Assembly (NCBI GenBank): GCA_902806275.1
Contig: CADCVY010000065.1
Location: 1 to 53,930, forward strand
Direction: 5' to 3'
From: an uncultured Sphingomonas sp.
GTDB lineage: Bacteria > Pseudomonadota > Alphaproteobacteria > Sphingomonadales > Sphingomonadaceae
DNA: 53,930 nucleotides
Shown: positions 1-53,930 of the stretch, piece after piece
How positions within the stretch are numbered: the stretch's first letter is position 1
How the letters are laid out: every line of letters begins with the position of its first letter
Notes under the pieces: model-generated
Database searches by the model: none
Seen by the model: only the letters and a program-made list of their open reading frames with translations
Told to the model about the DNA's origin: nothing
Made by a program: the position numbers and the translations under genes

Positions 1-670
1 CCCCGCGGATGCCGCCGTCGCGCATGGTGTCGGGCAGTTCCTTACCCCACGGATACTGGTTTTGCGGCTGGCGCGGGTCCTCGGCGTTCGACAGGCCATT
101 GTGCCCGCCGGCGAGCCACGGATCCTCGTAGACCACGGCGCCAAGCCATTCGGCGGCCTTCGAATACGCTCGCTTCCACAGAGCCCGGAACGCACGGCCC
201 GAGCTGATGATCGGCAGATAGTGGACGCCGTAAGACGCCGCGATCTCGCTCAGCTTGTACGGCATTCCGGCGCCGCAGGTGACGCCCGCGACCTTGCCGC
301 GGGTGCGCTCCAGAACGCCGTGGAGGATCGGCTGCGCGCCGCCCATTTCCCATAGCACATTGACGTTGATCGCGCCCTTGCCCGCGGCCATTTCATAGGC
401 GCGCTCGATTTGCGCGACGGCGCCCTCGATGCCGTAGTGGATCAGCTCCTCGTGGCGCTCGCGCCGGGTCATGCCCTGGTAGACCTGCGGGATGATGCGG
501 CCTTCCGGGTCGTAGCTGTCGGCGTTGACTGCGCTGACCGTGCCGATGCCTCCCGCCGCCGCCCACGCGCCGGAGCTGCTGTGGTTGGTTGCACTCACGC
601 CCTTGCCGCCTTCGACCAGCGGCCACACTTCCTTGCCTCCGTAGAGGATGGGCTGGAGGCCCTTGAACAA
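1..670 (-). CDS. Nitronate monooxygenase-like NAD(P)H-dependent flavin oxidoreductase (3' end outside window)
   Basis: The reading frame stays open from a TTG at 670 to the window edge, about 223 residues. The start has AGGAGA 7 nt upstream and the protein begins FKGLQPILYGGKEVWPLVEG. Segments such as GVSATNHSSSGAW, GGIGTVSAVNADSY, NVLWEMGGAQPIL, AGVTCGAGMPYKL and YLPIISSGRAF match the FMN-dependent 2-nitropropane dioxygenase/nitronate monooxygenase TIM-barrel family. The family oxidises alkyl nitronates, although many members are poorly characterised reductases, so the substrate is inferred only. The C-terminal part lies beyond position 1. A terminator-like hairpin separates it from nadC upstream, so it probably has its own promoter within about 670-745. 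Confidence 0.85.
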   Translation of the reverse strand, partial: MFKGLQPILYGGKEVWPLVEGGKGVSATNHSSSGAWAAAGGIGTVSAVNADSYDPEGRIIPQVYQGMTRRERHEELIHYGIEGAVAQIERAYEMAAGKGAINVNVLWEMGGAQPILHGVLERTRGKVAGVTCGAGMPYKLSEIAASYGVHYLPIISSGRAFRALWKRAYSKAAEWLGAVVYEDPWLAGGHNGLSNAEDPRQPQNQYPWGKELPDTMRDGGIRG

Positions 671-744
671 CGTATACTCTCCTAGCGTTTCGGCGGCGCT
701 ATACAGGGCTGCCGAGCCGAAGCAAAAGCTGCCTGCTTCTCAAA

Positions 745-783
745 CGAAAAGCACCGGGGAATGCTCCCGGGCCGCCTGTGCTT
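745..783 (-). terminator. Rho-independent terminator candidate after nadC
   Basis: On the minus strand an AAGCAC...GTGCTT outer stem encloses a CCGGGA/TCCCCGG inner stem with a GCAT-type loop, followed by TTTTCGTTT. It lies about 90 nt past the nadC stop and before the next minus-strand start, so it would end nadC transcription. Confidence 0.6.
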
Positions 784-869
784 CGCCGCTTTGGCTTAGC
801 AATTGCCCTTGCCCGCTAAAAACTGCGCGGCTTGTATCGATGACGCTAAAGCAGGACCGAAGCGGCCGT

Positions 870-1730
870 TCATCTGCCCGACGTGTTCGGCGAATAGTCC
901 ATGCCGATATCTACGGCAGGCGCCGATTGGGTAATCCGCCCGACGGAGATGAAGTCGACGCCGGTGTCGGCGATGGTCCGGATGGTATCGAGATCGACGC
1001 CGCCGGAGGCTTCCAGGGGCACCCTCCCGGCGACCAGCGCAACCGCTTCGCAGAGCAGGGCCGGTGGCATGTTGTCGAGCAGCAGGCGGTCCGCGCCTGC
1101 CCCCAACGCGGGTTCGATCTGGTCGATGCGGTCGACCTCGACTTGCACCTGTAGGCCGGTGTTCGCGGCTTTGGCCCTGCGCACCGCCTCCCCGACATCG
1201 CCGCAGACCGCCACGTGGTTGTCCTTGATCAGCACGCCGTCGTCCAACCGCAGACGATGGTTGTGCGCGCCGCCCATCCGCGCCGCATATTTGTCGAGGG
1301 CGCGCAGGCCCGGGACCGTTTTGCGGGTGTCGAGGAGCTTCGCGCCGGTACCTGCAATCGCCTCGACATAGCTCCGCGTCAGCGTCGCAATCCCGGAAAG
1401 ATGCTGGAGCATGTTGAGTGCCGAGCGCTCGGCGGCAAGCATGGCGCGGGAATTGCCATCCAGTCGCATCAGCACCGTACCCGCGGCGGCCGCCTCACCA
1501 TCCTCGATGACGATATCGATCCGGACCTGCTGGTCGAGCGCACGGAAGAAAGCGGCAGCCACCTCAATGCCAGCGACGACGATCGGCTCGCGGCAGTTCA
1601 TGTCTGCCATGAAGCGCTCGCCGGCACCGATAGTCGCCGCGGAGGTCACGTCGCCGCCGGTGCCGAGGTCCTCGGCAAGCACGCGTTTGACGAAGTTGTC
1701 CAGGTCGATCAGCAGGCCGGCGGTGCTCAT
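870..1730 (-). CDS. nadC: Nicotinate-nucleotide pyrophosphorylase (carboxylating), NadC
   Basis: The 286-aa product matches quinolinate phosphoribosyltransferase, which converts quinolinate and PRPP to nicotinate mononucleotide, CO2 and PPi in de novo NAD synthesis in the cytosol. Visible family motifs in order are EDLGTGGDVTS near the N-terminus, LNMLQHLSGIAT, LLDTRKTVPGLR (the substrate-binding Arg/Lys region), GGAHNHRLRLDDGVLIKDNH, VEVDRIDQI, LLLDNM and the phosphate-binding C-terminal LEASGGV...DFISVGRITQSAP. Length is normal (E. coli NadC is about 297 aa). It follows a phosphoesterase gene by 38 nt on the same strand and may share its transcript. nadA and nadB are not in the window. Confidence 0.97.
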   Translation of the reverse strand: MSTAGLLIDLDNFVKRVLAEDLGTGGDVTSAATIGAGERFMADMNCREPIVVAGIEVAAAFFRALDQQVRIDIVIEDGEAAAAGTVLMRLDGNSRAMLAAERSALNMLQHLSGIATLTRSYVEAIAGTGAKLLDTRKTVPGLRALDKYAARMGGAHNHRLRLDDGVLIKDNHVAVCGDVGEAVRRAKAANTGLQVQVEVDRIDQIEPALGAGADRLLLDNMPPALLCEAVALVAGRVPLEASGGVDLDTIRTIADTGVDFISVGRITQSAPAVDIGMDYSPNTSGR

Positions 1731-1768
1731 CGGCGGTGTCTAAGCTTGTGCGCCAGCGGGCGACAAGC

Positions 1769-2611
1769 TCAGGACGCGGGTTCCGGGATATGCTTGCCGA
1801 TCCGCCACTGGTCGCCTTCCCGAACGAAGCGCTGGGCGTCCGCTGGCGCGTACGCCTCGCCGGTCCAGCGTTCGATGGTCACGGTCACGCGGTCACCCTC
1901 GATCTCGATGCGGTTGAAACTCTGCTCCTCGTCGCGCAGGCGGATCGACGTCGCCGTTCCTGCCTGGACGACCAGCGCAGACCCGGCGCGGGTGACGAGA
2001 TCGCGCGCATCCTGGACCGAAGCGCGGTGATTGTGCCCGGCCAGCAGCATGTCGACGCCGGCGTCACCGACGGCATCCAGCGCCAGCTCATGCCGGCCGA
2101 CCGCCTTGCCAAGCTCGGGACCGTCGCCGACTGGGAGTGCAAACAAGGGGTGGTGGGTGACAAGAACGCGGAAGGTGCCGGCATCGGTGCGCGCGAAGGT
2201 CTCCCGGATTTGCTCCATCTGCTCGTGGCTGATCCGCCCGTCGCTGAAAGTGAAGGAACGGGCGGTGTTAATGCCCAGCACGGCAACACCGGGCAGCTCA
2301 TGGTAGGGGCACAAGGTGTCGTCGACGAACCTTTGGTAGCGGGTCAGCGGCGACAGGAAGCGGCGCAGGACGTCGTACAGCGGGATGTCGTGATTGCCCG
2401 GTATCGCCAGCACTTCGTGGCCCGCGTCGCGCAGCCCGGCAAGAAACTCACAGGCCTGCTCGAACTGCTCGGTCCGGGCGCGCTGAGTAAAATCGCCGCT
2501 GATGACGACGAGGTCCGGCTGCTCGCGGTCGACGCGCTCGCGCACCGCGGCCACCAGCCGCTCGTCATGGGCGCCGAAATGGAGGTCAGACAGTTGAACA
2601 AGGCGAGCCAT
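1769..2611 (-). CDS. Calcineurin-like metallophosphoesterase
   Basis: The 280-aa cytosolic protein carries the full metallophosphoesterase signature: LSDLHFG at residues 6-12, ISGDFTQ (GD motif), IPGNHD (GNHD motif), a VLVTHHP histidine pair and LLAGHNH near residue 195. These residues bind the two metals. It resembles the CpdA/Icc branch (3',5'-cyclic nucleotide phosphodiesterase-like), but cAMP specificity cannot be told from the motifs alone. The start ATG gives the conserved first strand MARLVQLSD. It lies 46 nt downstream of the M3 peptidase and 38 nt upstream of nadC, so the three may be cotranscribed. Confidence 0.9.
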   Translation of the reverse strand: MARLVQLSDLHFGAHDERLVAAVRERVDREQPDLVVISGDFTQRARTEQFEQACEFLAGLRDAGHEVLAIPGNHDIPLYDVLRRFLSPLTRYQRFVDDTLCPYHELPGVAVLGINTARSFTFSDGRISHEQMEQIRETFARTDAGTFRVLVTHHPLFALPVGDGPELGKAVGRHELALDAVGDAGVDMLLAGHNHRASVQDARDLVTRAGSALVVQAGTATSIRLRDEEQSFNRIEIEGDRVTVTIERWTGEAYAPADAQRFVREGDQWRIGKHIPEPAS

Positions 2612-2657
2612 GGCACGAGAACGCGCCTTGGCTCGCCGGGTTCACCTCGGTCTGCGC

Positions 2658-4880
2658 TTATTGGCCACGCTCGCCCTTGGTGACGTCGTTGACCGGGGCC
2701 GCTGCCGGCGCTGCCGGCACTGCTCCGCCGACCGGGAAGCCGCGGCGCTTCAGCAGCGCGTTGACGTCCGGATCGCGGCCGCGGAACTGGCGATAGGCCT
2801 CGGCGCGGTCGGTCTCGTTGCCCGTCTCGAGCAAAGTGGTCCGGAAGCGATCGGCAGTCGCCTTGTCGAACGGATTGCCGGTCTCCTCGAACGCCGCCCA
2901 AGTGTCCGCGTCCATCGTCTCCGACCACAGGTAAGAGTAATAGCCCGCGGAGTAAGCATCGGACGAGAACAGGTGGCCGAACTGCGGCAGACGGTGACGC
3001 ATCACCATCTCGCGCGGCATCCCAAGCTCCGCCAGCGTCACCCGCTCGAACGCGTCCGGATCGGTCACGCCATTGGGGTTAAGGTGGAGCTTCATGTCGA
3101 CCAGCGCCGATGACAGATATTCGACGGTCGCAAAGCCTTGGTTGAACGTGTCCGCCCGCTTGATCTTGTCGACCAGAGCGGTAGGCATCGGCTGACCCGT
3201 CTTGTAGTGCTTGGCGAAGCGCTCGAGCACCGGCCGCGTCAACAGCCAATTCTCGTTCACCTGGCTGGGATACTCCACGAAGTCGCGCTGCGCGCCGCCG
3301 AACGACGGGTAGTTCACGTCGGCCAGCAGGTAATGGATCGCGTGGCCAAACTCGTGGAACAAAGTCGACGCGTCGTCGAGGCTGATCAGCACCGGCTGGC
3401 CCGCGGCCGGCTTGGTGAAGTTGTTGTTGTTCGAGGCCAGCACGATGTCGTCGCCGAGCAGGCGGGCGCGGCTGCGGTAGGTGTTCATCCACGCACCCGA
3501 GCGCTTGCCCTCGCGAGCATAGGTGTCGAGGTAGAACAGGCCGGTGACCTTGCCGTTGCGGCTGACCTCGAAGGTGCGGACGTCGGGATGGAAGACCGGC
3601 ACCTGTCCGGTGTTCTCCTTGAACTGCAGGCCGTAGAGCTGGCCCGCCGACCAGAACATGCCGTTCACCAGGTTCGACAGCTCGAAATATGGTTTGATCT
3701 CGTCTTCGCTTAGATCGTACTTCGCCTTGCGGACCTTCTCCTGATAGTAGCGGAAGTCCCACGGCTCGATCTGGGTGATGCCGTCCTTGCGCGCGATCGC
3801 CAACTGGTCGGCGACCTCCTCGTTCACGCGCGCGACCGCTGCCGGCCACACGCGCATCATCAGGTCCATCGCGCGCTCGGGCGACTTGGCCATCGTGTCC
3901 TGCATCCGCCAGTGCGCATGCGTGGGGTAGCCGAGCAGGCGGGCGCGATCGGCGCGGAGCTTCAGGATCTGGCTGATGATCGCGTTGTTGTCGGTCTTGC
4001 CGGCGTTATCGCCGCGGTTGACGAACGCGGTCCACACCCGCTTCCGGAGGTCACGGTTATCGGCGAACGTCAGGATCGGCTCGACTGCTGAGCGGGTGTT
4101 GCGGATCCCGTAAGTCCCGGGCGGCAGACCCTTTTCCTTGGCGGCCGCGAGCGCCGCATCCTTTACGTCCTGCTGCACGCCCTTCATCTCCGCGGCATTG
4201 GCCGCGGTGATGGTGCCTTCATCGGCCAACAGGCGTGAGTTGAACTCGGAGAATGCCGAGGCGAGCTGCTGGTTGATCTGCGTCAGCTGCTGCTTCTGCT
4301 GCGGGTTGAGCTTGGCGCCGTTGCGCACCATCGCTTCGTAGCTGCGCTCCAGCAGGCGCATCTGCTTGGCGTCGAGGCCAAGCGAGTTCCGCTTATTGTA
4401 CAGCGTTTCCACCCGCCGGAAGAGCTTGGGATTGAGCGTGATCTCGTCGTATGCGGCCGACAGTTTGGGCGACCATTCCTTTTCGATCGCTTGAATTTCC
4501 GGCGTCGACAGATTGTCGGTGTAAACGCCGAAGATGGCCTGGACTCGGTTGAGCCGCTGGCCCGCCTTTTCGCCGGCTTCGATCGTGTTGGCGAACGTCG
4601 GGGCAGCGCGATTGTTGGCGATTGCCTCATATTCGCGGAGTTGCTCGTCGATACCGACCTGCAGCGCCTGCGGGAACTGCGCCGGCGTGACCTTGTCCCA
4701 CGGCGGAACGCCTTCGTACGGGCCGGTCCAGTCGGCCAGAAGCACGTTATTGGAGGGCGCTGCCTGCGCGGCCGCTGCGGTCATGGTCTGCACCTTGGTT
4801 GGAACCGGCTCGGCGCCCAACGCCGTCGCTGCAACGCCGGAAAGCGCCAGCGCGCTTCCAGCCAATAGAATTTGTTTCAT
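2658..4880 (-). CDS. Secreted M3-family zinc metallopeptidase (peptidyl-dipeptidase Dcp/oligopeptidase-like)
   Basis: The product is 740 aa from an ATG at 4880, chosen because MKQILLAGSALALSGVAATALGA is a clean signal peptide and AGGGAT precedes it. A longer in-frame start exists but adds no signal peptide. The thermolysin-type HEFGH is at residues 509-513 and the third zinc ligand is probably E536. The whole chain matches the M3 fold, which hydrolyses oligopeptides and, for Dcp, releases C-terminal dipeptides. The C-terminus ends in an Ala/Pro-rich tail. Export to the periplasm is inferred. An exact inverted repeat, GTAACGA-GA-TCGTTAC, sits about 41 nt upstream and could be an operator. Confidence 0.93.
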   Translation of the reverse strand: MKQILLAGSALALSGVAATALGAEPVPTKVQTMTAAAAQAAPSNNVLLADWTGPYEGVPPWDKVTPAQFPQALQVGIDEQLREYEAIANNRAAPTFANTIEAGEKAGQRLNRVQAIFGVYTDNLSTPEIQAIEKEWSPKLSAAYDEITLNPKLFRRVETLYNKRNSLGLDAKQMRLLERSYEAMVRNGAKLNPQQKQQLTQINQQLASAFSEFNSRLLADEGTITAANAAEMKGVQQDVKDAALAAAKEKGLPPGTYGIRNTRSAVEPILTFADNRDLRKRVWTAFVNRGDNAGKTDNNAIISQILKLRADRARLLGYPTHAHWRMQDTMAKSPERAMDLMMRVWPAAVARVNEEVADQLAIARKDGITQIEPWDFRYYQEKVRKAKYDLSEDEIKPYFELSNLVNGMFWSAGQLYGLQFKENTGQVPVFHPDVRTFEVSRNGKVTGLFYLDTYAREGKRSGAWMNTYRSRARLLGDDIVLASNNNNFTKPAAGQPVLISLDDASTLFHEFGHAIHYLLADVNYPSFGGAQRDFVEYPSQVNENWLLTRPVLERFAKHYKTGQPMPTALVDKIKRADTFNQGFATVEYLSSALVDMKLHLNPNGVTDPDAFERVTLAELGMPREMVMRHRLPQFGHLFSSDAYSAGYYSYLWSETMDADTWAAFEETGNPFDKATADRFRTTLLETGNETDRAEAYRQFRGRDPDVNALLKRRGFPVGGAVPAAPAAAPVNDVTKGERGQ

Positions 4881-4920
4881 GGAATATCCCTGCAAACTGC
4901 TGTGTCTCCGGCGCGACTGC

Positions 4921-4936
4921 GTAACGAGATCGTTAC
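4921..4936. promoter_or_regulatory. Inverted repeat, candidate operator of the M3 peptidase
   Basis: A perfect 7-bp inverted repeat, GTAACGA-GA-TCGTTAC, lies 41-56 nt upstream of the peptidase start codon in a 126-nt intergenic space. Position and symmetry fit a dimeric repressor or activator site. No cognate regulator gene is adjacent. Confidence 0.4.
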
Positions 4937-5006
4937 ATGCCGCAAGCCGATGTTCGATGAACGGGCGACTAACATAGGACAGGTGAACGCCCAATGACGC
5001 CAGCAG

Positions 5007-5522
5007 CTAAAAGCCGAGGAACATCAGCAGCTTGACGTCCACGGCGAAACCTTCCGCCCGCTTCCTTTCAAGGAACGCCGGAATGTCGGGCCGCGCAACG
5101 AGATGCACATTGATATCCTCATGCTCGTCGCCGCCGCCGGCCCCGATCCGCCGCAGCCCGTGCGCGCGCACGAGCGTGAAGCTTTCCGCCAGCATGCCCG
5201 GTGAGGCATGGAACTCCCCGAGGCGCTCGATCCGCTCGGCGGTGAAGCCGGTTTCCTCCTCCAGCTCCTTGACCGCGGTGCTCTCAACGGTGGCGTTCAG
5301 GTCTTCGTCACCGATCAGCCCGGCCGGAAGCTCGACGCTCCGTCCGCCCACCGGCACGCGCGGCTGGTCGACCAGGACCACTTTGCCTTCATATTCCGCC
5401 ACGACCGCAACCGCACGGATGTCGTTGGCCCGGCTGGCATATTCCCACTGCCCGCGCTTGATCACGCGAACGTACTTGCCCGACCACATCACCTCCGGCG
5501 GAGGCAACTCGTCCAGCTTCAC
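5007..5522 (-). CDS. NUDIX hydrolase, ADP-ribose pyrophosphatase-like
   Basis: The protein has 171 aa. The Nudix region is GDEDLNATVESTAVKELEEE followed by TGF, so the catalytic EExE core is present. The helix Arg is Lys, and the first Glu of the box (GX5E) is Ala. VELPAGLIGDE immediately before it is typical of ADP-ribose/ADP-sugar pyrophosphatases, which hydrolyse ADP-ribose to AMP and ribose-5-phosphate. The start overlaps the stop of the upstream TPM gene by 4 nt (ATGA), making it the last gene of a lemA-TPM-TPM-Nudix operon. Substrate is inferred from the family. Confidence 0.9.
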   Translation of the reverse strand: MKLDELPPPEVMWSGKYVRVIKRGQWEYASRANDIRAVAVVAEYEGKVVLVDQPRVPVGGRSVELPAGLIGDEDLNATVESTAVKELEEETGFTAERIERLGEFHASPGMLAESFTLVRAHGLRRIGAGGGDEHEDINVHLVARPDIPAFLERKRAEGFAVDVKLLMFLGF

Positions 5523-6196
5523 AGCTCGATCAGCTTGTCGGGGATTTCGTTACTGTCGTCGGCCGAGCGCGGGAAGTGCTGGGCAAGCACCGATCCGACC
5601 TGCTCGATGGCCGCCACCATGCCCGCGGCAATCCGCCCCTGCTTCACTTCGGCGATCAGCGCGCCCATCGCTTCGCCCCAAGTGGAATCGTCGGTGACTT
5701 TCAGGATCGCCTCGTCGGCGACGATTTCGGCACGGTGTTCGGCCATCGAAAGGTAGATGAGGATGCCGGTGCGGCCGACCGTTCGCCGCTCCGCGGCAGC
5801 CCTGAACACGGTGATCGCGCGGCGGCGCACGCGGCGAGTCTTGGTCGCGCCAGGCGTTAGCATCAGCCGCAAGGGCATGTAGCGCAGCATCAGCAGCACC
5901 GCGGTGAACTTGGCAGTCGCCAACACGAGCAGCAGCGTCAGCAACTCGCGCAAGCTCGGCTCGGGCCGCCAGCCGCCGAGGAATAGGTCGAACCAGAACC
6001 GCAGCACATCCGGCGCGGCGGCGAAGATGGCCAGTGTCCCGATCAGCACCAGCACGGCCCAATGCAGGGCCACGTCGTGATAGGGATCGCTGAGCTCGGT
6101 CGTGACGGCAACGATCTCGCCGTCGGACTGCCGCTCGGCATCGGCGATTGCGGCAGAAACCTGGCGGTGATCGTCGTGGGTGAGCGCGGTCACCAT
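5519..6196 (-). CDS. TPM-domain membrane protein (TLP18.3/Psb32-like)
   Basis: The 225-aa protein starts with a TPM-type segment (DAERQSDGEIVAVT), followed by two hydrophobic spans at about residues 42-65 (HWAVLVLIGTLAIFAA) and 88-108 (LTLLLVLATAKFTAVLLML). The second TPM half follows, with RRAITVFRAAAERRTVGRTG and ILIYLSMAEHRAEIVADEAI. That split arrangement matches the short TPM proteins that accompany LemA in many proteobacteria. Their molecular role is not established; membrane-associated assembly or stress functions have been proposed. The start (ATGGTGA) overlaps the previous TPM gene by 7 nt. Confidence 0.88.
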   Translation of the reverse strand: MVTALTHDDHRQVSAAIADAERQSDGEIVAVTTELSDPYHDVALHWAVLVLIGTLAIFAAAPDVLRFWFDLFLGGWRPEPSLRELLTLLLVLATAKFTAVLLMLRYMPLRLMLTPGATKTRRVRRRAITVFRAAAERRTVGRTGILIYLSMAEHRAEIVADEAILKVTDDSTWGEAMGALIAEVKQGRIAAGMVAAIEQVGSVLAQHFPRSADDSNEIPDKLIEL

Positions 6197-7017
6197 GATC
6201 CTGAAGCGCCGCCGCCGCCGAAGCTGCCGCCCCCTCCTGAGAACCCGCCGAATCCACCGCCAAAGCCGCTGCCGCCGCCGAAGCCGCCGCCGCCCCAGCC
6301 GCCCCAGCCGCCACGTCGCGACCGGCTCATCTCATTGAGGCCCCACAAGATCACCCACGGGCTGATGCCACTGCGGCCACGTGACTGGTAACGGCGCCCG
6401 CGCGACCCACGGCGCATGGAACTCAGCACGAAGAAGATCACGATCATCCAGAACACGACCGGAAGCAGTCCACCGCCCTGCCGGCGCCCTTGAGACTGCT
6501 GGCTTTGCTCCTGATTGGCCTGTTGCTGGACCTGTTCCGGGGAGAGCCGCAATTGCGCTAAGATGGCATCCGCTCCAGCCATAATGCCGCCCGCCATGTC
6601 CCCAGAGCGAAAGCGTGGCAGGATTGTATCACGAACGATGCGGCCAGATAGGATGTCGGGCAGCACTGCCTCAGCGCCGTAGCCTGTTTCCACACGAACC
6701 TTTTTCTCGTTCGGTGCGACTAGGAGAATGACGCCGTCGTCATCCTTCTCTCGGCCCAAGCCCCACTGGCGCCCGAGCCGGTAGCCATAGTCTTCGATCT
6801 CCTGCCCTTCGAGGCTGTTGACCGTAGCCACCACGAACTGGGCCCCGGTCTGCGCTTCGAGCGCTTCGGACTTGCTGGTCAGGTCGAGTTCCTGCTCCGG
6901 GGACAGCAGGTTCGCCTGGTCGACCACCCGCCCGGACAGCTGCGGGAAGGTCTGAGCGGCGAGCGGCATGGCCACTAGGGCCAGCCACAACGCCGCGACC
7001 AGGCGGATCAGCGGCAA
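6190..7017 (-). CDS. YgcG-type TPM-domain protein with Gly/Ser-rich C-terminus
   Basis: The best start is a TTG at 7017, 7 nt after the lemA stop, because it yields a signal peptide (PLIRLVAALWLALVAMPLAAQ) directly before the TPM domain. The longer frame that runs back inside lemA is unlikely. The 275-aa product has a TPM domain at about residues 28-140 (VDQANLLS, GAQFVVATVNSL, DDGVILLVAPNEKKVRVETG, GYGAEAVLPD), a Gln-rich linker, one transmembrane span (LLPVVFWMIVIFFVLSSM), and a tail of GG/FGG/SGGG repeats ending GSW. It is probably anchored in the inner membrane with the TPM domain outside. Its partner is likely the adjacent LemA lipoprotein. The start is uncertain because the SD is weak. 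Confidence 0.82.
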   Translation of the reverse strand: MPLIRLVAALWLALVAMPLAAQTFPQLSGRVVDQANLLSPEQELDLTSKSEALEAQTGAQFVVATVNSLEGQEIEDYGYRLGRQWGLGREKDDDGVILLVAPNEKKVRVETGYGAEAVLPDILSGRIVRDTILPRFRSGDMAGGIMAGADAILAQLRLSPEQVQQQANQEQSQQSQGRRQGGGLLPVVFWMIVIFFVLSSMRRGSRGRRYQSRGRSGISPWVILWGLNEMSRSRRGGWGGWGGGGFGGGSGFGGGFGGFSGGGGSFGGGGASGSW

Positions 7018-7024
7018 GGGCGCT

Positions 7025-7627
7025 CTAGCCAGCGGTGTTGAAGTCGACCGTCGGCGCGTTCTCGGCGCCGGCGGCGGCCTCGAACGGGACCTTGGGCTTT
7101 GCGCCGTAGAAGATCTTGGCGCCAATCGCGTCCGGGAAGGTGCGGATGCGGGTGTTATAAAGCCGCACGGAGTCATTGTAGTCGCGCCGCTGTGTGCGGA
7201 TGCGGTTCTCCGTCCCTTCCAGCGCCACCATCAGGTCGGAAAAGCGCTGCTGGCTTTGCAGCTGGGGATAGCGCTCCTGGATCACGGTCCCGAGCAGGCT
7301 GCGCGCCTGTGACAGTCCGGCCTGCGCGTCGTTGTAGCGGCGGACCGCCTGCGGAGCGCTCAGCTGCTCGGGTGACAGGCTGACCGAAGTCGCGCGGCTG
7401 CGCGCCTCCGTCACTCGCGTCAGGACCCTCTCCTCCCCGGCCGCGGCGCCCTTTACCGTCTCGACAAGGTTGCCGATCAGGTCGTTGCGCCGCTGATATT
7501 CGGCCTGAAGGTTGGCGAACTCCGCATTCACCTGCTCCTCCGCCGTCGGAATGGTGTTTAGCCCGCACCCGGCGAGGCTCAGCGCGGCGAGCGGTGCAAG
7601 CAGTCCCATACGGCGAAGTGCAGTCAT
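7025..7627 (-). CDS. lemA: LemA family lipoprotein
   Basis: The 200-aa protein starts at ATG 7627 with GGAGG about 6 nt upstream. The N-terminus is a lipoprotein signal with lipobox LAGC (LAALSLAGCG). The rest is the all-helical LemA domain: NAEFANLQAEYQRRNDLIGN, LVETVKGAAAGEERVL, SQARSLLGTVIQERYPQL and TENRIRTQRRDYNDSVRLYN. LemA proteins form long helical bundles in the envelope; function is unsettled. Sitting first in an operon with two TPM proteins is the commonest LemA context and suggests a joint membrane complex. A TTG four codons earlier is less likely because it lies inside the SD. Confidence 0.92.
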   Translation of the reverse strand: MTALRRMGLLAPLAALSLAGCGLNTIPTAEEQVNAEFANLQAEYQRRNDLIGNLVETVKGAAAGEERVLTRVTEARSRATSVSLSPEQLSAPQAVRRYNDAQAGLSQARSLLGTVIQERYPQLQSQQRFSDLMVALEGTENRIRTQRRDYNDSVRLYNTRIRTFPDAIGAKIFYGAKPKVPFEAAAGAENAPTVDFNTAG

Positions 7628-7657
7628 CGGCCCCTCCAATTGGTCATGTCGCCTGCA

Positions 7658-7686
7658 TAACTAGATAGCCCGCGGTTTCGTTTCAA
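7658..7686 (-). promoter_or_regulatory. Candidate promoter of the lemA-TPM-TPM-Nudix operon
   Basis: On the minus strand TTGAAA and TAGTTA are separated by 17 nt, about 31 nt before the lemA start codon. The -35 matches the sigma-70 consensus at 5 of 6 positions; the -10 is weaker. A short GCTGT...ACAGC repeat lies just upstream. Confidence 0.35.
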
Positions 7687-7726
7687 TATGCTGTCCTAAA
7701 ACAGCAACACAGCGGCGAGCCCAGCC

Positions 7727-7806
7727 GTCATGCTGAACGTGTTTCAGCATCCATTCGGCCGCTTGAGGCACGTTCCCGGCCATGAATCCTGAACCGAGTT
7801 CAGGAT
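7727..7806. repeat. REP-like intergenic palindrome pair
   Basis: Two hairpins sit between the lemA operon and the amidohydrolase. ATGCTGAA-cgtgt-TTCAGCAT (7730-7750) and ATCCTGAA-ccgag-TTCAGGAT (7786-7806) each have an 8-bp perfect stem and differ in two stem positions. This paired CTGAA...TTCAG design resembles short dispersed intergenic palindromes known from sphingomonads. It may also help terminate or stabilise the amidohydrolase transcript, whose stop is 14 nt away. Confidence 0.6.
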
Positions 7807-7819
7807 GGCTCGCGCGCGG

Positions 7820-9865
7820 TCACTTGGGCTTGCCGGTGAAGCCCGCCGCCTTGCGCAGCTCGTCGCCGTTCATGACGTAGCCATCGCTGACCACGGTATC
7901 GACCCGCCGCAGCGCGCCGAGGTTGGTCGAGACGTCGCCATCGACCAGCACCAAGTCCGCTTCCTTGCCGACCGCGATCGAGCCCGTGCGATCGGCAACG
8001 CCAACCCGCTTGGCCGGAATTATCGTCGCGGTCTGTAGCGCTTCGGAGGTGGTCATGCCGGCTTTCTTGTACAGCTCGATCTCGCGGACCAGCTCGATCC
8101 CCTGCCCGTCCGTGCCGGCGACGATCGTCACGCCCGCCTTGTGCAGCGCGCCGACCAGGTCGACCATCTTGGCGTAGCTCTTGCGGTAATCGTCGCGGGT
8201 GTAGCCCTTTACCAGCGGGTAGCCGGCCGACTTGAAGAAGCGGTCGAACGTCGGCGAGATGATGCCCATGTACGACGCATAGGCGTCCAGCGGCACGCCG
8301 CCATCGGAATTGAGCGCCCCTTCCCACACCACCAAGGTCGGATCGATCACCGTCTTACGCTGCGCCAGTTCGGCGATGAAGCTCTTCATCTGCGGGCCGT
8401 TGAGGTCGACGTCCTTGAAGAATTTCGCGGGGCCTTCGATTCGCTGGGCAGTGTTGGCCTTGTTGACCACGTCGTCCGGCATCGCCTGCATGGCGACGAA
8501 GTTGATGTGGGTGATCTCGTCATAGCCGGCGCGAACGGCCTCGAGCGGACGCATGGTCGCGGGCACGTGGCCGAGCACCTGCATGCCTAGCCGGTGCGCT
8601 TCCTTAGCGCCGGCCGGGATCCATTTAGGGTTCATGGACGTGTAGAACTTGACGCCCCACAGGCCGGCATCATGCATCTTGCGCACCGCGGCGACGGTCT
8701 CGGCCTCGCTGGTCACGACCTCCGCTCCCTGCGCCGCGAGAGGATGCTTGGCGTCGATGATCTGAGCGACGAACGCCTCGCCCATCAGCAGCTCGCCCGA
8801 CTTCCATCGTTTGCGAGCGTCGACGGCGCGGTCGATGTCGGTGCCGGGACTGCGGAAGCTGGTGATGCCGGTCGCCATGTTCATCAGCACCGACCAGTCG
8901 TCGCCGATGTGAAGGTGGCTGTCCCACAGGCCAGGGACGAGGGTCTTGCCGGTGCCGTCGATGGTACGGACGCCATCGGGAGCCCGGACGTTGCCGGCGG
9001 CGCCCACCTCGACGATCTTGCCGTCGCGCACCAGCACCGCCTGGTTCGGCACGAAGCGGCCGGCGTCGGCATCGAACAGCTGCACGCGGTCGAACAGCAC
9101 CGGCGCCCTGAGCGCGTCCTGGCGGAAGTTGGCGGCGATCGCGCGGACGGCCTTGGCAGTCTCTGCGTCCTGGAAGTCGTTCATCGCCTTTAGGTTGGCT
9201 TCGTAGCCGGCCGGCAACGTACCGATGCCCCCGACCGAGGCGAAGAACTTGCCGTTCTCGTCCAGCCACACCGGCGCCGGCGACGGGCCGATCCCACGCA
9301 TCCATGCTAGCTGGACGGTCTTTGGACCCGCCGGCCCGGTGACCTGCAAGGTCGGGCCCTTTTCCAGCGTTGCCCGGCCGCTGGGAAGGAGCGCAACGCC
9401 CCCCGGTCCGGCTTCGATCAGCTTCGCGATCAGCGGGATGTTGGACGCAACCGTGCCGCCGGTCGCGAAGTAGAAGGCTGGCGATGTGGGCAGGCTGCCG
9501 CTGTCTGCCGCGGCTTTCCAGGTGGCCTTGCCGTCGCGGACGGCAAAGGTCTCGGCGGCATCGCCGTTGGGCGTCACGCCCCTGACCGTCATTTCGACCG
9601 GCAGCCCGTCCGGGCCGAGCCTGATGACGTCGTCGATCTCGGTGATCCAGCCGCGCAGCGACTGCGTGTAGCGGCCGGCGATTGACCCGTCCGGTTGGGT
9701 CCACACCCACTGATCTCCATGCTTCCCGGCCTGCGACACCACCACATAATGGGCGGCGTTCGCGGGCGGCTTCATCAGCTGGTCCTTAGGCACCGGGGCC
9801 GCGAGCGCGCTGGTGGAAACGCCGGCAAGCAGAAGCAGGGCGGCAAAGCGGTGCTGGATGACCAT
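7820..9865 (-). CDS. Secreted metal-dependent amidohydrolase family protein
   Basis: The 681-aa protein has a signal peptide (MVIQHRFAALLLLAGVSTSA, cut near ALA-APVPK), an N-terminal beta-rich region of about 250 residues, and a C-terminal amidohydrolase barrel. The barrel shows LVPGLWDSHLHIG (HxH metal site), LWGVKFYTS (the lysine that is often carboxylated), LGHVPA and ITHIN histidines, and VAGTDGQG with the catalytic aspartate. The tail ASEAL..ATIIPAKRVG and GKEADLVLVDGD is typical of the imidazolonepropionase/Xaa-Pro-like exported amidohydrolases. Substrate is unknown, perhaps peptides or cyclic amides. GGGGAG stands 8 nt before the ATG. It lies directly downstream of ssrA on the same strand. 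Confidence 0.9.
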   Translation of the reverse strand: MVIQHRFAALLLLAGVSTSALAAPVPKDQLMKPPANAAHYVVVSQAGKHGDQWVWTQPDGSIAGRYTQSLRGWITEIDDVIRLGPDGLPVEMTVRGVTPNGDAAETFAVRDGKATWKAAADSGSLPTSPAFYFATGGTVASNIPLIAKLIEAGPGGVALLPSGRATLEKGPTLQVTGPAGPKTVQLAWMRGIGPSPAPVWLDENGKFFASVGGIGTLPAGYEANLKAMNDFQDAETAKAVRAIAANFRQDALRAPVLFDRVQLFDADAGRFVPNQAVLVRDGKIVEVGAAGNVRAPDGVRTIDGTGKTLVPGLWDSHLHIGDDWSVLMNMATGITSFRSPGTDIDRAVDARKRWKSGELLMGEAFVAQIIDAKHPLAAQGAEVVTSEAETVAAVRKMHDAGLWGVKFYTSMNPKWIPAGAKEAHRLGMQVLGHVPATMRPLEAVRAGYDEITHINFVAMQAMPDDVVNKANTAQRIEGPAKFFKDVDLNGPQMKSFIAELAQRKTVIDPTLVVWEGALNSDGGVPLDAYASYMGIISPTFDRFFKSAGYPLVKGYTRDDYRKSYAKMVDLVGALHKAGVTIVAGTDGQGIELVREIELYKKAGMTTSEALQTATIIPAKRVGVADRTGSIAVGKEADLVLVDGDVSTNLGALRRVDTVVSDGYVMNGDELRKAAGFTGKPK

Positions 9866-9935
9866 GTGAACACTCCCCTTGATCCGGGGCGTTGTGCGCC
9901 GACGCCAGCGCCACGCGCAAGGGGCCTATCGACGA

Positions 9936-10296
9936 ACCGGCAAAGGGGGGAAGTCCGGGAGGTTCTGTTGCCCGGCCCTCCCGGAAGCCGCTGGAATCCC
10001 CTTCTGTTGCCCGGTGGGGTCCGACCGCGCTTTAACCTTGTAACGTCAGACCGTTAGGCCGTCGGTTACGCAGCAATAGCGAGCGCCTCGTTATCGTTGG
10101 CACTTGTGGTTACGAGCCGTCACGGTGGTCTCATACCGATCGGCAATCAGGCCTTTATTGCACTCGTCGATCCTATTTCGCCCCCATCAGCAACGGCGTG
10201 AGCAACGCTGCTGGTGGTGGAGGCGCCGGGGTACTGCCCCCCGGGTCCGAGATGCCTATTCCACCCAACATTCTACCGACATAGCCGGTTGCCCGG
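9936..10296 (-). ncRNA. ssrA: Transfer-messenger RNA, circularly permuted two-piece type
   Basis: On the minus strand the order is permuted. The acceptor piece comes first and ends CGCCTCC-A-CCA at 10215. A 29-nt spacer (10214-10186) follows, then the coding piece starts GGGGGCG at 10185. The two ends pair as a 7-bp acceptor stem with a G3-U70 wobble, the alanine identity element. The tag frame runs from the resume GCC at 10101 to TAA at 10068-10066 and reads ANDNEALAIAA, a typical sphingomonad degradation tag. Pseudoknot-like stems follow (CCGGGAGG...CCTCCCGG near 9954-9985). The outer ends are approximate: the 5' end is set by the promoter, the 3' end by the last helix. Role: rescue of stalled ribosomes with SmpB. 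Confidence 0.92.
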
Positions 10297-10303
10297 CCGG
10301 TCT

Positions 10304-10332
10304 TACATAGGGGATCGGCGGTTCGATCTCAA
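10304..10332 (-). promoter_or_regulatory. Candidate ssrA promoter
   Basis: On the minus strand TTGAGA is followed after 17 nt by TATGTA. Transcription would begin near 10296, just before a GCCGG-GCAA-CCGGC hairpin that would form the 5' leader of pre-tmRNA. The -35 is close to consensus and the -10 is moderate. Confidence 0.4.
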
Positions 10333-10409
10333 GCAAAGGCTCTGGAAACCTCGGTGGAACTGCTGGTATGGAGGGGTTCGTAAGTTCCAATGTCAGGGGA
10401 TCCAAACCG

Positions 10410-10697
10410 ATGAAAAAGCTGCTCTTTGCCGTCGCCGGCACGTCCACGTTGATGCTTGCCGCGTGCAGCAGCAACAATCAGGACAGCGTCGAAAATGCCG
10501 AGCTCAACCAGCCCGCTGCAGAGTTCAACGACATGTCGGGCGAGGCCCTCAACGACGCAGCCGCCGGTGAAGCGGCGGCGCTGGGCACGCAGCAGCAGCA
10601 GCTCGAGCAGGAGAATGCGGCAGCACCCGCCGATGAAAACGCCGCGGCGCCGGCGCCGGTCGAGGACGACGACGAGCAAAACGTCAGCGGGATGTAG
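10410..10697 (+). CDS. Small Gln/Ala/Asp-rich lipoprotein
   Basis: The ATG at 10410 gives MKKLLFAVAGTSTLMLAACS, a lipoprotein signal with lipobox LAAC; AGGGGA lies 10 nt upstream. The mature part, about 75 residues, is low complexity (SSNNQDSVENAELNQPAAEF, then Gln, Ala, Pro and Asp runs) and is probably disordered. Total length is 95 aa. Function is unknown. It stands alone between ssrA (divergent) and a strong terminator, so it is likely a monocistronic envelope lipoprotein. An earlier in-frame ATG at 10368 would destroy the signal peptide. Confidence 0.8.
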   Translation: MKKLLFAVAGTSTLMLAACSSNNQDSVENAELNQPAAEFNDMSGEALNDAAAGEAAALGTQQQQLEQENAAAPADENAAAPAPVEDDDEQNVSGM

Positions 10698-10722
10698 GCG
10701 CAGCGTTCTCGCACTGACGACA

Positions 10723-10757
10723 AAGCCGTCCGGCCACCCGCCGGGCGGCTTTTTCTT
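10723..10757 (+). terminator. Rho-independent terminator after the small lipoprotein
   Basis: AAGCCGtCCGG and CCGGgCGGCTT form an 11-bp stem with one mismatch and a short loop, followed by TTTTCTTT. It lies 26 nt past the lipoprotein stop. Confidence 0.85.
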
Positions 10758-10784
10758 TGCCCCGCCACCGCCTACCTGCCGCCC

Positions 10785-11513
10785 ATGGTCGACGAGGCAA
10801 TCCCGGCAGCGACGCTGATCGTCACCCGAACCCGCGCGCAAGCACCGCCCGAGCTGCTGATGGTCGAGCGCGCGGGGGGCATGGCGTTCGCAGCCGGGGC
10901 TTTGGTGTTTCCTGGCGGTCGGATCGACCAGGCCGACCGCGCCGACGGCTCAGATGGCGGGCTCGTCGCGGCGGTCCGCGAGACCATCGAGGAGTCGGCC
11001 ATTCCGGTCGGCATCAAGCCCGTCCCGGACCGGCCGACCGCACTCACCCTGCAGCGCGAACTGCTTGCCGGCCAGAGCCTTGCCAGCGTGCTTGACCACC
11101 ACGGGCTGGAACTGGACGCTGAAGCGCTGACGGCGTTTGCGCGGTGGGTGCCGAAGTTTCACGCGGTCAGGCGCTTCGACACCCTCTTCTATGTCGCCGA
11201 ATGCCCGCCCGGCGAATGGGAGCCGAATGTCGTCGAGGGAGAATGCGCGGGCGCGTATTGGCTGACTGCCCGCGAGGTGCTGGACCGCGACGCTCAGGGG
11301 CTAGCGCGGCTGATCTTCCCTACCCGCCGCAACCTGGAACGGCTCGCGCAGCACGACAGCTTCGAGGCGATCCGCGCCGACGCGCTGGCGCACCCGATCG
11401 AGCCGGTAACGCCGTGGGTCGAGGAGCGCGGCGGTGAGCGGTTCATCACCATCCCCGGCCACCTCGGCTACCCCGTGACGGAGGAGAAGCTGGACGGCCT
11501 GTGGCGCGGCTGA
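10785..11513 (+). CDS. NUDIX hydrolase, NUDT7/NUDT19-like
   Basis: The 242-aa protein has an N-terminal Nudix fold: AATLIVTRTR, LVFPGGRIDQADRADGSDGG and then VRETIEESAI, which carries the REXXEE core with Ala in place of the usual Gly. The long insertion between GGR and RE, and the extended C-terminal part, resemble the NUDT7/NUDT19 coenzyme A pyrophosphatase branch. Acyl-CoA or CoA cleavage is therefore possible, but it is an inference. The start ATG follows a weak SD. The 3' end overlaps the next gene by 13 nt, so the two are translationally linked. Confidence 0.87.
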   Translation: MVDEAIPAATLIVTRTRAQAPPELLMVERAGGMAFAAGALVFPGGRIDQADRADGSDGGLVAAVRETIEESAIPVGIKPVPDRPTALTLQRELLAGQSLASVLDHHGLELDAEALTAFARWVPKFHAVRRFDTLFYVAECPPGEWEPNVVEGECAGAYWLTAREVLDRDAQGLARLIFPTRRNLERLAQHDSFEAIRADALAHPIEPVTPWVEERGGERFITIPGHLGYPVTEEKLDGLWRG

Positions 11514-12232
11514 TCGGGACCGCGCTGCTTTGGCTGGCATTGCTGGCGTTGATTGCCGCCGCCTACATCCACGGCCGTAACTACGTCCGGACGCACCCAC
11601 AGGACGTGCCCTGGACCCCTCTCCGCCTCGACGATCCGATGGGCGCCTTTACGCTCCGCAAGCTGGTGTCGCTGTCCGAAGACCCGGCTCACTGCCGGGC
11701 GCTGCTCGGAGCCGCGGGATCGGGCGACCTCTCAGCGTCGGCGCGAGTAGCGCAAGCGAACTGCAACTATTCTGACGGCATGCGCCTTGCCAGCGCGCCT
11801 GGAGAAGTCACCTTCGCACCCTCGGGCGAAGTCACCCGCTGCTCTATGGCAGCCGCGCTGCTGGTGTGGGAACGGCAGGTCCTGCAGCCGGCCGCGCTGC
11901 GGCACTTGGGCCACAAGGTGCGCCGCATCGACCACGCCGGAAGCTACAGCTGCCGCAGGCTTTACAACCGCAGCGAGGGCGCGTTCAGCGAGCATGCGAC
12001 GGCGAACGCCTTCGACGTGCTCGGCTTCCGGCTGACCGACGGCACAAGCGTGTCGGTGCTCAAGGATTGGCGCGGGCCCGGGTCGAAATCCGCTTTCTTG
12101 CGGGAAGTCCGCGATGGCGCGTGCGAGCTGTTCGCGACCGTTCTGGGCCCCGACTACAACCTGGCGCATGCCGATCACTTGCACTTCGATCATGCGGCAC
12201 GAGGGCGGATGGGCTTTGGTGTTTGCCGCTAA
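11501..12232 (+). CDS. Extensin-like family protein, membrane-anchored
   Basis: A GTG at 11501, inside the end of the Nudix gene, starts a 243-aa protein. Residues 5-22 (IGTALLWLALLALIAAAY) form an uncleaved membrane anchor. The rest matches the bacterial extensin-like C-terminal family, with conserved cysteines (CRALL, CNYSDG, CSMAAALL, YSCRRLYNR, GACELF, final GVC) that suggest periplasmic disulfides. SEHATANAFDVLGF followed by HADHLHFDH echoes the SxHxxxxAxD...HxH zinc site of VanY/M15 D,D-peptidases. A cell-wall peptidase role is therefore plausible, though unproven for the family. The pair with a Nudix gene is unexplained. Confidence 0.85.
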   Translation: MARLIGTALLWLALLALIAAAYIHGRNYVRTHPQDVPWTPLRLDDPMGAFTLRKLVSLSEDPAHCRALLGAAGSGDLSASARVAQANCNYSDGMRLASAPGEVTFAPSGEVTRCSMAAALLVWERQVLQPAALRHLGHKVRRIDHAGSYSCRRLYNRSEGAFSEHATANAFDVLGFRLTDGTSVSVLKDWRGPGSKSAFLREVRDGACELFATVLGPDYNLAHADHLHFDHAARGRMGFGVCR

Positions 12233-12257
12233 GAACCGAGTCGCCACTCGAACTCAT

Positions 12258-12288
12258 AAGAAAAGGGGACCCGCGCAGGCGGATCCCC
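12258..12288 (-). terminator. Rho-independent terminator after the SWIB gene
   Basis: On the minus strand GGGGATCCG and CGGGTCCCC pair around a CCTGCG loop region with one mismatch, followed by TTTTCTT. It lies about 27 nt past the SWIB stop. Confidence 0.75.
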
Positions 12289-12314
12289 TCTAAACTCCAA
12301 GCTGTCCGAACGAC

Positions 12315-12581
12315 TTATTTCAGGTGGTTGGACAGGTGCTTGTTCATTTCGAACATGCTGACCCGGTCCTTGCCCCCAAAGACCTTCTTAAGCTTGTCGT
12401 CGGCAACGATTTCCCTTTTGTTTTGCGGATTTTGCAGGTTGTTCTTGCGGATATGATCCCACACCTTCGACACCACCTGGCTGCGCGGCAGCGGGTCGTT
12501 GCCGCAGATCTGGGCGAGATCCTCCGACGGTTGAACCGGGCGGGCCAGTCCGCCCCCTGCCTTACGAGTCCCTTGTGCCAT
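12315..12581 (-). CDS. SWIB/MDM2-domain small protein
   Basis: The 88-aa protein is nearly all SWIB domain. After a basic, Gly-rich N-terminus, it shows LAQICGNDPLPRSQVVSKVW followed by DHIRKNNLQNPQNKREI, DDKLKKVFGG and VSMFEMNKHLSNHL, the standard SWIB/MDM2 fold sequence seen in eukaryotic SWI/SNF subunits, in chlamydial proteins and in scattered alphaproteobacteria. In bacteria it is presumed to bind nucleoid DNA or protein partners; the role is unknown. AGGAGG precedes the ATG by 7 nt. It has its own terminator and lies 42 nt after the LD-carboxypeptidase gene. Confidence 0.93.
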   Translation of the reverse strand: MAQGTRKAGGGLARPVQPSEDLAQICGNDPLPRSQVVSKVWDHIRKNNLQNPQNKREIVADDKLKKVFGGKDRVSMFEMNKHLSNHLK

Positions 12582-12623
12582 TACGGCCCTCCTGTTGTTC
12601 CTGCCTCTCGGTAGAGCGCAACT

Positions 12624-13460
12624 TCAGCCCCTTTGCAATGGTACTGCTGAGAGTGCGCGTGAGCCGAACGGAACCACCCGATTCCCGACATCATGGCCGA
12701 TGTCGGCGCGGCCGCCGTAGACGATGCCGGAACGGTGGCACCAGTCCTCGACGATCGCGCATTCGTCGCGCGCGAACGCGGGGTCGTTCGCGGGGATGTC
12801 GCCAACCCGTCCGAGGCGAAGCCGGGCAATTCGGCGAACGTTGGGGCTGGCCGTGACGTGGAACATCATGCGGTCGATGCGGTAGTGGTGCTCGCCGATA
12901 TCTTCGATCAGCAGGTCGACGCCGGCGAGATCCGGCTCCAGCGCCGTGCCGAGCAATGACGCTAGCACGGTCAGGTTGAACGCCATCGCGGGCTCCTGCA
13001 GGTCCGGCTCGCAAGCGGCAGTGTCCCGGTCGACCAGCCACGCCAGCGCCCGCTCGACCGCCGCATCGCCGCCGTCGCGCATGACATCCTGCGGCATCGG
13101 CCCCCACACCGCCTGCACCCCAACCTTGTGCAGCCCCGCTTGGAGGAACCCGGCGTCGCTATAACCCAGATAGACCTTGATCCGCGCCGCGAGGGGCAAG
13201 TCGCGCAGCGCCGCTTCGGCGATGCGGTTCGAACCATAACCCCCGCGCGCGAACCAGACGGCATCCACTGCAGGGTCGGCCATAACTTCGCGGAGCGCAT
13301 GCAACCGCGCTTCGTCCGGCCCGGCGAAATGCCCGTCCGAAAGGAAGCATTGGGGGTGAATCAGGAGTTCGCAATCGCCCCGGCGATTCGCGATCGCCTG
13401 CACCCGCTCGGCCGCTTCCCGCTTCAACGAACAGCTTGGAGCGACCACCGCGATGCGCAT
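12624..13460 (-). CDS. LD-carboxypeptidase, S66 family (LdcA-like)
   Basis: The 278-aa cytosolic protein has the S66 layout: MRIAVVAPS at the N-terminus, WFARGGYGSNRI, the nucleophile serine in LGYSDAGFL (S101), a central LLIEDIGEHHYRIDRMM with the catalytic Glu, and the C-terminal GHDVGNRVVPFG with the catalytic His. The family removes the terminal D-Ala from muropeptide tetrapeptides so that the tripeptide can be recycled. A Mur ligase of the Mpl type, which reuses that tripeptide, lies about 500 nt away on the other strand. That makes a recycling role likely. Confidence 0.92.
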   Translation of the reverse strand: MRIAVVAPSCSLKREAAERVQAIANRRGDCELLIHPQCFLSDGHFAGPDEARLHALREVMADPAVDAVWFARGGYGSNRIAEAALRDLPLAARIKVYLGYSDAGFLQAGLHKVGVQAVWGPMPQDVMRDGGDAAVERALAWLVDRDTAACEPDLQEPAMAFNLTVLASLLGTALEPDLAGVDLLIEDIGEHHYRIDRMMFHVTASPNVRRIARLRLGRVGDIPANDPAFARDECAIVEDWCHRSGIVYGGRADIGHDVGNRVVPFGSRALSAVPLQRG

Positions 13461-13637
13461 CGACGCTGCTTACGGGGAGAAGCCAAACCTCCGCAATGGG
13501 GAGCAAGCGGGCATCGCGTCGGCGCGCCGCAGCATGGCGAACGGCTCGTTAGCCACGTTCGGAGAGCAAGCCTTCATCCCGCCCGCGTAAACCGCAAGTC
13601 AGGTCGGCCCCGCACTTGGGAACACGGCTAGCGGAAA

Positions 13638-13674
13638 GGCCCTGCTCAGACCCCCCCAGCCCTTGAGCAGGGCC
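13638..13674 (+). other. Orphan 11-bp stem-loop upstream of a 56-aa gene
   Basis: GGCCCTGCTCA (13638-13648) and TGAGCAGGGCC (13664-13674) form a perfect 11-bp stem with a C-rich 15-nt loop. It lies 25 nt before the start codon at 13700 and is followed by ATTTTC. It has terminator-like strength, but no plus-strand gene precedes it. It could be a leader attenuator or the end of a small RNA. The rest of 13461-13637 shows no feature I can support. Confidence 0.5.
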
Positions 13675-13699
13675 ACCATTTTCAGAGCGAGGCGCCATC

Positions 13700-13870
13700 A
13701 TGGCCATTGCGGACCTGTCCCAGGAAGCCGAAGATTGCCGGCGCAAGGCGCTCAGCTACCTAGGGCAGCCTGAGGCGCCGTTCCTGCTCCACCTAGCCCG
13801 CGAGTTCGAGCGGATCGAGAATGAGCGGCGCTCCAGGTGGCGCAGGCACGAGCACCCGCCGACCCGCTGA
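13700..13870 (+). CDS. Small conserved-looking protein of unknown function (56 aa)
   Basis: An ATG at 13700 opens a 56-codon frame: MAIADLSQEAEDCRRKALSY, LGQPEAPFLLHLAREFERIE, NERRSRWRRHEHPPTR. The sequence has the balanced, charged, amphipathic look of real protein, with alternating acidic and basic residues predicted as two helices. It recalls small sphingomonad proteins with an ECRRKALxYLGxPEA motif, although I recall that pattern only loosely. It lies 79 nt before the Mur ligase and after a strong hairpin. No function can be assigned. Confidence 0.55.
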   Translation: MAIADLSQEAEDCRRKALSYLGQPEAPFLLHLAREFERIENERRSRWRRHEHPPTR

Positions 13871-13949
13871 CGGGGGCCATGGCGCTGATTTGACGCCCAG
13901 CGAAAATAGAGGGGTTTCGCTGGCGCGCAGCAGCCAATAGGGCGCCGCG

Positions 13950-15347
13950 ATGATCGACACTCCGGTTTTCTTCAGCGGCATCGGGGGCAGCGGGATGCTG
14001 CCGCTGGCAAGTATCGTCCGCGCCGGCGGCGCGCGGGTCGCCGGGTCCGACCGCTCGCTCGACGCCGGTCGGACGCCGCACAAGTTCGAATACCTGCGCT
14101 CGCTCGGCATCCAACTGTTCGCCCAGGACGGGTCGGGCCTGCACCCGGGCATGACTCTGGTCACCTCGGCAGCAGTCGAAGCCGATGTGCCCGACGTCGT
14201 TCGCGCTCGCGACCTAGGCCTTGCGCACCTGACACGCCCGCAGTTCCTCGCCCGCTTGCTCAACGAAGCGGGGCGCAGCGTGGCGGTCGGCGGAACCAGC
14301 GGCAAGTCGACGGTTACCGGCATGATCGGCTGGATCCTGCACGCCTGCCATCGTCAGCCGACGGTGATGAACGGCGCGGTGATGAAGAACTTCGTCACGC
14401 CCTCGGCGCCATTCGCCAGTGCCCTCGTCGGGGACCCCGAACTGTTCGTCAGCGAGGTCGACGAAAGCGACGGCTCGATTGCGCTCTACCGGCCGGAAAT
14501 CGCGGTGCTGACCAACATCAGCCTTGACCACAAGGAAATGGCGGAGCTGCGCCAGCTGTTCGCCGGCTTTCTCAACGCAGCGCGCAAGGCGGTGCTCAAC
14601 CTCGACGACCCGGAGACGCGGATCCTCGCCGACGCGGTCCCAGCCGACAAGGTGATCGGCTACGGCTTCGATAGCCCTGGGGCCGATCTCATGGGCAAGA
14701 ACCTGCAGCTGGAGACTGACGGCGTCACGTTCGCGCTTGAAGCCGAGGGCGAGCGCCACGAGGTGAGGCTTGGCGTTCCCGGCCGTCACAATGCGTCCAA
14801 CGCGCTGGCGGCGCTCGCCGCCGCCCAGGCGCTCGGGGTACGGCTGGAGGACGCAGTCAATGCCATTGCCCGGTTCGAAGGGCTGAAGCGGCGGCTGGAA
14901 ACCGTCGGCTCGGCGCGCGGTGTCACGGTGATCGATGACTTCGCGCACAATCCGGACAAGATCGAGGCCACGTTGGCCACGCTGCGCGCGCACGAAGGGC
15001 GCCTGCTGATCATGTTTCAGCCGCACGGCTACGGGCCGCTGAGCAAGATGGGCGAGCCACTGGCGGACAGGCTTGCAGGCGGCATGGCGCCCGACGACCG
15101 GCTGTACCTTCCCGATCCCGTGTACCAGGGCGGCACGGTGGACCGGGCGCGTGGCAGCGACTGGTTGGCGGCGCAGGTGGTCACGCGGGAACGGCACGCC
15201 GAGCACATCCCCGAACGCGCGCAGATCGGCGAAGCCCTGGCGCGGGAGGCGCGCGAGGGCGACCGCATCCTCATCATGGGCGCGCGCGACGACACCCTGA
15301 TCGACTTCGCACGCGAACTGGTGGAGCGGATCGCCGGCCGGAACTGA
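13950..15347 (+). CDS. mpl: Mur ligase, Mpl/MurC-like (UDP-MurNAc:tripeptide ligase candidate)
   Basis: The 465-aa protein has the three Mur-ligase domains. These are an N-terminal Rossmann domain (FFSGIGGSGMLPLASIVRAG) and a central ATPase with P-loop GGTSGKSTVTGM near residue 115, SEVDESDGS and LTNISLDHKEM. The C-terminal domain has IDDFAHNPDKIEATL and FQPHGYGPL. It is closer to MurC/Mpl than to MurD-F. Mpl joins UDP-MurNAc to recycled L-Ala-D-Glu-mDAP. The nearby LD-carboxypeptidase favours Mpl, but MurC-like activity cannot be excluded. The P-loop is GTSGKST rather than the usual GTHGKTT. The next gene starts 25 nt downstream. Confidence 0.82.
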   Translation: MIDTPVFFSGIGGSGMLPLASIVRAGGARVAGSDRSLDAGRTPHKFEYLRSLGIQLFAQDGSGLHPGMTLVTSAAVEADVPDVVRARDLGLAHLTRPQFLARLLNEAGRSVAVGGTSGKSTVTGMIGWILHACHRQPTVMNGAVMKNFVTPSAPFASALVGDPELFVSEVDESDGSIALYRPEIAVLTNISLDHKEMAELRQLFAGFLNAARKAVLNLDDPETRILADAVPADKVIGYGFDSPGADLMGKNLQLETDGVTFALEAEGERHEVRLGVPGRHNASNALAALAAAQALGVRLEDAVNAIARFEGLKRRLETVGSARGVTVIDDFAHNPDKIEATLATLRAHEGRLLIMFQPHGYGPLSKMGEPLADRLAGGMAPDDRLYLPDPVYQGGTVDRARGSDWLAAQVVTRERHAEHIPERAQIGEALAREAREGDRILIMGARDDTLIDFARELVERIAGRN

Positions 15348-15372
15348 TGCCCCGCTCCGGCGTCGGAGCGGC

Positions 15373-15750
15373 ATGGCGAGACGTGGCACCGTCACCGGGT
15401 GGAAAGTGCGCGCGGACGAGCGCGCGACGCTGCTCGGCCGCTTTCCGCCGAAATACGGCCAGGTCGTCGCCGATCACGTGACCCTGCGCGTCGGCGCCAC
15501 GGCTGCGACACCCCTGCCCCGCGCTGCTCCGGCACGCATCGTCGGCCGCGCCGACGACGGACGCAGCCTTGAATGCCTGGTGGTCGAGATCGATGGCACG
15601 ACCGACCGCTTGGACGGATCCACTTACCACATCACCTGGTCGCTCGGCCCCGGACGTAAAGCACGCGAGAGCAACGATGTCCTGCGCGACCATGGCTGGC
15701 AGCACATCGACGCGCCGATCGACATCGACCTGGAGCCCGCGCGTTTCTGA
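15373..15750 (+). CDS. Small protein with two HxT motifs, 2H-phosphoesterase-like
   Basis: The 125-aa protein has no family I can name with certainty. Two motifs stand out: DHVTLRV (H35, T37) and YHITWSL (H86, T88). Two HxT/S motifs about 50 residues apart in beta-strand context are the signature of 2H phosphoesterases, which act on 2',3'-cyclic phosphates or 2'-5' linkages of RNA and nucleotides. The rest alternates short strands, with GSTYHITWSLGPGRKARESN resembling the second active-site strand plus loop. Its stop overlaps the next start (TGATG), so it is coupled to a HAD phosphatase. A nucleotide- or RNA-end-processing pair is my inference. Confidence 0.7.
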   Translation: MARRGTVTGWKVRADERATLLGRFPPKYGQVVADHVTLRVGATAATPLPRAAPARIVGRADDGRSLECLVVEIDGTTDRLDGSTYHITWSLGPGRKARESNDVLRDHGWQHIDAPIDIDLEPARF

Positions 15751-16244
15751 TGGGCGCCGCCGAGCCGCGCCTGTTCCTCGATGCCGACGGTGTGCTGGCC
15801 GACTTCGACGAAGGCGCGCGCCGCCTGTTCGGCATGGACGCGGCGCGGTTCGAGGCAAAGCACGGCCGGCGCGAATTCTGGAAGCGGCTTGCGGCGGCCA
15901 AGAACTTTTACGGCAGCTTGCCGGAAATGTCCGACGCGCGCCTGCTGTTCGACCCGGTAGAGCATCTCAAGCCGACGATCCTGACCGGATTGCCGCTGGG
16001 CAGTTGGGCGGCGCCGCAGAAGGTGAAATGGGCGGCCGAGCACTTTCCAGGGGTACCGATCGTCACCTGCATGGCGCGCGATAAGCACAAACACATGAGG
16101 CCGGGCGACGTTCTGGTCGACGATCGCGAAAACCACCGTGCGGCATATGAGGCGGCGGGCGTAGTGTTCGTGCATCACCGCAGTGCAGTGGACAGCCTCA
16201 GGCAGCTGGCCGAGCTGTTTCCGTCGGTGAGCGTGAGCACCTGA
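15750..16244 (+). CDS. HAD-superfamily hydrolase, 5'(3')-deoxyribonucleotidase-like
   Basis: The 164-aa protein has the HAD motifs in order: FLDADGVLADFD (motif I, DxD, followed by the GVLADF typical of NT5C-type 5' nucleotidases), LTGLP (motif II Thr), a lysine in ARDKHKHMRPG (motif III), and DVLVDDRENHRAAYEAAG (motif IV DD). The likely reaction is dephosphorylation of a nucleotide or a nucleic-acid end. Its start codon shares the A of the preceding TGA, so it is translated with the HxT protein. A long imperfect hairpin closes the operon. Confidence 0.85.
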   Translation: MGAAEPRLFLDADGVLADFDEGARRLFGMDAARFEAKHGRREFWKRLAAAKNFYGSLPEMSDARLLFDPVEHLKPTILTGLPLGSWAAPQKVKWAAEHFPGVPIVTCMARDKHKHMRPGDVLVDDRENHRAAYEAAGVVFVHHRSAVDSLRQLAELFPSVSVST

Positions 16245-16246
16245 GC

Positions 16247-16336
16247 GTGCTTCGATATGCTCCGCTACTCAGCATGAGCGGCGAGGAGAAATCCGCTCAT
16301 CCCTGAGTAGCGGCAACACCGCTATATCGCGAAGTA
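16247..16336. repeat. Long imperfect palindrome between convergent genes
   Basis: CCGCTACTCAGCATGAGCGG (16262-16281) pairs with CCGCTCATCCCTGAGTAGCG G (16293-16313), with one bulge. Flanking blocks (GCTTCGATAT before, ATATCGCGAAG after) extend the stem imperfectly to about 90 nt. It sits exactly between two convergent genes and probably acts as a bidirectional terminator. The composition resembles dispersed sphingomonad intergenic palindromes. Confidence 0.6.
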
Positions 16337-16337
16337 C

Positions 16338-16889
16338 CTAGGCAGCCGCCTTGAGATCGACCTTTTCGACCCACTCGGGCCAGAACACCGGCTCGCGGCT
16401 CGACCAGCCCGGCGCCGTTGCGGCGCTTTCGCTGATCGATTGCAGCAGGATTCGGCGTCGGTCCGGGTGAAGGTGCGGCAGAGCGGCGGCGGCGCAGAAG
16501 GCCGCAGGCAGCCACGGCCGCGCCGAAGCACCGATCAGGCGCTCGTATAGGAAACGGAAGGCGGCAAAGTTCGGCAGGCGGTCCTGACCAAGGTCGAAGG
16601 CCGCAAGCGTGATCAGCATGCCGAGGAACGGATCGATCATGTCGAGCCCGCTGTCGTCCGGCACTTGCAGCCGCAGATGGTCGAGCTGCTTGTACAGCCG
16701 GGCCTGGCCACGGATCGACGCCGCTTCCCCCTCGTCGCGCGACCAGCACTCGATCGGGTCGCGACGACCGTACGCCACGTCGAGCGACCGGCGGATGTAC
16801 CGCTGCGTCGCCTTCGAAAAGCTGGCGAACTCCTTCATTTCGGAAATCAGCATCGCCCCGCTTGCCGGCTGGCTGGTCCGCGTAATCAT
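16338..16889 (-). CDS. Hypothetical protein, mostly helical
   Basis: I do not recognise the family. The ATG at 16889 (AGGAG 8 nt upstream) gives 183 aa; a longer frame adds 24 residues without an SD. The sequence looks soluble and helical: MLISEMKEFASFSKATQRYI, DMIDPFLGMLITLAAFDLGQ, NFAAFRFLYERLIGASARPW, ending WPEWVEKVDLKAAA. There is no signal peptide or transmembrane span. It is a single gene bounded by a palindrome downstream. The 194 nt upstream (16890-17083) hold no feature I can support beyond a short AACGC/GCGTT hairpin near 17055. Confidence 0.7.
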   Translation of the reverse strand: MITRTSQPASGAMLISEMKEFASFSKATQRYIRRSLDVAYGRRDPIECWSRDEGEAASIRGQARLYKQLDHLRLQVPDDSGLDMIDPFLGMLITLAAFDLGQDRLPNFAAFRFLYERLIGASARPWLPAAFCAAAALPHLHPDRRRILLQSISESAATAPGWSSREPVFWPEWVEKVDLKAAA

Positions 16890-17083
16890 GAACCCGACTC
16901 CTTTTGCCTCGGAGGGATCATGCGGCTGATTTGGTTTCGAGATACTTAACCACAGTCCCAACCCCCGTTCAGATAGAATCAGAGCGGAGTCCTCGCGGCA
17001 AGGACAGATGTTGACCGGCGACGGGAAAACTGTGGATTGTTGATTTGTTGCAACGCCGAGGCGTTTTGGTGACGTGGGGGGAA

Positions 17084-17311
17084 CTATCCGGAATCGCGCT
17101 CAGGAAACCCTGACGAGGGCACCGGCCGATCACTGCGGCCGGGCTGAGCGGCGGCGGGAGGATCGGACGCATCCATCGATTCGTCGCTGCCGACGTCGGC
17201 CTTGGCATCGAGGTCATCGGGGTTGCGCTTGAGCCTGCGCTCAAGCTCGCGCTCTGGCTCGCCCGAATGAACCGCGGGAGGCACCCGCCCAGACTGCTTC
17301 GTGTCATTCAT
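17084..17311 (-). CDS. Small disordered stress-associated protein (EcfG-promoted)
   Basis: The ATG at 17311 gives 75 aa: MNDTKQSGRVPPAVHSGEPE, RELERRLKRNPDDLDAKADV, GSDESMDASDPPAAAQPG, then SSGFPERDSG. It is highly charged, Pro/Ser/Asp-rich and almost certainly disordered. The DESMDASDPP segment recurs in small alphaproteobacterial proteins as I recall them. AGGTGG precedes the start. An exact GGAAC-N16-CGTT promoter lies 31-55 nt upstream, which places the gene in the general stress regulon. Function is unknown. A longer in-frame start at 17461 would put the promoter inside the coding region and is rejected. Confidence 0.75.
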   Translation of the reverse strand: MNDTKQSGRVPPAVHSGEPERELERRLKRNPDDLDAKADVGSDESMDASDPPAAAQPGRSDRPVPSSGFPERDSG

Positions 17312-17341
17312 TGCGGCACCACCTTTGTCATCTCGCTTCAG

Positions 17342-17366
17342 AACGAGCGGCACTGGTGGCCGTTCC
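17342..17366 (-). promoter_or_regulatory. EcfG-type general stress promoter
   Basis: On the minus strand GGAAC (17366-17362) and CGTT (17345-17342) are separated by exactly 16 nt, matching the alphaproteobacterial EcfG sigma consensus GGAAC-N16/17-CGTT. The predicted transcript start near 17335 gives a leader of about 25 nt before the ATG at 17311. Confidence 0.7.
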
Positions 17367-17459
17367 GGTGCGACACCAGATTCGACCGGCTGCCCGGATG
17401 CTTCTGCCAATGGGCAAGCGGCTGTTTGCGTCCCGCGCTTTTTGGGACATGAGGTCTGC

Positions 17460-18674
17460 ATGCGAATGCTGCCCCATCCGATCGCTCAAACGCGCTTCTG
17501 GGACTGGCGCCTGGCTGCCAAGTCGATCCTCGGTTTCTGGCTGTTCTATTATCTGACCGTCGTCGCGCGGGCGTTCCTGACCAAGGATCCGGGCACGATC
17601 CTGTTCAATCGCTCGCTGACGCTGGTGGTCGGCATTATCCTGACCGCCGCCATTTACGTGACCTTCGCGTATCTTGCTCGGACCGCTTCGCTGAAGCGCC
17701 GCGTGGTTATCGGCCTCATCGCTTCCCTGCTCGCGGCGGCCTCGCAGGCCGGTATTTTCGTCGCCGCGGACCGCTTCTTGGAAAAGCCGCAGGAGGAGAT
17801 GCGCTTCACCTCGCAGGAGGGCTTTTCGGTCGTTGAAACGGGCAACACCATGCGGATCGAGCGCGGCGGCCAGGCGCCGCTGGTGCTGACCTGGCCGCGG
17901 ATGGGGCAGCTGCACCGCCGCGACATCTTCAAATATGCCGCCGACCTGACCGTCACCTGGTTTTTCTTCTACGCCGCCTGGACCGCATTCTACATGGCCA
18001 TGCTGGCGCAGGCCGACGCCCTAAGGGCGCAGCGGCGGCTAGCCGATGCCGAAAGCGCTGCCCAGGCGGCGCAGGTGCGGGCGCTACGCTATCAGGTGAA
18101 CCCGCATTTCCTGTTCAACACCTTGAACTCGCTGTCCTCACTGGTGATGACCGGGCGGACCGACCGCGCCGAGACCATGTTGCTGGCACTGTCCACCTTC
18201 TTCCGCACCAGCCTGTCGCTCGATCCTACTGCCGACGTCACGCTGGCCGAAGAGATCGACCTCCAGCGCCTCTATCTCGACATCGAGAAAGCGCGTTTTC
18301 CCGACCGGCTGCAGGTGGAGATCGACGTGCATCCGGTGATCGAGCAGGCCCGCCTGCCCGCCCTGATCCTGCAGCCGATTGTCGAAAACGCGATCAAGTA
18401 CGGCGTTTCCAAAAGCCGCAAGGCGGTCATCATCCGCATCGAAGGACGGCCTCTGGGCGACGGGCGAATGCTGCTCGACATCAGCAACCGGCTGAAGCAC
18501 GGCGGCCCCGACAAGCTCCCGGCCGCCACGCACGAGGGCACCGGGCTTGGGCTGGCGAACGTTTGCCAGCGGCTGGAAGCCCGGTTTGGCACCAGGGCAA
18601 GGTGCAGCTTCGGCCCGATGGCCACCGGCGGGTTCAAAGTCTCACTGACGATGCCGGTAGAAACGCATGCATGA
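17460..18674 (+). CDS. LytS/YehU-type sensor histidine kinase
   Basis: The 404-aa protein starts at ATG 17460 (GAGG 5 nt upstream). Four hydrophobic spans lie at about residues 22-41, 51-72, 81-103 and 159-184, with a periplasmic loop of about 55 residues before the last. A coiled linker leads to the His_kinase domain, with the phosphoacceptor H216 in YQVNPHFLFNTLNSL, LQPIVENAIKYG (N box, N310) and GTGLGLANVCQRL (G box). It passes phosphate to the LytTR regulator whose start overlaps its end by 8 nt. The signal sensed is unknown. Confidence 0.93.
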   Translation: MRMLPHPIAQTRFWDWRLAAKSILGFWLFYYLTVVARAFLTKDPGTILFNRSLTLVVGIILTAAIYVTFAYLARTASLKRRVVIGLIASLLAAASQAGIFVAADRFLEKPQEEMRFTSQEGFSVVETGNTMRIERGGQAPLVLTWPRMGQLHRRDIFKYAADLTVTWFFFYAAWTAFYMAMLAQADALRAQRRLADAESAAQAAQVRALRYQVNPHFLFNTLNSLSSLVMTGRTDRAETMLLALSTFFRTSLSLDPTADVTLAEEIDLQRLYLDIEKARFPDRLQVEIDVHPVIEQARLPALILQPIVENAIKYGVSKSRKAVIIRIEGRPLGDGRMLLDISNRLKHGGPDKLPAATHEGTGLGLANVCQRLEARFGTRARCSFGPMATGGFKVSLTMPVETHA

Positions 18675-19413
18675 TCAAGTGCCGCTGAGGGTGCTGATCG
18701 CGGACGACGAACCGCTTGCGGCCGAGCGCCTGCAATTGCTTCTGGCGCGGGCCGAAGGCGCCCAGCTGGTTGGCACCGCGAGCGATGGCGACTCTGCCAT
18801 CAATCTCACCGAAGCGCTGACGCCCGACCTGCTGCTGCTCGATATCGCCATGCCCGGCCTCGACGGAATCGGGGTCGCGCGTTCGCTTGCCGCACAGAAG
18901 CCGTCGCCGGCGGTGGTCTTCGTGACCGCCTTCGACCAATTCGCCGTTGCTGCCTTCGAAGTGGAAGCGGTCGACTATCTGATGAAGCCGGTCGATCCGA
19001 TCCGTCTCCAGCGGGCGCTGGACCGGGCCCGCGCCTATCTCCAGCAACGGTCCGCGGAGCCCGCGTCGCCCAAGGAATCGCGCTGGCTTGAGGAATTCTG
19101 GGCTTCCGACCTTTCGGGCCTAGTGCGGATCGCTGCGCGGGACGTCGACCGCGTCTCGGCCGAGCGGGACTATATGCGGCTCCACGTCGGCCGCCGCAGC
19201 TGGCTCATCCACCATTCGATGGCCGCGCTTGAGGAAGGCCTGGATCCGGAGCTGTTTGTCCGGCTGCACCGCTCGGCGATCGTCCGCAAGGATTTCATCG
19301 GCGGCTTCACGCGCAATCCTTCGGGGCGGTGGATCGCCCGGCTCGGCGACGGCACCGAGCAACCGGTGGGCCGGCTCTACTCCGACCGCGTGCGCGCCAT
19401 CGCGGGGCGGTGA
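18667..19413 (+). CDS. LytTR-family response regulator
   Basis: The 248-aa protein has a receiver domain (residues 8-125: LIADDEP, phosphoacceptor D59 in LLLLDIAMPGLDG, VTAFDQFA, YLMKPVD) and a C-terminal LytTR DNA-binding domain (about 140-245: VDRVSAERDYMRLHVGRRSW, LFVRLHRSAIV, GRLYSDRVRAI). It is the partner of the overlapping LytS-type kinase. LytTR regulators bind short direct repeats and often control envelope or secreted-protein genes. The convergent UrcA gene is a neighbour but not a proven target. Confidence 0.95.
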   Translation: MHDQVPLRVLIADDEPLAAERLQLLLARAEGAQLVGTASDGDSAINLTEALTPDLLLLDIAMPGLDGIGVARSLAAQKPSPAVVFVTAFDQFAVAAFEVEAVDYLMKPVDPIRLQRALDRARAYLQQRSAEPASPKESRWLEEFWASDLSGLVRIAARDVDRVSAERDYMRLHVGRRSWLIHHSMAALEEGLDPELFVRLHRSAIVRKDFIGGFTRNPSGRWIARLGDGTEQPVGRLYSDRVRAIAGR

Positions 19414-19420
19414 ACGAACA

Positions 19421-19450
19421 CCGCCGCGGCTCCACCCGGAACCGCGGCGG
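19421..19450. terminator. GC-only hairpin between convergent genes
   Basis: CCGCCGCGG (19421-19429) and CCGCGGCGG (19442-19450) form a perfect 9-bp stem with a 12-nt loop. It lies in the 63-nt gap between the LytTR gene and the convergent UrcA gene. There is no U tract, so intrinsic termination is possible but not assured. Confidence 0.4.
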
Positions 19451-19476
19451 CTCGCCACCTATCACCGCGGCTGGCC

Positions 19477-19830
19477 TTATCGTGCGCTGACGGTCAGCGC
19501 CGCACCCGTCAGTACCGTGACCGTGCCCCGGCGCGAGGCCGCAATGGCAGCGTCGTACGCCGGCTGAGCGCTGGCGATCGCACCTAGGCGGCAGGTCCGC
19601 GTGAACTGGAACATCTCGAGCTCGCGCTGGCTGGCCCCGGCGTCGCACACTTGTCCGGCGGCGCCGGCAATGCGGTTGGTCAGCGCCTCACGGCCTTGGG
19701 CATCGGCCAGGTTGAGGTCTGCGTAAGAAATCGTCGCTGTCCGCGCCTCTTGCGCGTTGCTGACGGTGGGGGCGACCAAAGCGGTCGCGAACATGACGGC
19801 TGCGATCGCCGACAAGGGTTTCAGCATCAT
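19477..19830 (-). CDS. UrcA family protein
   Basis: The 117-aa protein has a signal peptide (MLKPLSAIAAVMFATALVAP, cut near SNA-QEA) and a mature UrcA domain: TATISYADLNLADAQGREAL, NRIAGAAGQVC and TRCRLGAIASAQPAYDAAIA. Two conserved cysteines suggest a disulfide. UrcA proteins are small periplasmic proteins common in sphingomonads and Caulobacter with no known activity. AGGAG lies 4 nt before the first of two tandem ATGs and 7 nt before the second, so the true start may be 19827. Confidence 0.9.
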   Translation of the reverse strand: MMLKPLSAIAAVMFATALVAPTVSNAQEARTATISYADLNLADAQGREALTNRIAGAAGQVCDAGASQRELEMFQFTRTCRLGAIASAQPAYDAAIAASRRGTVTVLTGAALTVSAR

Positions 19831-19951
19831 CTATCTCCTTTTTCGCGACGCGGGGCGCTTGGGGAGTTGGAGGGATTGCCCCCGCGTCGCCTCACCTCAA
19901 TTAGCTTGGCCGGAGGCGAAGTCGTGCAGCGGTCGACCAAACAGCAGCGGA

Positions 19952-19969
19952 TTGTCGGCGTGCCGACAA
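19952..19969. promoter_or_regulatory. Perfect inverted repeat upstream of UrcA
   Basis: TTGTCGGC-GT-GCCGACAA is an 8-bp perfect dyad about 122 nt before the UrcA start and 60 nt past the transporter stop. A second dyad (TTCGTCG...CGACGAA) follows about 6 nt away. These are candidate operators, or a weak terminator of the transporter gene. I see nothing else in 19831-20028. Confidence 0.35.
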
Positions 19970-20028
19970 AAGGCATTCGTCGGTCGCCATATCGACGAAC
20001 GGTGGTCAGCGGGCGTTCAGCTGTTCGA

Positions 20029-21306
20029 CTACTGTTCCGCTGCGCCCTCAGAGCGGTCGACCGCGGCCGTGACCGCGACGTCCATGGTCACGTTACCTAC
20101 CGTGCGGAAAACGTCAGGGATCATCTCCACAGCGACGAGCAACGCCAGCGGCGCGATTGGGACGCCGAGCGCCATGGCGATCGGCGCAATCGAGCTGATG
20201 AAGCTCACCTCGCCGGGCAGGCTGACTGCGCCGTAGCTCATCACCGCCCCCACGGCGGTAGCGGCAATCATCTGCCCGACGCTTGGCTCCAGCCCGAGCC
20301 AATGAGCGACGTAGAAGGCGACGGCGGTGTTCATCGCCGGGCCCGTTGCGCGGAACAGGGCGACGCTGATCGGCAGCGTCACGTCGGCGACCTGCTCGCG
20401 AATGCCGATGTCCCGGGCCGCCGCCAGCATCGCCGGCAGCGAGGCCAGCGATGAGCGGGTGGAGATGGCCACCGCCTGGGGCGCGATCATGCCGCGCGCG
20501 AACACGCCCGGGCGGAGCCGGCCGGCGATGATCGCCAGCGGATAGGCCGCCAAGGTTAACAAAATGCCGACGATCGAGATCAACAGGACGTAGTGACCCA
20601 GGCCGGCGAAGGCTTCCCCGCCCGCGGCCGCGCCGACGCTGTAGGCGAGCGCGAACACGCCGATTGGTGCGATCCACAGCACCCAGCTGATGATCACCAG
20701 CAAAGTATCGGCGATGGCATCGAACAGGTTGACGACGGTCGCCCGGCGCTCCGCCGCGAGCCGCGTCAGCGCCAATGCGAACAACAGCGCGAACACTACC
20801 AGCGGCAGTACATCGCCATTGGACGCAGCCGCCACGACATTGTCGGGGATCACGCCCTTGAAAAACTCGGCAACGCCGGGGAGCGGCCCCGACGCCTTCT
20901 GCTCCACGGAGACCAACGCGCCTTGCAGGCTCTCGGCCGTCGCTCGCGGCAGGGGCAGGAGCGCGGCCAGCAGCATGATGGCCGCAGCGCCGAAGATCGC
21001 CGATGCCGTGCAGATGATGACGATCCACAACACCGATCGCGCCGCAATGCGCCCGCCCTGTGCCGCCTCGGCGCCGCGGGCGACCCCGACCACAAGGAGC
21101 GCGACAACGAGCGGGATGACCGTCATTTTGAGCGCGTTAAGCCACAGCGTGCCAACGAACTCGGCAACGCTCAGCGTTCCGGCGCGGAACTCCGGCTGCA
21201 AGCCGCCGGAGAGCGCGCCCAGCGCCAAGCCGACCAGCAAGGCTGCAAGCGGCCAGTAGCCCCGCAGGCGCGGGCCGCTGCCCGCTTTGGCCTGTTCGGC
21301 CGTCAA
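20029..21306 (-). CDS. Dicarboxylate/amino acid:cation symporter (DAACS family)
   Basis: The 425-aa inner-membrane protein has about eight hydrophobic helices and the re-entrant loops of the GltPh/DctA family. It shows LWLNALKMTVIPLVVALLVV in TM3, a Ser-rich hairpin in AISTRSSLASLPAML, SVALFRATGPAMNTAVAFYV in TM7, and AVGAVMSYGAVSLPGEVSFI in the second hairpin. The usual NMDGT motif is FRATGPAMNT here, and the usual SSSS is STRSS, so substrate preference may differ from glutamate or C4-dicarboxylates. It lies 60 nt downstream of an amine oxidase gene on the same strand and could import or export related amines or acids. Confidence 0.9.
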   Translation of the reverse strand: MTAEQAKAGSGPRLRGYWPLAALLVGLALGALSGGLQPEFRAGTLSVAEFVGTLWLNALKMTVIPLVVALLVVGVARGAEAAQGGRIAARSVLWIVIICTASAIFGAAAIMLLAALLPLPRATAESLQGALVSVEQKASGPLPGVAEFFKGVIPDNVVAAASNGDVLPLVVFALLFALALTRLAAERRATVVNLFDAIADTLLVIISWVLWIAPIGVFALAYSVGAAAGGEAFAGLGHYVLLISIVGILLTLAAYPLAIIAGRLRPGVFARGMIAPQAVAISTRSSLASLPAMLAAARDIGIREQVADVTLPISVALFRATGPAMNTAVAFYVAHWLGLEPSVGQMIAATAVGAVMSYGAVSLPGEVSFISSIAPIAMALGVPIAPLALLVAVEMIPDVFRTVGNVTMDVAVTAAVDRSEGAAEQ

Positions 21307-21366
21307 TGTGCTGCTCCGAACGTCATGCTCGGCCCTTTGGCGGCAGCGGCGCCGCGCCGCCAGCCC

Positions 21367-22938
21367 CTAAGCGACTTTTGCCTTGGCCATGGCCTGCACC
21401 AGCTTTAGCGCTTCGTGCGCCGACAGCGCCGCGCCTTCCTGCCACAGGCCCTGGTAGCTGAGGTGCTCGCCAGCGAACACGATCGGACCTTCGGGCTTGA
21501 GTAGCTCCTGATAGTGTTTTCCCCGGACCCCAGCAGCGCCCTGCCCATCTTCCCAAATTGCGCCGACGCCTTCGGAATACGGGATCAGACCCCAGCCGAC
21601 GCTGACGCCCTTGGACAGCAGCCGCGACCTGCCTGGGTGCAGCGCCTCCACCGAGTCGCGGCTGACCCGCAGCCGCTCGGCATCGCTCAGTGCCGCGAAC
21701 TTCTGCGGATTGTCGTTGTTGGTCCAGCCGGCGACGTAGGCGGCGACCAGCACGCCCTTGTCGGCGCCGAAACGGTCCGACGGGTAGATGACGTTCTCGT
21801 TGGGGCGGTCGGTCCAGGCGAGCCCGCCGTAGATCAGGTCGTCGGCTTCCCAGAAGCGCGGCGCCTCGAACGCGACCTTGACGCTGGGGAGGTAGTCGAC
21901 CTCCTTCAGAGCAGCCTTCTTGGCCGGGCTGAAGTCGTTGGGGATGCGCTCGAGCAGGTTGGCCGGCAAGGTCACGACCGCGAAGTCGGCCTCCGCGGCC
22001 TGATTGCCGGGGCCATGCTCCACCCGGACGCGCTCGCCGGCCCGGCGGATCGCCGTCACCGGGGATCGCAGCCGCACCAGCGGCTTGACGTGTTCGTAGA
22101 TCGCCAGCGGAATGCGGTCCATGCCGCCAGCCGGCTGCAACATGGTCGCCTGCATGTCGTAGATGTGCTCGAACAGGTACGGCAGGATCACCGCCGGGGA
22201 CGGCGCAAGCTCGTTGAACTTCAGGCGCGGCAGCGGCACCGGCGCCTGGGCGTAGCCACCGCCTTCAACGCTGAACCCTGAAGCTCCGCTGGGTGCGTAA
22301 GTTCCGTCCTTCCCCACACCGGCGTAAGGCGCCAGGAAACGGCGGACTTTCTGCAGCTCGTCCTTCGACACTTTCCCGTCGAGCGCATGCGCGTCGATGG
22401 CTTTGGCGAGCAGCTCGGCGATGTGCCCGCGCATGTCGTTGACCATCCGCCGTTCGGACTGGACCTTGCCGCCAAAGTCCCAACCTGCGCCGCGGTTGAC
22501 GTTGACGAACGGCTCGAGCTGCACGCCGAACCGCCGCGCATAATCGAGGATGACGCGGTGGGTGCTCGGAATTCGCGCCGCTCCGGCATTCAGGTAGAGG
22601 CCCCGGTCGAAGCCCACGCGCTGGTCGGGCCGTCCGGTTTGCGCGACCGTGTCGCCCCCACGCACCGTCCATACCCGCCCGCCGACCCGGTCGCGCGCTT
22701 CGAGCACGGTAACATTGTACCCTGCACGCTGGAGTTCATAGGCCGAGACCAGGCCGGCGATCCCGGCTCCGAGAACCACGACCGAGCGGCCATTGCCGCT
22801 TCCGGACGGCAAGTGGAAGTTCTCCGCACCCGCGGGCGTCGGCATGGCCAGCCCCATGGCTTCCATCGCTAGGTAGGTGGCACCCGCTCCGCCTGCAGCC
22901 CCAATCCGTTCAAGCAACGCCCGCCGTGTCAGCGCCAT
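21367..22938 (-). CDS. Tat-exported flavin monoamine oxidase family protein
   Basis: The ATG at 22938 (AGGGG 9 nt upstream) gives 523 aa with a twin-arginine signal: MALTRRALLERIGAAGG, hydrophobic stretch, AGA cleavage. The FAD-binding Rossmann motif VVVLGAGIAGLVSAYELQRA is followed by VTVLEARDRVGGRVWTVRGG. Near the C-terminus GPIVFAGEHLSYQGLWQEGA matches the second flavin-contact region of the amine oxidase/tryptophan 2-monooxygenase family. It probably oxidises a primary amine or L-amino acid in the periplasm with release of H2O2 and ammonia; the substrate is unknown. Export of the folded flavoprotein by Tat is consistent. Confidence 0.9.
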   Translation of the reverse strand: MALTRRALLERIGAAGGAGATYLAMEAMGLAMPTPAGAENFHLPSGSGNGRSVVVLGAGIAGLVSAYELQRAGYNVTVLEARDRVGGRVWTVRGGDTVAQTGRPDQRVGFDRGLYLNAGAARIPSTHRVILDYARRFGVQLEPFVNVNRGAGWDFGGKVQSERRMVNDMRGHIAELLAKAIDAHALDGKVSKDELQKVRRFLAPYAGVGKDGTYAPSGASGFSVEGGGYAQAPVPLPRLKFNELAPSPAVILPYLFEHIYDMQATMLQPAGGMDRIPLAIYEHVKPLVRLRSPVTAIRRAGERVRVEHGPGNQAAEADFAVVTLPANLLERIPNDFSPAKKAALKEVDYLPSVKVAFEAPRFWEADDLIYGGLAWTDRPNENVIYPSDRFGADKGVLVAAYVAGWTNNDNPQKFAALSDAERLRVSRDSVEALHPGRSRLLSKGVSVGWGLIPYSEGVGAIWEDGQGAAGVRGKHYQELLKPEGPIVFAGEHLSYQGLWQEGAALSAHEALKLVQAMAKAKVA

Positions 22939-23083
22939 GCGACTCGCCCCTTTGCAGCCCCGCAAGCGACAGACTGACAACAATTCGCGGCTTACGCCCA
23001 CAAAATCGTTCCACCGGCGGTATCCGTTCGGCGGCTCGCGCGTTCAGTGCCCGACACTTTCTCAAACAACAGGAGCCCAGCAC

Positions 23084-23557
23084 ATGGACAACAACAGCAC
23101 CTCCGGCGGGATCAGCACGCTGAACACGCTGATCGCGACCACCATCGACAGCGTCACGGGTTATGAGGATTCGGCCAAGAACATCGAAAGCGAGCAGTTC
23201 CGCACCATCTTCCGCCAGCGCGCCGACGAGCGCCAGCAGGTGGTCGAAGATCTGCGCAACGAAGTTCGCCGGCTGGGCGGCGACCCGGACGACAGCGGCT
23301 CGTTCCTCGGCAAGGCCCACCAGCGCTTCGAGGACTTGAAGGCCGCTGTGACCGGCCGCGACGAAAAGGCGATCATCAACGAAGTCGAGCGCGGCGAGGA
23401 TTATCTCAAAGAAAAGTTCGAGACGGCGCTCAACGACGGCAGCCTCAGCGGTGAAAGCCGGCAGGTGGTCGAGCGCGCCTACCAGTCCGTCCGCCAGGGC
23501 CACGACCAGATCAGCCAGCTGAAGCGCGGCATGCAGAGCTCGTCCACGACGGCCTAG
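23084..23557 (+). CDS. PA2169-type four-helix-bundle protein (DUF2383)
   Basis: The 157-aa protein starts at ATG 23084 (AGGAG 8 nt upstream). The sequence LNTLIATTIDSVTGYEDSAK, FRTIFRQRADERQQVVEDLR, EVRRLGGDPDDSGSFLGKAH, and AIINEVERGEDYLKEKFETA is the ferritin-like four-helix DUF2383/PA2169 fold. Members are often stress-induced; biochemical function is unknown. It stands alone with a strong terminator. Its 145-nt upstream region lacks a recognisable GGAAC-N16/17-CGTT site on its strand. Confidence 0.92.
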   Translation: MDNNSTSGGISTLNTLIATTIDSVTGYEDSAKNIESEQFRTIFRQRADERQQVVEDLRNEVRRLGGDPDDSGSFLGKAHQRFEDLKAAVTGRDEKAIINEVERGEDYLKEKFETALNDGSLSGESRQVVERAYQSVRQGHDQISQLKRGMQSSSTTA

Positions 23558-23598
23558 CTCTCCCGACTAACCGCACCCCCGGGCTTCGGGGCGGGCGC

Positions 23599-23634
23599 GG
23601 GGCGGCTCTCCGGCCAGCGGAGCCGCCCCGTTTT
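23599..23634 (+). terminator. Rho-independent terminator after DUF2383
   Basis: GGGGCGGCTC and GAGCCGCCCC form a perfect 10-bp stem with an 11-nt loop, followed by GTTTTGCG. It lies 42 nt past the DUF2383 stop and next to the end of the convergent folE, so it may work in both directions. Confidence 0.8.
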
Positions 23635-23644
23635 GCGTCTCAGC

Positions 23645-24271
23645 CTAGCAGCCGATCAGCGCCAGCACTTCGCGGCGGCTGCGCTCGTCTTCGCGGAAGG
23701 TGCCCATCATGCGGATGGTCGTCATCATCACGCCGGGCGTGTTGACTCCGCGCGCCGTCATGCACGCGTGACTGGCTTCGATGATCACCGCGACGCCTTT
23801 GGGCTGCAGGTGGTCCCAGATGCAGTCGGCCACCTGCGCGGTCAGCCGCTCCTGCACCTGCAGCCGGCGCGCGAAGCCGTGCAGCACCCGTGCGAGCTTG
23901 CTGATGCCGACGACCTTGTCGCGCGGCAGGTAGGCGATGGAAGCGGTGCCGATGATCGGCGCCATGTGGTGCTCGCAGTGCGACTGAAACGGGATATCTT
24001 TCAGCACCACGATCTCGTCGTAGCCGCCGACTTCCTCAAAGGTGCGGCTGAGGTGCTGCGCCGGGTCTTCCTCATAGCCGCGCGCATATTCGCGCCAGGC
24101 ACGCGCGACGCGGCGAGGAGTGTCGAGCAAACCCTCGCGGTCGGGATCGTCGCCCGCCCAGCGGATGATCGTCCTGACGGCATCGCTGACCTCCGGCGGG
24201 ACGTCGGCAGGCGGAAGGCTCTCAATAAGGTCGCCGTTCTCGGGTTCGCCGTGATTGGTGGGAAGGTTCAC
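23645..24271 (-). CDS. folE: GTP cyclohydrolase I, FolE
   Basis: The 208-aa protein carries the FolE signature: REGLLDTPRRVARAW, IPFQSHCEHHMAPIIGTASI (zinc Cys/His), GISKLARVLHGFARRLQVQE, VAVIIEASHACMTARGVNTP (second zinc Cys and active-site His), and a C-terminal RREVLALIG. It converts GTP to 7,8-dihydroneopterin triphosphate, the first step of folate/pterin synthesis. The start overlaps the FAD-protein stop by 4 nt (ATGA). Confidence 0.97.
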   Translation of the reverse strand: MNLPTNHGEPENGDLIESLPPADVPPEVSDAVRTIIRWAGDDPDREGLLDTPRRVARAWREYARGYEEDPAQHLSRTFEEVGGYDEIVVLKDIPFQSHCEHHMAPIIGTASIAYLPRDKVVGISKLARVLHGFARRLQVQERLTAQVADCIWDHLQPKGVAVIIEASHACMTARGVNTPGVMMTTIRMMGTFREDERSRREVLALIGC

Positions 24272-25590
24272 TTGGCCAGCTCCATCGCAATGTCGTCAGC
24301 GACCGCGGCCGCCTGCTCACGGATGTCAGGCACCGCGACGATCTCCCAATAGCGGCCTTTGGTCAGCCCGCCGAGCGCCCACAAACGGCTCGCCCCGGAC
24401 GCGCGGGAGCGCTCGTCGACATCGATGCCAATGCCGAGATGGTCGGCACGGATCTGCTCGGCATCGAGCAGGCTTCGGAGCAGCGGGTCCCGCGTCCGGC
24501 CGATCGCATGAAGCGGCCCGGTGCAGTTGAACACGTAGGCGGCTTCGATAGTACGACGACTGCTCGTGCCACGCCGCTGCACTTCCACTTGCAGGGCGTC
24601 GCCCGCTTCCCGAGCCGTGGAGATGCGCCCCGCGAGCACTTCCAGGCGCGCATCGGCGATCATCCGCGCCAGCAGCTGTGCAACCTGCGGGGCGATTCGA
24701 TGGCGGTGAACGTCCCACCACGGCCGCGCATGGCGCAGGAACTGGCGCTGCTGTGCAGGGTGGAGGCTCTGCCACAGCGCCTGGCTGTGCGGACGGAGGC
24801 TGTCGATCGCGGCTCGCCAGCCGACCTCGGCGCTCCGCCGCCGAAGCCACCGCCCGAGCGCGCGGAGGTCACCCAGCGGGAGGTCGCCGCGTTCCACCGG
24901 CACCGGGTCGAAGTCGGCATGGGCGCGCGGGATCAGCCCGCGGCGGGAGATTGCCACCATACGCCCCCCGTGCCCTGCGGCGTCGAGCGACAGTGCGAGG
25001 TCGACCATCGTCAGGCCGGTGCCGATGCTCAACACATCGGCGCCTTGGGCAGCGACGTCGCGCACGGCTGCCTGGGCTGCCGCGCCCCAAGGGTTGGCGA
25101 TGAAGCGAGCGCCGCTGCTTGCAAATGCCCGCAGCGTCTCCGGTTCCCGGTTACCCGTCGCCAGGCCCAGCGCGTCGGCGACGATCGCAGTCCCGTCGTC
25201 CAGGCCGATATGCCAATCTCCGTCCCGCCTTGCTTGCACAGCGGTCCCATCGACGATCGCGGCGTGGCCGCTGGCGACCGCCTGCTGCAGGATCTCGCCA
25301 AGGTAGCGACCGTAGAGTCGGCGCTCGGCGAACCCGCGCCGGGCCCCGCCTTCGGCGACGAAGCGCGCGGCGAAATGATCGGGCTCACTCGACCAGGCGC
25401 TCATCCCTTCAGCCCGCACGTTGAGGAGGTGGGCCGCGTCTTCCGTAGAATAGGCAACTCCCCGTCCCGCGCGGCCGCTTCCGTCGATCAGGACGGAGCC
25501 AACTTTGCGCCGCGCCAGCTGGGCCGCCAGGATCGTACCCGAAGCGCCACCACCGACAATCGCGACCGGCACCCGCCGATCAAATCTCAT
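24268..25590 (-). CDS. FAD/NAD(P)-binding protein (NAD_binding_9-like)
   Basis: From ATG 25590 the product is 440 aa. It has an N-terminal dinucleotide site VAIVGGGASGTILAAQLARR, then RGVAYSTEDAAHLLNVRAEG and MSAWSSEPDHFAARFV, which are the hallmarks of the NAD_binding_9 family (HI0933/YdhS-like). A second GxG site, DVLSIGTGLTMVDLALSLDA, follows in the middle, and AYVFNCTGPL is near the C-terminus. These proteins are probable flavin oxidoreductases with unknown substrate; some are linked to antibiotic hydroxylation. It sits between a DUF6356 gene (11-nt overlap) and folE (4-nt overlap). Confidence 0.85.
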   Translation of the reverse strand: MRFDRRVPVAIVGGGASGTILAAQLARRKVGSVLIDGSGRAGRGVAYSTEDAAHLLNVRAEGMSAWSSEPDHFAARFVAEGGARRGFAERRLYGRYLGEILQQAVASGHAAIVDGTAVQARRDGDWHIGLDDGTAIVADALGLATGNREPETLRAFASSGARFIANPWGAAAQAAVRDVAAQGADVLSIGTGLTMVDLALSLDAAGHGGRMVAISRRGLIPRAHADFDPVPVERGDLPLGDLRALGRWLRRRSAEVGWRAAIDSLRPHSQALWQSLHPAQQRQFLRHARPWWDVHRHRIAPQVAQLLARMIADARLEVLAGRISTAREAGDALQVEVQRRGTSSRRTIEAAYVFNCTGPLHAIGRTRDPLLRSLLDAEQIRADHLGIGIDVDERSRASGASRLWALGGLTKGRYWEIVAVPDIREQAAAVADDIAMELAK

Positions 25591-25867
25591 AATCGGGCCA
25601 ATTCTCCGGATTTGCCGCACCAGCCCGGCGAAGGCTCATATGTTCGTACATGCGGGTCACCGTTTTTCCAGCCGTCTGGGTGAACCAGCCCGGCACCAGC
25701 GCGTGGATCATGCAGGCAACCCCCGCCCCAACCAGCGCGGCGCCGATCTTCACCGCGCCGACGCCATGCCCGACCCAGCTCATGCCGAGCGATCGCGGAT
25801 GCTCGAGGAACATTCGGTGCGCCAGCCTGGCTTGCTTCCGGTCGGTGATCGTCGGCTCCGCGGCCAT
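25580..25867 (-). CDS. DUF6356-type small membrane protein
   Basis: The second ATG (25867) is preferred: AGGGGG lies 7 nt upstream, while the first ATG at 25873 is too close to it. The 95-aa product has the pattern FLEHPRSLGMSWVGHGVGAV, KIGAALVGAGVACMIHALVP, GWFTQTAGKTVTRMYEHM. This matches the sphingomonad DUF6356 family as I recall it, with one hydrophobic span and a conserved HAL(V/I)PxxF. Function is unknown. It begins 20 nt after tRNA-Arg on the same strand and may be read from the tRNA promoter. Confidence 0.8.
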   Translation of the reverse strand: MAAEPTITDRKQARLAHRMFLEHPRSLGMSWVGHGVGAVKIGAALVGAGVACMIHALVPGWFTQTAGKTVTRMYEHMSLRRAGAANPENWPDYEI

Positions 25868-25886
25868 CGCCATACCCCCTGAACAT

Positions 25887-25963
25887 TGGTGACCCCGACA
25901 GGATTCGAACCTGTGACCTACGGATTAGGAATCCGGCGCTCTATCCTGCTGAGCTACGGGGCC
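25887..25963 (-). tRNA. tRNA-Arg (anticodon CCU)
   Basis: The cloverleaf is complete: acceptor GGCCCCG/CGGGGTC with a G2-U71 wobble, D arm GCTC...GAGC, anticodon loop TTCCTAA (anticodon CCT), T arm ACAGG-TTCGAAT-CCTGT, discriminator A and an encoded CCA. The anticodon stem CCGGA/TCCGT lacks the 27-43 pair (C-U). It reads AGG codons. Confidence 0.95.
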
Positions 25964-25973
25964 GTGGCGGCCA

Positions 25974-26002
25974 CGAATAGGGACTTGGCGTGCAGCGATC
26001 AA
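25974..26002 (-). promoter_or_regulatory. Candidate tRNA-Arg promoter
   Basis: On the minus strand TTGATC and TATTCG are separated by 17 nt, and the -10 ends 10 nt before the mature tRNA 5' end. Spacing is ideal, while both hexamers are only partial matches. Confidence 0.4.
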
Positions 26003-26020
26003 TTCGGAGCGGAAGAAGGA

Positions 26021-26848
26021 TCAGTGCGCTGCAATTGCAGGGATCGGCCGGCGGTGCGCCAAAGCGGGAATGCGCGACCGGACGTCTGATATCCGCGCCA
26101 GGTCGATGTCGGCGAACCCAACGCCGACCTCATCGGCCATGTCGAGCAGGACTTCGCCCCAGGGATCGACCACCAGCGAGTGGCCGAACGTGCGGCGGCC
26201 GTCCTCATGCCGGCCAACCTGCGCCGCAGCGACGACGAACAGGCCCGCCTCGATCGCGCGTGCGCGCAGCAGGATGTGCCAGTGCGCCCGCCCGGTGGGC
26301 ACGGTGAACGCTGCCGGAACCGCGATCACGTCCGAGTCGGCCTCGGCGATGCGCGCGAACAGGCCGGGAAACCGCAGGTCGTAGCAGATGGTGAGCCCGA
26401 GCTTGCCAACCGGCGTGCCGTTGACCAGCACCGGACCTTCGCCCCGCTGGTAGGTCGCGGACTCGCGCCAGCTTTCGCCGGTCGGCAGGTCGACGTCGAA
26501 CAGGTGGATCTTGTCGTACCGGCCGCGGATTTCACCCGTGCGATCGATCACATAGCCGCGGTTGGCAACCTTGCCGTCGCCGACCAGTACCGCAAGCGAC
26601 CCGATATGCAGCCAGATGCCGTGGTCGCGCGCGGCCGCGCGGCAGGCGGCAAGCACCTGGTCCTCGTCCTCGGGCCGCAGATTGCCGGCGGCGCGCTGCG
26701 AGTCGCGGTCGAGCAGGCCCGACATCTCAGGCGTGAACAGCATCGCTGCCCCGCCGCCGGCGGCGGCGGCGATCGCGCCAACCAGGCTTTGCGCATTGGC
26801 CTCCGGATTGATGCCGGTATTCGACTGGAACAGGGCGATCCGGGTCAT
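26021..26848 (-). CDS. Carbon-nitrogen hydrolase (nitrilase superfamily)
   Basis: The ATG at 26848 overlaps the grxC stop (ATGA) and gives 275 aa. The catalytic triad is visible: E41 in LFTPEMSG, K113 in YDKIHLFDVDLP, and C155 in LTICYDLRFPGLF. YDLRFP and the HWHILLRARAIE segment fit the Nit1/Nit2-like branch (omega-amidase or deaminated glutathione amidase). The comF-grxC-nitrilase order is a recurrent alphaproteobacterial arrangement and hints at repair of damaged thiol or glutathione metabolites. That function is inferred. Confidence 0.92.
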   Translation of the reverse strand: MTRIALFQSNTGINPEANAQSLVGAIAAAAGGGAAMLFTPEMSGLLDRDSQRAAGNLRPEDEDQVLAACRAAARDHGIWLHIGSLAVLVGDGKVANRGYVIDRTGEIRGRYDKIHLFDVDLPTGESWRESATYQRGEGPVLVNGTPVGKLGLTICYDLRFPGLFARIAEADSDVIAVPAAFTVPTGRAHWHILLRARAIEAGLFVVAAAQVGRHEDGRRTFGHSLVVDPWGEVLLDMADEVGVGFADIDLARISDVRSRIPALAHRRPIPAIAAH

Positions 26849-27102
26849 GCCGCAATCAGTTCGTCCAGCCGTCCGGCGCGTTCGAGAGCGAACAGATCGT
26901 CGCATCCGCCGACGTGCCGGTCGCCGATGAAGATCTGCGGCACCGTCGTGCGGCCGCCCGCACGCTGGATCATCGTTTGCCGTTCCGGCCCGCTCCAGTC
27001 GATCGGGATGCGCTTGTACTCGACGCCCTTGCTGTCGAGCAGCGCCTGCGCGCGCCAGCAATATGGGCAGGTGGACTTGGTGTAGATTTCGATAGTCGGC
27101 AC
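26845..27102 (-). CDS. grxC: Glutaredoxin 3, GrxC
   Basis: The 85-aa protein starts with a GTG at 27102 (AAGGA 7 nt upstream). The active site CPYC is at residues 12-15. TTVPQIFIGDRHVGGCDDLF holds the cis-Pro and the glutathione-binding GGCDDL. Length and sequence are standard for monothiol/dithiol GrxC, which reduces protein disulfides and glutathione mixed disulfides in the cytosol. It follows comF by 32 nt and overlaps the nitrilase gene by 4 nt. Confidence 0.97.
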   Translation of the reverse strand: MPTIEIYTKSTCPYCWRAQALLDSKGVEYKRIPIDWSGPERQTMIQRAGGRTTVPQIFIGDRHVGGCDDLFALERAGRLDELIAA

Positions 27103-27134
27103 GGGTGATCCTTCTGCCTTCTTAAGCCCGGATG

Positions 27135-27858
27135 TTAACGCATCAACAGGGCAGGACGCACCACACGGGCCCAGCTGATCAGCTCGACCCGTGCCGCGCC
27201 CGCCTTGCGCAGCGTTCGGGCGCAGGCTTGGCCGTGCTACCGGTGGTCAGCACATCGTCGATCAGGATGATCGTCCTTCCCGCAATCCGTTGCTTGTCCC
27301 CGACCACGAATGCGCCCGCCACTGCTTCCCGCCGCTGCAGTGGGCTCATGCCTTTGAGCGGCGGCGTGCGGCGGGTACGCCGGAGGACGAACGGGTCGTC
27401 GGCAATGCGCAGGCGGCGCGACAATTCGCGGGCGACCAACGCTGACTGGTTGAACCCGCGCCACCACAGCCGCGACCGGTGCAGCGGCACCGGCACAAGC
27501 AGGCACTCGCCTTGCCCGGTGTCGATCAGTGGTGCCATGGTCCGGGCCAGCGCGACCTTGCGGCCGTATTTGAGCCGAATGGCAACGCCGCGCGACAGAT
27601 CGTCGTAGGCGACCGCTGCCCGCGTGCGGTCGATCCGCGGCGGCAGCGCCAGACAGGCGCCGCGTTCCTCCGCTTCGGTGCGTGCAGCGGCAACCCGCAA
27701 GTGAGACAACCGCCCTCCCCGAGGAACTCGACCTGCTTCCAGCATTCAGTGCAGAAGCTGTGCAGGTCGGCGACGATGAGGCCGCAGCCGGCGCAGCGGG
27801 GCGGCAGGACGAAGTCCAACGCCACTTGGGCAAATGTGTTCAGCGCCTGTCGCACCAT
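27135..27858 (-). pseudogene. comF: ComF-family phosphoribosyltransferase, disrupted by two single-base deletions
   Basis: Three reading frames together give one ComF. The first (from ATG 27858) has the zinc-like segment LPPRCAGCGLIVADLHSFCT, CW and CLTCGLPL. The second has CLALPPRIDRTRAAVAYDDL, LKYGRKVALARTMAPL, LVPVPLHRSRLWWRGFNQSA and the PRPP loop IILIDDVLTTGSTA. The third has ARTLRKAGAARVELISWARV and ends at TAA 27135. The breaks lie near 27660-27695 and 27222-27233. The span is 724 nt; adding two bases gives 242 codons, the normal ComF length. Each break needs one missing base (AAGCCTGC where AAGGCCTGC restores the frame). It is either a young pseudogene or a sequencing/assembly artefact. 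ComF is linked to DNA uptake. Confidence 0.85.
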
Positions 27859-27900
27859 CCGCTGGTTGTCGCTTGCGGTTCGGCGTCGCACAAGCGGCGA

Positions 27901-28707
27901 ATGGCCGAGCTGTTCGACAATCACCTGCGCGCCACGCGGCGGGACCGCGCGGCAAGCACAGGGTTCGAGCTGTTCCTGCTCGAGCGCGCCTTCAAAGACT
28001 GCATGGAACGTCTCGAGATCGTCCAGCGGACGTTTGCCCGCGCGCTGCTGATCGGCTGCCCCGACCCTCGCTGGCTGGCGGTGTTGCGCACCAGCGTCGA
28101 CGCGGTGGACGCCTGTGACCCGGGGCACGTCTTCGCCCAGGCGGTAGGTGGCCTTCAGGTCGTCGAGGATCGGTGGAGCCCGCCCGCCGCCGCATACGAC
28201 CTCGTCCTTGCCATCGGCACCCTCGACACCGTCAACGATCTGCCGGGAACGTTTCGCGCCGTCCGGCGGACACTCGCGCCCGACCGCCTGTTCATCGGCG
28301 CAATGTCAGGTGGCGAGACGGTGCCGCAGCTGCGCGGAGCCATGCGCGCTGCCGACCAGATTGCGGGTGAAGCCCTGCCGCACGTCCATCCCCGGATCGA
28401 GGCGGCCGCCTTGGCTCCGCTGCTTTCGGCGGCTGGGTTCGCGATGCCGGTCGTCGACGTCGACCGGGCGCAGGTCGCGTACCGATCGTTTGACCGGCTG
28501 GTGGCGGATCTGCGCGCAATGGCAGCGACCAACGTGCTGGCGGCGCGTCCCCGCCGGCCGCTGTCCCGTGCCGCTTGGCAGGCCGCAGCCGAAAGCTTCG
28601 CGGCTGCCGGTGATGGAGAGCGCACGGTAGAGACGTTCGAAACCCTGCACTTCGCCGCCTGGACTCCTGCGGGCGCCCGAGGGAAAACAGCAATGACGCG
28701 CGCTTAA
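27901..28707 (+). CDS. SAM methyltransferase-fold protein, NDUFAF5/BioC-like
   Basis: From ATG 27901 the product is 268 aa. FDNHLRATRRDRAASTGFEL, FLLERAFKDCMERLEIVQRT, AYDLVLAIGTLDTVNDLPGT and LFIGAMSGGETVPQLRGAMR are the pattern of the NDUFAF5-like family (arginine hydroxylation in complex I assembly) rather than BioC. The usual glycine-rich SAM motif I is replaced by ALLIGCPDP, so classic methyl transfer is doubtful. It is divergent from comF with only 42 nt between start codons, a conserved alphaproteobacterial neighbourhood. Confidence 0.82.
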   Translation: MAELFDNHLRATRRDRAASTGFELFLLERAFKDCMERLEIVQRTFARALLIGCPDPRWLAVLRTSVDAVDACDPGHVFAQAVGGLQVVEDRWSPPAAAYDLVLAIGTLDTVNDLPGTFRAVRRTLAPDRLFIGAMSGGETVPQLRGAMRAADQIAGEALPHVHPRIEAAALAPLLSAAGFAMPVVDVDRAQVAYRSFDRLVADLRAMAATNVLAARPRRPLSRAAWQAAAESFAAAGDGERTVETFETLHFAAWTPAGARGKTAMTRA

Positions 28708-28782
28708 CCGCGTTGCCGGTAAGAGTTGTTAACTGAACAGCCGTTAGACCGGCACGGTGGACGTGGATCAGGGGAGGGTGGC

Positions 28783-28977
28783 GTGAGCGCTATCCGGTTG
28801 AACTTGCGCGAGCTCGGCGTAGATACGCGCGGAGCGACTGCGATCGAATATGGACTCATCGCGGCACTGATCGCCGTCGCGTGCATCGGTGGGCTGCAAG
28901 GGCTTGGCGGCGGCTCCAAGGGGATGTGGAGCAAGCTCAGCAATATCGTCGAGGACCCGTCTAAGGCGAGAACCTAG
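28783..28977 (+). CDS. Flp-family type IVb pilin, orphan
   Basis: A GTG at 28783 (GGAGG 7 nt upstream) gives a 64-aa prepilin. The leader SAIRLNLRELGVDTRG precedes the type IVb processing site G|ATAIEYGLIAALIAVACI, with the conserved Glu at mature position 5. The mature protein is about 47 aa. It polymerises into Flp/Tad pili after cleavage by a CpaA/TadV peptidase. No tad/cpa gene is present in the window, so the pilin is detached from its secretion system. Its stop codon overlaps the stop of the convergent M48 gene (CTAG). Confidence 0.88.
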   Translation: MSAIRLNLRELGVDTRGATAIEYGLIAALIAVACIGGLQGLGGGSKGMWSKLSNIVEDPSKART

Positions 28978-30446
28978 CTTCGACGCGGCCCGTAGACCAC
29001 CAGCTTGACCTTCTGGCCAGGCGCCAACTGGCTATTGGCAGCAAGCCCGTTAAGCGCCAGGAACCGGTCCAGCCTGAAGTCGCGGTAGGCCATCTGGCTG
29101 GCCAGCGACTGAACCGTGTCCCCAGGACGGACCGTAACCACGTCGATCACCCGCGGCCGGATCGCAGCGGCCTCGGCTGGCGTGATCCGCCGCAGGGAAT
29201 TGATCATGCCGCTGAACGGCCCGACACCATAACCGCCGCGGGTCATCACAATGAAGTGGTAAACCCGCTGCGGATCCCACTGATAGGCGATGACGCTGAC
29301 GTCGATAACGCCCGATGATGTATTGATTCTGGTCGTCGTAAGCGCCGCCGGCATGCCGCCGATGGTCAGCCGCTGCGGCGGCGGCACGGGAAGCTGAGAA
29401 CTCCCGCGGGTCAGTTCCTGAAAGACGTTGACCACGTAGTTCTCGAGCGAGCCGCGGTAGGCTCCGCCACTGAACTGCGCCTTCCCCGCCGATCCCGATA
29501 CGGTCACGGCATAGGTGCCGTTCTGCATCAGATAGCCGGCTGGGACGCTGAATTGGATGCGCAGGTCCGGATGGGTGAAGGTCGGCCCGTCGATGATCCC
29601 CTGGGCCGGATCGTCGTCGACGAACATGCCGTCGATCTGCGCCAGGTAAACGTCGCGATTGCGGATGCCGGTGCCGAGCCGCCCAGTCTGGCGGGCAAGC
29701 TGAAGCGCGCGCTGGCTGCGGTTCTCGCTTAACGGATGGGTGCTCGCCCATTCCGGCGTCTGGCGGTTGGTGCGGCCCTGGAGGCGCGACTGCAGCGCGG
29801 TCGCCCGGCTCAGCGCCGCAAGAATTCCCGGCCCGCCGGCGGGGTCATAACCCGCGCCGAGCAGATAGCGCATAGCGAGGATGTCGGATTCATACTCCTG
29901 CTCGCGCGAGAAGCTGAGCGTCCTGAGGCGAGCCGCTTGCTGCGTGCTCTGGTTGATCATGCTGCCGAACACGCTGTTGCCGAGCACCGCCCCGAGCACC
30001 TGGCCGAGGACCCCATAAGTGTTGTTGCGGCGGCTCACCTGCTGCCGGATGTGCGCGTGGTTGGCGGCGATGTGCGCGGCCTCGTGCCCGATGGCGAACG
30101 CAAGCTGCGCCTCGTCGTCCATGTACGCCATCAGCTGGCGGGTCACGTAGACATAGCCCCCTGGGACAGAAAAGGCGTTCTCGACCGCCGAGTTCAAGGT
30201 CGTGAAGCGAAGCACCTGGCCCGGGTTGGCGAGGCCGGTGTAAGCGCCGATTCGCTGGCCGACGGCGGCGACGTAGTTCGCCCGCGGTCCCCGCTCCTCC
30301 CCGCCAAGCTCCTGCACCATCTCCGGGTGCTGACGCTGGGCCTCGGCGATGTCGCGCGGATTAAGGTATCGGTGCGCCTGCGCGGCGACGATTGCCGGGG
30401 TAAGGGCCGCGGCGGCCGCCGCGGTCAGAATGATGCTCTTACGCAT
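28974..30446 (-). CDS. Secreted M48 zinc metalloprotease with C-terminal LysM-like domain
   Basis: The ATG at 30446 (GGAG 8 nt upstream) gives 490 aa. A signal peptide (RKSIILTAAAAAALTPAIVA) is followed by the M48 domain with FAIGHEAAHIAANHAHIRQQ (HEXXH zinc site) and the third ligand in REQEYESDILAMRYL. The distal region, DVVTVRPGDTVQSLASQMAY and LNGLAANSQLAPGQKVKLVV, is a LysM peptidoglycan-binding module. It resembles BepA/YfgC-type periplasmic proteases that help outer-membrane assembly quality control. The LysM end would tether it to the cell wall. There is no TPR segment as in BepA. Confidence 0.92.
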   Translation of the reverse strand: MRKSIILTAAAAAALTPAIVAAQAHRYLNPRDIAEAQRQHPEMVQELGGEERGPRANYVAAVGQRIGAYTGLANPGQVLRFTTLNSAVENAFSVPGGYVYVTRQLMAYMDDEAQLAFAIGHEAAHIAANHAHIRQQVSRRNNTYGVLGQVLGAVLGNSVFGSMINQSTQQAARLRTLSFSREQEYESDILAMRYLLGAGYDPAGGPGILAALSRATALQSRLQGRTNRQTPEWASTHPLSENRSQRALQLARQTGRLGTGIRNRDVYLAQIDGMFVDDDPAQGIIDGPTFTHPDLRIQFSVPAGYLMQNGTYAVTVSGSAGKAQFSGGAYRGSLENYVVNVFQELTRGSSQLPVPPPQRLTIGGMPAALTTTRINTSSGVIDVSVIAYQWDPQRVYHFIVMTRGGYGVGPFSGMINSLRRITPAEAAAIRPRVIDVVTVRPGDTVQSLASQMAYRDFRLDRFLALNGLAANSQLAPGQKVKLVVYGPRRS

Positions 30447-30528
30447 TGCCAGATCTCCGTACGGCGACAACTTAAGCCCGCGTCAAATTGAACGGCGAAT
30501 GACTGGAGCGGGTTCCTCGGCGCGAGGC

Positions 30529-31470
30529 CTAGCCGATCGCCAGGAACTTGGCGCGACGCTGGGCAACCAGCTCGTCGGGCCCGAGCTGGCAGCAGCCGTT
30601 AAGCTCTTCGATGACGGCGCCTTTCAGCGAGCCGATCGCCCCTTCGGGATCGCGGTGAGCGCCGCCGAGCGGTTCCGGGATGACCCGGTCGACCACGCCC
30701 AGGCCGTGCAAGTCGGCGGCCGTGATCCGCATCGCCTCGGCCGCATCGGCCGCCTTGTCCGCGGTGCGCCACAGGATGGAGGCGCAGCCTTCGGGCGAGA
30801 TCACCGAATAAACCGCATGCTCGAACATCAGCACGCGATTGGCAGCGGCAATCGCCACCGCCCCGCCGGAGCCGCCCTCGCCGACCACCACCGCGATCAT
30901 CGGCACGCGCAAGGCCAGGCTTTGCTCCGTCGAGCGGGCAATCGCCTCGGCCTGGCCGCGCTCCTCGGCCTGAACGCCGGGAAAGGCACCGGGCGTGTCC
31001 ACCAGGGTGACGACCGGCAGGCCGAACCGGTCGGCCAACTTCATCAGGCGGATGGCTTTACGATACCCCTCCGGCTTGGCCATGCCGAAGTTATGGCGCA
31101 GGCGGGATGCGGTGTCGGCGCCCTTTTCGTGCCCGATCAGCATCGCACGCCGGCCATCGATCCTGGCCAAGCCGCCGACAATCGCGCAATCTTCGCCGAA
31201 CGCCCGGTCGCCCGCGAGCGGGAGAAAATCGTCGGCGAGGCCGGCGACATAGTCCTTGAAGTGAGGGCGTTCGGGATGCCGCGCGACCTGCGCCTTTTGC
31301 CACGGCGTCAGCCGCGCATACGTGTCGCGGAGGAGCTTGGAAGCTTTTGACTCCAGCCGGCCGATCTCCGCGTCGATGTCGATCGAGCCGCTGCTGGCCG
31401 TTTCGCGCAGCTCGGCCACGCGGGTTTCGAGCTCGGCGATCGGCTTTTCGAAGTCGAGGTAGGTCAGCAT
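30529..31470 (-). CDS. accA: Acetyl-CoA carboxylase carboxyltransferase subunit alpha
   Basis: The 313-aa protein starts [20 protein letters not shown] and continues with [80 protein letters not shown] and [20 protein letters not shown], all diagnostic of AccA. With AccD it transfers CO2 from biotin to acetyl-CoA to make malonyl-CoA for fatty-acid synthesis. A long upstream open frame that runs into xerD is out of family and rejected. It lies 35 nt after xerD. Confidence 0.97.
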
Positions 31471-31505
31471 CTGGCGCGGCGGGTTGGACGAAGCCGCGCC
31501 AGCCG

Positions 31506-32393
31506 TCAACGCGTCCTGGTGGCGAGCGGGTGGCGCGAGTTCACCAGCTCGACCAGGCGGGCGCTGTCGACATGGGTGTAGATCTGGGTGGTGGCGATGT
31601 CCGCATGGCCAAGCAGCGACTGCAGCACGCGAAGGTCGGCGCCGCCGGCCAGCAGGTGCGTGGCGAAGGCGTGCCGCAAGACATGCGGGCTGACGCGGTC
31701 CGGCGCGATCCCCGCGTCCGCGGCCATCTGCCGCACGATCTGGAACAGCCGCACCCGGCTGAGGTGCGCCTTGTTGCTCGGGAATAGCCATGGCTGCCCG
31801 GACGGCACTGCCTCCAGCCACTTGCCGACCGCGCTTTCTGCGCGCGATGAGATTGGCACCAGCCGTTCCTTGCTGCCCTTGCCGCGCACCATCAGGAAAG
31901 GCTGCCCTAGGCGAACGCCGTTGCGTGGGAGGCTGACCAGCTCGCTCGCGCGCAGGCCCGATCCGTAAAGCAGTTCCAGCAAGGCAAGGTTCCGCAGCCG
32001 GATCGGCTCGCCGGTGGCCGCACGATCCTCGGCGCTCTCGAACATGCGGGCGATCTCCGCTTCCTCCAGGATCCGCGGCAGTGGCCGCTCGAGCCGCGGC
32101 CGGGGGAGCGCACCCGATGGGTCGTCCTGGCGCAGCCCGTCGTCGACCAGGAACCCGAAGAAGCGCCGCAACGCCGCCGCCCTCCGCGCGACAGTCGAGG
32201 GCGCCAGCTCCGCCCATTGGGCCCCGAGCCGGCCGAGCTCTGTCGCGGAAGCGGACGAGAGGTCTCCCCCGAAGCATTCGGCGGTGCGTTCCAGGTCGCT
32301 GCGATAGGCGCTCAGCGTGTGACGGGAAGCGCCGGCTTCGGCAGCCATCATGTCCAGGAAGCGGTCGACTAGCGCCTGGTCTGCCGGCGTCAC
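31506..32393 (-). CDS. xerD: Tyrosine recombinase XerD
   Basis: The 295-aa protein starts with a GTG sharing GTGA with the preceding stop. It has a SAM-like N-terminal core-binding domain ([20 protein letters not shown]) and the catalytic domain with [13 protein letters not shown] (Arg I), [13 protein letters not shown] (Lys), [14 protein letters not shown] (HxxR), [17 protein letters not shown] (His/Trp-type His and nucleophile Tyr). It resolves chromosome dimers at dif with XerC and FtsK. The setting between housekeeping genes argues for the chromosomal XerD rather than a mobile integrase. Confidence 0.95.
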
Positions 32394-34171
32394 GTCCGCG
32401 ACAGCGCTTCCGCTGCGATCATCCGGGCGGTGTAGTCCTGACCGGTGCGCTTGAGCGTCAGCACGGCGTGGAACAGCTGTGCTGACGGCAGCCGCTCGAA
32501 GCTCGGCGCCTGCAAGCCAGTGCCTGCCAGCACCGCGACAGTGCCAGGCTGCCCGAGCCGCGCGGCGCCATCGATCATACGCGTCCAGGTCGACCGGCGA
32601 CCGATACCCAGGCCATAGCGCCGGTTGAGCGCATCGGCGGAGCTCTGGTTGACGCGGCCGAGTCCGGCGAGCCCGGCGACCAGCAAGGCACTCCGCGCCC
32701 GGTTGCGGCTGTTGTCACGGCCAATGAAGCCGGTGATCCGCCTGTAACTCAGATCGAGGTCGTTGCCGTCCGGAGCGGCAAGCACCAGCATGGCCCAGCA
32801 GCGATCGCCGGCAGCATCATCCATCTCGCTGCACGCGGAACCCCAGCGAGCAGCCTGGCGGTCATAACCGGCAGCAAGCATCGCGGACACCAGCTCGGGC
32901 GCGTCCCGCTCCAGCTCTGGATCGGGGTCGACGAGCGTTGCCGCCCGCGCCACCAGCGCGCGCATCGCTTCGCGCTCCAGCGGCGAATCGGCTTTGTCGA
33001 GCAGGCGCCGGATCGCGGCCAGCCGAGTGTCGCGGTCGCGCCCGACAAATGCCTGCCGGACCTGCCAGGCGTCGGTCTGCGGCAGGTCGCTCGGATCGGT
33101 CGCATCGTAGATCAGGGAATAAAGATCGATCATCGACTGTGACGAAAACACGCCGAGGCCGGTGGCGATCATGGCGGATTGAAGCCGCTGCTGCGGGGAA
33201 AGCAGCGGCGCCCGCGCCTGGAATGCGCGCATCCGCGGGGTTGCTCGCCGCAGCAGCCGGTCCGGCGGCACCATGCCCGTCGCGGTCGCCAAGCCGAAGC
33301 GCCACGCGGTCAGGTGGTCGACCGGCTCCCACTCGACGGTCACCGCTCGCCCGGTGTTCGCGCCGGCGCCGACCACCTTTTGTGCAAGGATCAGGTCGAT
33401 GCCGCCGATGCGGCGCGAGCGGCGAGCATTGTCGATCTGCGCCGCCGCGCTCTCCGGCTCGCCGCCAAGCGCCGAACACATTGCCGAAACCAGGGGCCGA
33501 ACCTGCGGGTCGTAGCGCCGGATGCCGCTTTCCAGTGGGCACAAGGCGGGCGGATCGGCGCTTGCCAACGCACTTTGCACGGCGACCTGGACCATCTTGG
33601 GCGTGAAGCGATCGGTGTCGACGCTCGCCACCAGCAGCTGGGCGGCGTCGGCCTCGCCCATCCGCAGCAGAAGCCAGGCGCGTTCGGCGACCCAGTCGAC
33701 CGGGTTGACGTGGCGCGGCGCACGAACCCGGGCCAGAAGAGCGTTGCGCAAGGCCATGTGCGCCCAGCGCGACGCGATCGGCGCATCCATCCGCCGCATC
33801 AAGGTCGAGAGGAACGCTCCGCTTGCCGCTCGCCACGGGTCGGCGCCAAGCGGCGTTCCTGACGGGTCAAGTGCGCCGACGACCCAAGGATCCCGGCGTG
33901 CGTGCGCCGGATACTCGACCGGCGGCGGCGGCGGTGGAGGCAGCAAGACGTCCGTCAACTCGGTCGTCGCGCCGTCGTCGCCGGGCGCGGGTGACAGCCT
34001 TGGTCTCGCAACCGGGCGCGCGGGCTGGGCGGCCAGCGGTTCGGGGGAGGCGGTCACCGGCTGGGCGGGCTGCGGCGTTGGGGCAGGCTGCGGCTGCGCG
34101 GCCTGCTGGGCAAGCGCCGGCAGTGCGATGGCCAGCGCCGCCGCACTGACGAGCAGCGGCTTAGCTCGCAT
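32390..34171 (-). CDS. Secreted Pro-rich protein of unknown function (593 aa)
   Basis: I do not recognise a named family. The ATG at 34171, inside the end of a 44-aa gene, gives a signal peptide ([23 protein letters not shown]) followed by an Ala/Pro/Gln-rich stretch (about residues 22-85, ending in a PPPPPPP run). A 500-residue helical domain follows, with repeated short helix pairs such as [40 protein letters not shown] and [20 protein letters not shown]. That looks like a TPR/HEAT-like solenoid, though no canonical repeat is obvious. It is probably periplasmic. It overlaps xerD by 4 nt and belongs to the membrane-protein/xerD/accA operon. Confidence 0.8.
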
Positions 34172-34295
34172 TGCCGCCCTGAGGCACGTCAACCTCGATC
34201 GTCCGCGTCGGCCCTTCCTCAACACCCGTCGAAAGGAACACCAGCCCGCCAACGAGCAGCAGAATGATAATGATGAAAAGCACCAATCGCGACAT
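34161..34295 (-). CDS. 44-aa single-span membrane protein
   Basis: ATG 34295 to TAA 34161 encodes MSRLVLFIIIILLLVGGLVF followed by LSTGVEERPTRT-type soluble residues and PQGGNAS (as read, VEEGPTRTIEVDVPQGG). One strongly hydrophobic helix at residues 4-20 is followed by a short acidic periplasmic or cytosolic tail. The next gene starts within its last codons (11-nt overlap), which implies translational coupling and supports it as real. Function is unknown; it may be a subunit or anchor for the 593-aa secreted protein. Confidence 0.72.
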   Translation of the reverse strand: MSRLVLFIIIILLLVGGLVFLSTGVEEGPTRTIEVDVPQGGNAS

Positions 34296-34389
34296 GAGTT
34301 TCCGCTTGGATGAACGGGCCAGCGGCGCTTTTGCCGAGCGCCAAAGCCGCTGTATAGCCCTTTCGGGTGAGCGACACAGCGAAGTTCAG

Positions 34390-34941
34390 GTGACCGGCCT
34401 AGCACAGCCCCTCGACCGGCCGGTGGTGCTTGTCGGCCTGATGGGCGTCGGCAAGTCCACGGTCGGGAGACGGCTTGCCAGGCGCCTCGGCCTGCCGTTC
34501 ATCGACAGCGATTCGGCGATCGAGGATGCCGTCGGCCTGCCGGCCGGCGAAGTGTTCGAACGCTACGGCGAGGCCGACTACCGGGACGGCGAACGGCGGC
34601 TGGTGGCGCGGCTGGTCGACGGGGAGGTGCGGGTGATTGCGACCGGCGGCGGCGTGTTCGTCGATCCGCGCACCCGCCAGTTGCTCAAGGATCGCGCGAT
34701 CACCGTCTGGCTCGATGCCTCGATCGACGTGCTGGCCGAGCGCACCGGCCGCCGCGACACGCGCCCGCTGCTCAAGACCGAAGACCCCAAGGCGACGCTG
34801 GAGCAGCTCGCAGCCATCGAACGGCAGGCCTATGCCGAGGCCGATGTTCACGTTCAGAGCGGCCAGGGCGCGCACAAGGACGTCGTCGAGGCCATCATCC
34901 GCCTGCTCGACGAGCATCTCGCCAAGCGCAGCGCCGCCTAG
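34390..34941 (+). CDS. aroK: Shikimate kinase
   Basis: The best start is GTG 34390, giving 183 aa; the longer frame upstream crosses the divergent promoter region. The P-loop is LVGLMGVGKSTVGRRLARRL, then FIDSDSAIEDAVGLPAGEVF, YGEADYRDGERRL, VIATGGGVFVDPRTR and RTGRRDTRPLL, the full shikimate kinase set (DxD, the Arg pair and GGG). It phosphorylates shikimate at O3 in aromatic amino-acid synthesis. aroB, its common partner, does not follow. Its stop overlaps the convergent kefB stop (CTAG). Confidence 0.95.
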   Translation: MTGLAQPLDRPVVLVGLMGVGKSTVGRRLARRLGLPFIDSDSAIEDAVGLPAGEVFERYGEADYRDGERRLVARLVDGEVRVIATGGGVFVDPRTRQLLKDRAITVWLDASIDVLAERTGRRDTRPLLKTEDPKATLEQLAAIERQAYAEADVHVQSGQGAHKDVVEAIIRLLDEHLAKRSAA

Positions 34942-36755
34942 CCGGGCACCTCTTCGTCCTGCATGGGCCGATCGACGCCAAAGATGCGCTCGCGGCCGCT
35001 ATACAGGTCTCCGGTGCTGCGCTGCAGCTCCAGCCGCTCGCAATCGCGCTGCCGGTACTCGTGCTCCACGCGGTCGGTCTCCGCCTCCGGCACGCCGAGC
35101 TTGAGCAAGGCCTGGCGGCCCATCACCACCGCGCTTTCAAACAGCTCGCGCTGCATGAAAGCAACGTCAATTCCGGCAAACTCGACGATTTGTCGGCGGT
35201 CGTACACGCGGACGAGCACCTGCGCGTGCGGGAAGCTTTCGAGCACACCCTCCAGCTGCGCCCGCGTCAAATCGCGGCTGTCGTGGCAGAACAGAATCGC
35301 TTCGGCCGTGTCGGCGCCGGCGGTGCGGAGAAGGTCGATCCGCGTACCGTCCCCGTAATAGACCTTGGTGCCGAACTCCTCGCTGACCTCGATCTGCTCC
35401 GCGTCGGCGTCGATGATGGTCACCGGGATGCGCTTGGCCATCAGCATTTGGGCAACCGTCTGGCCATAGCGGCCGTAGCCGACGACGATGGCATTTGTCT
35501 CGGGCGAAAGCTCCGGCCCGTCCATCCCCTCGCCGCCGCGTTCCTCACGCCGCTCGAGCCAATCGGTCAGCCGCATCAGGAATGGCGTGGTTGCCATTGA
35601 AAGGGTGACCACGGCGCTGAACAGGGACGCCGCTTCCTCCGTGATCAGCCGCGCCGCGGTGGCCTGGGCGAACAGCACGAAGCCGAACTCGCCCGCCTGG
35701 CTGAGCAGCAGGCCGAGGCGGACGCTGCGCGGCCAGCTATTGCCGAACAGCCGCGCCAAACCGGCGATCACGACCGACTTGGTGAGGATAACCGCCGCCG
35801 CGATGCCGATCACGAACAATGGGCGGGAGGCGATCAGCTGCAGCTCCAGCACCATGCCGACGGAGAGGAAGAACAGTCCGAGGAGGATGGAGCGGAACGG
35901 CTCCACGTCACTTTCGATCTCGTGCCGGTAAGGCGATTCGGCGAGCATGACGCCCGCGACGAAGGCGCCAAGCGCCACCGACAAGTGCAGCAGGTGCATC
36001 ACCGCCGATGCGCCCACGACCGTGAACAAGGCGGCGACGATGAACAGCTCGCGCTCTCCGAACCGGCCGATCAGCCTGAACAAGGGATTGAGCAGGAAGT
36101 GGCCGGCGGCGATCAGCCCGGCAATGGCGAGCACCGTATAGAGCGCCATCATCCACCCGCCCGGCGTACCCGGGTCGACCGGCACTGCCGACATTGCCGC
36201 GATGATGGTGATCAAAGGGATGATCGACAGGTCCTGGAACAGCAGGACGGAAAAGGCCCGCTCCCCCTGCGGCGTGTTGAGGTCATTATCCGAGCGCAGC
36301 ATCGGCAGCACCTGCGCGGTCGAGGACAGCGCCAGCGGCAAGCCGATCGCCAGCGCGATCCTCAGCGAGAGGTCGGCAACCGCAAAAAGAACAGCGGTGA
36401 TCGCGATGCCGCACAGCACAACCTGCGCAAGGCCGAGGCCGAAGATGTCGCGCCGCAGCCGCCACAGCCGGCTCGGCTGCAGCTCCAGCCCGACGATGAA
36501 CAGCAGCAGGGCGATGCCGATGTCGGTGATGCTGAGCAGCTGCTGCGGGTCGCCGATCAGGCCGAGCGCCTGCGGACCAATCAGCGCGCCGGCGACGATG
36601 TAGCCCAAGGTCGCCCCCAGCTTCAGCCGCCGGAAGATGATGACGAAAAACAAGGCGGCGCCGAGCATGATGGCGCCGCTTTCGATGATCGCGGTGGTCG
36701 CCGCGGCGTTCTCCGCCGGCGTGGTCGTGGTCTGGGCAGTCTCGACTGCGATCAC
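34938..36755 (-). CDS. KefB-type glutathione-regulated-like potassium/proton antiporter
   Basis: GTG 36755 overlaps the previous stop (GTGA) and gives 605 aa. About 12 hydrophobic spans of the CPA2 family come first (ATLGYIVAGALIGPQALGLI, ALSSTAQVLPMLRSD, LGLFFLSVGMVLELQLIASR, GEFGFVLFAQATAARL). A cytosolic RCK/TrkA-N domain follows: NAIVVGYGRYGQTVAQMLMA (GxGxxG), VTIIDADAEQIEVSE, VYYGDGTRIDLLRTAGADTA. It moves K+ or Na+ against protons under nucleotide or thiol control. The SD is weak; coupling to the scaffold gene is likely. Confidence 0.92.
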   Translation of the reverse strand: MIAVETAQTTTTPAENAAATTAIIESGAIMLGAALFFVIIFRRLKLGATLGYIVAGALIGPQALGLIGDPQQLLSITDIGIALLLFIVGLELQPSRLWRLRRDIFGLGLAQVVLCGIAITAVLFAVADLSLRIALAIGLPLALSSTAQVLPMLRSDNDLNTPQGERAFSVLLFQDLSIIPLITIIAAMSAVPVDPGTPGGWMMALYTVLAIAGLIAAGHFLLNPLFRLIGRFGERELFIVAALFTVVGASAVMHLLHLSVALGAFVAGVMLAESPYRHEIESDVEPFRSILLGLFFLSVGMVLELQLIASRPLFVIGIAAAVILTKSVVIAGLARLFGNSWPRSVRLGLLLSQAGEFGFVLFAQATAARLITEEAASLFSAVVTLSMATTPFLMRLTDWLERREERGGEGMDGPELSPETNAIVVGYGRYGQTVAQMLMAKRIPVTIIDADAEQIEVSEEFGTKVYYGDGTRIDLLRTAGADTAEAILFCHDSRDLTRAQLEGVLESFPHAQVLVRVYDRRQIVEFAGIDVAFMQRELFESAVVMGRQALLKLGVPEAETDRVEHEYRQRDCERLELQRSTGDLYSGRERIFGVDRPMQDEEVPG

Positions 36756-37174
36756 CGCGCATCTTCCATCGCCGACAGCAGGGCCCGGAACGGCAGCAGG
36801 ATGGCTCCATGGCGTCCCGCGCGGGTGCGGGCGGGCGCCAGCGCGAGCAGGCCGGGCCAATCGCCCGCATCGTCGCGCTCCCGTGCCAGCCAGCGGCTCA
36901 GCGCCACCATCGCTTCGGCGATCTCGGCATGGTTGCGCCCGCCGGCATGGCCCTCGACCAGCGCCGCCGACGCCTGGCCAAAAGCGCAGGCCTGGACCAA
37001 TTGTGAGACGGCGACGATGCGCCGGTGGTCATCGAGATGAACCGCAATCTTGATCAGGCTTCCGCAGGTTGGCGAGCGCACCTCGGCGCGGCCATCCTCG
37101 CGCTCGAGCACCCTGGGCTCCTGCAGCGACGACGCCAGACGCAGGATCTCGGTGGTGTAGGCCGGCTCAGTCAT
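36752..37174 (-). CDS. NifU/IscU-like Fe-S scaffold protein with a substituted third ligand
   Basis: The 140-aa protein follows the IscU/SufU fold (LEREDGRAEVRSPTCGSLIK, VSQLVQACAFGQASAALV, EIAEAMVALSRWLA). Two of the three cluster cysteines are present (C37 and C63). The third, expected near residue 122, is a histidine in AGRHGAILLPFRALL. It may be a degenerate scaffold or sulfur carrier; cluster binding needs proof. The gene overlaps cysS (ATGA) and kefB (GTGA), so it is translated in a five-gene chain that includes the cysteine-charging enzyme. Confidence 0.82.
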   Translation of the reverse strand: MTEPAYTTEILRLASSLQEPRVLEREDGRAEVRSPTCGSLIKIAVHLDDHRRIVAVSQLVQACAFGQASAALVEGHAGGRNHAEIAEAMVALSRWLARERDDAGDWPGLLALAPARTRAGRHGAILLPFRALLSAMEDAR

Positions 37175-38544
37175 GCACGGCGCCAGCTGGTGCCCTGGGG
37201 TCCGTCTTCGAGGAGAATGCCCACGGCTTCGAGCTCGTCACGGATACGGTCGGCACTAGCAAAATCCCGTGCTTGCTTGGCGGAAGCGCGCTCAGCGATG
37301 CGATCCTGAACTTGTTGCTCTGATGGACCGATCGTGCCCCGTGCAACCACCGTATCCGGCTCGTCGAAGATGTCTGCACGAGCAGTGACCCGTCCCTTCG
37401 CCCAATCGTCGCCCGTTTGCTGCAGAAAACCAAGCAAGTTTGCACTCGCTTTGAGCAAACCCGGATCCTCGATTTGCATCAGCCTCGACATCGCGAGCGG
37501 CGTGTTCAAATCGTCCCTGAGCGCGTCAACAACACCCTCGTGCGGCTCGCGAGAGTCGGCATCTCCGATGATCCGGTAGAGTCGATCGAGATTTGCTTTG
37601 GCCCGGGCAATGACCTCATTAGTCCAGGCCAGGGGCTGGCGGTAATGCGCCGACAGCAATGCCAGCCGCAGCGTCTCCCCCTTGTGCCCTTGCACCAGCA
37701 GCTCGGTGGGCGTCACGATGTTCCCCACCGACTTCGACATCTTCTCCGCGCCCATGTCGACGAAGCCGTTGTGCACCCAGTAACGGGCGAGCGGCGCGCC
37801 GGCGTGGGCGCAGCGGCTTTGGGCAATTTCGTTCTCGTGATGAGGGAAGATGAGGTCGAGCCCGCCGCCGTGGATGTCGATCGTCTCGCCGAGATGCGCG
37901 CGGATCATCGCCGAGCATTCGATGTGCCAGCCGGGGCGTCCCCTGCCCCACGGGCTGTCCCAGCCGATCACGCCCGCATCGCTCGGCTTCCACAGCACGA
38001 AGTCCGCCGGATCGCGCTTGTAGGGCGCAACCTCGACCCGCGCGCCGGCGAGCATGGCATCGCGGTCGCGCCGGCTGAGCGCGCCATAGTCCGCGTCGGA
38101 CGGCACGTTGAACAGGAGGTGGCCGTCGGCGGCATAGGCATTGCCGCGCTCCACCAGCCGCTCGATCATGGCGATCATCGGCCCAATTTCGGCGGTCGCA
38201 TGCGGCGCGATGTCGGAATCGCGGACGCCGAGCGCGCGCATGTCTTCGAGGTAATAGCGTTCGTACCGCTCGGTGATCACCGCCGGATCGACGCCCTCCG
38301 CCTCCGCTGCGGCGATGATCTTGTCATCGACGTCGGTGATGTTGCGCGCATAGACCAGGCTGTCCTCGCCATAGGTGTGCCGCAACAGCCGGGCGAGCAT
38401 ATCGAACACCACCGCCGGCCGCGCATTGCCGATGTGGGCGCGGCCGTGGACGGTGGGCCCGCACACATACATGGTGATGCGCTTCGGATCGGCGGGCACG
38501 AACTCGCGCTTCTCACGCGCCATGGTGTCGTAGAGGCGGATCAC
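37171..38544 (-). CDS. cysS: Cysteinyl-tRNA synthetase
   Basis: The preferred start is GTG 38544, overlapping the cvpA stop, with AGGAAGG upstream; 457 aa is the usual length. Class I signatures: [15 protein letters not shown] (zinc Cys plus HIGH-like HIGN), [20 protein letters not shown] (zinc Cys), [20 protein letters not shown] (zinc His/Glu) and [15 protein letters not shown] (KMSKS). It charges tRNA-Cys. A longer in-frame start at 38652 lies within cvpA and adds a low-complexity leader, so it is rejected. Confidence 0.97.
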
Positions 38545-39068
38545 CCTTCCTCTCCCACTGGCCGCGGTTGCAGCCGCCGGGCCTGGACCCAGTCGACGAT
38601 CGCTCGGCCGCTGGCGTTCAGCAGTGGATAGGTGCGGGAAGTCGTCATCCACTTGGGCCGCTCAGCCTGCGGTCCGTAGACCATGTCGGTGGCGAGGTTG
38701 GCCAGCAGGAAAAACAGGGTCACGCCAAGCAGCCCCTTGAGCGCGCCGAAGCCGCCGCCGAGCACGCGGTCGAACGGACCGAGGACCCGCGACCGCCGCG
38801 TCCGCCCGCCGATTGACCTGGCGAGCAGCTTGACCAGCAGGAAGCTCGGGATGAACAGGATCGCGAAGGCCAGCACCGCGGCACCGGCCGGGCTGTCGGT
38901 AGCGGTGCCGGTCATGCCTTCCCACAACTGGGTGTGGAACAGCTTCAGCATGGCGATCGCCACCACCCAAGCCAGCAGGGAGATCACCTCGTGCACGAAC
39001 CCGCGCACGAAGCCGACGGCGGCGCCGCCGATCAGGAGCAGAAAGACAAAGACGTCCAGTGCGGTCAC
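38541..39068 (-). CDS. cvpA: CvpA family membrane protein
   Basis: GTG 39068 gives 175 aa with four hydrophobic spans: VFVFLLLIGGAAVGFVRGFV, EVISLLAWVVAIAMLKLF, AAVLAFAILFIPSFLLVKLL and GALKGLLGVTLFFLLANLA. GFVRGFVHEVISLLAWVV is the CvpA signature. In enterobacteria CvpA is needed for colicin V production and bile/envelope fitness; the mechanism is unknown. It lies 25 nt after radA and overlaps cysS by 4 nt. The SD is poor, so translation may depend on the operon. Confidence 0.92.
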   Translation of the reverse strand: MTALDVFVFLLLIGGAAVGFVRGFVHEVISLLAWVVAIAMLKLFHTQLWEGMTGTATDSPAGAAVLAFAILFIPSFLLVKLLARSIGGRTRRSRVLGPFDRVLGGGFGALKGLLGVTLFFLLANLATDMVYGPQAERPKWMTTSRTYPLLNASGRAIVDWVQARRLQPRPVGEEG

Positions 39069-39093
39069 GCGCGTTCGGCTAGCGGACGGGCAA

Positions 39094-40455
39094 TCAACGC
39101 GCCAGTAGCTGGTCCACCAGGCCGCGCAGGTTGGCGAATTCGGCCAGCCGCAACCCCTCCCCTTTGACGCCCTTGGGCACCCAGGCGGTCTCGAAGCCGA
39201 GCTTGGCCGCTTCCTTGAGCCGGAGTGCCGCATGGGCGACCGGCCGGATTTCGCCCGAGAGCGCAATCTCCCCCAGCACCACGCATTCACTTGGGACCGG
39301 GCGCTCCGACATCGCAGATACCAGAGCGGCCGCGACCGCCAGGTCGGCGGCGGGGTCCTGCAGGCGGTAGCCGCCGGCGACGTTGAGATAGACTTCCGCG
39401 GTGGCGAAGCTGATTCCGCAGCGCGCTTCGAGTACGGCCAGGATCATCGCCAGCCGCCCGCTGTCCCAGCCAACGGCCGCGCGCCGCGGCGTCGCCCCAC
39501 TCGCCAGCCGAACCGTTAGCGCCTGAATCTCGACCAGCACCGGCCGCGAGCCTTCCATTGCCGGGAACACACTGGTGCCGCTGACCGGCTCGCCGCGGTG
39601 GGTCAGGAACAAGGCCGACGGGTTCGGCACCTCCGTCAGCCCCGCACCTTCCATCGCGAACACGCCGATCTCGTCGGTGCCGCCGAAGCGGTTCTTGATG
39701 GCACGCAGGATGCGGTACTGGTGGCTGCGCTCGCCTTCGAAGCTGAGCACGGTGTCGACCATATGCTCCAGCACGCGCGGCCCGGCGATGCTGCCGTCCT
39801 TGGTGACGTGGCCGACCAGCACCACCGCGGTGCCGCGCTCCTTGGCGAAGCGCACCAGCTCCTGCGCCGAGGCGCGGACCTGGCTGACCGTACCGGGGGC
39901 GCCCTCGATCAGGTCGGAGTGCATCGTCTGGATGGAATCGATGATCAGCAGCGCCGGCGCGTGGTCGCCGACAGTCGTCAGGATATCGCGCACCGAGGTC
40001 GCGGCGGCCAGCCGCACCGGCGCTCCGCCCAGCCCCAACCGGACCGCCCGCAGCCGCACCTGCTCGGCCGACTCCTCGCCTGACACATAGATCACCGGCC
40101 GCCCGCTGTTCGCCAGCCGCGCCGCGACCTGCAGCAGCAGGGTCGACTTGCCGATGCCGGGATCGCCGCCGACCAGCATCGCCGATCCTGGCACGATGCC
40201 GCCGCCGACCGCGCGGTCGAATTCGGCCAGCCCGCTCGGCAGCCGCTCCGGCAAAGCGGTCGGCGTATCGAGACCGACCAGCGCAATGCTCCGCCCGCCG
40301 CCCTGCAGATTGTGCTTGGCCGCGAAGATGCTCGACACCTCCGCTGCCTCTTGCACCAAGGTGTTCCACTCGGCGCAGTCGGCGCACTGCCCCTGCCAGC
40401 GGTTCGCCACCGACCCGCACGCCTGGCACACATATTTGGTCTTCGGCTTAGCCAT
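39094..40455 (-). CDS. radA: DNA repair protein RadA
   Basis: The 453-aa protein has an N-terminal zinc finger (YVCQACGSVANRWQGQCADC, C4), a RecA-like core with Walker A LVGGDPGIGKSTLLLQ, and the RadA-specific AIKNRFGGTDEIGVFAMEGA (KNRFG). The C-terminal half is a Lon-like domain, LNVAGGYRLQDPAADLAVAA, EIALSGEIRPVAHAALRLKE. RadA helps branch migration and processing of recombination intermediates. It is the first gene of the radA-cvpA-cysS-scaffold-kefB chain; the promoter should lie in the 94-nt divergent gap at 40456-40549. Confidence 0.97.
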   Translation of the reverse strand: MAKPKTKYVCQACGSVANRWQGQCADCAEWNTLVQEAAEVSSIFAAKHNLQGGGRSIALVGLDTPTALPERLPSGLAEFDRAVGGGIVPGSAMLVGGDPGIGKSTLLLQVAARLANSGRPVIYVSGEESAEQVRLRAVRLGLGGAPVRLAAATSVRDILTTVGDHAPALLIIDSIQTMHSDLIEGAPGTVSQVRASAQELVRFAKERGTAVVLVGHVTKDGSIAGPRVLEHMVDTVLSFEGERSHQYRILRAIKNRFGGTDEIGVFAMEGAGLTEVPNPSALFLTHRGEPVSGTSVFPAMEGSRPVLVEIQALTVRLASGATPRRAAVGWDSGRLAMILAVLEARCGISFATAEVYLNVAGGYRLQDPAADLAVAAALVSAMSERPVPSECVVLGEIALSGEIRPVAHAALRLKEAAKLGFETAWVPKGVKGEGLRLAEFANLRGLVDQLLAR

Positions 40456-40549
40456 CGTGGCTTAGGTCTAAAGTCTGCCAGCACAAGCGCAACAGCCGTC
40501 CGGCCCGTTCGTTAGGCGAACGCAATCAAGCACAATCGGGAGAGCGACG

Positions 40550-41425
40550 ATGCCCTACGCACGCGCAAAAGACGGCACCCACCTCTATTACAAGGACTGG
40601 GGCCGCGGCGCTCCCGTCGCGCTGATCCATGGCTGGCCGCTAACTTCGGACACCTGGGACCCCGTAGCTCTGAAGCTCGTCGAGGCAGGCCATCGCTGCA
40701 TCTCCCCCGACCGCCGCGGCTTCGGCCGCTCCGACCAGCCGTGGGACGGCTACGACTACGACACGTTCACGGACGATCTCGCCGCGGTGCTCCACGACGC
40801 CGGCGTGCGCGAACCGGTGTCGCTGGTCGGCTTTTCGATGGGCGGTGGCGAGGTTGCCCGCTTCGTCCGCACCCAAGGGCGGCAGCGCGTTCGCAAGGCG
40901 GCGCTGGTCGGGTCGGTCGTACCCTACATGCTCAAGACCGAGGACAATCCCAACGGTGTCGACCAGTCGACGTTTGATCAGATGGCCGAGGGGATTACCA
41001 AGGACCGGGCCGATTTCTTCAAGGACTTCGCCAAGAGCTTCTATGGCAACGGCGTGATCTCCCATCCGGTCAGCGATGCGGTGCTGGACGATTTCTGGCG
41101 TCAGGCGATGATGGCCGGCCTGCGGCCGACGCTGGCGGCCGCGAAGGCATTTGCAAGCACCGACTTCCGGCCCGACCTTCGCGCCTTCGAAGGGATCGAT
41201 ACGCTGGTGATCCACGGCACGTCCGACTCGACGGTACCGATCGACGCCACGGCGCGCGAGGTCGCCAAGCGGGTGCCCGGCGCCAATCTGATCGAATATG
41301 ATGGCAGCGCCCACGGCGTGTTCGCCACCGACACCGAGCGGCTGTGCAAGGACCTGCTGGAATTTCTCGGCGGCGGCGCGCAGGCCGGCGCGTCGCAGGG
41401 CCGCCGGGAGGAGCGCGCCTACTAG
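40550..41425 (+). CDS. Alpha/beta hydrolase, non-heme chloroperoxidase/arylesterase-like
   Basis: The 291-aa protein has the fold and triad of the perhydrolase/arylesterase group: oxyanion HGWPLTSDTW, SLVGFSMGGGEVARFVR (nucleophile Ser), LVIHGTSDSTVPID (Asp) and YDGSAHGVFATD (His). The order YARAKDGTHLYYKDWGRGAP at the start is typical of bacterial esterases annotated as chloroperoxidases. Likely an ester hydrolase with some perhydrolase activity; the natural substrate is unknown. The Ala/Gly/Arg tail after residue 273 is low complexity. GGGAG lies about 8 nt before the ATG. Confidence 0.9.
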   Translation: MPYARAKDGTHLYYKDWGRGAPVALIHGWPLTSDTWDPVALKLVEAGHRCISPDRRGFGRSDQPWDGYDYDTFTDDLAAVLHDAGVREPVSLVGFSMGGGEVARFVRTQGRQRVRKAALVGSVVPYMLKTEDNPNGVDQSTFDQMAEGITKDRADFFKDFAKSFYGNGVISHPVSDAVLDDFWRQAMMAGLRPTLAAAKAFASTDFRPDLRAFEGIDTLVIHGTSDSTVPIDATAREVAKRVPGANLIEYDGSAHGVFATDTERLCKDLLEFLGGGAQAGASQGRREERAY

Positions 41426-41483
41426 GCGGCCGGGCAGCAGGGCAGCAGCAGCAGGTTCGCTGCCCTGACCGCAATCGCCTGTT

Positions 41484-42761
41484 ATGGGCGATTCGATGAG
41501 CACCCATCCCCTCGCGCCGTTCGGCATGCCGCTGGAGTTCGTCCTGTTCGGCCTGACGCTGCTTGGCGTCGCCTTTTTCCACAAGCGCGCGCTAACGATC
41601 ACACTCGTCGGCCTGGCCGCGATCCTGGCGTTTGAGACCTTCGTCACCGCTTATCCAACCGGACGGGGCGCCGATGCGTTTCTGGCCCACCTGCGCCACG
41701 AGTGGGTACTGATCGCCAACCTGTTCCTGCTGCTGGTCGGCTTCGAAGTGCTGTCGAACCAGTTCGAGCGCAGCAACGTCTCCGACCACCTGCCCAACCG
41801 GCTGCCCGACGACTGGACGGGCGGTCTGGCGCTGCTGGCCATCGTCTTCGTGCTGGCGGCCTTCCTCGACAATATCGCGGCAGCGGTGCTCGGCGGAGTG
41901 ATGGCGCGCCACGTCTACCGTGGCCGCGTCAGCGTCGGTTACCTTGCCGCCCTTGTGGCAGCCTCCAACGCCGGCGGCGCCGGCAGTGTTATCGGCGATA
42001 CAACGACGACGATGATGTGGCTCAACGGCGTCTCGCCCCTGACCGTCCTGCCCGCTTATGTCGCAGCCGTTGCCGCGTTCCTGGTTTTCGGCCCGTTGGC
42101 GGCTCGTGCTCAGCACCGGGTGCAGCCAATCCTTGCCGACGACGAGCCGGGTAATCCGCTGATGTGGCGGCAGATCTGGATTGTGGCCTTCATTCTTGTC
42201 GCCGCCGTGGCGGCCAACGTGCTTGCGACCACGCTCAGCGACGGCGAAGAAACGGCGCCATGGCTTGGTCTCGCGCTTTGGGCTGCCATTCTCCTGACCA
42301 GCCTGGTCAACAAGCCGGACTGGTCCGTGACCAAGCCTGGTGCTAAGGGCGCCCTGTTCCTGGTGTCCCTGGTCGCAGCCGCGTCGCTTATGCCGCTCAA
42401 GGGCCTGCCGGAGCCGTCGTGGCAAACGGCGTTCGGCCTTGGCCTGCTGTCGTCGGTGTTCGACAACATCCCGCTCACCGCGCTGGCCCTCCGACAGGGC
42501 GGCTACGACTGGGCCCTGCTGTCCTTCGCGGTCGGCTTCGGCGGGTCGATGGTGTGGTTCGGATCGTCGGCCGGGGTCGCCCTCACCAACCTGTATCCCG
42601 AAGGGCGCTCGGTCTGGAAGTGGATCAAGCAAGGCTGGTTCGTACCGGTCGGCTATGTCGTCGGCTTCTTCGTCATGCTCCTGCTGCTCGGCTGGAAGCC
42701 GACGTACGAGCGAGGAATGGAGGCGCCCGCGCCCGTTGCCGGGCCCCCACCCCATAGCTAG
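41484..42761 (+). CDS. Ion transporter superfamily permease (NhaD/ArsB/citrate type)
   Basis: The 425-aa protein has about eleven hydrophobic spans and the paired half-repeats of the ion-transporter superfamily: FVLAAFLDNIAAAVLGGVMA, NAGGAGSVIGDTTTTMMWLN in the first half and SSVFDNIPLTALALRQGG, GFGGSMVWFGSSAGVALTNL in the second. FDN and GD-T/S motifs are those of NhaD, ArsB and CitM-like exchangers. Substrate may be Na+/H+, citrate or an oxyanion; it cannot be decided. ATG 41496 is an alternative start. A GGGCAGC/GCTGCCC hairpin sits upstream at about 41436-41466. The MFS gene follows after 9 nt. Confidence 0.85.
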   Translation: MGDSMSTHPLAPFGMPLEFVLFGLTLLGVAFFHKRALTITLVGLAAILAFETFVTAYPTGRGADAFLAHLRHEWVLIANLFLLLVGFEVLSNQFERSNVSDHLPNRLPDDWTGGLALLAIVFVLAAFLDNIAAAVLGGVMARHVYRGRVSVGYLAALVAASNAGGAGSVIGDTTTTMMWLNGVSPLTVLPAYVAAVAAFLVFGPLAARAQHRVQPILADDEPGNPLMWRQIWIVAFILVAAVAANVLATTLSDGEETAPWLGLALWAAILLTSLVNKPDWSVTKPGAKGALFLVSLVAAASLMPLKGLPEPSWQTAFGLGLLSSVFDNIPLTALALRQGGYDWALLSFAVGFGGSMVWFGSSAGVALTNLYPEGRSVWKWIKQGWFVPVGYVVGFFVMLLLLGWKPTYERGMEAPAPVAGPPPHS

Positions 42762-42770
42762 GCCGCGTCG

Positions 42771-44048
42771 GTGAGCCTGCTCCCCGAACCCTTCCGCATT
42801 CCCGATTTCCGCGCCTACTGGCTGGCCCGGCTGGCCACCACCGTGGCGCAAATGGCGATGGTGATCGTCATCGGTTGGCAGGTCTACGACATCTCCCGCC
42901 AAACGATGAGCGTCGGCGATGCGGCTTTCCAGCTGGGACTGGTCGGGCTGGTGCAGTTCGTGCCCTTGTTCCTGCTCACCCCGGTCAGCGGCTGGGTCGC
43001 CGACCGGCTCGACCGGCGGCATGTGGCGCGAGCGGTGATCCTGCTTGAGATGCTCTGTGCGCTGGTCCTGTTCGGCGCGACCTACAGCGACAGAATCGAC
43101 CTGCCGGTCCTGTTCGGCGTTGCGGCACTGCTTGGCGTCGCCCGCGCGTTTGCCGGACCGGCGCTCGGCGCGCTCGCCCCCAACCTGGTGCCGCGCGAGC
43201 TGCTGCCGCGCGCTATCGCGCTCAGCTCCACCGCCTGGCAGTCGGGGGCCATCGCCGGCCCGGCCATCGGCGGCATCCTCTACGACATCTCGGCCCACCT
43301 GCCCTATGCGGTGAGCGCGGTGCTGTTCGCCTTTTCCGCGGCCTGCCTGTTCCTGATCGGCCCGATCGCGCGCGCCACCATCGAACCAGGCGGGCCGATC
43401 CAGCGGATGATCGAGGGACTGCGCTACGTCTGCCGGAACGGATTCGTGCTCGGAGCCATCACGCTCGACTTGTTCGCCGTGCTGCTCGGTGGGGCGACGG
43501 CGATGCTGCCGGTCTACGCCCGCGACATCCTCCAGGTGGGCGCCCAGGGACTTGGTCCACTTCGCGCTGCGCCGGCGATCGGCGCCACGCTGACAGCGAT
43601 TTATTTTTCGATTCGGCCAATCAAGACCAACGTCGGGGTGAAGATGCTGTGGGCGGTCGCCGTGTTCGGTGCCGCGACGGCGGTCTTCGGCCTGTCCACC
43701 TCCTACGTCCTGTCGCTCGCCATGCTGGCGCTGCTGGGATCGGCTGACATGTTCTCCGTCTACATCCGCCAGTCGCTCATCCAACTGCACACGCCCGACG
43801 AGATGCGCGGCCGGGTCGGGGCTGCCTCGACGCTGGCGATCTCCGCCTCCAACGAGCTTGGCGAGGCCCGCAGTGGCTTCACGGCGGCCCTGCTCGGACC
43901 GGTAGCTGCGACCGTGGCCGGCGGCGTCGCGGCGGTCGTCGTCACAGCCTTGTGGGCGCGCTACTTTCCCGAACTGCGCCGAGCCCGCACGTTCGACCTG
44001 CCGGAGCCTGCCCCGGAAAAGCCGCCAATAGTCACCGGCGGGGTTTGA
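42771..44048 (+). CDS. MFS transporter, EntS-like exporter family
   Basis: The 425-aa protein (GTG start) has 10-12 hydrophobic spans. FRIPDFRAYWLARLATTVAQ at the start, TPVSGWVADRLDRRHVARAV (loop 2-3 MFS motif) and VRKFLP-like LAPNLVPRELLPRAIALSST match the enterobactin-exporter/MFS_3 family. A large-molecule efflux role is inferred. It overlaps nothing but lies 9 nt after the ion transporter, so they are likely cotranscribed. The end is 78 nt before cysK. Confidence 0.87.
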   Translation: MSLLPEPFRIPDFRAYWLARLATTVAQMAMVIVIGWQVYDISRQTMSVGDAAFQLGLVGLVQFVPLFLLTPVSGWVADRLDRRHVARAVILLEMLCALVLFGATYSDRIDLPVLFGVAALLGVARAFAGPALGALAPNLVPRELLPRAIALSSTAWQSGAIAGPAIGGILYDISAHLPYAVSAVLFAFSAACLFLIGPIARATIEPGGPIQRMIEGLRYVCRNGFVLGAITLDLFAVLLGGATAMLPVYARDILQVGAQGLGPLRAAPAIGATLTAIYFSIRPIKTNVGVKMLWAVAVFGAATAVFGLSTSYVLSLAMLALLGSADMFSVYIRQSLIQLHTPDEMRGRVGAASTLAISASNELGEARSGFTAALLGPVAATVAGGVAAVVVTALWARYFPELRRARTFDLPEPAPEKPPIVTGGV

Positions 44049-44126
44049 CGCTGTTCACCGGCCCGTGCCCCTCCCATATACGCCGCCGCACGTCAGCCTC
44101 CCCTCCCCCTCCAGGAGATAGCATCC

Positions 44127-45053
44127 ATGAAAGCCGCCAGCATTCTCGAGACCATCGGCAACACTCCGGTTGTGCGTATCAACCGCCTGTTCGGCGACGG
44201 CGCCGAAGTTTGGATCAAGCAGGAACGGGCCAATCCCGGCGGCTCGATCAAGGACCGCATCGCCTTGGCGATGGTCGAGGACGCGGAGCGATCGGGAACG
44301 CTGAAGCCGGGCGGCACCATCGTCGAACCGACATCCGGCAACACGGGGATCGGCCTGGCGATGGTCGCGGCCGTTAAAGGCTACAAGCTCGTCCTGGTGA
44401 TGCCCGAAAGCATGAGCCTCGAGCGGCGGCGGCTGATGCTCGCGTTCGGCGCGACCTTCGACCTGACGCCCCGCGAGAAAGGCATGAAGGGCGCCATCGC
44501 CCGGGCTGAGGAGATCGTCGGCTCGACCGGCGGTGCGTGGATGCCGCAGCAATTCGAGAACCCCGCCAATCTCGAGATCCACCGCCGCACCACCGCGCAG
44601 GAGATCCTCCGGGATTTCGCCGACAACCCGCCGCGGGCGCTGATCACCGGGGTCGGCACAGGCGGTCACATCACGGCCGCGGCTGAGGTCTTGAAGCAGC
44701 AATGGCCGGACCTGCAGGTGTTCGCGGTCGAGCCGACGCTGTCGCCGGTGTTGTCCGGCGGCGAGCCGGGCCCGCACCCGATCCAGGGCATCGGCGCTGG
44801 CTTTGTGCCGGGGATCATGGACACGGGCCTGCTCGACGGCATCATCCAGGTCGATCCAAACGACGCGAAGGAAATGGCGCGCCGGTCGGCAAGAGAGGAA
44901 GGCACCCTGGTCGGCATTTCGTCGGGAGCGACGCTCGCCGCCATCGCTCAGAAGCTACCGGAGCTTGGCGACAACCCGCGTGTCCTCGGCTTCAATTACG
45001 ACACCGGCGAGCGCTATCTGTCGGTACCCGATTTCCTTCCCGAACAAGCTTAA
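44127..45053 (+). CDS. cysK: Cysteine synthase A
   Basis: The 308-aa protein is O-acetylserine sulfhydrylase: [37 protein letters not shown] (PLP Lys), [34 protein letters not shown] (phosphate cup) and [13 protein letters not shown]. It makes cysteine from O-acetylserine and sulfide with PLP in the cytosol. AGGAGAT precedes the ATG. Between MFS and cysK (44049-44126) no promoter is obvious. Cysteine supply fits the nearby cysS and scaffold genes. Confidence 0.97.
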
Positions 45054-45104
45054 GCGGCCGCTAACCGCATTCGTTCGGCTGCCGGTTAACCCGCCGGGCC
45101 TAAA

Positions 45105-45156
45105 CCTCACAGCGGGGGCGTACATCCGGGTAAATTCCGCGCGGACCGCTGTGAGG
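45105..45156 (+). promoter_or_regulatory. Inverted repeat covering the ribosome-binding site of the c-di-GMP gene
   Basis: CCTCACAGCGG (45105-45115) and CCGCTGTGAGG (45146-45156) are exact complements separated by 30 nt. The second arm contains the GAGG Shine-Dalgarno, 5 nt before ATG 45162. In RNA the 11-bp stem would mask the site. It could be a translational switch (metabolite, protein or temperature) or a DNA operator. The 30-nt loop contains further short complementarity. Confidence 0.6.
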
Positions 45157-45161
45157 ACATT

Positions 45162-47846
45162 ATGCGCAGATCACGATTCGTAAGGGCAATCCGGCCGAAA
45201 GAGGCCGAGAAAGCTTCGATCAAGGAAGCCTTGTGGTTCGATCTCCGCGCGGCGGAGACCACCGACGACGCCTCCTTGTCCGACTGGCGGGTGACCGGTC
45301 TCGAACATTTCGCGGTGCTGCTGGGCGTTACGCACCTGCTGATTACCGCCACCTGTCTGCTGCTGTCTTCGAGCCTGTTCTCAGGGGGCTGGCTGCAGAA
45401 TCCGCTAGTCCCCGCCGCTTTGGTCCTGGTCCTCGACGCAGGTGCCGCAGCGGCCTTGTTCATGCGCAACCGCGTCGATTTAGCGCCGCACACCATCGTG
45501 CGCGGCTTGTGCCTCTACCTCGTGGTCGGCGGCGTCCTGTGGACCTGGTTCGGCCACGCGGTTGCCGACGACGTGTTCCTGATCCCGATCGCCGCCGCGC
45601 CGATCGCCATGAGCGCCGGGATCGCGATGGGCGCGATCGTCACCATCAACGCGCCGCCGCTGGCGCTCACCAACGCCGTCGTGTCGGCGTTCGCCGCGAT
45701 CATGCTTGCAAGCTCCCCGCTCATCACCGTGGGCGTCGAGATCATCTCCATGGTGCTGGTCGCCTACAGCATCGCCGGGGCCCGCAGCTTCATCGCCACC
45801 GCACGCAAGCGGCTGCGCCTTGAAGCGCAGGCGCGCAAAGCGCAGCAATTCGTCGACGAATTCGAGAACAGCGGCCGCGGCTGGTTCTGGGAAACCGATT
45901 CGCTGGGCACCCTGTCCTACGTCTCGCAGCAATTGGCGGACGACTTCCATCAGCAGCCCGAAGAGTTGCTCGGCCGCAGCTTCACCGACCTGCTGTCCGT
46001 CGACAGCCAGGCCGCCGATTCGCTGGAGGAGCGCAAGACGCTCGGCTTCCACCTGTCCGCCCGCTTCCCCTTCTCGGATGTGGTGGTGCGCCCTGCCAGC
46101 AGCGAGGACGTGCACTGGTCGCTGTCCGGCAACCCAGTGTTCGACGAACGCGGCCGGTTTCTCGGCTTCCGCGGCATCGGCACCGACCTCACCGAGCAAC
46201 GGCGTTCCGAGCGCGAGATCTCGCGGCTGGCACGGTTCGACTCGCTAACCGCTCTGCCCAACCGCGCGATGATGCGTCAGACCCTCGAAGAGGCGCTGCG
46301 CAATGCCGCCCACCGGCAAAAGGGCTGCTCGCTGTTCCTGATCGACCTCGACCGGTTCAAGAACGTCAACGACACGCTTGGCCACCCGATTGGCGATGCG
46401 CTGCTGCGCGAAGTGGCGGTGCGCCTGAAGTCGGTGATGGGCAACCATGGCCAGGTCGGTCGCTTGGGCGGCGACGAGTTCCAGGCGGTGCTGCCCGGCT
46501 CGGTCGACATGGGCCTGCTGGAATCGCTCGCCCGAACGCTGATCGAGCAAGTCTCGCGACCCTACGTGATCGAAGGCAACAAGGTCACGATCGGCGCCTC
46601 GCTCGGCATCGCCATTGGCGACCCGGGCCGCACCGGCGCGGACGCGCTGGTGCGCAACGCCGATCTCGCGCTCTATGCGGCGAAGGCCGCCGGCCGCGGC
46701 AAGCACCGCTTCTACGAAGCATCGATGCACTCGGAAGCGGCCGAACGCCAGCTGCTCGAGAACGACCTGCGGCAGGCGGTCGAACGCGGCGAGCTCAGCG
46801 TCCATTACCAACCGATCGTCCGCGCCGCCGGCGAGGAAATCTCGGGCTTCGAGGCGCTGTGCCGCTGGCAGCACCCGACCCGCGGCGCGATCTCCCCGGC
46901 CAAGTTCATCCCGCTCGCCGAGGAAGCCGGCCTGATCGGCAAGATCGGCGAATGGGTGCTGAAGACGGCGCTGGAGGAGGCGACCCACTGGCCCGACCAC
47001 GTGCGCATGGCGGTCAACTTGTCGCCGCTGCAGTTCAACGACCCGAACACCGTAAACCGCATCGCGCAGCTGCTGCAGGAAACCGGCGTTCGGTCCGAGC
47101 GGCTCGAGCTGGAGATCACCGAAGGCGTGTTCCTTGCCGAGGGCGATACCACCGACGAGACTTTCGCCAAACTGAAGGACCTTGGCGTGCGCTTGGCGCT
47201 GGATGACTTCGGCACCGGCTACAGCTCGCTCGGCTATCTGAAGAAAGCGCCGTTCGACAAGATCAAGATCGACCAGAGCTTCGTCCGCGGCGCGTCTTGC
47301 AGCACCAACCGCAATGCGGCGATCATCCGCGCCATCGTAACGCTTGCCGAGACGCTCGGCATGGACACCTGCGCAGAGGGCGTGGAGACCCACGACGACC
47401 TGCAGCTAATCCGGGAGCTCGGCGTCAGCATGGTCCAGGGCTACATCTTCGGGCGCCCGGGTACCGCCGAGACCGCCCGTGCACTGGCCAATACCGTGAC
47501 CGTCGAAGCAGACGGGTATCAGTGCATCCGCGAACCGCGGCACCGGCTAATGCGGCGGGCGATCACGCGCCTGCACGACGAGTTGCTCGAGATCAAGCTG
47601 CGAAACATCTCGTCGCAGGGCGCCCTGGTTGACTGCCATGTCGCGGTCGCGCCCGGCACAGCGCTGACCATCGACATGGTCGGCATCGGGCCCGTGCGGG
47701 CCGTGGTGCGCTGGGCGCAGGCGGGCAAGTTCGGAGTTGAGTTCGCCGAAGCATTCGACCTCGGCCGGTTGGCGCCGAAAAAGGAGCGGGCGAACGACGT
47801 CACCATGCTCCGCCCCTGTTACATCGACCAGCGCAAGGCCGGCTGA
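45162..47846 (+). CDS. Membrane PAS-GGDEF-EAL-PilZ cyclic-di-GMP signalling protein
   Basis: The 894-aa protein has an N-terminal membrane region of about five to six spans (about residues 46-210), a PAS-like domain (about 228-345; RGWFWETDSLGTLSYVSQQL), a GGDEF domain (350-520; RLGGDEF with intact GGDEF at 436-440), an EAL domain (530-775; FEAL at 563-566, EITEG at 651, DDFGTGYSSL at 681, K702, EGVET at 739) and a C-terminal PilZ domain (RExRHR at 790, NISSQGA at 815). Both catalytic domains look intact; no RxxD I-site is obvious. It may make, degrade and bind c-di-GMP. Translation may be limited by a hairpin over the SD. Confidence 0.95.
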   Translation: MRRSRFVRAIRPKEAEKASIKEALWFDLRAAETTDDASLSDWRVTGLEHFAVLLGVTHLLITATCLLLSSSLFSGGWLQNPLVPAALVLVLDAGAAAALFMRNRVDLAPHTIVRGLCLYLVVGGVLWTWFGHAVADDVFLIPIAAAPIAMSAGIAMGAIVTINAPPLALTNAVVSAFAAIMLASSPLITVGVEIISMVLVAYSIAGARSFIATARKRLRLEAQARKAQQFVDEFENSGRGWFWETDSLGTLSYVSQQLADDFHQQPEELLGRSFTDLLSVDSQAADSLEERKTLGFHLSARFPFSDVVVRPASSEDVHWSLSGNPVFDERGRFLGFRGIGTDLTEQRRSEREISRLARFDSLTALPNRAMMRQTLEEALRNAAHRQKGCSLFLIDLDRFKNVNDTLGHPIGDALLREVAVRLKSVMGNHGQVGRLGGDEFQAVLPGSVDMGLLESLARTLIEQVSRPYVIEGNKVTIGASLGIAIGDPGRTGADALVRNADLALYAAKAAGRGKHRFYEASMHSEAAERQLLENDLRQAVERGELSVHYQPIVRAAGEEISGFEALCRWQHPTRGAISPAKFIPLAEEAGLIGKIGEWVLKTALEEATHWPDHVRMAVNLSPLQFNDPNTVNRIAQLLQETGVRSERLELEITEGVFLAEGDTTDETFAKLKDLGVRLALDDFGTGYSSLGYLKKAPFDKIKIDQSFVRGASCSTNRNAAIIRAIVTLAETLGMDTCAEGVETHDDLQLIRELGVSMVQGYIFGRPGTAETARALANTVTVEADGYQCIREPRHRLMRRAITRLHDELLEIKLRNISSQGALVDCHVAVAPGTALTIDMVGIGPVRAVVRWAQAGKFGVEFAEAFDLGRLAPKKERANDVTMLRPCYIDQRKAG

Positions 47847-47847
47847 C

Positions 47848-49179
47848 CTACCGGCTTGCGACCCGCACCGCGGCGCGGTCCTTGCCATAGAAGTCGTCGA
47901 AATAGACAATCGACGACCCGCTCGGCACCGCGGTCAGATAGGTCAGATAAACCGGCACCGGCTGCGGCAGGGCGACCCTCTGTTCGGGCCTGGCGCCCTT
48001 CGGCCTGAGCGACTGCCCGAACAGCCAGCGGGCGAAGCGCGGCGCGTCTTCGAGCCGGACGCAGCCGGCGCTCTGCAGCCGCCCGGCTTCCTCGATCTTC
48101 TCCCTGACAGGAGTGTCGTGGAGCCAGATGCCTTGATTGTTGGGGAACATGAACTTCATCTCGCCCATTGAGTTGGCGGGGCCGGGGCGCTGGCGCAGGC
48201 GGATCTGGGTGCGGCCAGCGGCCACTGACTTCCAGTCGACTGACGAGGCAGGCAGCACCCGGGCGTTCTCCGACCAGTCGGACATCACCTCGTAGCCTTT
48301 TTCCTTGAGGTAAGCGGGCCCGCGCTTGAGCACATTGGGCGCGAGGTTCTTCGCGGTTACGTCGGGCGGCGAGTTCCAATAGGGATTGAGCACGGCAAAG
48401 CGGATGAAGGCGTTCATCATCGGCGTTTGCGCTACCGGGTCGGGGCGGCCGGCGACCACCCGCATCGAGTCCACCACCTGGCCGTTCTCGTACATGTACA
48501 GGCGGGCCGCGGGGGCATTGACGATTGCGTACTTGCCCTGTCCCGAGGGCAGGGCCCGGGCACGTTCGAGGTTGATGGCGAGCAGCCGGCGCTCGGCCTC
48601 GCTGCGGTACATGCGGCTGGCAAGCGCCTGGCGAAGCTTGGCGTAGATCGGGTTCATCCACCCCATCTCCTGGACATACTGGCCGGTCGAGGGAGCGGAC
48701 GCAGCCGCGGTCAGGATGCCGTGCACTGAGGGTGGGGCGGGCTTCAGCTCAGGATCGACGTAGACGATGCCCACGCGGGGGTCGCGCTTGAGGTCGCGCA
48801 CGTAAGTCACAAGGGCCTGGCTGAGCATCATGTCGGCCCGCTGCACCGACCCTGGGTCGCGCCGCTGCATAGCGTTCTGCACTGCGCGCTGAAGACCGCG
48901 GACATTGTACCGGCGGGGGTCGAGATTGTCGGCCTGGGCCGTGCCGAGTTGCTGGATTAGCTGCTGCACGGCGTTGCCCGACCGCGGCGAGAACCACAGG
49001 GAGGCGCCGCCGCGAGCCCGATAAAAGGCGGCAACCTCGCCAGCCTCGGCGGATTTCCGCGCGGCGAAAGCGGGTGTCACAGGCATTGACAGCGGAGCGG
49101 CAACTGCCAGCGCCGCGGCGACCGTGCCGATACCACCCAAAGAGATCAGCGGTCGGGTGCCGCGCGCGAACTTGCCCAT
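47848..49179 (-). CDS. YcbB/LdtD-type L,D-transpeptidase
   Basis: The ATG at 49179 gives 443 aa with a signal peptide (about residues 1-39, ending PAFA). The N-terminal helical part (AEAGEVAAFYRARGGASLWF) and the catalytic domain match the YcbB family: GKYAIVNAPAARLYMYENGQ, then H354 in IWLHDTP and the nucleophile C373 in RLQSAGCVRLEDA. It makes 3-3 crosslinks in the murein or attaches proteins in the periplasm. It ends 1 nt from the stop of the convergent c-di-GMP gene, leaving no room for a terminator. Confidence 0.93.
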   Translation of the reverse strand: MGKFARGTRPLISLGGIGTVAAALAVAAPLSMPVTPAFAARKSAEAGEVAAFYRARGGASLWFSPRSGNAVQQLIQQLGTAQADNLDPRRYNVRGLQRAVQNAMQRRDPGSVQRADMMLSQALVTYVRDLKRDPRVGIVYVDPELKPAPPSVHGILTAAASAPSTGQYVQEMGWMNPIYAKLRQALASRMYRSEAERRLLAINLERARALPSGQGKYAIVNAPAARLYMYENGQVVDSMRVVAGRPDPVAQTPMMNAFIRFAVLNPYWNSPPDVTAKNLAPNVLKRGPAYLKEKGYEVMSDWSENARVLPASSVDWKSVAAGRTQIRLRQRPGPANSMGEMKFMFPNNQGIWLHDTPVREKIEEAGRLQSAGCVRLEDAPRFARWLFGQSLRPKGARPEQRVALPQPVPVYLTYLTAVPSGSSIVYFDDFYGKDRAAVRVASR

Positions 49180-49323
49180 GTTTTGCAATTCTCCAGTTGA
49201 TCCGCTCACCGCCGACGCGGCGCTTATTACAGCGGCAAACGACACGGCTAGTCCAGCACTTCTGAACGAAAGCCGAACTTGTGGACAAGAACGCCGACAT
49301 TTCAATGCGTTGCCCGCATGAAA

Positions 49324-49350
49324 GAAGCGCCGGCACGGCGCCGGCGCTTC
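49324..49350 (-). terminator. Rho-independent terminator after the repeat protein
   Basis: GAAGCGCCGGC and GCCGGCGCTTC form a perfect 11-bp stem with a 5-nt loop, followed on the minus strand by TTTC. It lies 21 nt past the stop of the 188-aa gene. Confidence 0.75.
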
Positions 49351-49370
49351 CTCGTTCGCAGTGGTGATCG

Positions 49371-49937
49371 TTAGCTGCGGTTGATGTCGATGTCGCGCAC
49401 GTAGCCGCGATAGTCGACGCTGCAGCTGAACGAAATGTCGGGCTGGTAAGCATAGCCGGCCGCGCCATAAGCGCCGACGCCATAGGCACCATAGCCGGCG
49501 CTGCGGCCGCTACTGGCAAGGCCGCGCACGCGCACGCTGTTCTGGCGCGGGACGACGTTGATGATGCTGACGACCCGCGGCTGGTTGGTCGGCACGCCAA
49601 GCAGCGAGGCGACCACGCTCGTCAGGCCCTGGCGGCTTTGCAGACGCTGCTGCACCGCGGCCGAACAACGCTGCGCGGCGATCTGCGTGCTGGCGTTGTT
49701 GTACGCGTAGGCGTTGTAGCCGTTGCTGGCGTACGGGTACGCATATGGCTGCTGGTGCGCGTAGGGTTGCTGATATGCGTAGGGCTGCTGATAGGCATAC
49801 GGATTGGCCGCGTAGGGGTTCGCGACATACGGATTGTTGTAGGACTGCGTGTAGCCCCACTGCGCGCTGGCGGGGGCGGCAGCGGCAAGCGCCGCAAGAC
49901 CGGCCGTACCGGCGAGGATTTTCGACTTGATGCTCAT
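49371..49937 (-). CDS. Secreted Tyr/Gln/Pro-repeat protein
   Basis: The 188-aa protein starts with a signal peptide (MSIKSKILAGTAGLAALAAA, cut near ASA-QWG). Residues about 28-80 are low-complexity repeats of the type QQPYAY and NPYA (four QQPYA copies). The C-terminal domain, RCSAAVQQRLQSRQGLTSVV, LGVPTNQPRVVSIINVVPRQ, NSVRVRGLASSGR and SFSCSVDYRGYVRDIDI, has paired cysteines and looks structured. This C-terminal pattern occurs in several sphingomonad secreted proteins; function is unknown. The ATG is preceded by AAGGAG 9 nt away. Confidence 0.85.
   Translation of the reverse strand: MSIKSKILAGTAGLAALAAAAPASAQWGYTQSYNNPYVANPYAANPYAYQQPYAYQQPYAHQQPYAYPYASNGYNAYAYNNASTQIAAQRCSAAVQQRLQSRQGLTSVVASLLGVPTNQPRVVSIINVVPRQNSVRVRGLASSGRSAGYGAYGVGAYGAAGYAYQPDISFSCSVDYRGYVRDIDINRS
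49741..49800. repeat. 18-nt tandem repeats encoding QQPYA units
   Basis: Three adjacent 18-nt units (49741-49758, 49759-49776, 49777-49794) plus a partial fourth differ at a few, mostly silent, positions. Each encodes a six-residue YQQPYA-type unit in the secreted protein. It is a coding microsatellite that can change copy number by slippage or recombination. Confidence 0.75.
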
Positions 49938-50114
49938 TACTCGTGCTCCTTTCAGGCTTCGTGAGCCTTCGGGTGCTTAAACGAACGGTTGTTTGCTTAT
50001 GGGGGCGCAACTCATCCCGCGGCAGTGGCAACCCGCCGCTCGTCAATGAATAGCCGGTGAACTGTTGCCGTGTATTCACCGAAATCGAGAACTTACACGC
50101 GCAAACGGATTAGC

Positions 50115-51908
50115 TCAGAACACTTCGGCAGGCAGCGCCATGACGGTTTCGGCGCCCGCCTCGATCTTGCGCCGCAGTGACGAAGACTGCGGCAATTCGC
50201 GTTGAGCGTAGAAGCGGGCGGTTGTTAGCTTGGCGTCATAGTAGGCACTGTCGCCGCTCTCCCCGGCAGCGCGCCGCGCGGCAGCGGCGATCTTCAGCCA
50301 CATCCAGCCGAGGCTGACCAAACCCATCAGGTCCATGTAGGCGTAGGCGCCCGCGCCCGCATTGTCGGGGTCTGCCATGCCGTTCTGCGCCAGCCACATG
50401 GTCGCGGCCTGAAGGTCGCCGAGCGCCGGCTCGAGCGCGGCGGCAATCCCGGCCGGATCGCCTGCCTGCCTGGCTTCGGCGATGTCGCGGCCGAGCAGCT
50501 TGAACAGGGCGCGCACACCCCGGCCGCCGTCCTTGGGCAGCTTGCGGCCGACCAGGTCCATCGCCTGGATGCCGTTGGTGCCCTCGTAGATCTGGGTGAT
50601 GCGGGCATCGCGCACGAACTGCTCCATGCCCCATTCGCGGATGTAGCCGTGGCCGCCGAACACCTGCTGCGCCTGCACCGCCGTTTCGAAGCCCTTGTCG
50701 GTAAGGTAGCCCTTGATGACGGGGGTGATCAGCCCGAGCAGATCGTCGGCCGTCTGCCGCTCCGCCTCGTCCTGCGAGCGGCGCATCAGGTCGACCTGCA
50801 GCGCGCCCCACAGGACCAGCGCCCGGCCCGACTCGTTGTAGGCCCGCGCTTCCATCAGCATCCGGCGGACGTCGGGGTGAACCAATAGCGTATCGGCGGA
50901 GGCGCCTTCGTCGCGTGCGTGGCGATTGAGCGCGCGGCCCTGACGCCGGTCCTTCGCGTAGGCGGCGGCGTTCTGATAGGCGACCTCCCCTTGCGCCAGC
51001 CCCTGCAGGCCAACGCCGAGCCGCGCCGCGTTCATCATGATGAACATGGCGGCCAGGCCCTTCTCCGGCTCCCCGACCAGCCAGCCCTTTGCCCCGTCAT
51101 AGTTCATCACGCAGGTCGCGTTGCCGTGGATGCCCATCTTCTTTTCGAGCGCGCCGCACGCGACGCCGTTGCGCTCGCCCAGGCTGCCGTCGTCGTTGAC
51201 CAGGAACTTGGGCACCACGAACAGCGAAATGCCTTTGACGTTGTCCGGCGAACCAGGGATCTTGGCTAGCACCAGGTGGATGATGTTCTCGGCCAAGTCG
51301 TGCTCGCCGGACGAGATGAAGATCTTGGTGCCGGTCAGGGCATAGCTGCCGTCCCCGTTCGGCTCGGCCTTGGTGTTCAGCAGCCCCAAGTCGGTGCCGC
51401 AATGCGGCTCGGTCAAGTTCATGGTCCCGGTCCAGCGGCCGCTGACCATGTTCGGCACGAAGGTCTGCTTCAGCTCGTCGCTGCCCTTGATCAGCAAGGA
51501 GGCGATCGCGCCTGAGGTCAGCCCTTGGTACATCTCGAAGCTGTGGTTGGCCGACAGGATATATTCGGTGACCGCGGTGCCGACGACCTGCGGCAGCCCC
51601 TGGCCGCCGAACTCCTCCGGGGCGGTCAGCGTCGGCCAGCCGGCCTCGACGAATTGCTGGTAGGCCTGCTTGAAGCCCGGCGGGGTTTCGACCGAGCCGT
51701 CGTCGCGGCGCTTGCAGCCATGCTCGTCGCCCACCCGATTGAGCGGCTGCAGCACTTCGGCGGCAAAGCGGCCCGCCTCCTCCAGTATCGCTTCGACCAG
51801 GTCGGGGGTCGCGTGGGCGAAGCCGGGCAGGTTCGAATAGCGGCCGATGTCGAGCACATCGTTAAGGACGAACAGGCTGTCGCGGACCGGCGCGGTATAG
51901 GTGGGCAT
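50115..51908 (-). CDS. Acyl-CoA dehydrogenase with extended C-terminal domain
   Basis: The 597-aa protein has an N-terminal adaptor ([20 protein letters not shown]), the ACAD core ([20 protein letters not shown] flavin/substrate motif, [37 protein letters not shown]) and the catalytic Glu in [20 protein letters not shown]. Residues about 480-597 form the AcdA-C extension. This long type (FadE-like, about 600 aa) uses ETF and prefers medium- or long-chain acyl-CoA in beta-oxidation; chain length is inferred. GGAGG lies 8 nt before the ATG. No other fad gene lies nearby. The 177-nt gap on its 3' side (49938-50114) shows no terminator I can support. Confidence 0.95.
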
Positions 51909-52114
51909 CTAGCTTACCTCCATGTCAGTTGCGATTCCTATTGCCGGGTCGGACGGGCGTCCAGCGGCTCGGCAAGTGCTGTGCGACGGACCATCGTTGG
52001 CGCAGGCGCTCCAAGATTTCACGCCCAATTCAGGTTAGGGGCGACAAAGGGGCAGCGCGCGCCTATATGGCGGGCCTAATCAGCACGCGCGGGAACCCAG
52101 GGGATACAGCTGAA

Positions 52115-53578
52115 ATGCTGACGACCAATCCGTTCGACCCATATGATTTTGATGGGGACAAGCTGCGCGAAGAGTGCGGCGTGTTCGGCATCTGGGGCGC
52201 CGACAATGCGGCGAGCTTTTCCGCGCTTGGACTGCACGCGCTGCAGCATCGGGGCCAGGAGGCTGCCGGCATCACGTCGTTCGACGGCCGCCACTTCCAC
52301 TCGCACCGCGCCATGGGCCATGTCGCCGGCAACTTTGACCGCGACGACGTCATGCGGCGCATGCCGGGCCGCGCCTCGATCGGCCACGTGCGCTATTCCA
52401 CCACTGGCGAAACTGCGCTGCGCAACGTCCAGCCCTTGTTCGCGGAAATGGCCGAGGGCGGCTTTGCCGTCGCCCACAACGGCAACCTGTCGAACGCCAT
52501 GAAGCTGCGCCGGACGCTGAACCGCCGCGGGTCCATCTTCCAGTCGACCAGCGATACCGAGGTGATCATCCACCTCGTCGCGACTTCCAGCTTCACCAAC
52601 AATCTCGAGCGGCTGACCGACGCGCTCAAGCAGGTCGAGGGCGCCTATTCGCTGCTTGTCCTGACCCAGGACGGCCTAGTCGCCTGCCGCGATCCGCTCG
52701 GCATCCGGCCCTTGGTCATGGGCAAGCTCGGGGAGGCGACGATCTTCGCCTCCGAGACGGTGGCGCTCGACGTGATCGGCGCTAGTTACCTGCGCGACGT
52801 CGAGCCGGGCGAACTGGTGCTGGTCAGCGACAGCGGCATCCGCTCCTTCCGCCCGTTCGGCAACATCGCGCCGCGCCCGTGCATCTTCGAGCATGTCTAC
52901 TTCTCGCGCCCCGACAGCATCGCCGAAGGCCAATCGGTCTACGAAGTTCGCAAGAACATCGGCGCCGAACTGTCGCACGAAGCCCCGGTCAACGCCGACT
53001 ATGTCGTGCCGGTGCCGGACAGCGGTGTTCCGGCCGCGCTTGGCTTCAGCCAGGCTTCGGGCATTCCGTTCGAGCTCGGCATCATCCGCTCGCACTATGT
53101 CGGACGCACCTTCATCCAGCCGAGCCAGGAAGTTCGCCACCTCGGCGTCAAACTCAAGCACAACGCCAATTCCGCGCTGGTGCGCGGCAAGCGCATCGTG
53201 CTGGTCGACGACAGCATCGTGCGCGGCACGACCTCGGTAAAGCTGGTGCAGATGATGCGCGACGCCGGCGCCCGCGAAGTGCACATGCGGATCGCCTCGC
53301 CGCCGACCACCCACAGCTGCTTTTACGGGGTCGACACGCCGGAGCGCGCCAAGCTGCTCGCCGCCCAGATGAGCGTCGCCGGCATGGCCGACTACATCAA
53401 CGCCGACAGCCTCGCCTTTATCTCGATTGAGGGCCTCTACCGCGCGCTCGGCCAGGAACGGAACAACGGCCAGCCGCAGCGCTGCGACGCCTGCTTCACC
53501 GGGCAATATCCGACCACGCTGACGGATTTGGTCGAGAAGGACGGCGGTCCACCCCTGGCCCTGGTCGCCAGCCGCTAG
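52115..53578 (+). CDS. purF: Amidophosphoribosyltransferase
   Basis: ATG 52115 gives 487 aa; longer upstream frames lack an SD and homology. A 20-residue leader (MLTTNPFDPYDFDGDKLREE) precedes the Ntn nucleophile Cys of CGVFGIWG and should be removed. The glutaminase domain has HRGQEAAGITSFDG, SIGHVRYSTTGE, AHNGNLSNAMKLRR; the PRTase domain has VPVPDSGVPAALGFSQASGI and VLVDDSIVRGTTSVKLVQMM (PRPP loop). It makes phosphoribosylamine in purine synthesis. AGGGGAT lies about 12 nt upstream. No promoter is clear in the 206-nt gap 51909-52114. Confidence 0.97.
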   Translation: MLTTNPFDPYDFDGDKLREECGVFGIWGADNAASFSALGLHALQHRGQEAAGITSFDGRHFHSHRAMGHVAGNFDRDDVMRRMPGRASIGHVRYSTTGETALRNVQPLFAEMAEGGFAVAHNGNLSNAMKLRRTLNRRGSIFQSTSDTEVIIHLVATSSFTNNLERLTDALKQVEGAYSLLVLTQDGLVACRDPLGIRPLVMGKLGEATIFASETVALDVIGASYLRDVEPGELVLVSDSGIRSFRPFGNIAPRPCIFEHVYFSRPDSIAEGQSVYEVRKNIGAELSHEAPVNADYVVPVPDSGVPAALGFSQASGIPFELGIIRSHYVGRTFIQPSQEVRHLGVKLKHNANSALVRGKRIVLVDDSIVRGTTSVKLVQMMRDAGAREVHMRIASPPTTHSCFYGVDTPERAKLLAAQMSVAGMADYINADSLAFISIEGLYRALGQERNNGQPQRCDACFTGQYPTTLTDLVEKDGGPPLALVASR

Positions 53579-53586
53579 CTCGCCGT

Positions 53587-53660
53587 GCTCCTGCGAAGGC
53601 AGGAGCCCAGTGCCTTTGTTCCGCCCCCTAAGAAAAGTAGACCCCTGCCTGCGCAGGGGT
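53587..53660. repeat. REP-like palindrome pair after purF
   Basis: GCTCCTGC-gaag-GCAGGAGC (53587-53606) and ACCCCTGC-ctgc-GCAGGGGT (53641-53660) each have a perfect 8-bp stem and a 4-nt loop and are 34 nt apart. Two similar stems in tandem are typical of alphaproteobacterial REP elements. It may also serve as a transcription end for purF. Confidence 0.65.
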
Positions 53661-53671
53661 ACTAGGACGTG

Positions 53672-53930
53672 ATGACCGAAACTTTTCCACCTCTCGCTGG
53701 CAAGATCGCCCTCGTCACTGGGGCCAGCCGCGGCATTGGCGCCGCGACGGCCGAGGCGCTGGCCGGCGCCGGCGCGCACGTGATCCTGGTGGCGCGGACG
53801 GCAAGCGCGTTGGAGGCGGTCGAGGAGCGCATCCATGCTGCGGGCGGCAGCGCCACGATCGCGCCGCTCGATCTCACCGAGGGCGCGTCCATCGGCAAGC
53901 TGGCCTCCGCGGCAGCCGAGCGGTGGCAGA
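53672..53930 (+). CDS. Short-chain dehydrogenase/reductase (truncated by window edge)
   Basis: ATG 53672 (GTG at 53669 is an alternative) opens a frame to the window end, 86 codons seen. It reads MTETFPPLAGKIALVTGASR, GIGAATAEALAGAGAHVILV, ARTASALEAVEERI, with the Rossmann TGxxxGIG (TGASRGIG) cofactor motif and DLTEG, the D of the adenine-ribose contact. The active-site YxxxK is beyond the window. It is an NAD(P)-dependent SDR of unknown substrate. The REP pair lies between it and purF. Confidence 0.9.
   Translation, partial: MTETFPPLAGKIALVTGASRGIGAATAEALAGAGAHVILVARTASALEAVEERIHAAGGSATIAPLDLTEGASIGKLASAAAERWQ

Follow-up and report, generated by a model that had tools for sequence, protein, structure and literature searches.

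ComFC of Helicobacter pylori operates at the same step of DNA transport as ComEC and links this transport to recombination. The zinc-finger cysteines of ComFC are required for transformation as well as for membrane association (PMC9005727). Single-stranded DNA passes through the ComEC channel; DprA then shields the strand and recruits RecA, and the branch-migration helicase ComM aids recombination over long heterologous stretches (PMC9005727, PMC11472951).

The comF gene analysed here resembles the ComF/ComFC family (TIGR00201; H. pylori ComFC, PMC9005727) in that a region matching the zinc ribbon profile is followed by a phosphoribosyltransferase domain with a PRPP motif, and its length is typical of the family when all three of its reading frames are counted. 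Unlike the members of this family, it is frame-broken twice, one of its zinc ligands is replaced, and 12 bases have been lost; no full protein can be made from it. We consider it very likely that this comF is a true and fairly young pseudogene and that the lineage has lost natural transformation. Judged from its genome sequence, the organism would be non-transformable.

The window is the entire contig C65 (53,930 nucleotides). The draft genome to which it belongs is 72% complete and comprises 114 contigs with a total of 1.62 Mb. The relatives are sphingomonads, and the nearest named matches are Sphingomonas drafts and isolates, including S. hankyongi and S. cremea. The comparison set for the genus consisted of 71 genomes (designated by G numbers below), and the 53 good ones among them were used for an association test.

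Structure of the comF locus

The features of the locus are listed in Table 1. A single continuous open frame of ~240 codons is absent, as the gene is distributed over three frames. According to the three-frame translation, the N-terminal piece starts with an ATG at 27858 and stays in one frame to ~27680; it is 63-67% identical to the intact ComF of the closest relatives. The zinc ribbon profile PF18912 matches this piece, and one conserved cysteine of the ribbon is an arginine. Both the codon for this arginine and the 12-base loss fall inside the middle frame, in which the PRPP motif (IILIDDVLTTGSTA) is intact. The C-terminal piece provides the last ~30 residues (27230-27138) and is followed by the stop codon (27137-27135). 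ComF proteins from several intact relatives are collinear with the locus across both frameshift junctions.

Table 1. Features of the comF locus and of its neighbours (positions in the window)
Feature	Position	Strand	Evidence or remark
comF	27858-27135	-	three frames, two one-base shifts
comF N-terminal remnant, double zinc ribbon, frame 1	27679..27858	-	PF18912 DZR_2 E=1.8e-12
First one-base frameshift	~27679..27690	-	homology moves from frame -3 to -2
Zinc-ligand Cys to Arg	27662..27664	-	relatives keep Cys; alignment and leave-one-out conservation
12-base in-frame loss, conserved four-residue 'ARYM'-type stretch gone	27538..27539	-	alignment
comF middle remnant, phosphoribosyltransferase domain, frame 2	27203..27679	-	TIGR00201 E=2.6e-17 and PF00156 E=3e-4 (scores below the curated cut-offs, as are the TIGR00201 scores of intact relatives); NF008616 E=2.3e-23
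Second one-base frameshift	27227..27231	-	alignment of relatives moves from frame -2 to -1
comF C-terminal remnant and stop, frame 3	27135..27230	-	64-81% identity to intact ComF C-termini
Glutaredoxin 3 gene, intact	26845..27102	-	TIGR02181 above cut-off; downstream of comF in relatives
Carbon-nitrogen hydrolase (nitrilase family) gene, intact	26021..26854	-	PF00795 E=6e-51
BioC-like methyltransferase gene, intact, divergent	27898..28707	+	PF13489 E=1.6e-9; locus anchor

An initial annotation, made from the sequence alone, had described comF as distributed over three frames because of two one-base shifts, and translations, profiles and the alignments of relatives agree with it in both the position and the number of these shifts. 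The restored length which it gave is also correct, because the gene covers 724 bases and two missing bases restore 242 codons, stop codon included. The neighbours are intact as described: comF is the only one among the ~49 called genes of the window for which homologues align in two frames. Relatives carrying the same split had been named as a sign of a true variant; comF is in one open frame in nearly all of the 71 genus genomes, and the same split was found in none. What had gone unnoticed are the replaced cysteine, the 12-base in-frame loss and the damage in the remainder of the pathway.

The location of comF between the methyltransferase and glutaredoxin genes is the same in intact and in broken relatives. 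A Flp/Fap pilin gene (PF04964) is encoded close to comF (28726-28977, plus strand), and G049 seems to encode such a gene at the corresponding position.

Since the PRPP motif and a large part of the zinc ribbon have been preserved, each in its own frame, a functional product could conceivably arise by programmed frameshifting, or the frames could be expressed as individual subunits. We regard this as having practically no probability. The longest run near the first frameshift is 3 bases, neither junction has a run of at least 5 bases, and no relative shares the split. In addition, the gene lacks one zinc ligand and one conserved stretch, and its damage is paralleled by that of comEC, comM and dprA.

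The remaining sequence constraint was assessed by a leave-one-out count of near-invariant sites. Two such sites are violated in comF, compared to 0-9 in intact relatives, so that this test reveals no clear excess of amino-acid change. As constraint is not visibly relaxed, the decay appears to be recent.

Other transformation genes of the same genome

Damage to transformation genes is found on four separate contigs: C65 with comF, C1 with comEC, C51 with comM and C93 with dprA. When compared to intact relatives, comEC consists of four segments in alternating frames, which corresponds to three frameshifts. The comM gene has a frameshift near its end, an in-frame TAG, and an arginine in place of a Walker A glycine. 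In dprA, a TAG precedes the C-terminal domain near the gene end, and homology resumes behind it. These four genes carry point mutations and small indels, and no insertion was seen among their lesions. Matches to TIGR02515 (PilQ) were a mixture of several secretins and thus uninformative.

ComF-type phosphoribosyltransferases also occur outside known competent bacteria (GntX). This leaves room for a loss of comF alone for a reason specific to ComF, for example a redundant paralogue, with no loss of transformation involved. Such a scenario is hardly credible, however, because it is contradicted by the damage in comEC, comM and dprA; moreover, a second full ComF was not found in the draft genome (72% complete).

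Frame integrity of the assembly

The initial annotation had left two explanations side by side, a recent loss of DNA uptake and homopolymer errors in a long-read assembly. The former gains support from the damage in comEC, comM and dprA and from four genus genomes in which comF is broken and comEC is missing (see below), whereas the latter is not supported. Both shifts would then be base-calling or consensus mistakes and comF would be intact in the organism. In favour of such errors, the genome is a fragmented draft in 114 contigs, a likely error occurs at a contig edge (gltA), and some genomes of the genus are full of apparently false frameshifts.

Frame integrity was judged from a census of 132 gene loci (296 kb of the genome), which were compared to the proteins of a complete relative (G021, ~1.6 Mb) and to the local neighbourhoods of others. 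The census was built on gene calls, as antisense frames dominated a tblastn search that used every frame between two stops. While 129 of the 132 loci are frame-intact, the three frame-split ones are comF, comEC and comM, all from a single pathway. The best alignments contained internal stops only in comM, dprA, gltA (close to the end of a contig) and a C-terminus which is variable. If five genes out of the 132 are damaged, the probability that they include all four transformation genes is 4e-7, or 1e-5 when comF is left out because the case was found through it; contigs C51 and C93 were included in this count because of comM and dprA, and their other genes enlarge the denominator, but this choice does not account for the lesions in these two genes. 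The in-frame stop in gltA, which codes for citrate synthase (contig C1, bases 1-217), lies <60 bases from the contig end and is probably an assembly edge error.

An ab initio scan detected ~4 apparent frameshifts per 100 kb, compared to 2-8 in most relatives; its sensitivity was low (5/24 to 10/23 simulated shifts) and its results serve for the comparison of rates only. The frameshift rate thus matches that of finished relatives. G010 showed ~57 apparent frameshifts per 100 kb and resembles an uncorrected long-read assembly, so that claims of gene loss from this genome are unsafe.

Runs of a single base at the junctions do not exceed 3-4 bases. The fact that the damage is concentrated in one pathway and includes nonsense and missense mutations as well as in-frame deletions indicates that random assembly error is not the explanation. 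We thus consider a sequencing or assembly error very unlikely.

Transformation genes across the genus

Four near-complete genomes have a broken comF. In G024, G049 and G065, comF has been reduced to short remnants located between the methyltransferase and glutaredoxin genes, while comF of G054 is full-length with an in-frame TAG. None of the four has comEC, and their comM and dprA genes are either fragmentary or absent. The association between a broken comF and a missing comEC was significant in the 53 good genomes when shared ancestry is ignored (Fisher p=5e-5).

A full-length comF is retained in two genomes without comEC (G018, G061), from which it follows that comF is not lost immediately after comEC. 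In G001, G045, G023 and G085, comEC is frame-split and comF is open; the loss may be less advanced in these genomes, or there may be draft errors among them. Because G018 and G061 keep a full-length comF and the genomes with a split comEC an intact one, the gene content of these genomes suggests that comEC is usually lost before comF in this genus.

In a tree computed from two neighbouring proteins, which is weak and has low support near the genome described here, broken genomes are placed beside intact ones; for example, the intact G014 is the sister of G024 (support 97). As the lesions differ and intact sisters such as G014 exist, comF has been lost several times independently.

The comM gene of G064 (C3:670000-678500, locus 2490-5902) is interrupted by ~3.4 kb encoding an IS-type transposase that has a zinc ribbon, and the two comM halves of G009 are ~14 kb apart. 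Gene-transfer agents had been considered as a reason to keep comF; this was dropped, as the marker GTA_TIM (PF13547), the one marker used, is absent from all 71 genus genomes.

Discussion

Relaxed selection on a dead pathway is the simplest account of these observations. One step would have been lost first, probably the ComEC channel, after which imported single-stranded DNA would no longer reach the cytoplasm. With the channel gone, ComF, DprA and ComM would be without substrate; genes which act only on imported DNA would no longer be under purifying selection and would accumulate point mutations and small indels. The short comF remnants of other species may represent later stages of the same process.

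Alternatively, the loss could have been favoured by selection or brought about by mobile elements which benefit from a shutdown of transformation, and not by drift after selection was relaxed; this would dispute the cause of the loss and not its occurrence. The interrupted comM of G064 and the separated comM halves of G009 are in line with this, as is the inactivation of comM, comEC and comFA by mobile elements in other bacteria (PMC11472951, PMC4774983). The four genes described here, however, are damaged by point mutations and small indels, with no insertion, and we consider such a cause unlikely for them. We also give a low probability to a broader proposal: that the genus shuts down transformation repeatedly (in about six or more lineages among the 71 genomes), comEC being an early and comF a late loss, either because the shutdown is favoured (e.g., by mobile-element pressure) or because a second role of ComF delays its loss.

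With these findings, a single suspicious gene becomes a loss of DNA uptake at the level of the pathway, and a gene with two frameshifts in a draft assembly is not necessarily a mistake. Within one genus, transformation genes are found in all conditions, from intact through recently broken and remnant to absent, which allows one to test the order in which the machinery decays, whether ComF has any role besides transformation, and which ecological or mobile-element setting accompanies the loss.

Among the papers searched, none dealt with the loss of competence genes in this group. Comparable events have been described elsewhere. In Piscirickettsia salmonis, the gene for the DNA channel, comEC, is destroyed across a whole lineage, as is proposed here; there, the gene is broken by transposons and the other transformation genes are intact, whereas here comF, comM and dprA decay too, through point mutations and indels (PMC12955456). 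The repeated inactivation of comM and comFA among related strains of Acinetobacter, Streptococcus and Bacillus is similar in its recurrence (PMC11472951, PMC4774983). It differs in that mobile elements are responsible, while no insertion is present in the genome described here, and in that the losses reported here occur in several species of one genus and affect the whole DNA-processing set. The loss of transformation is thus a known kind of event, and it is the parallel and staged losses within one genus which are of interest.
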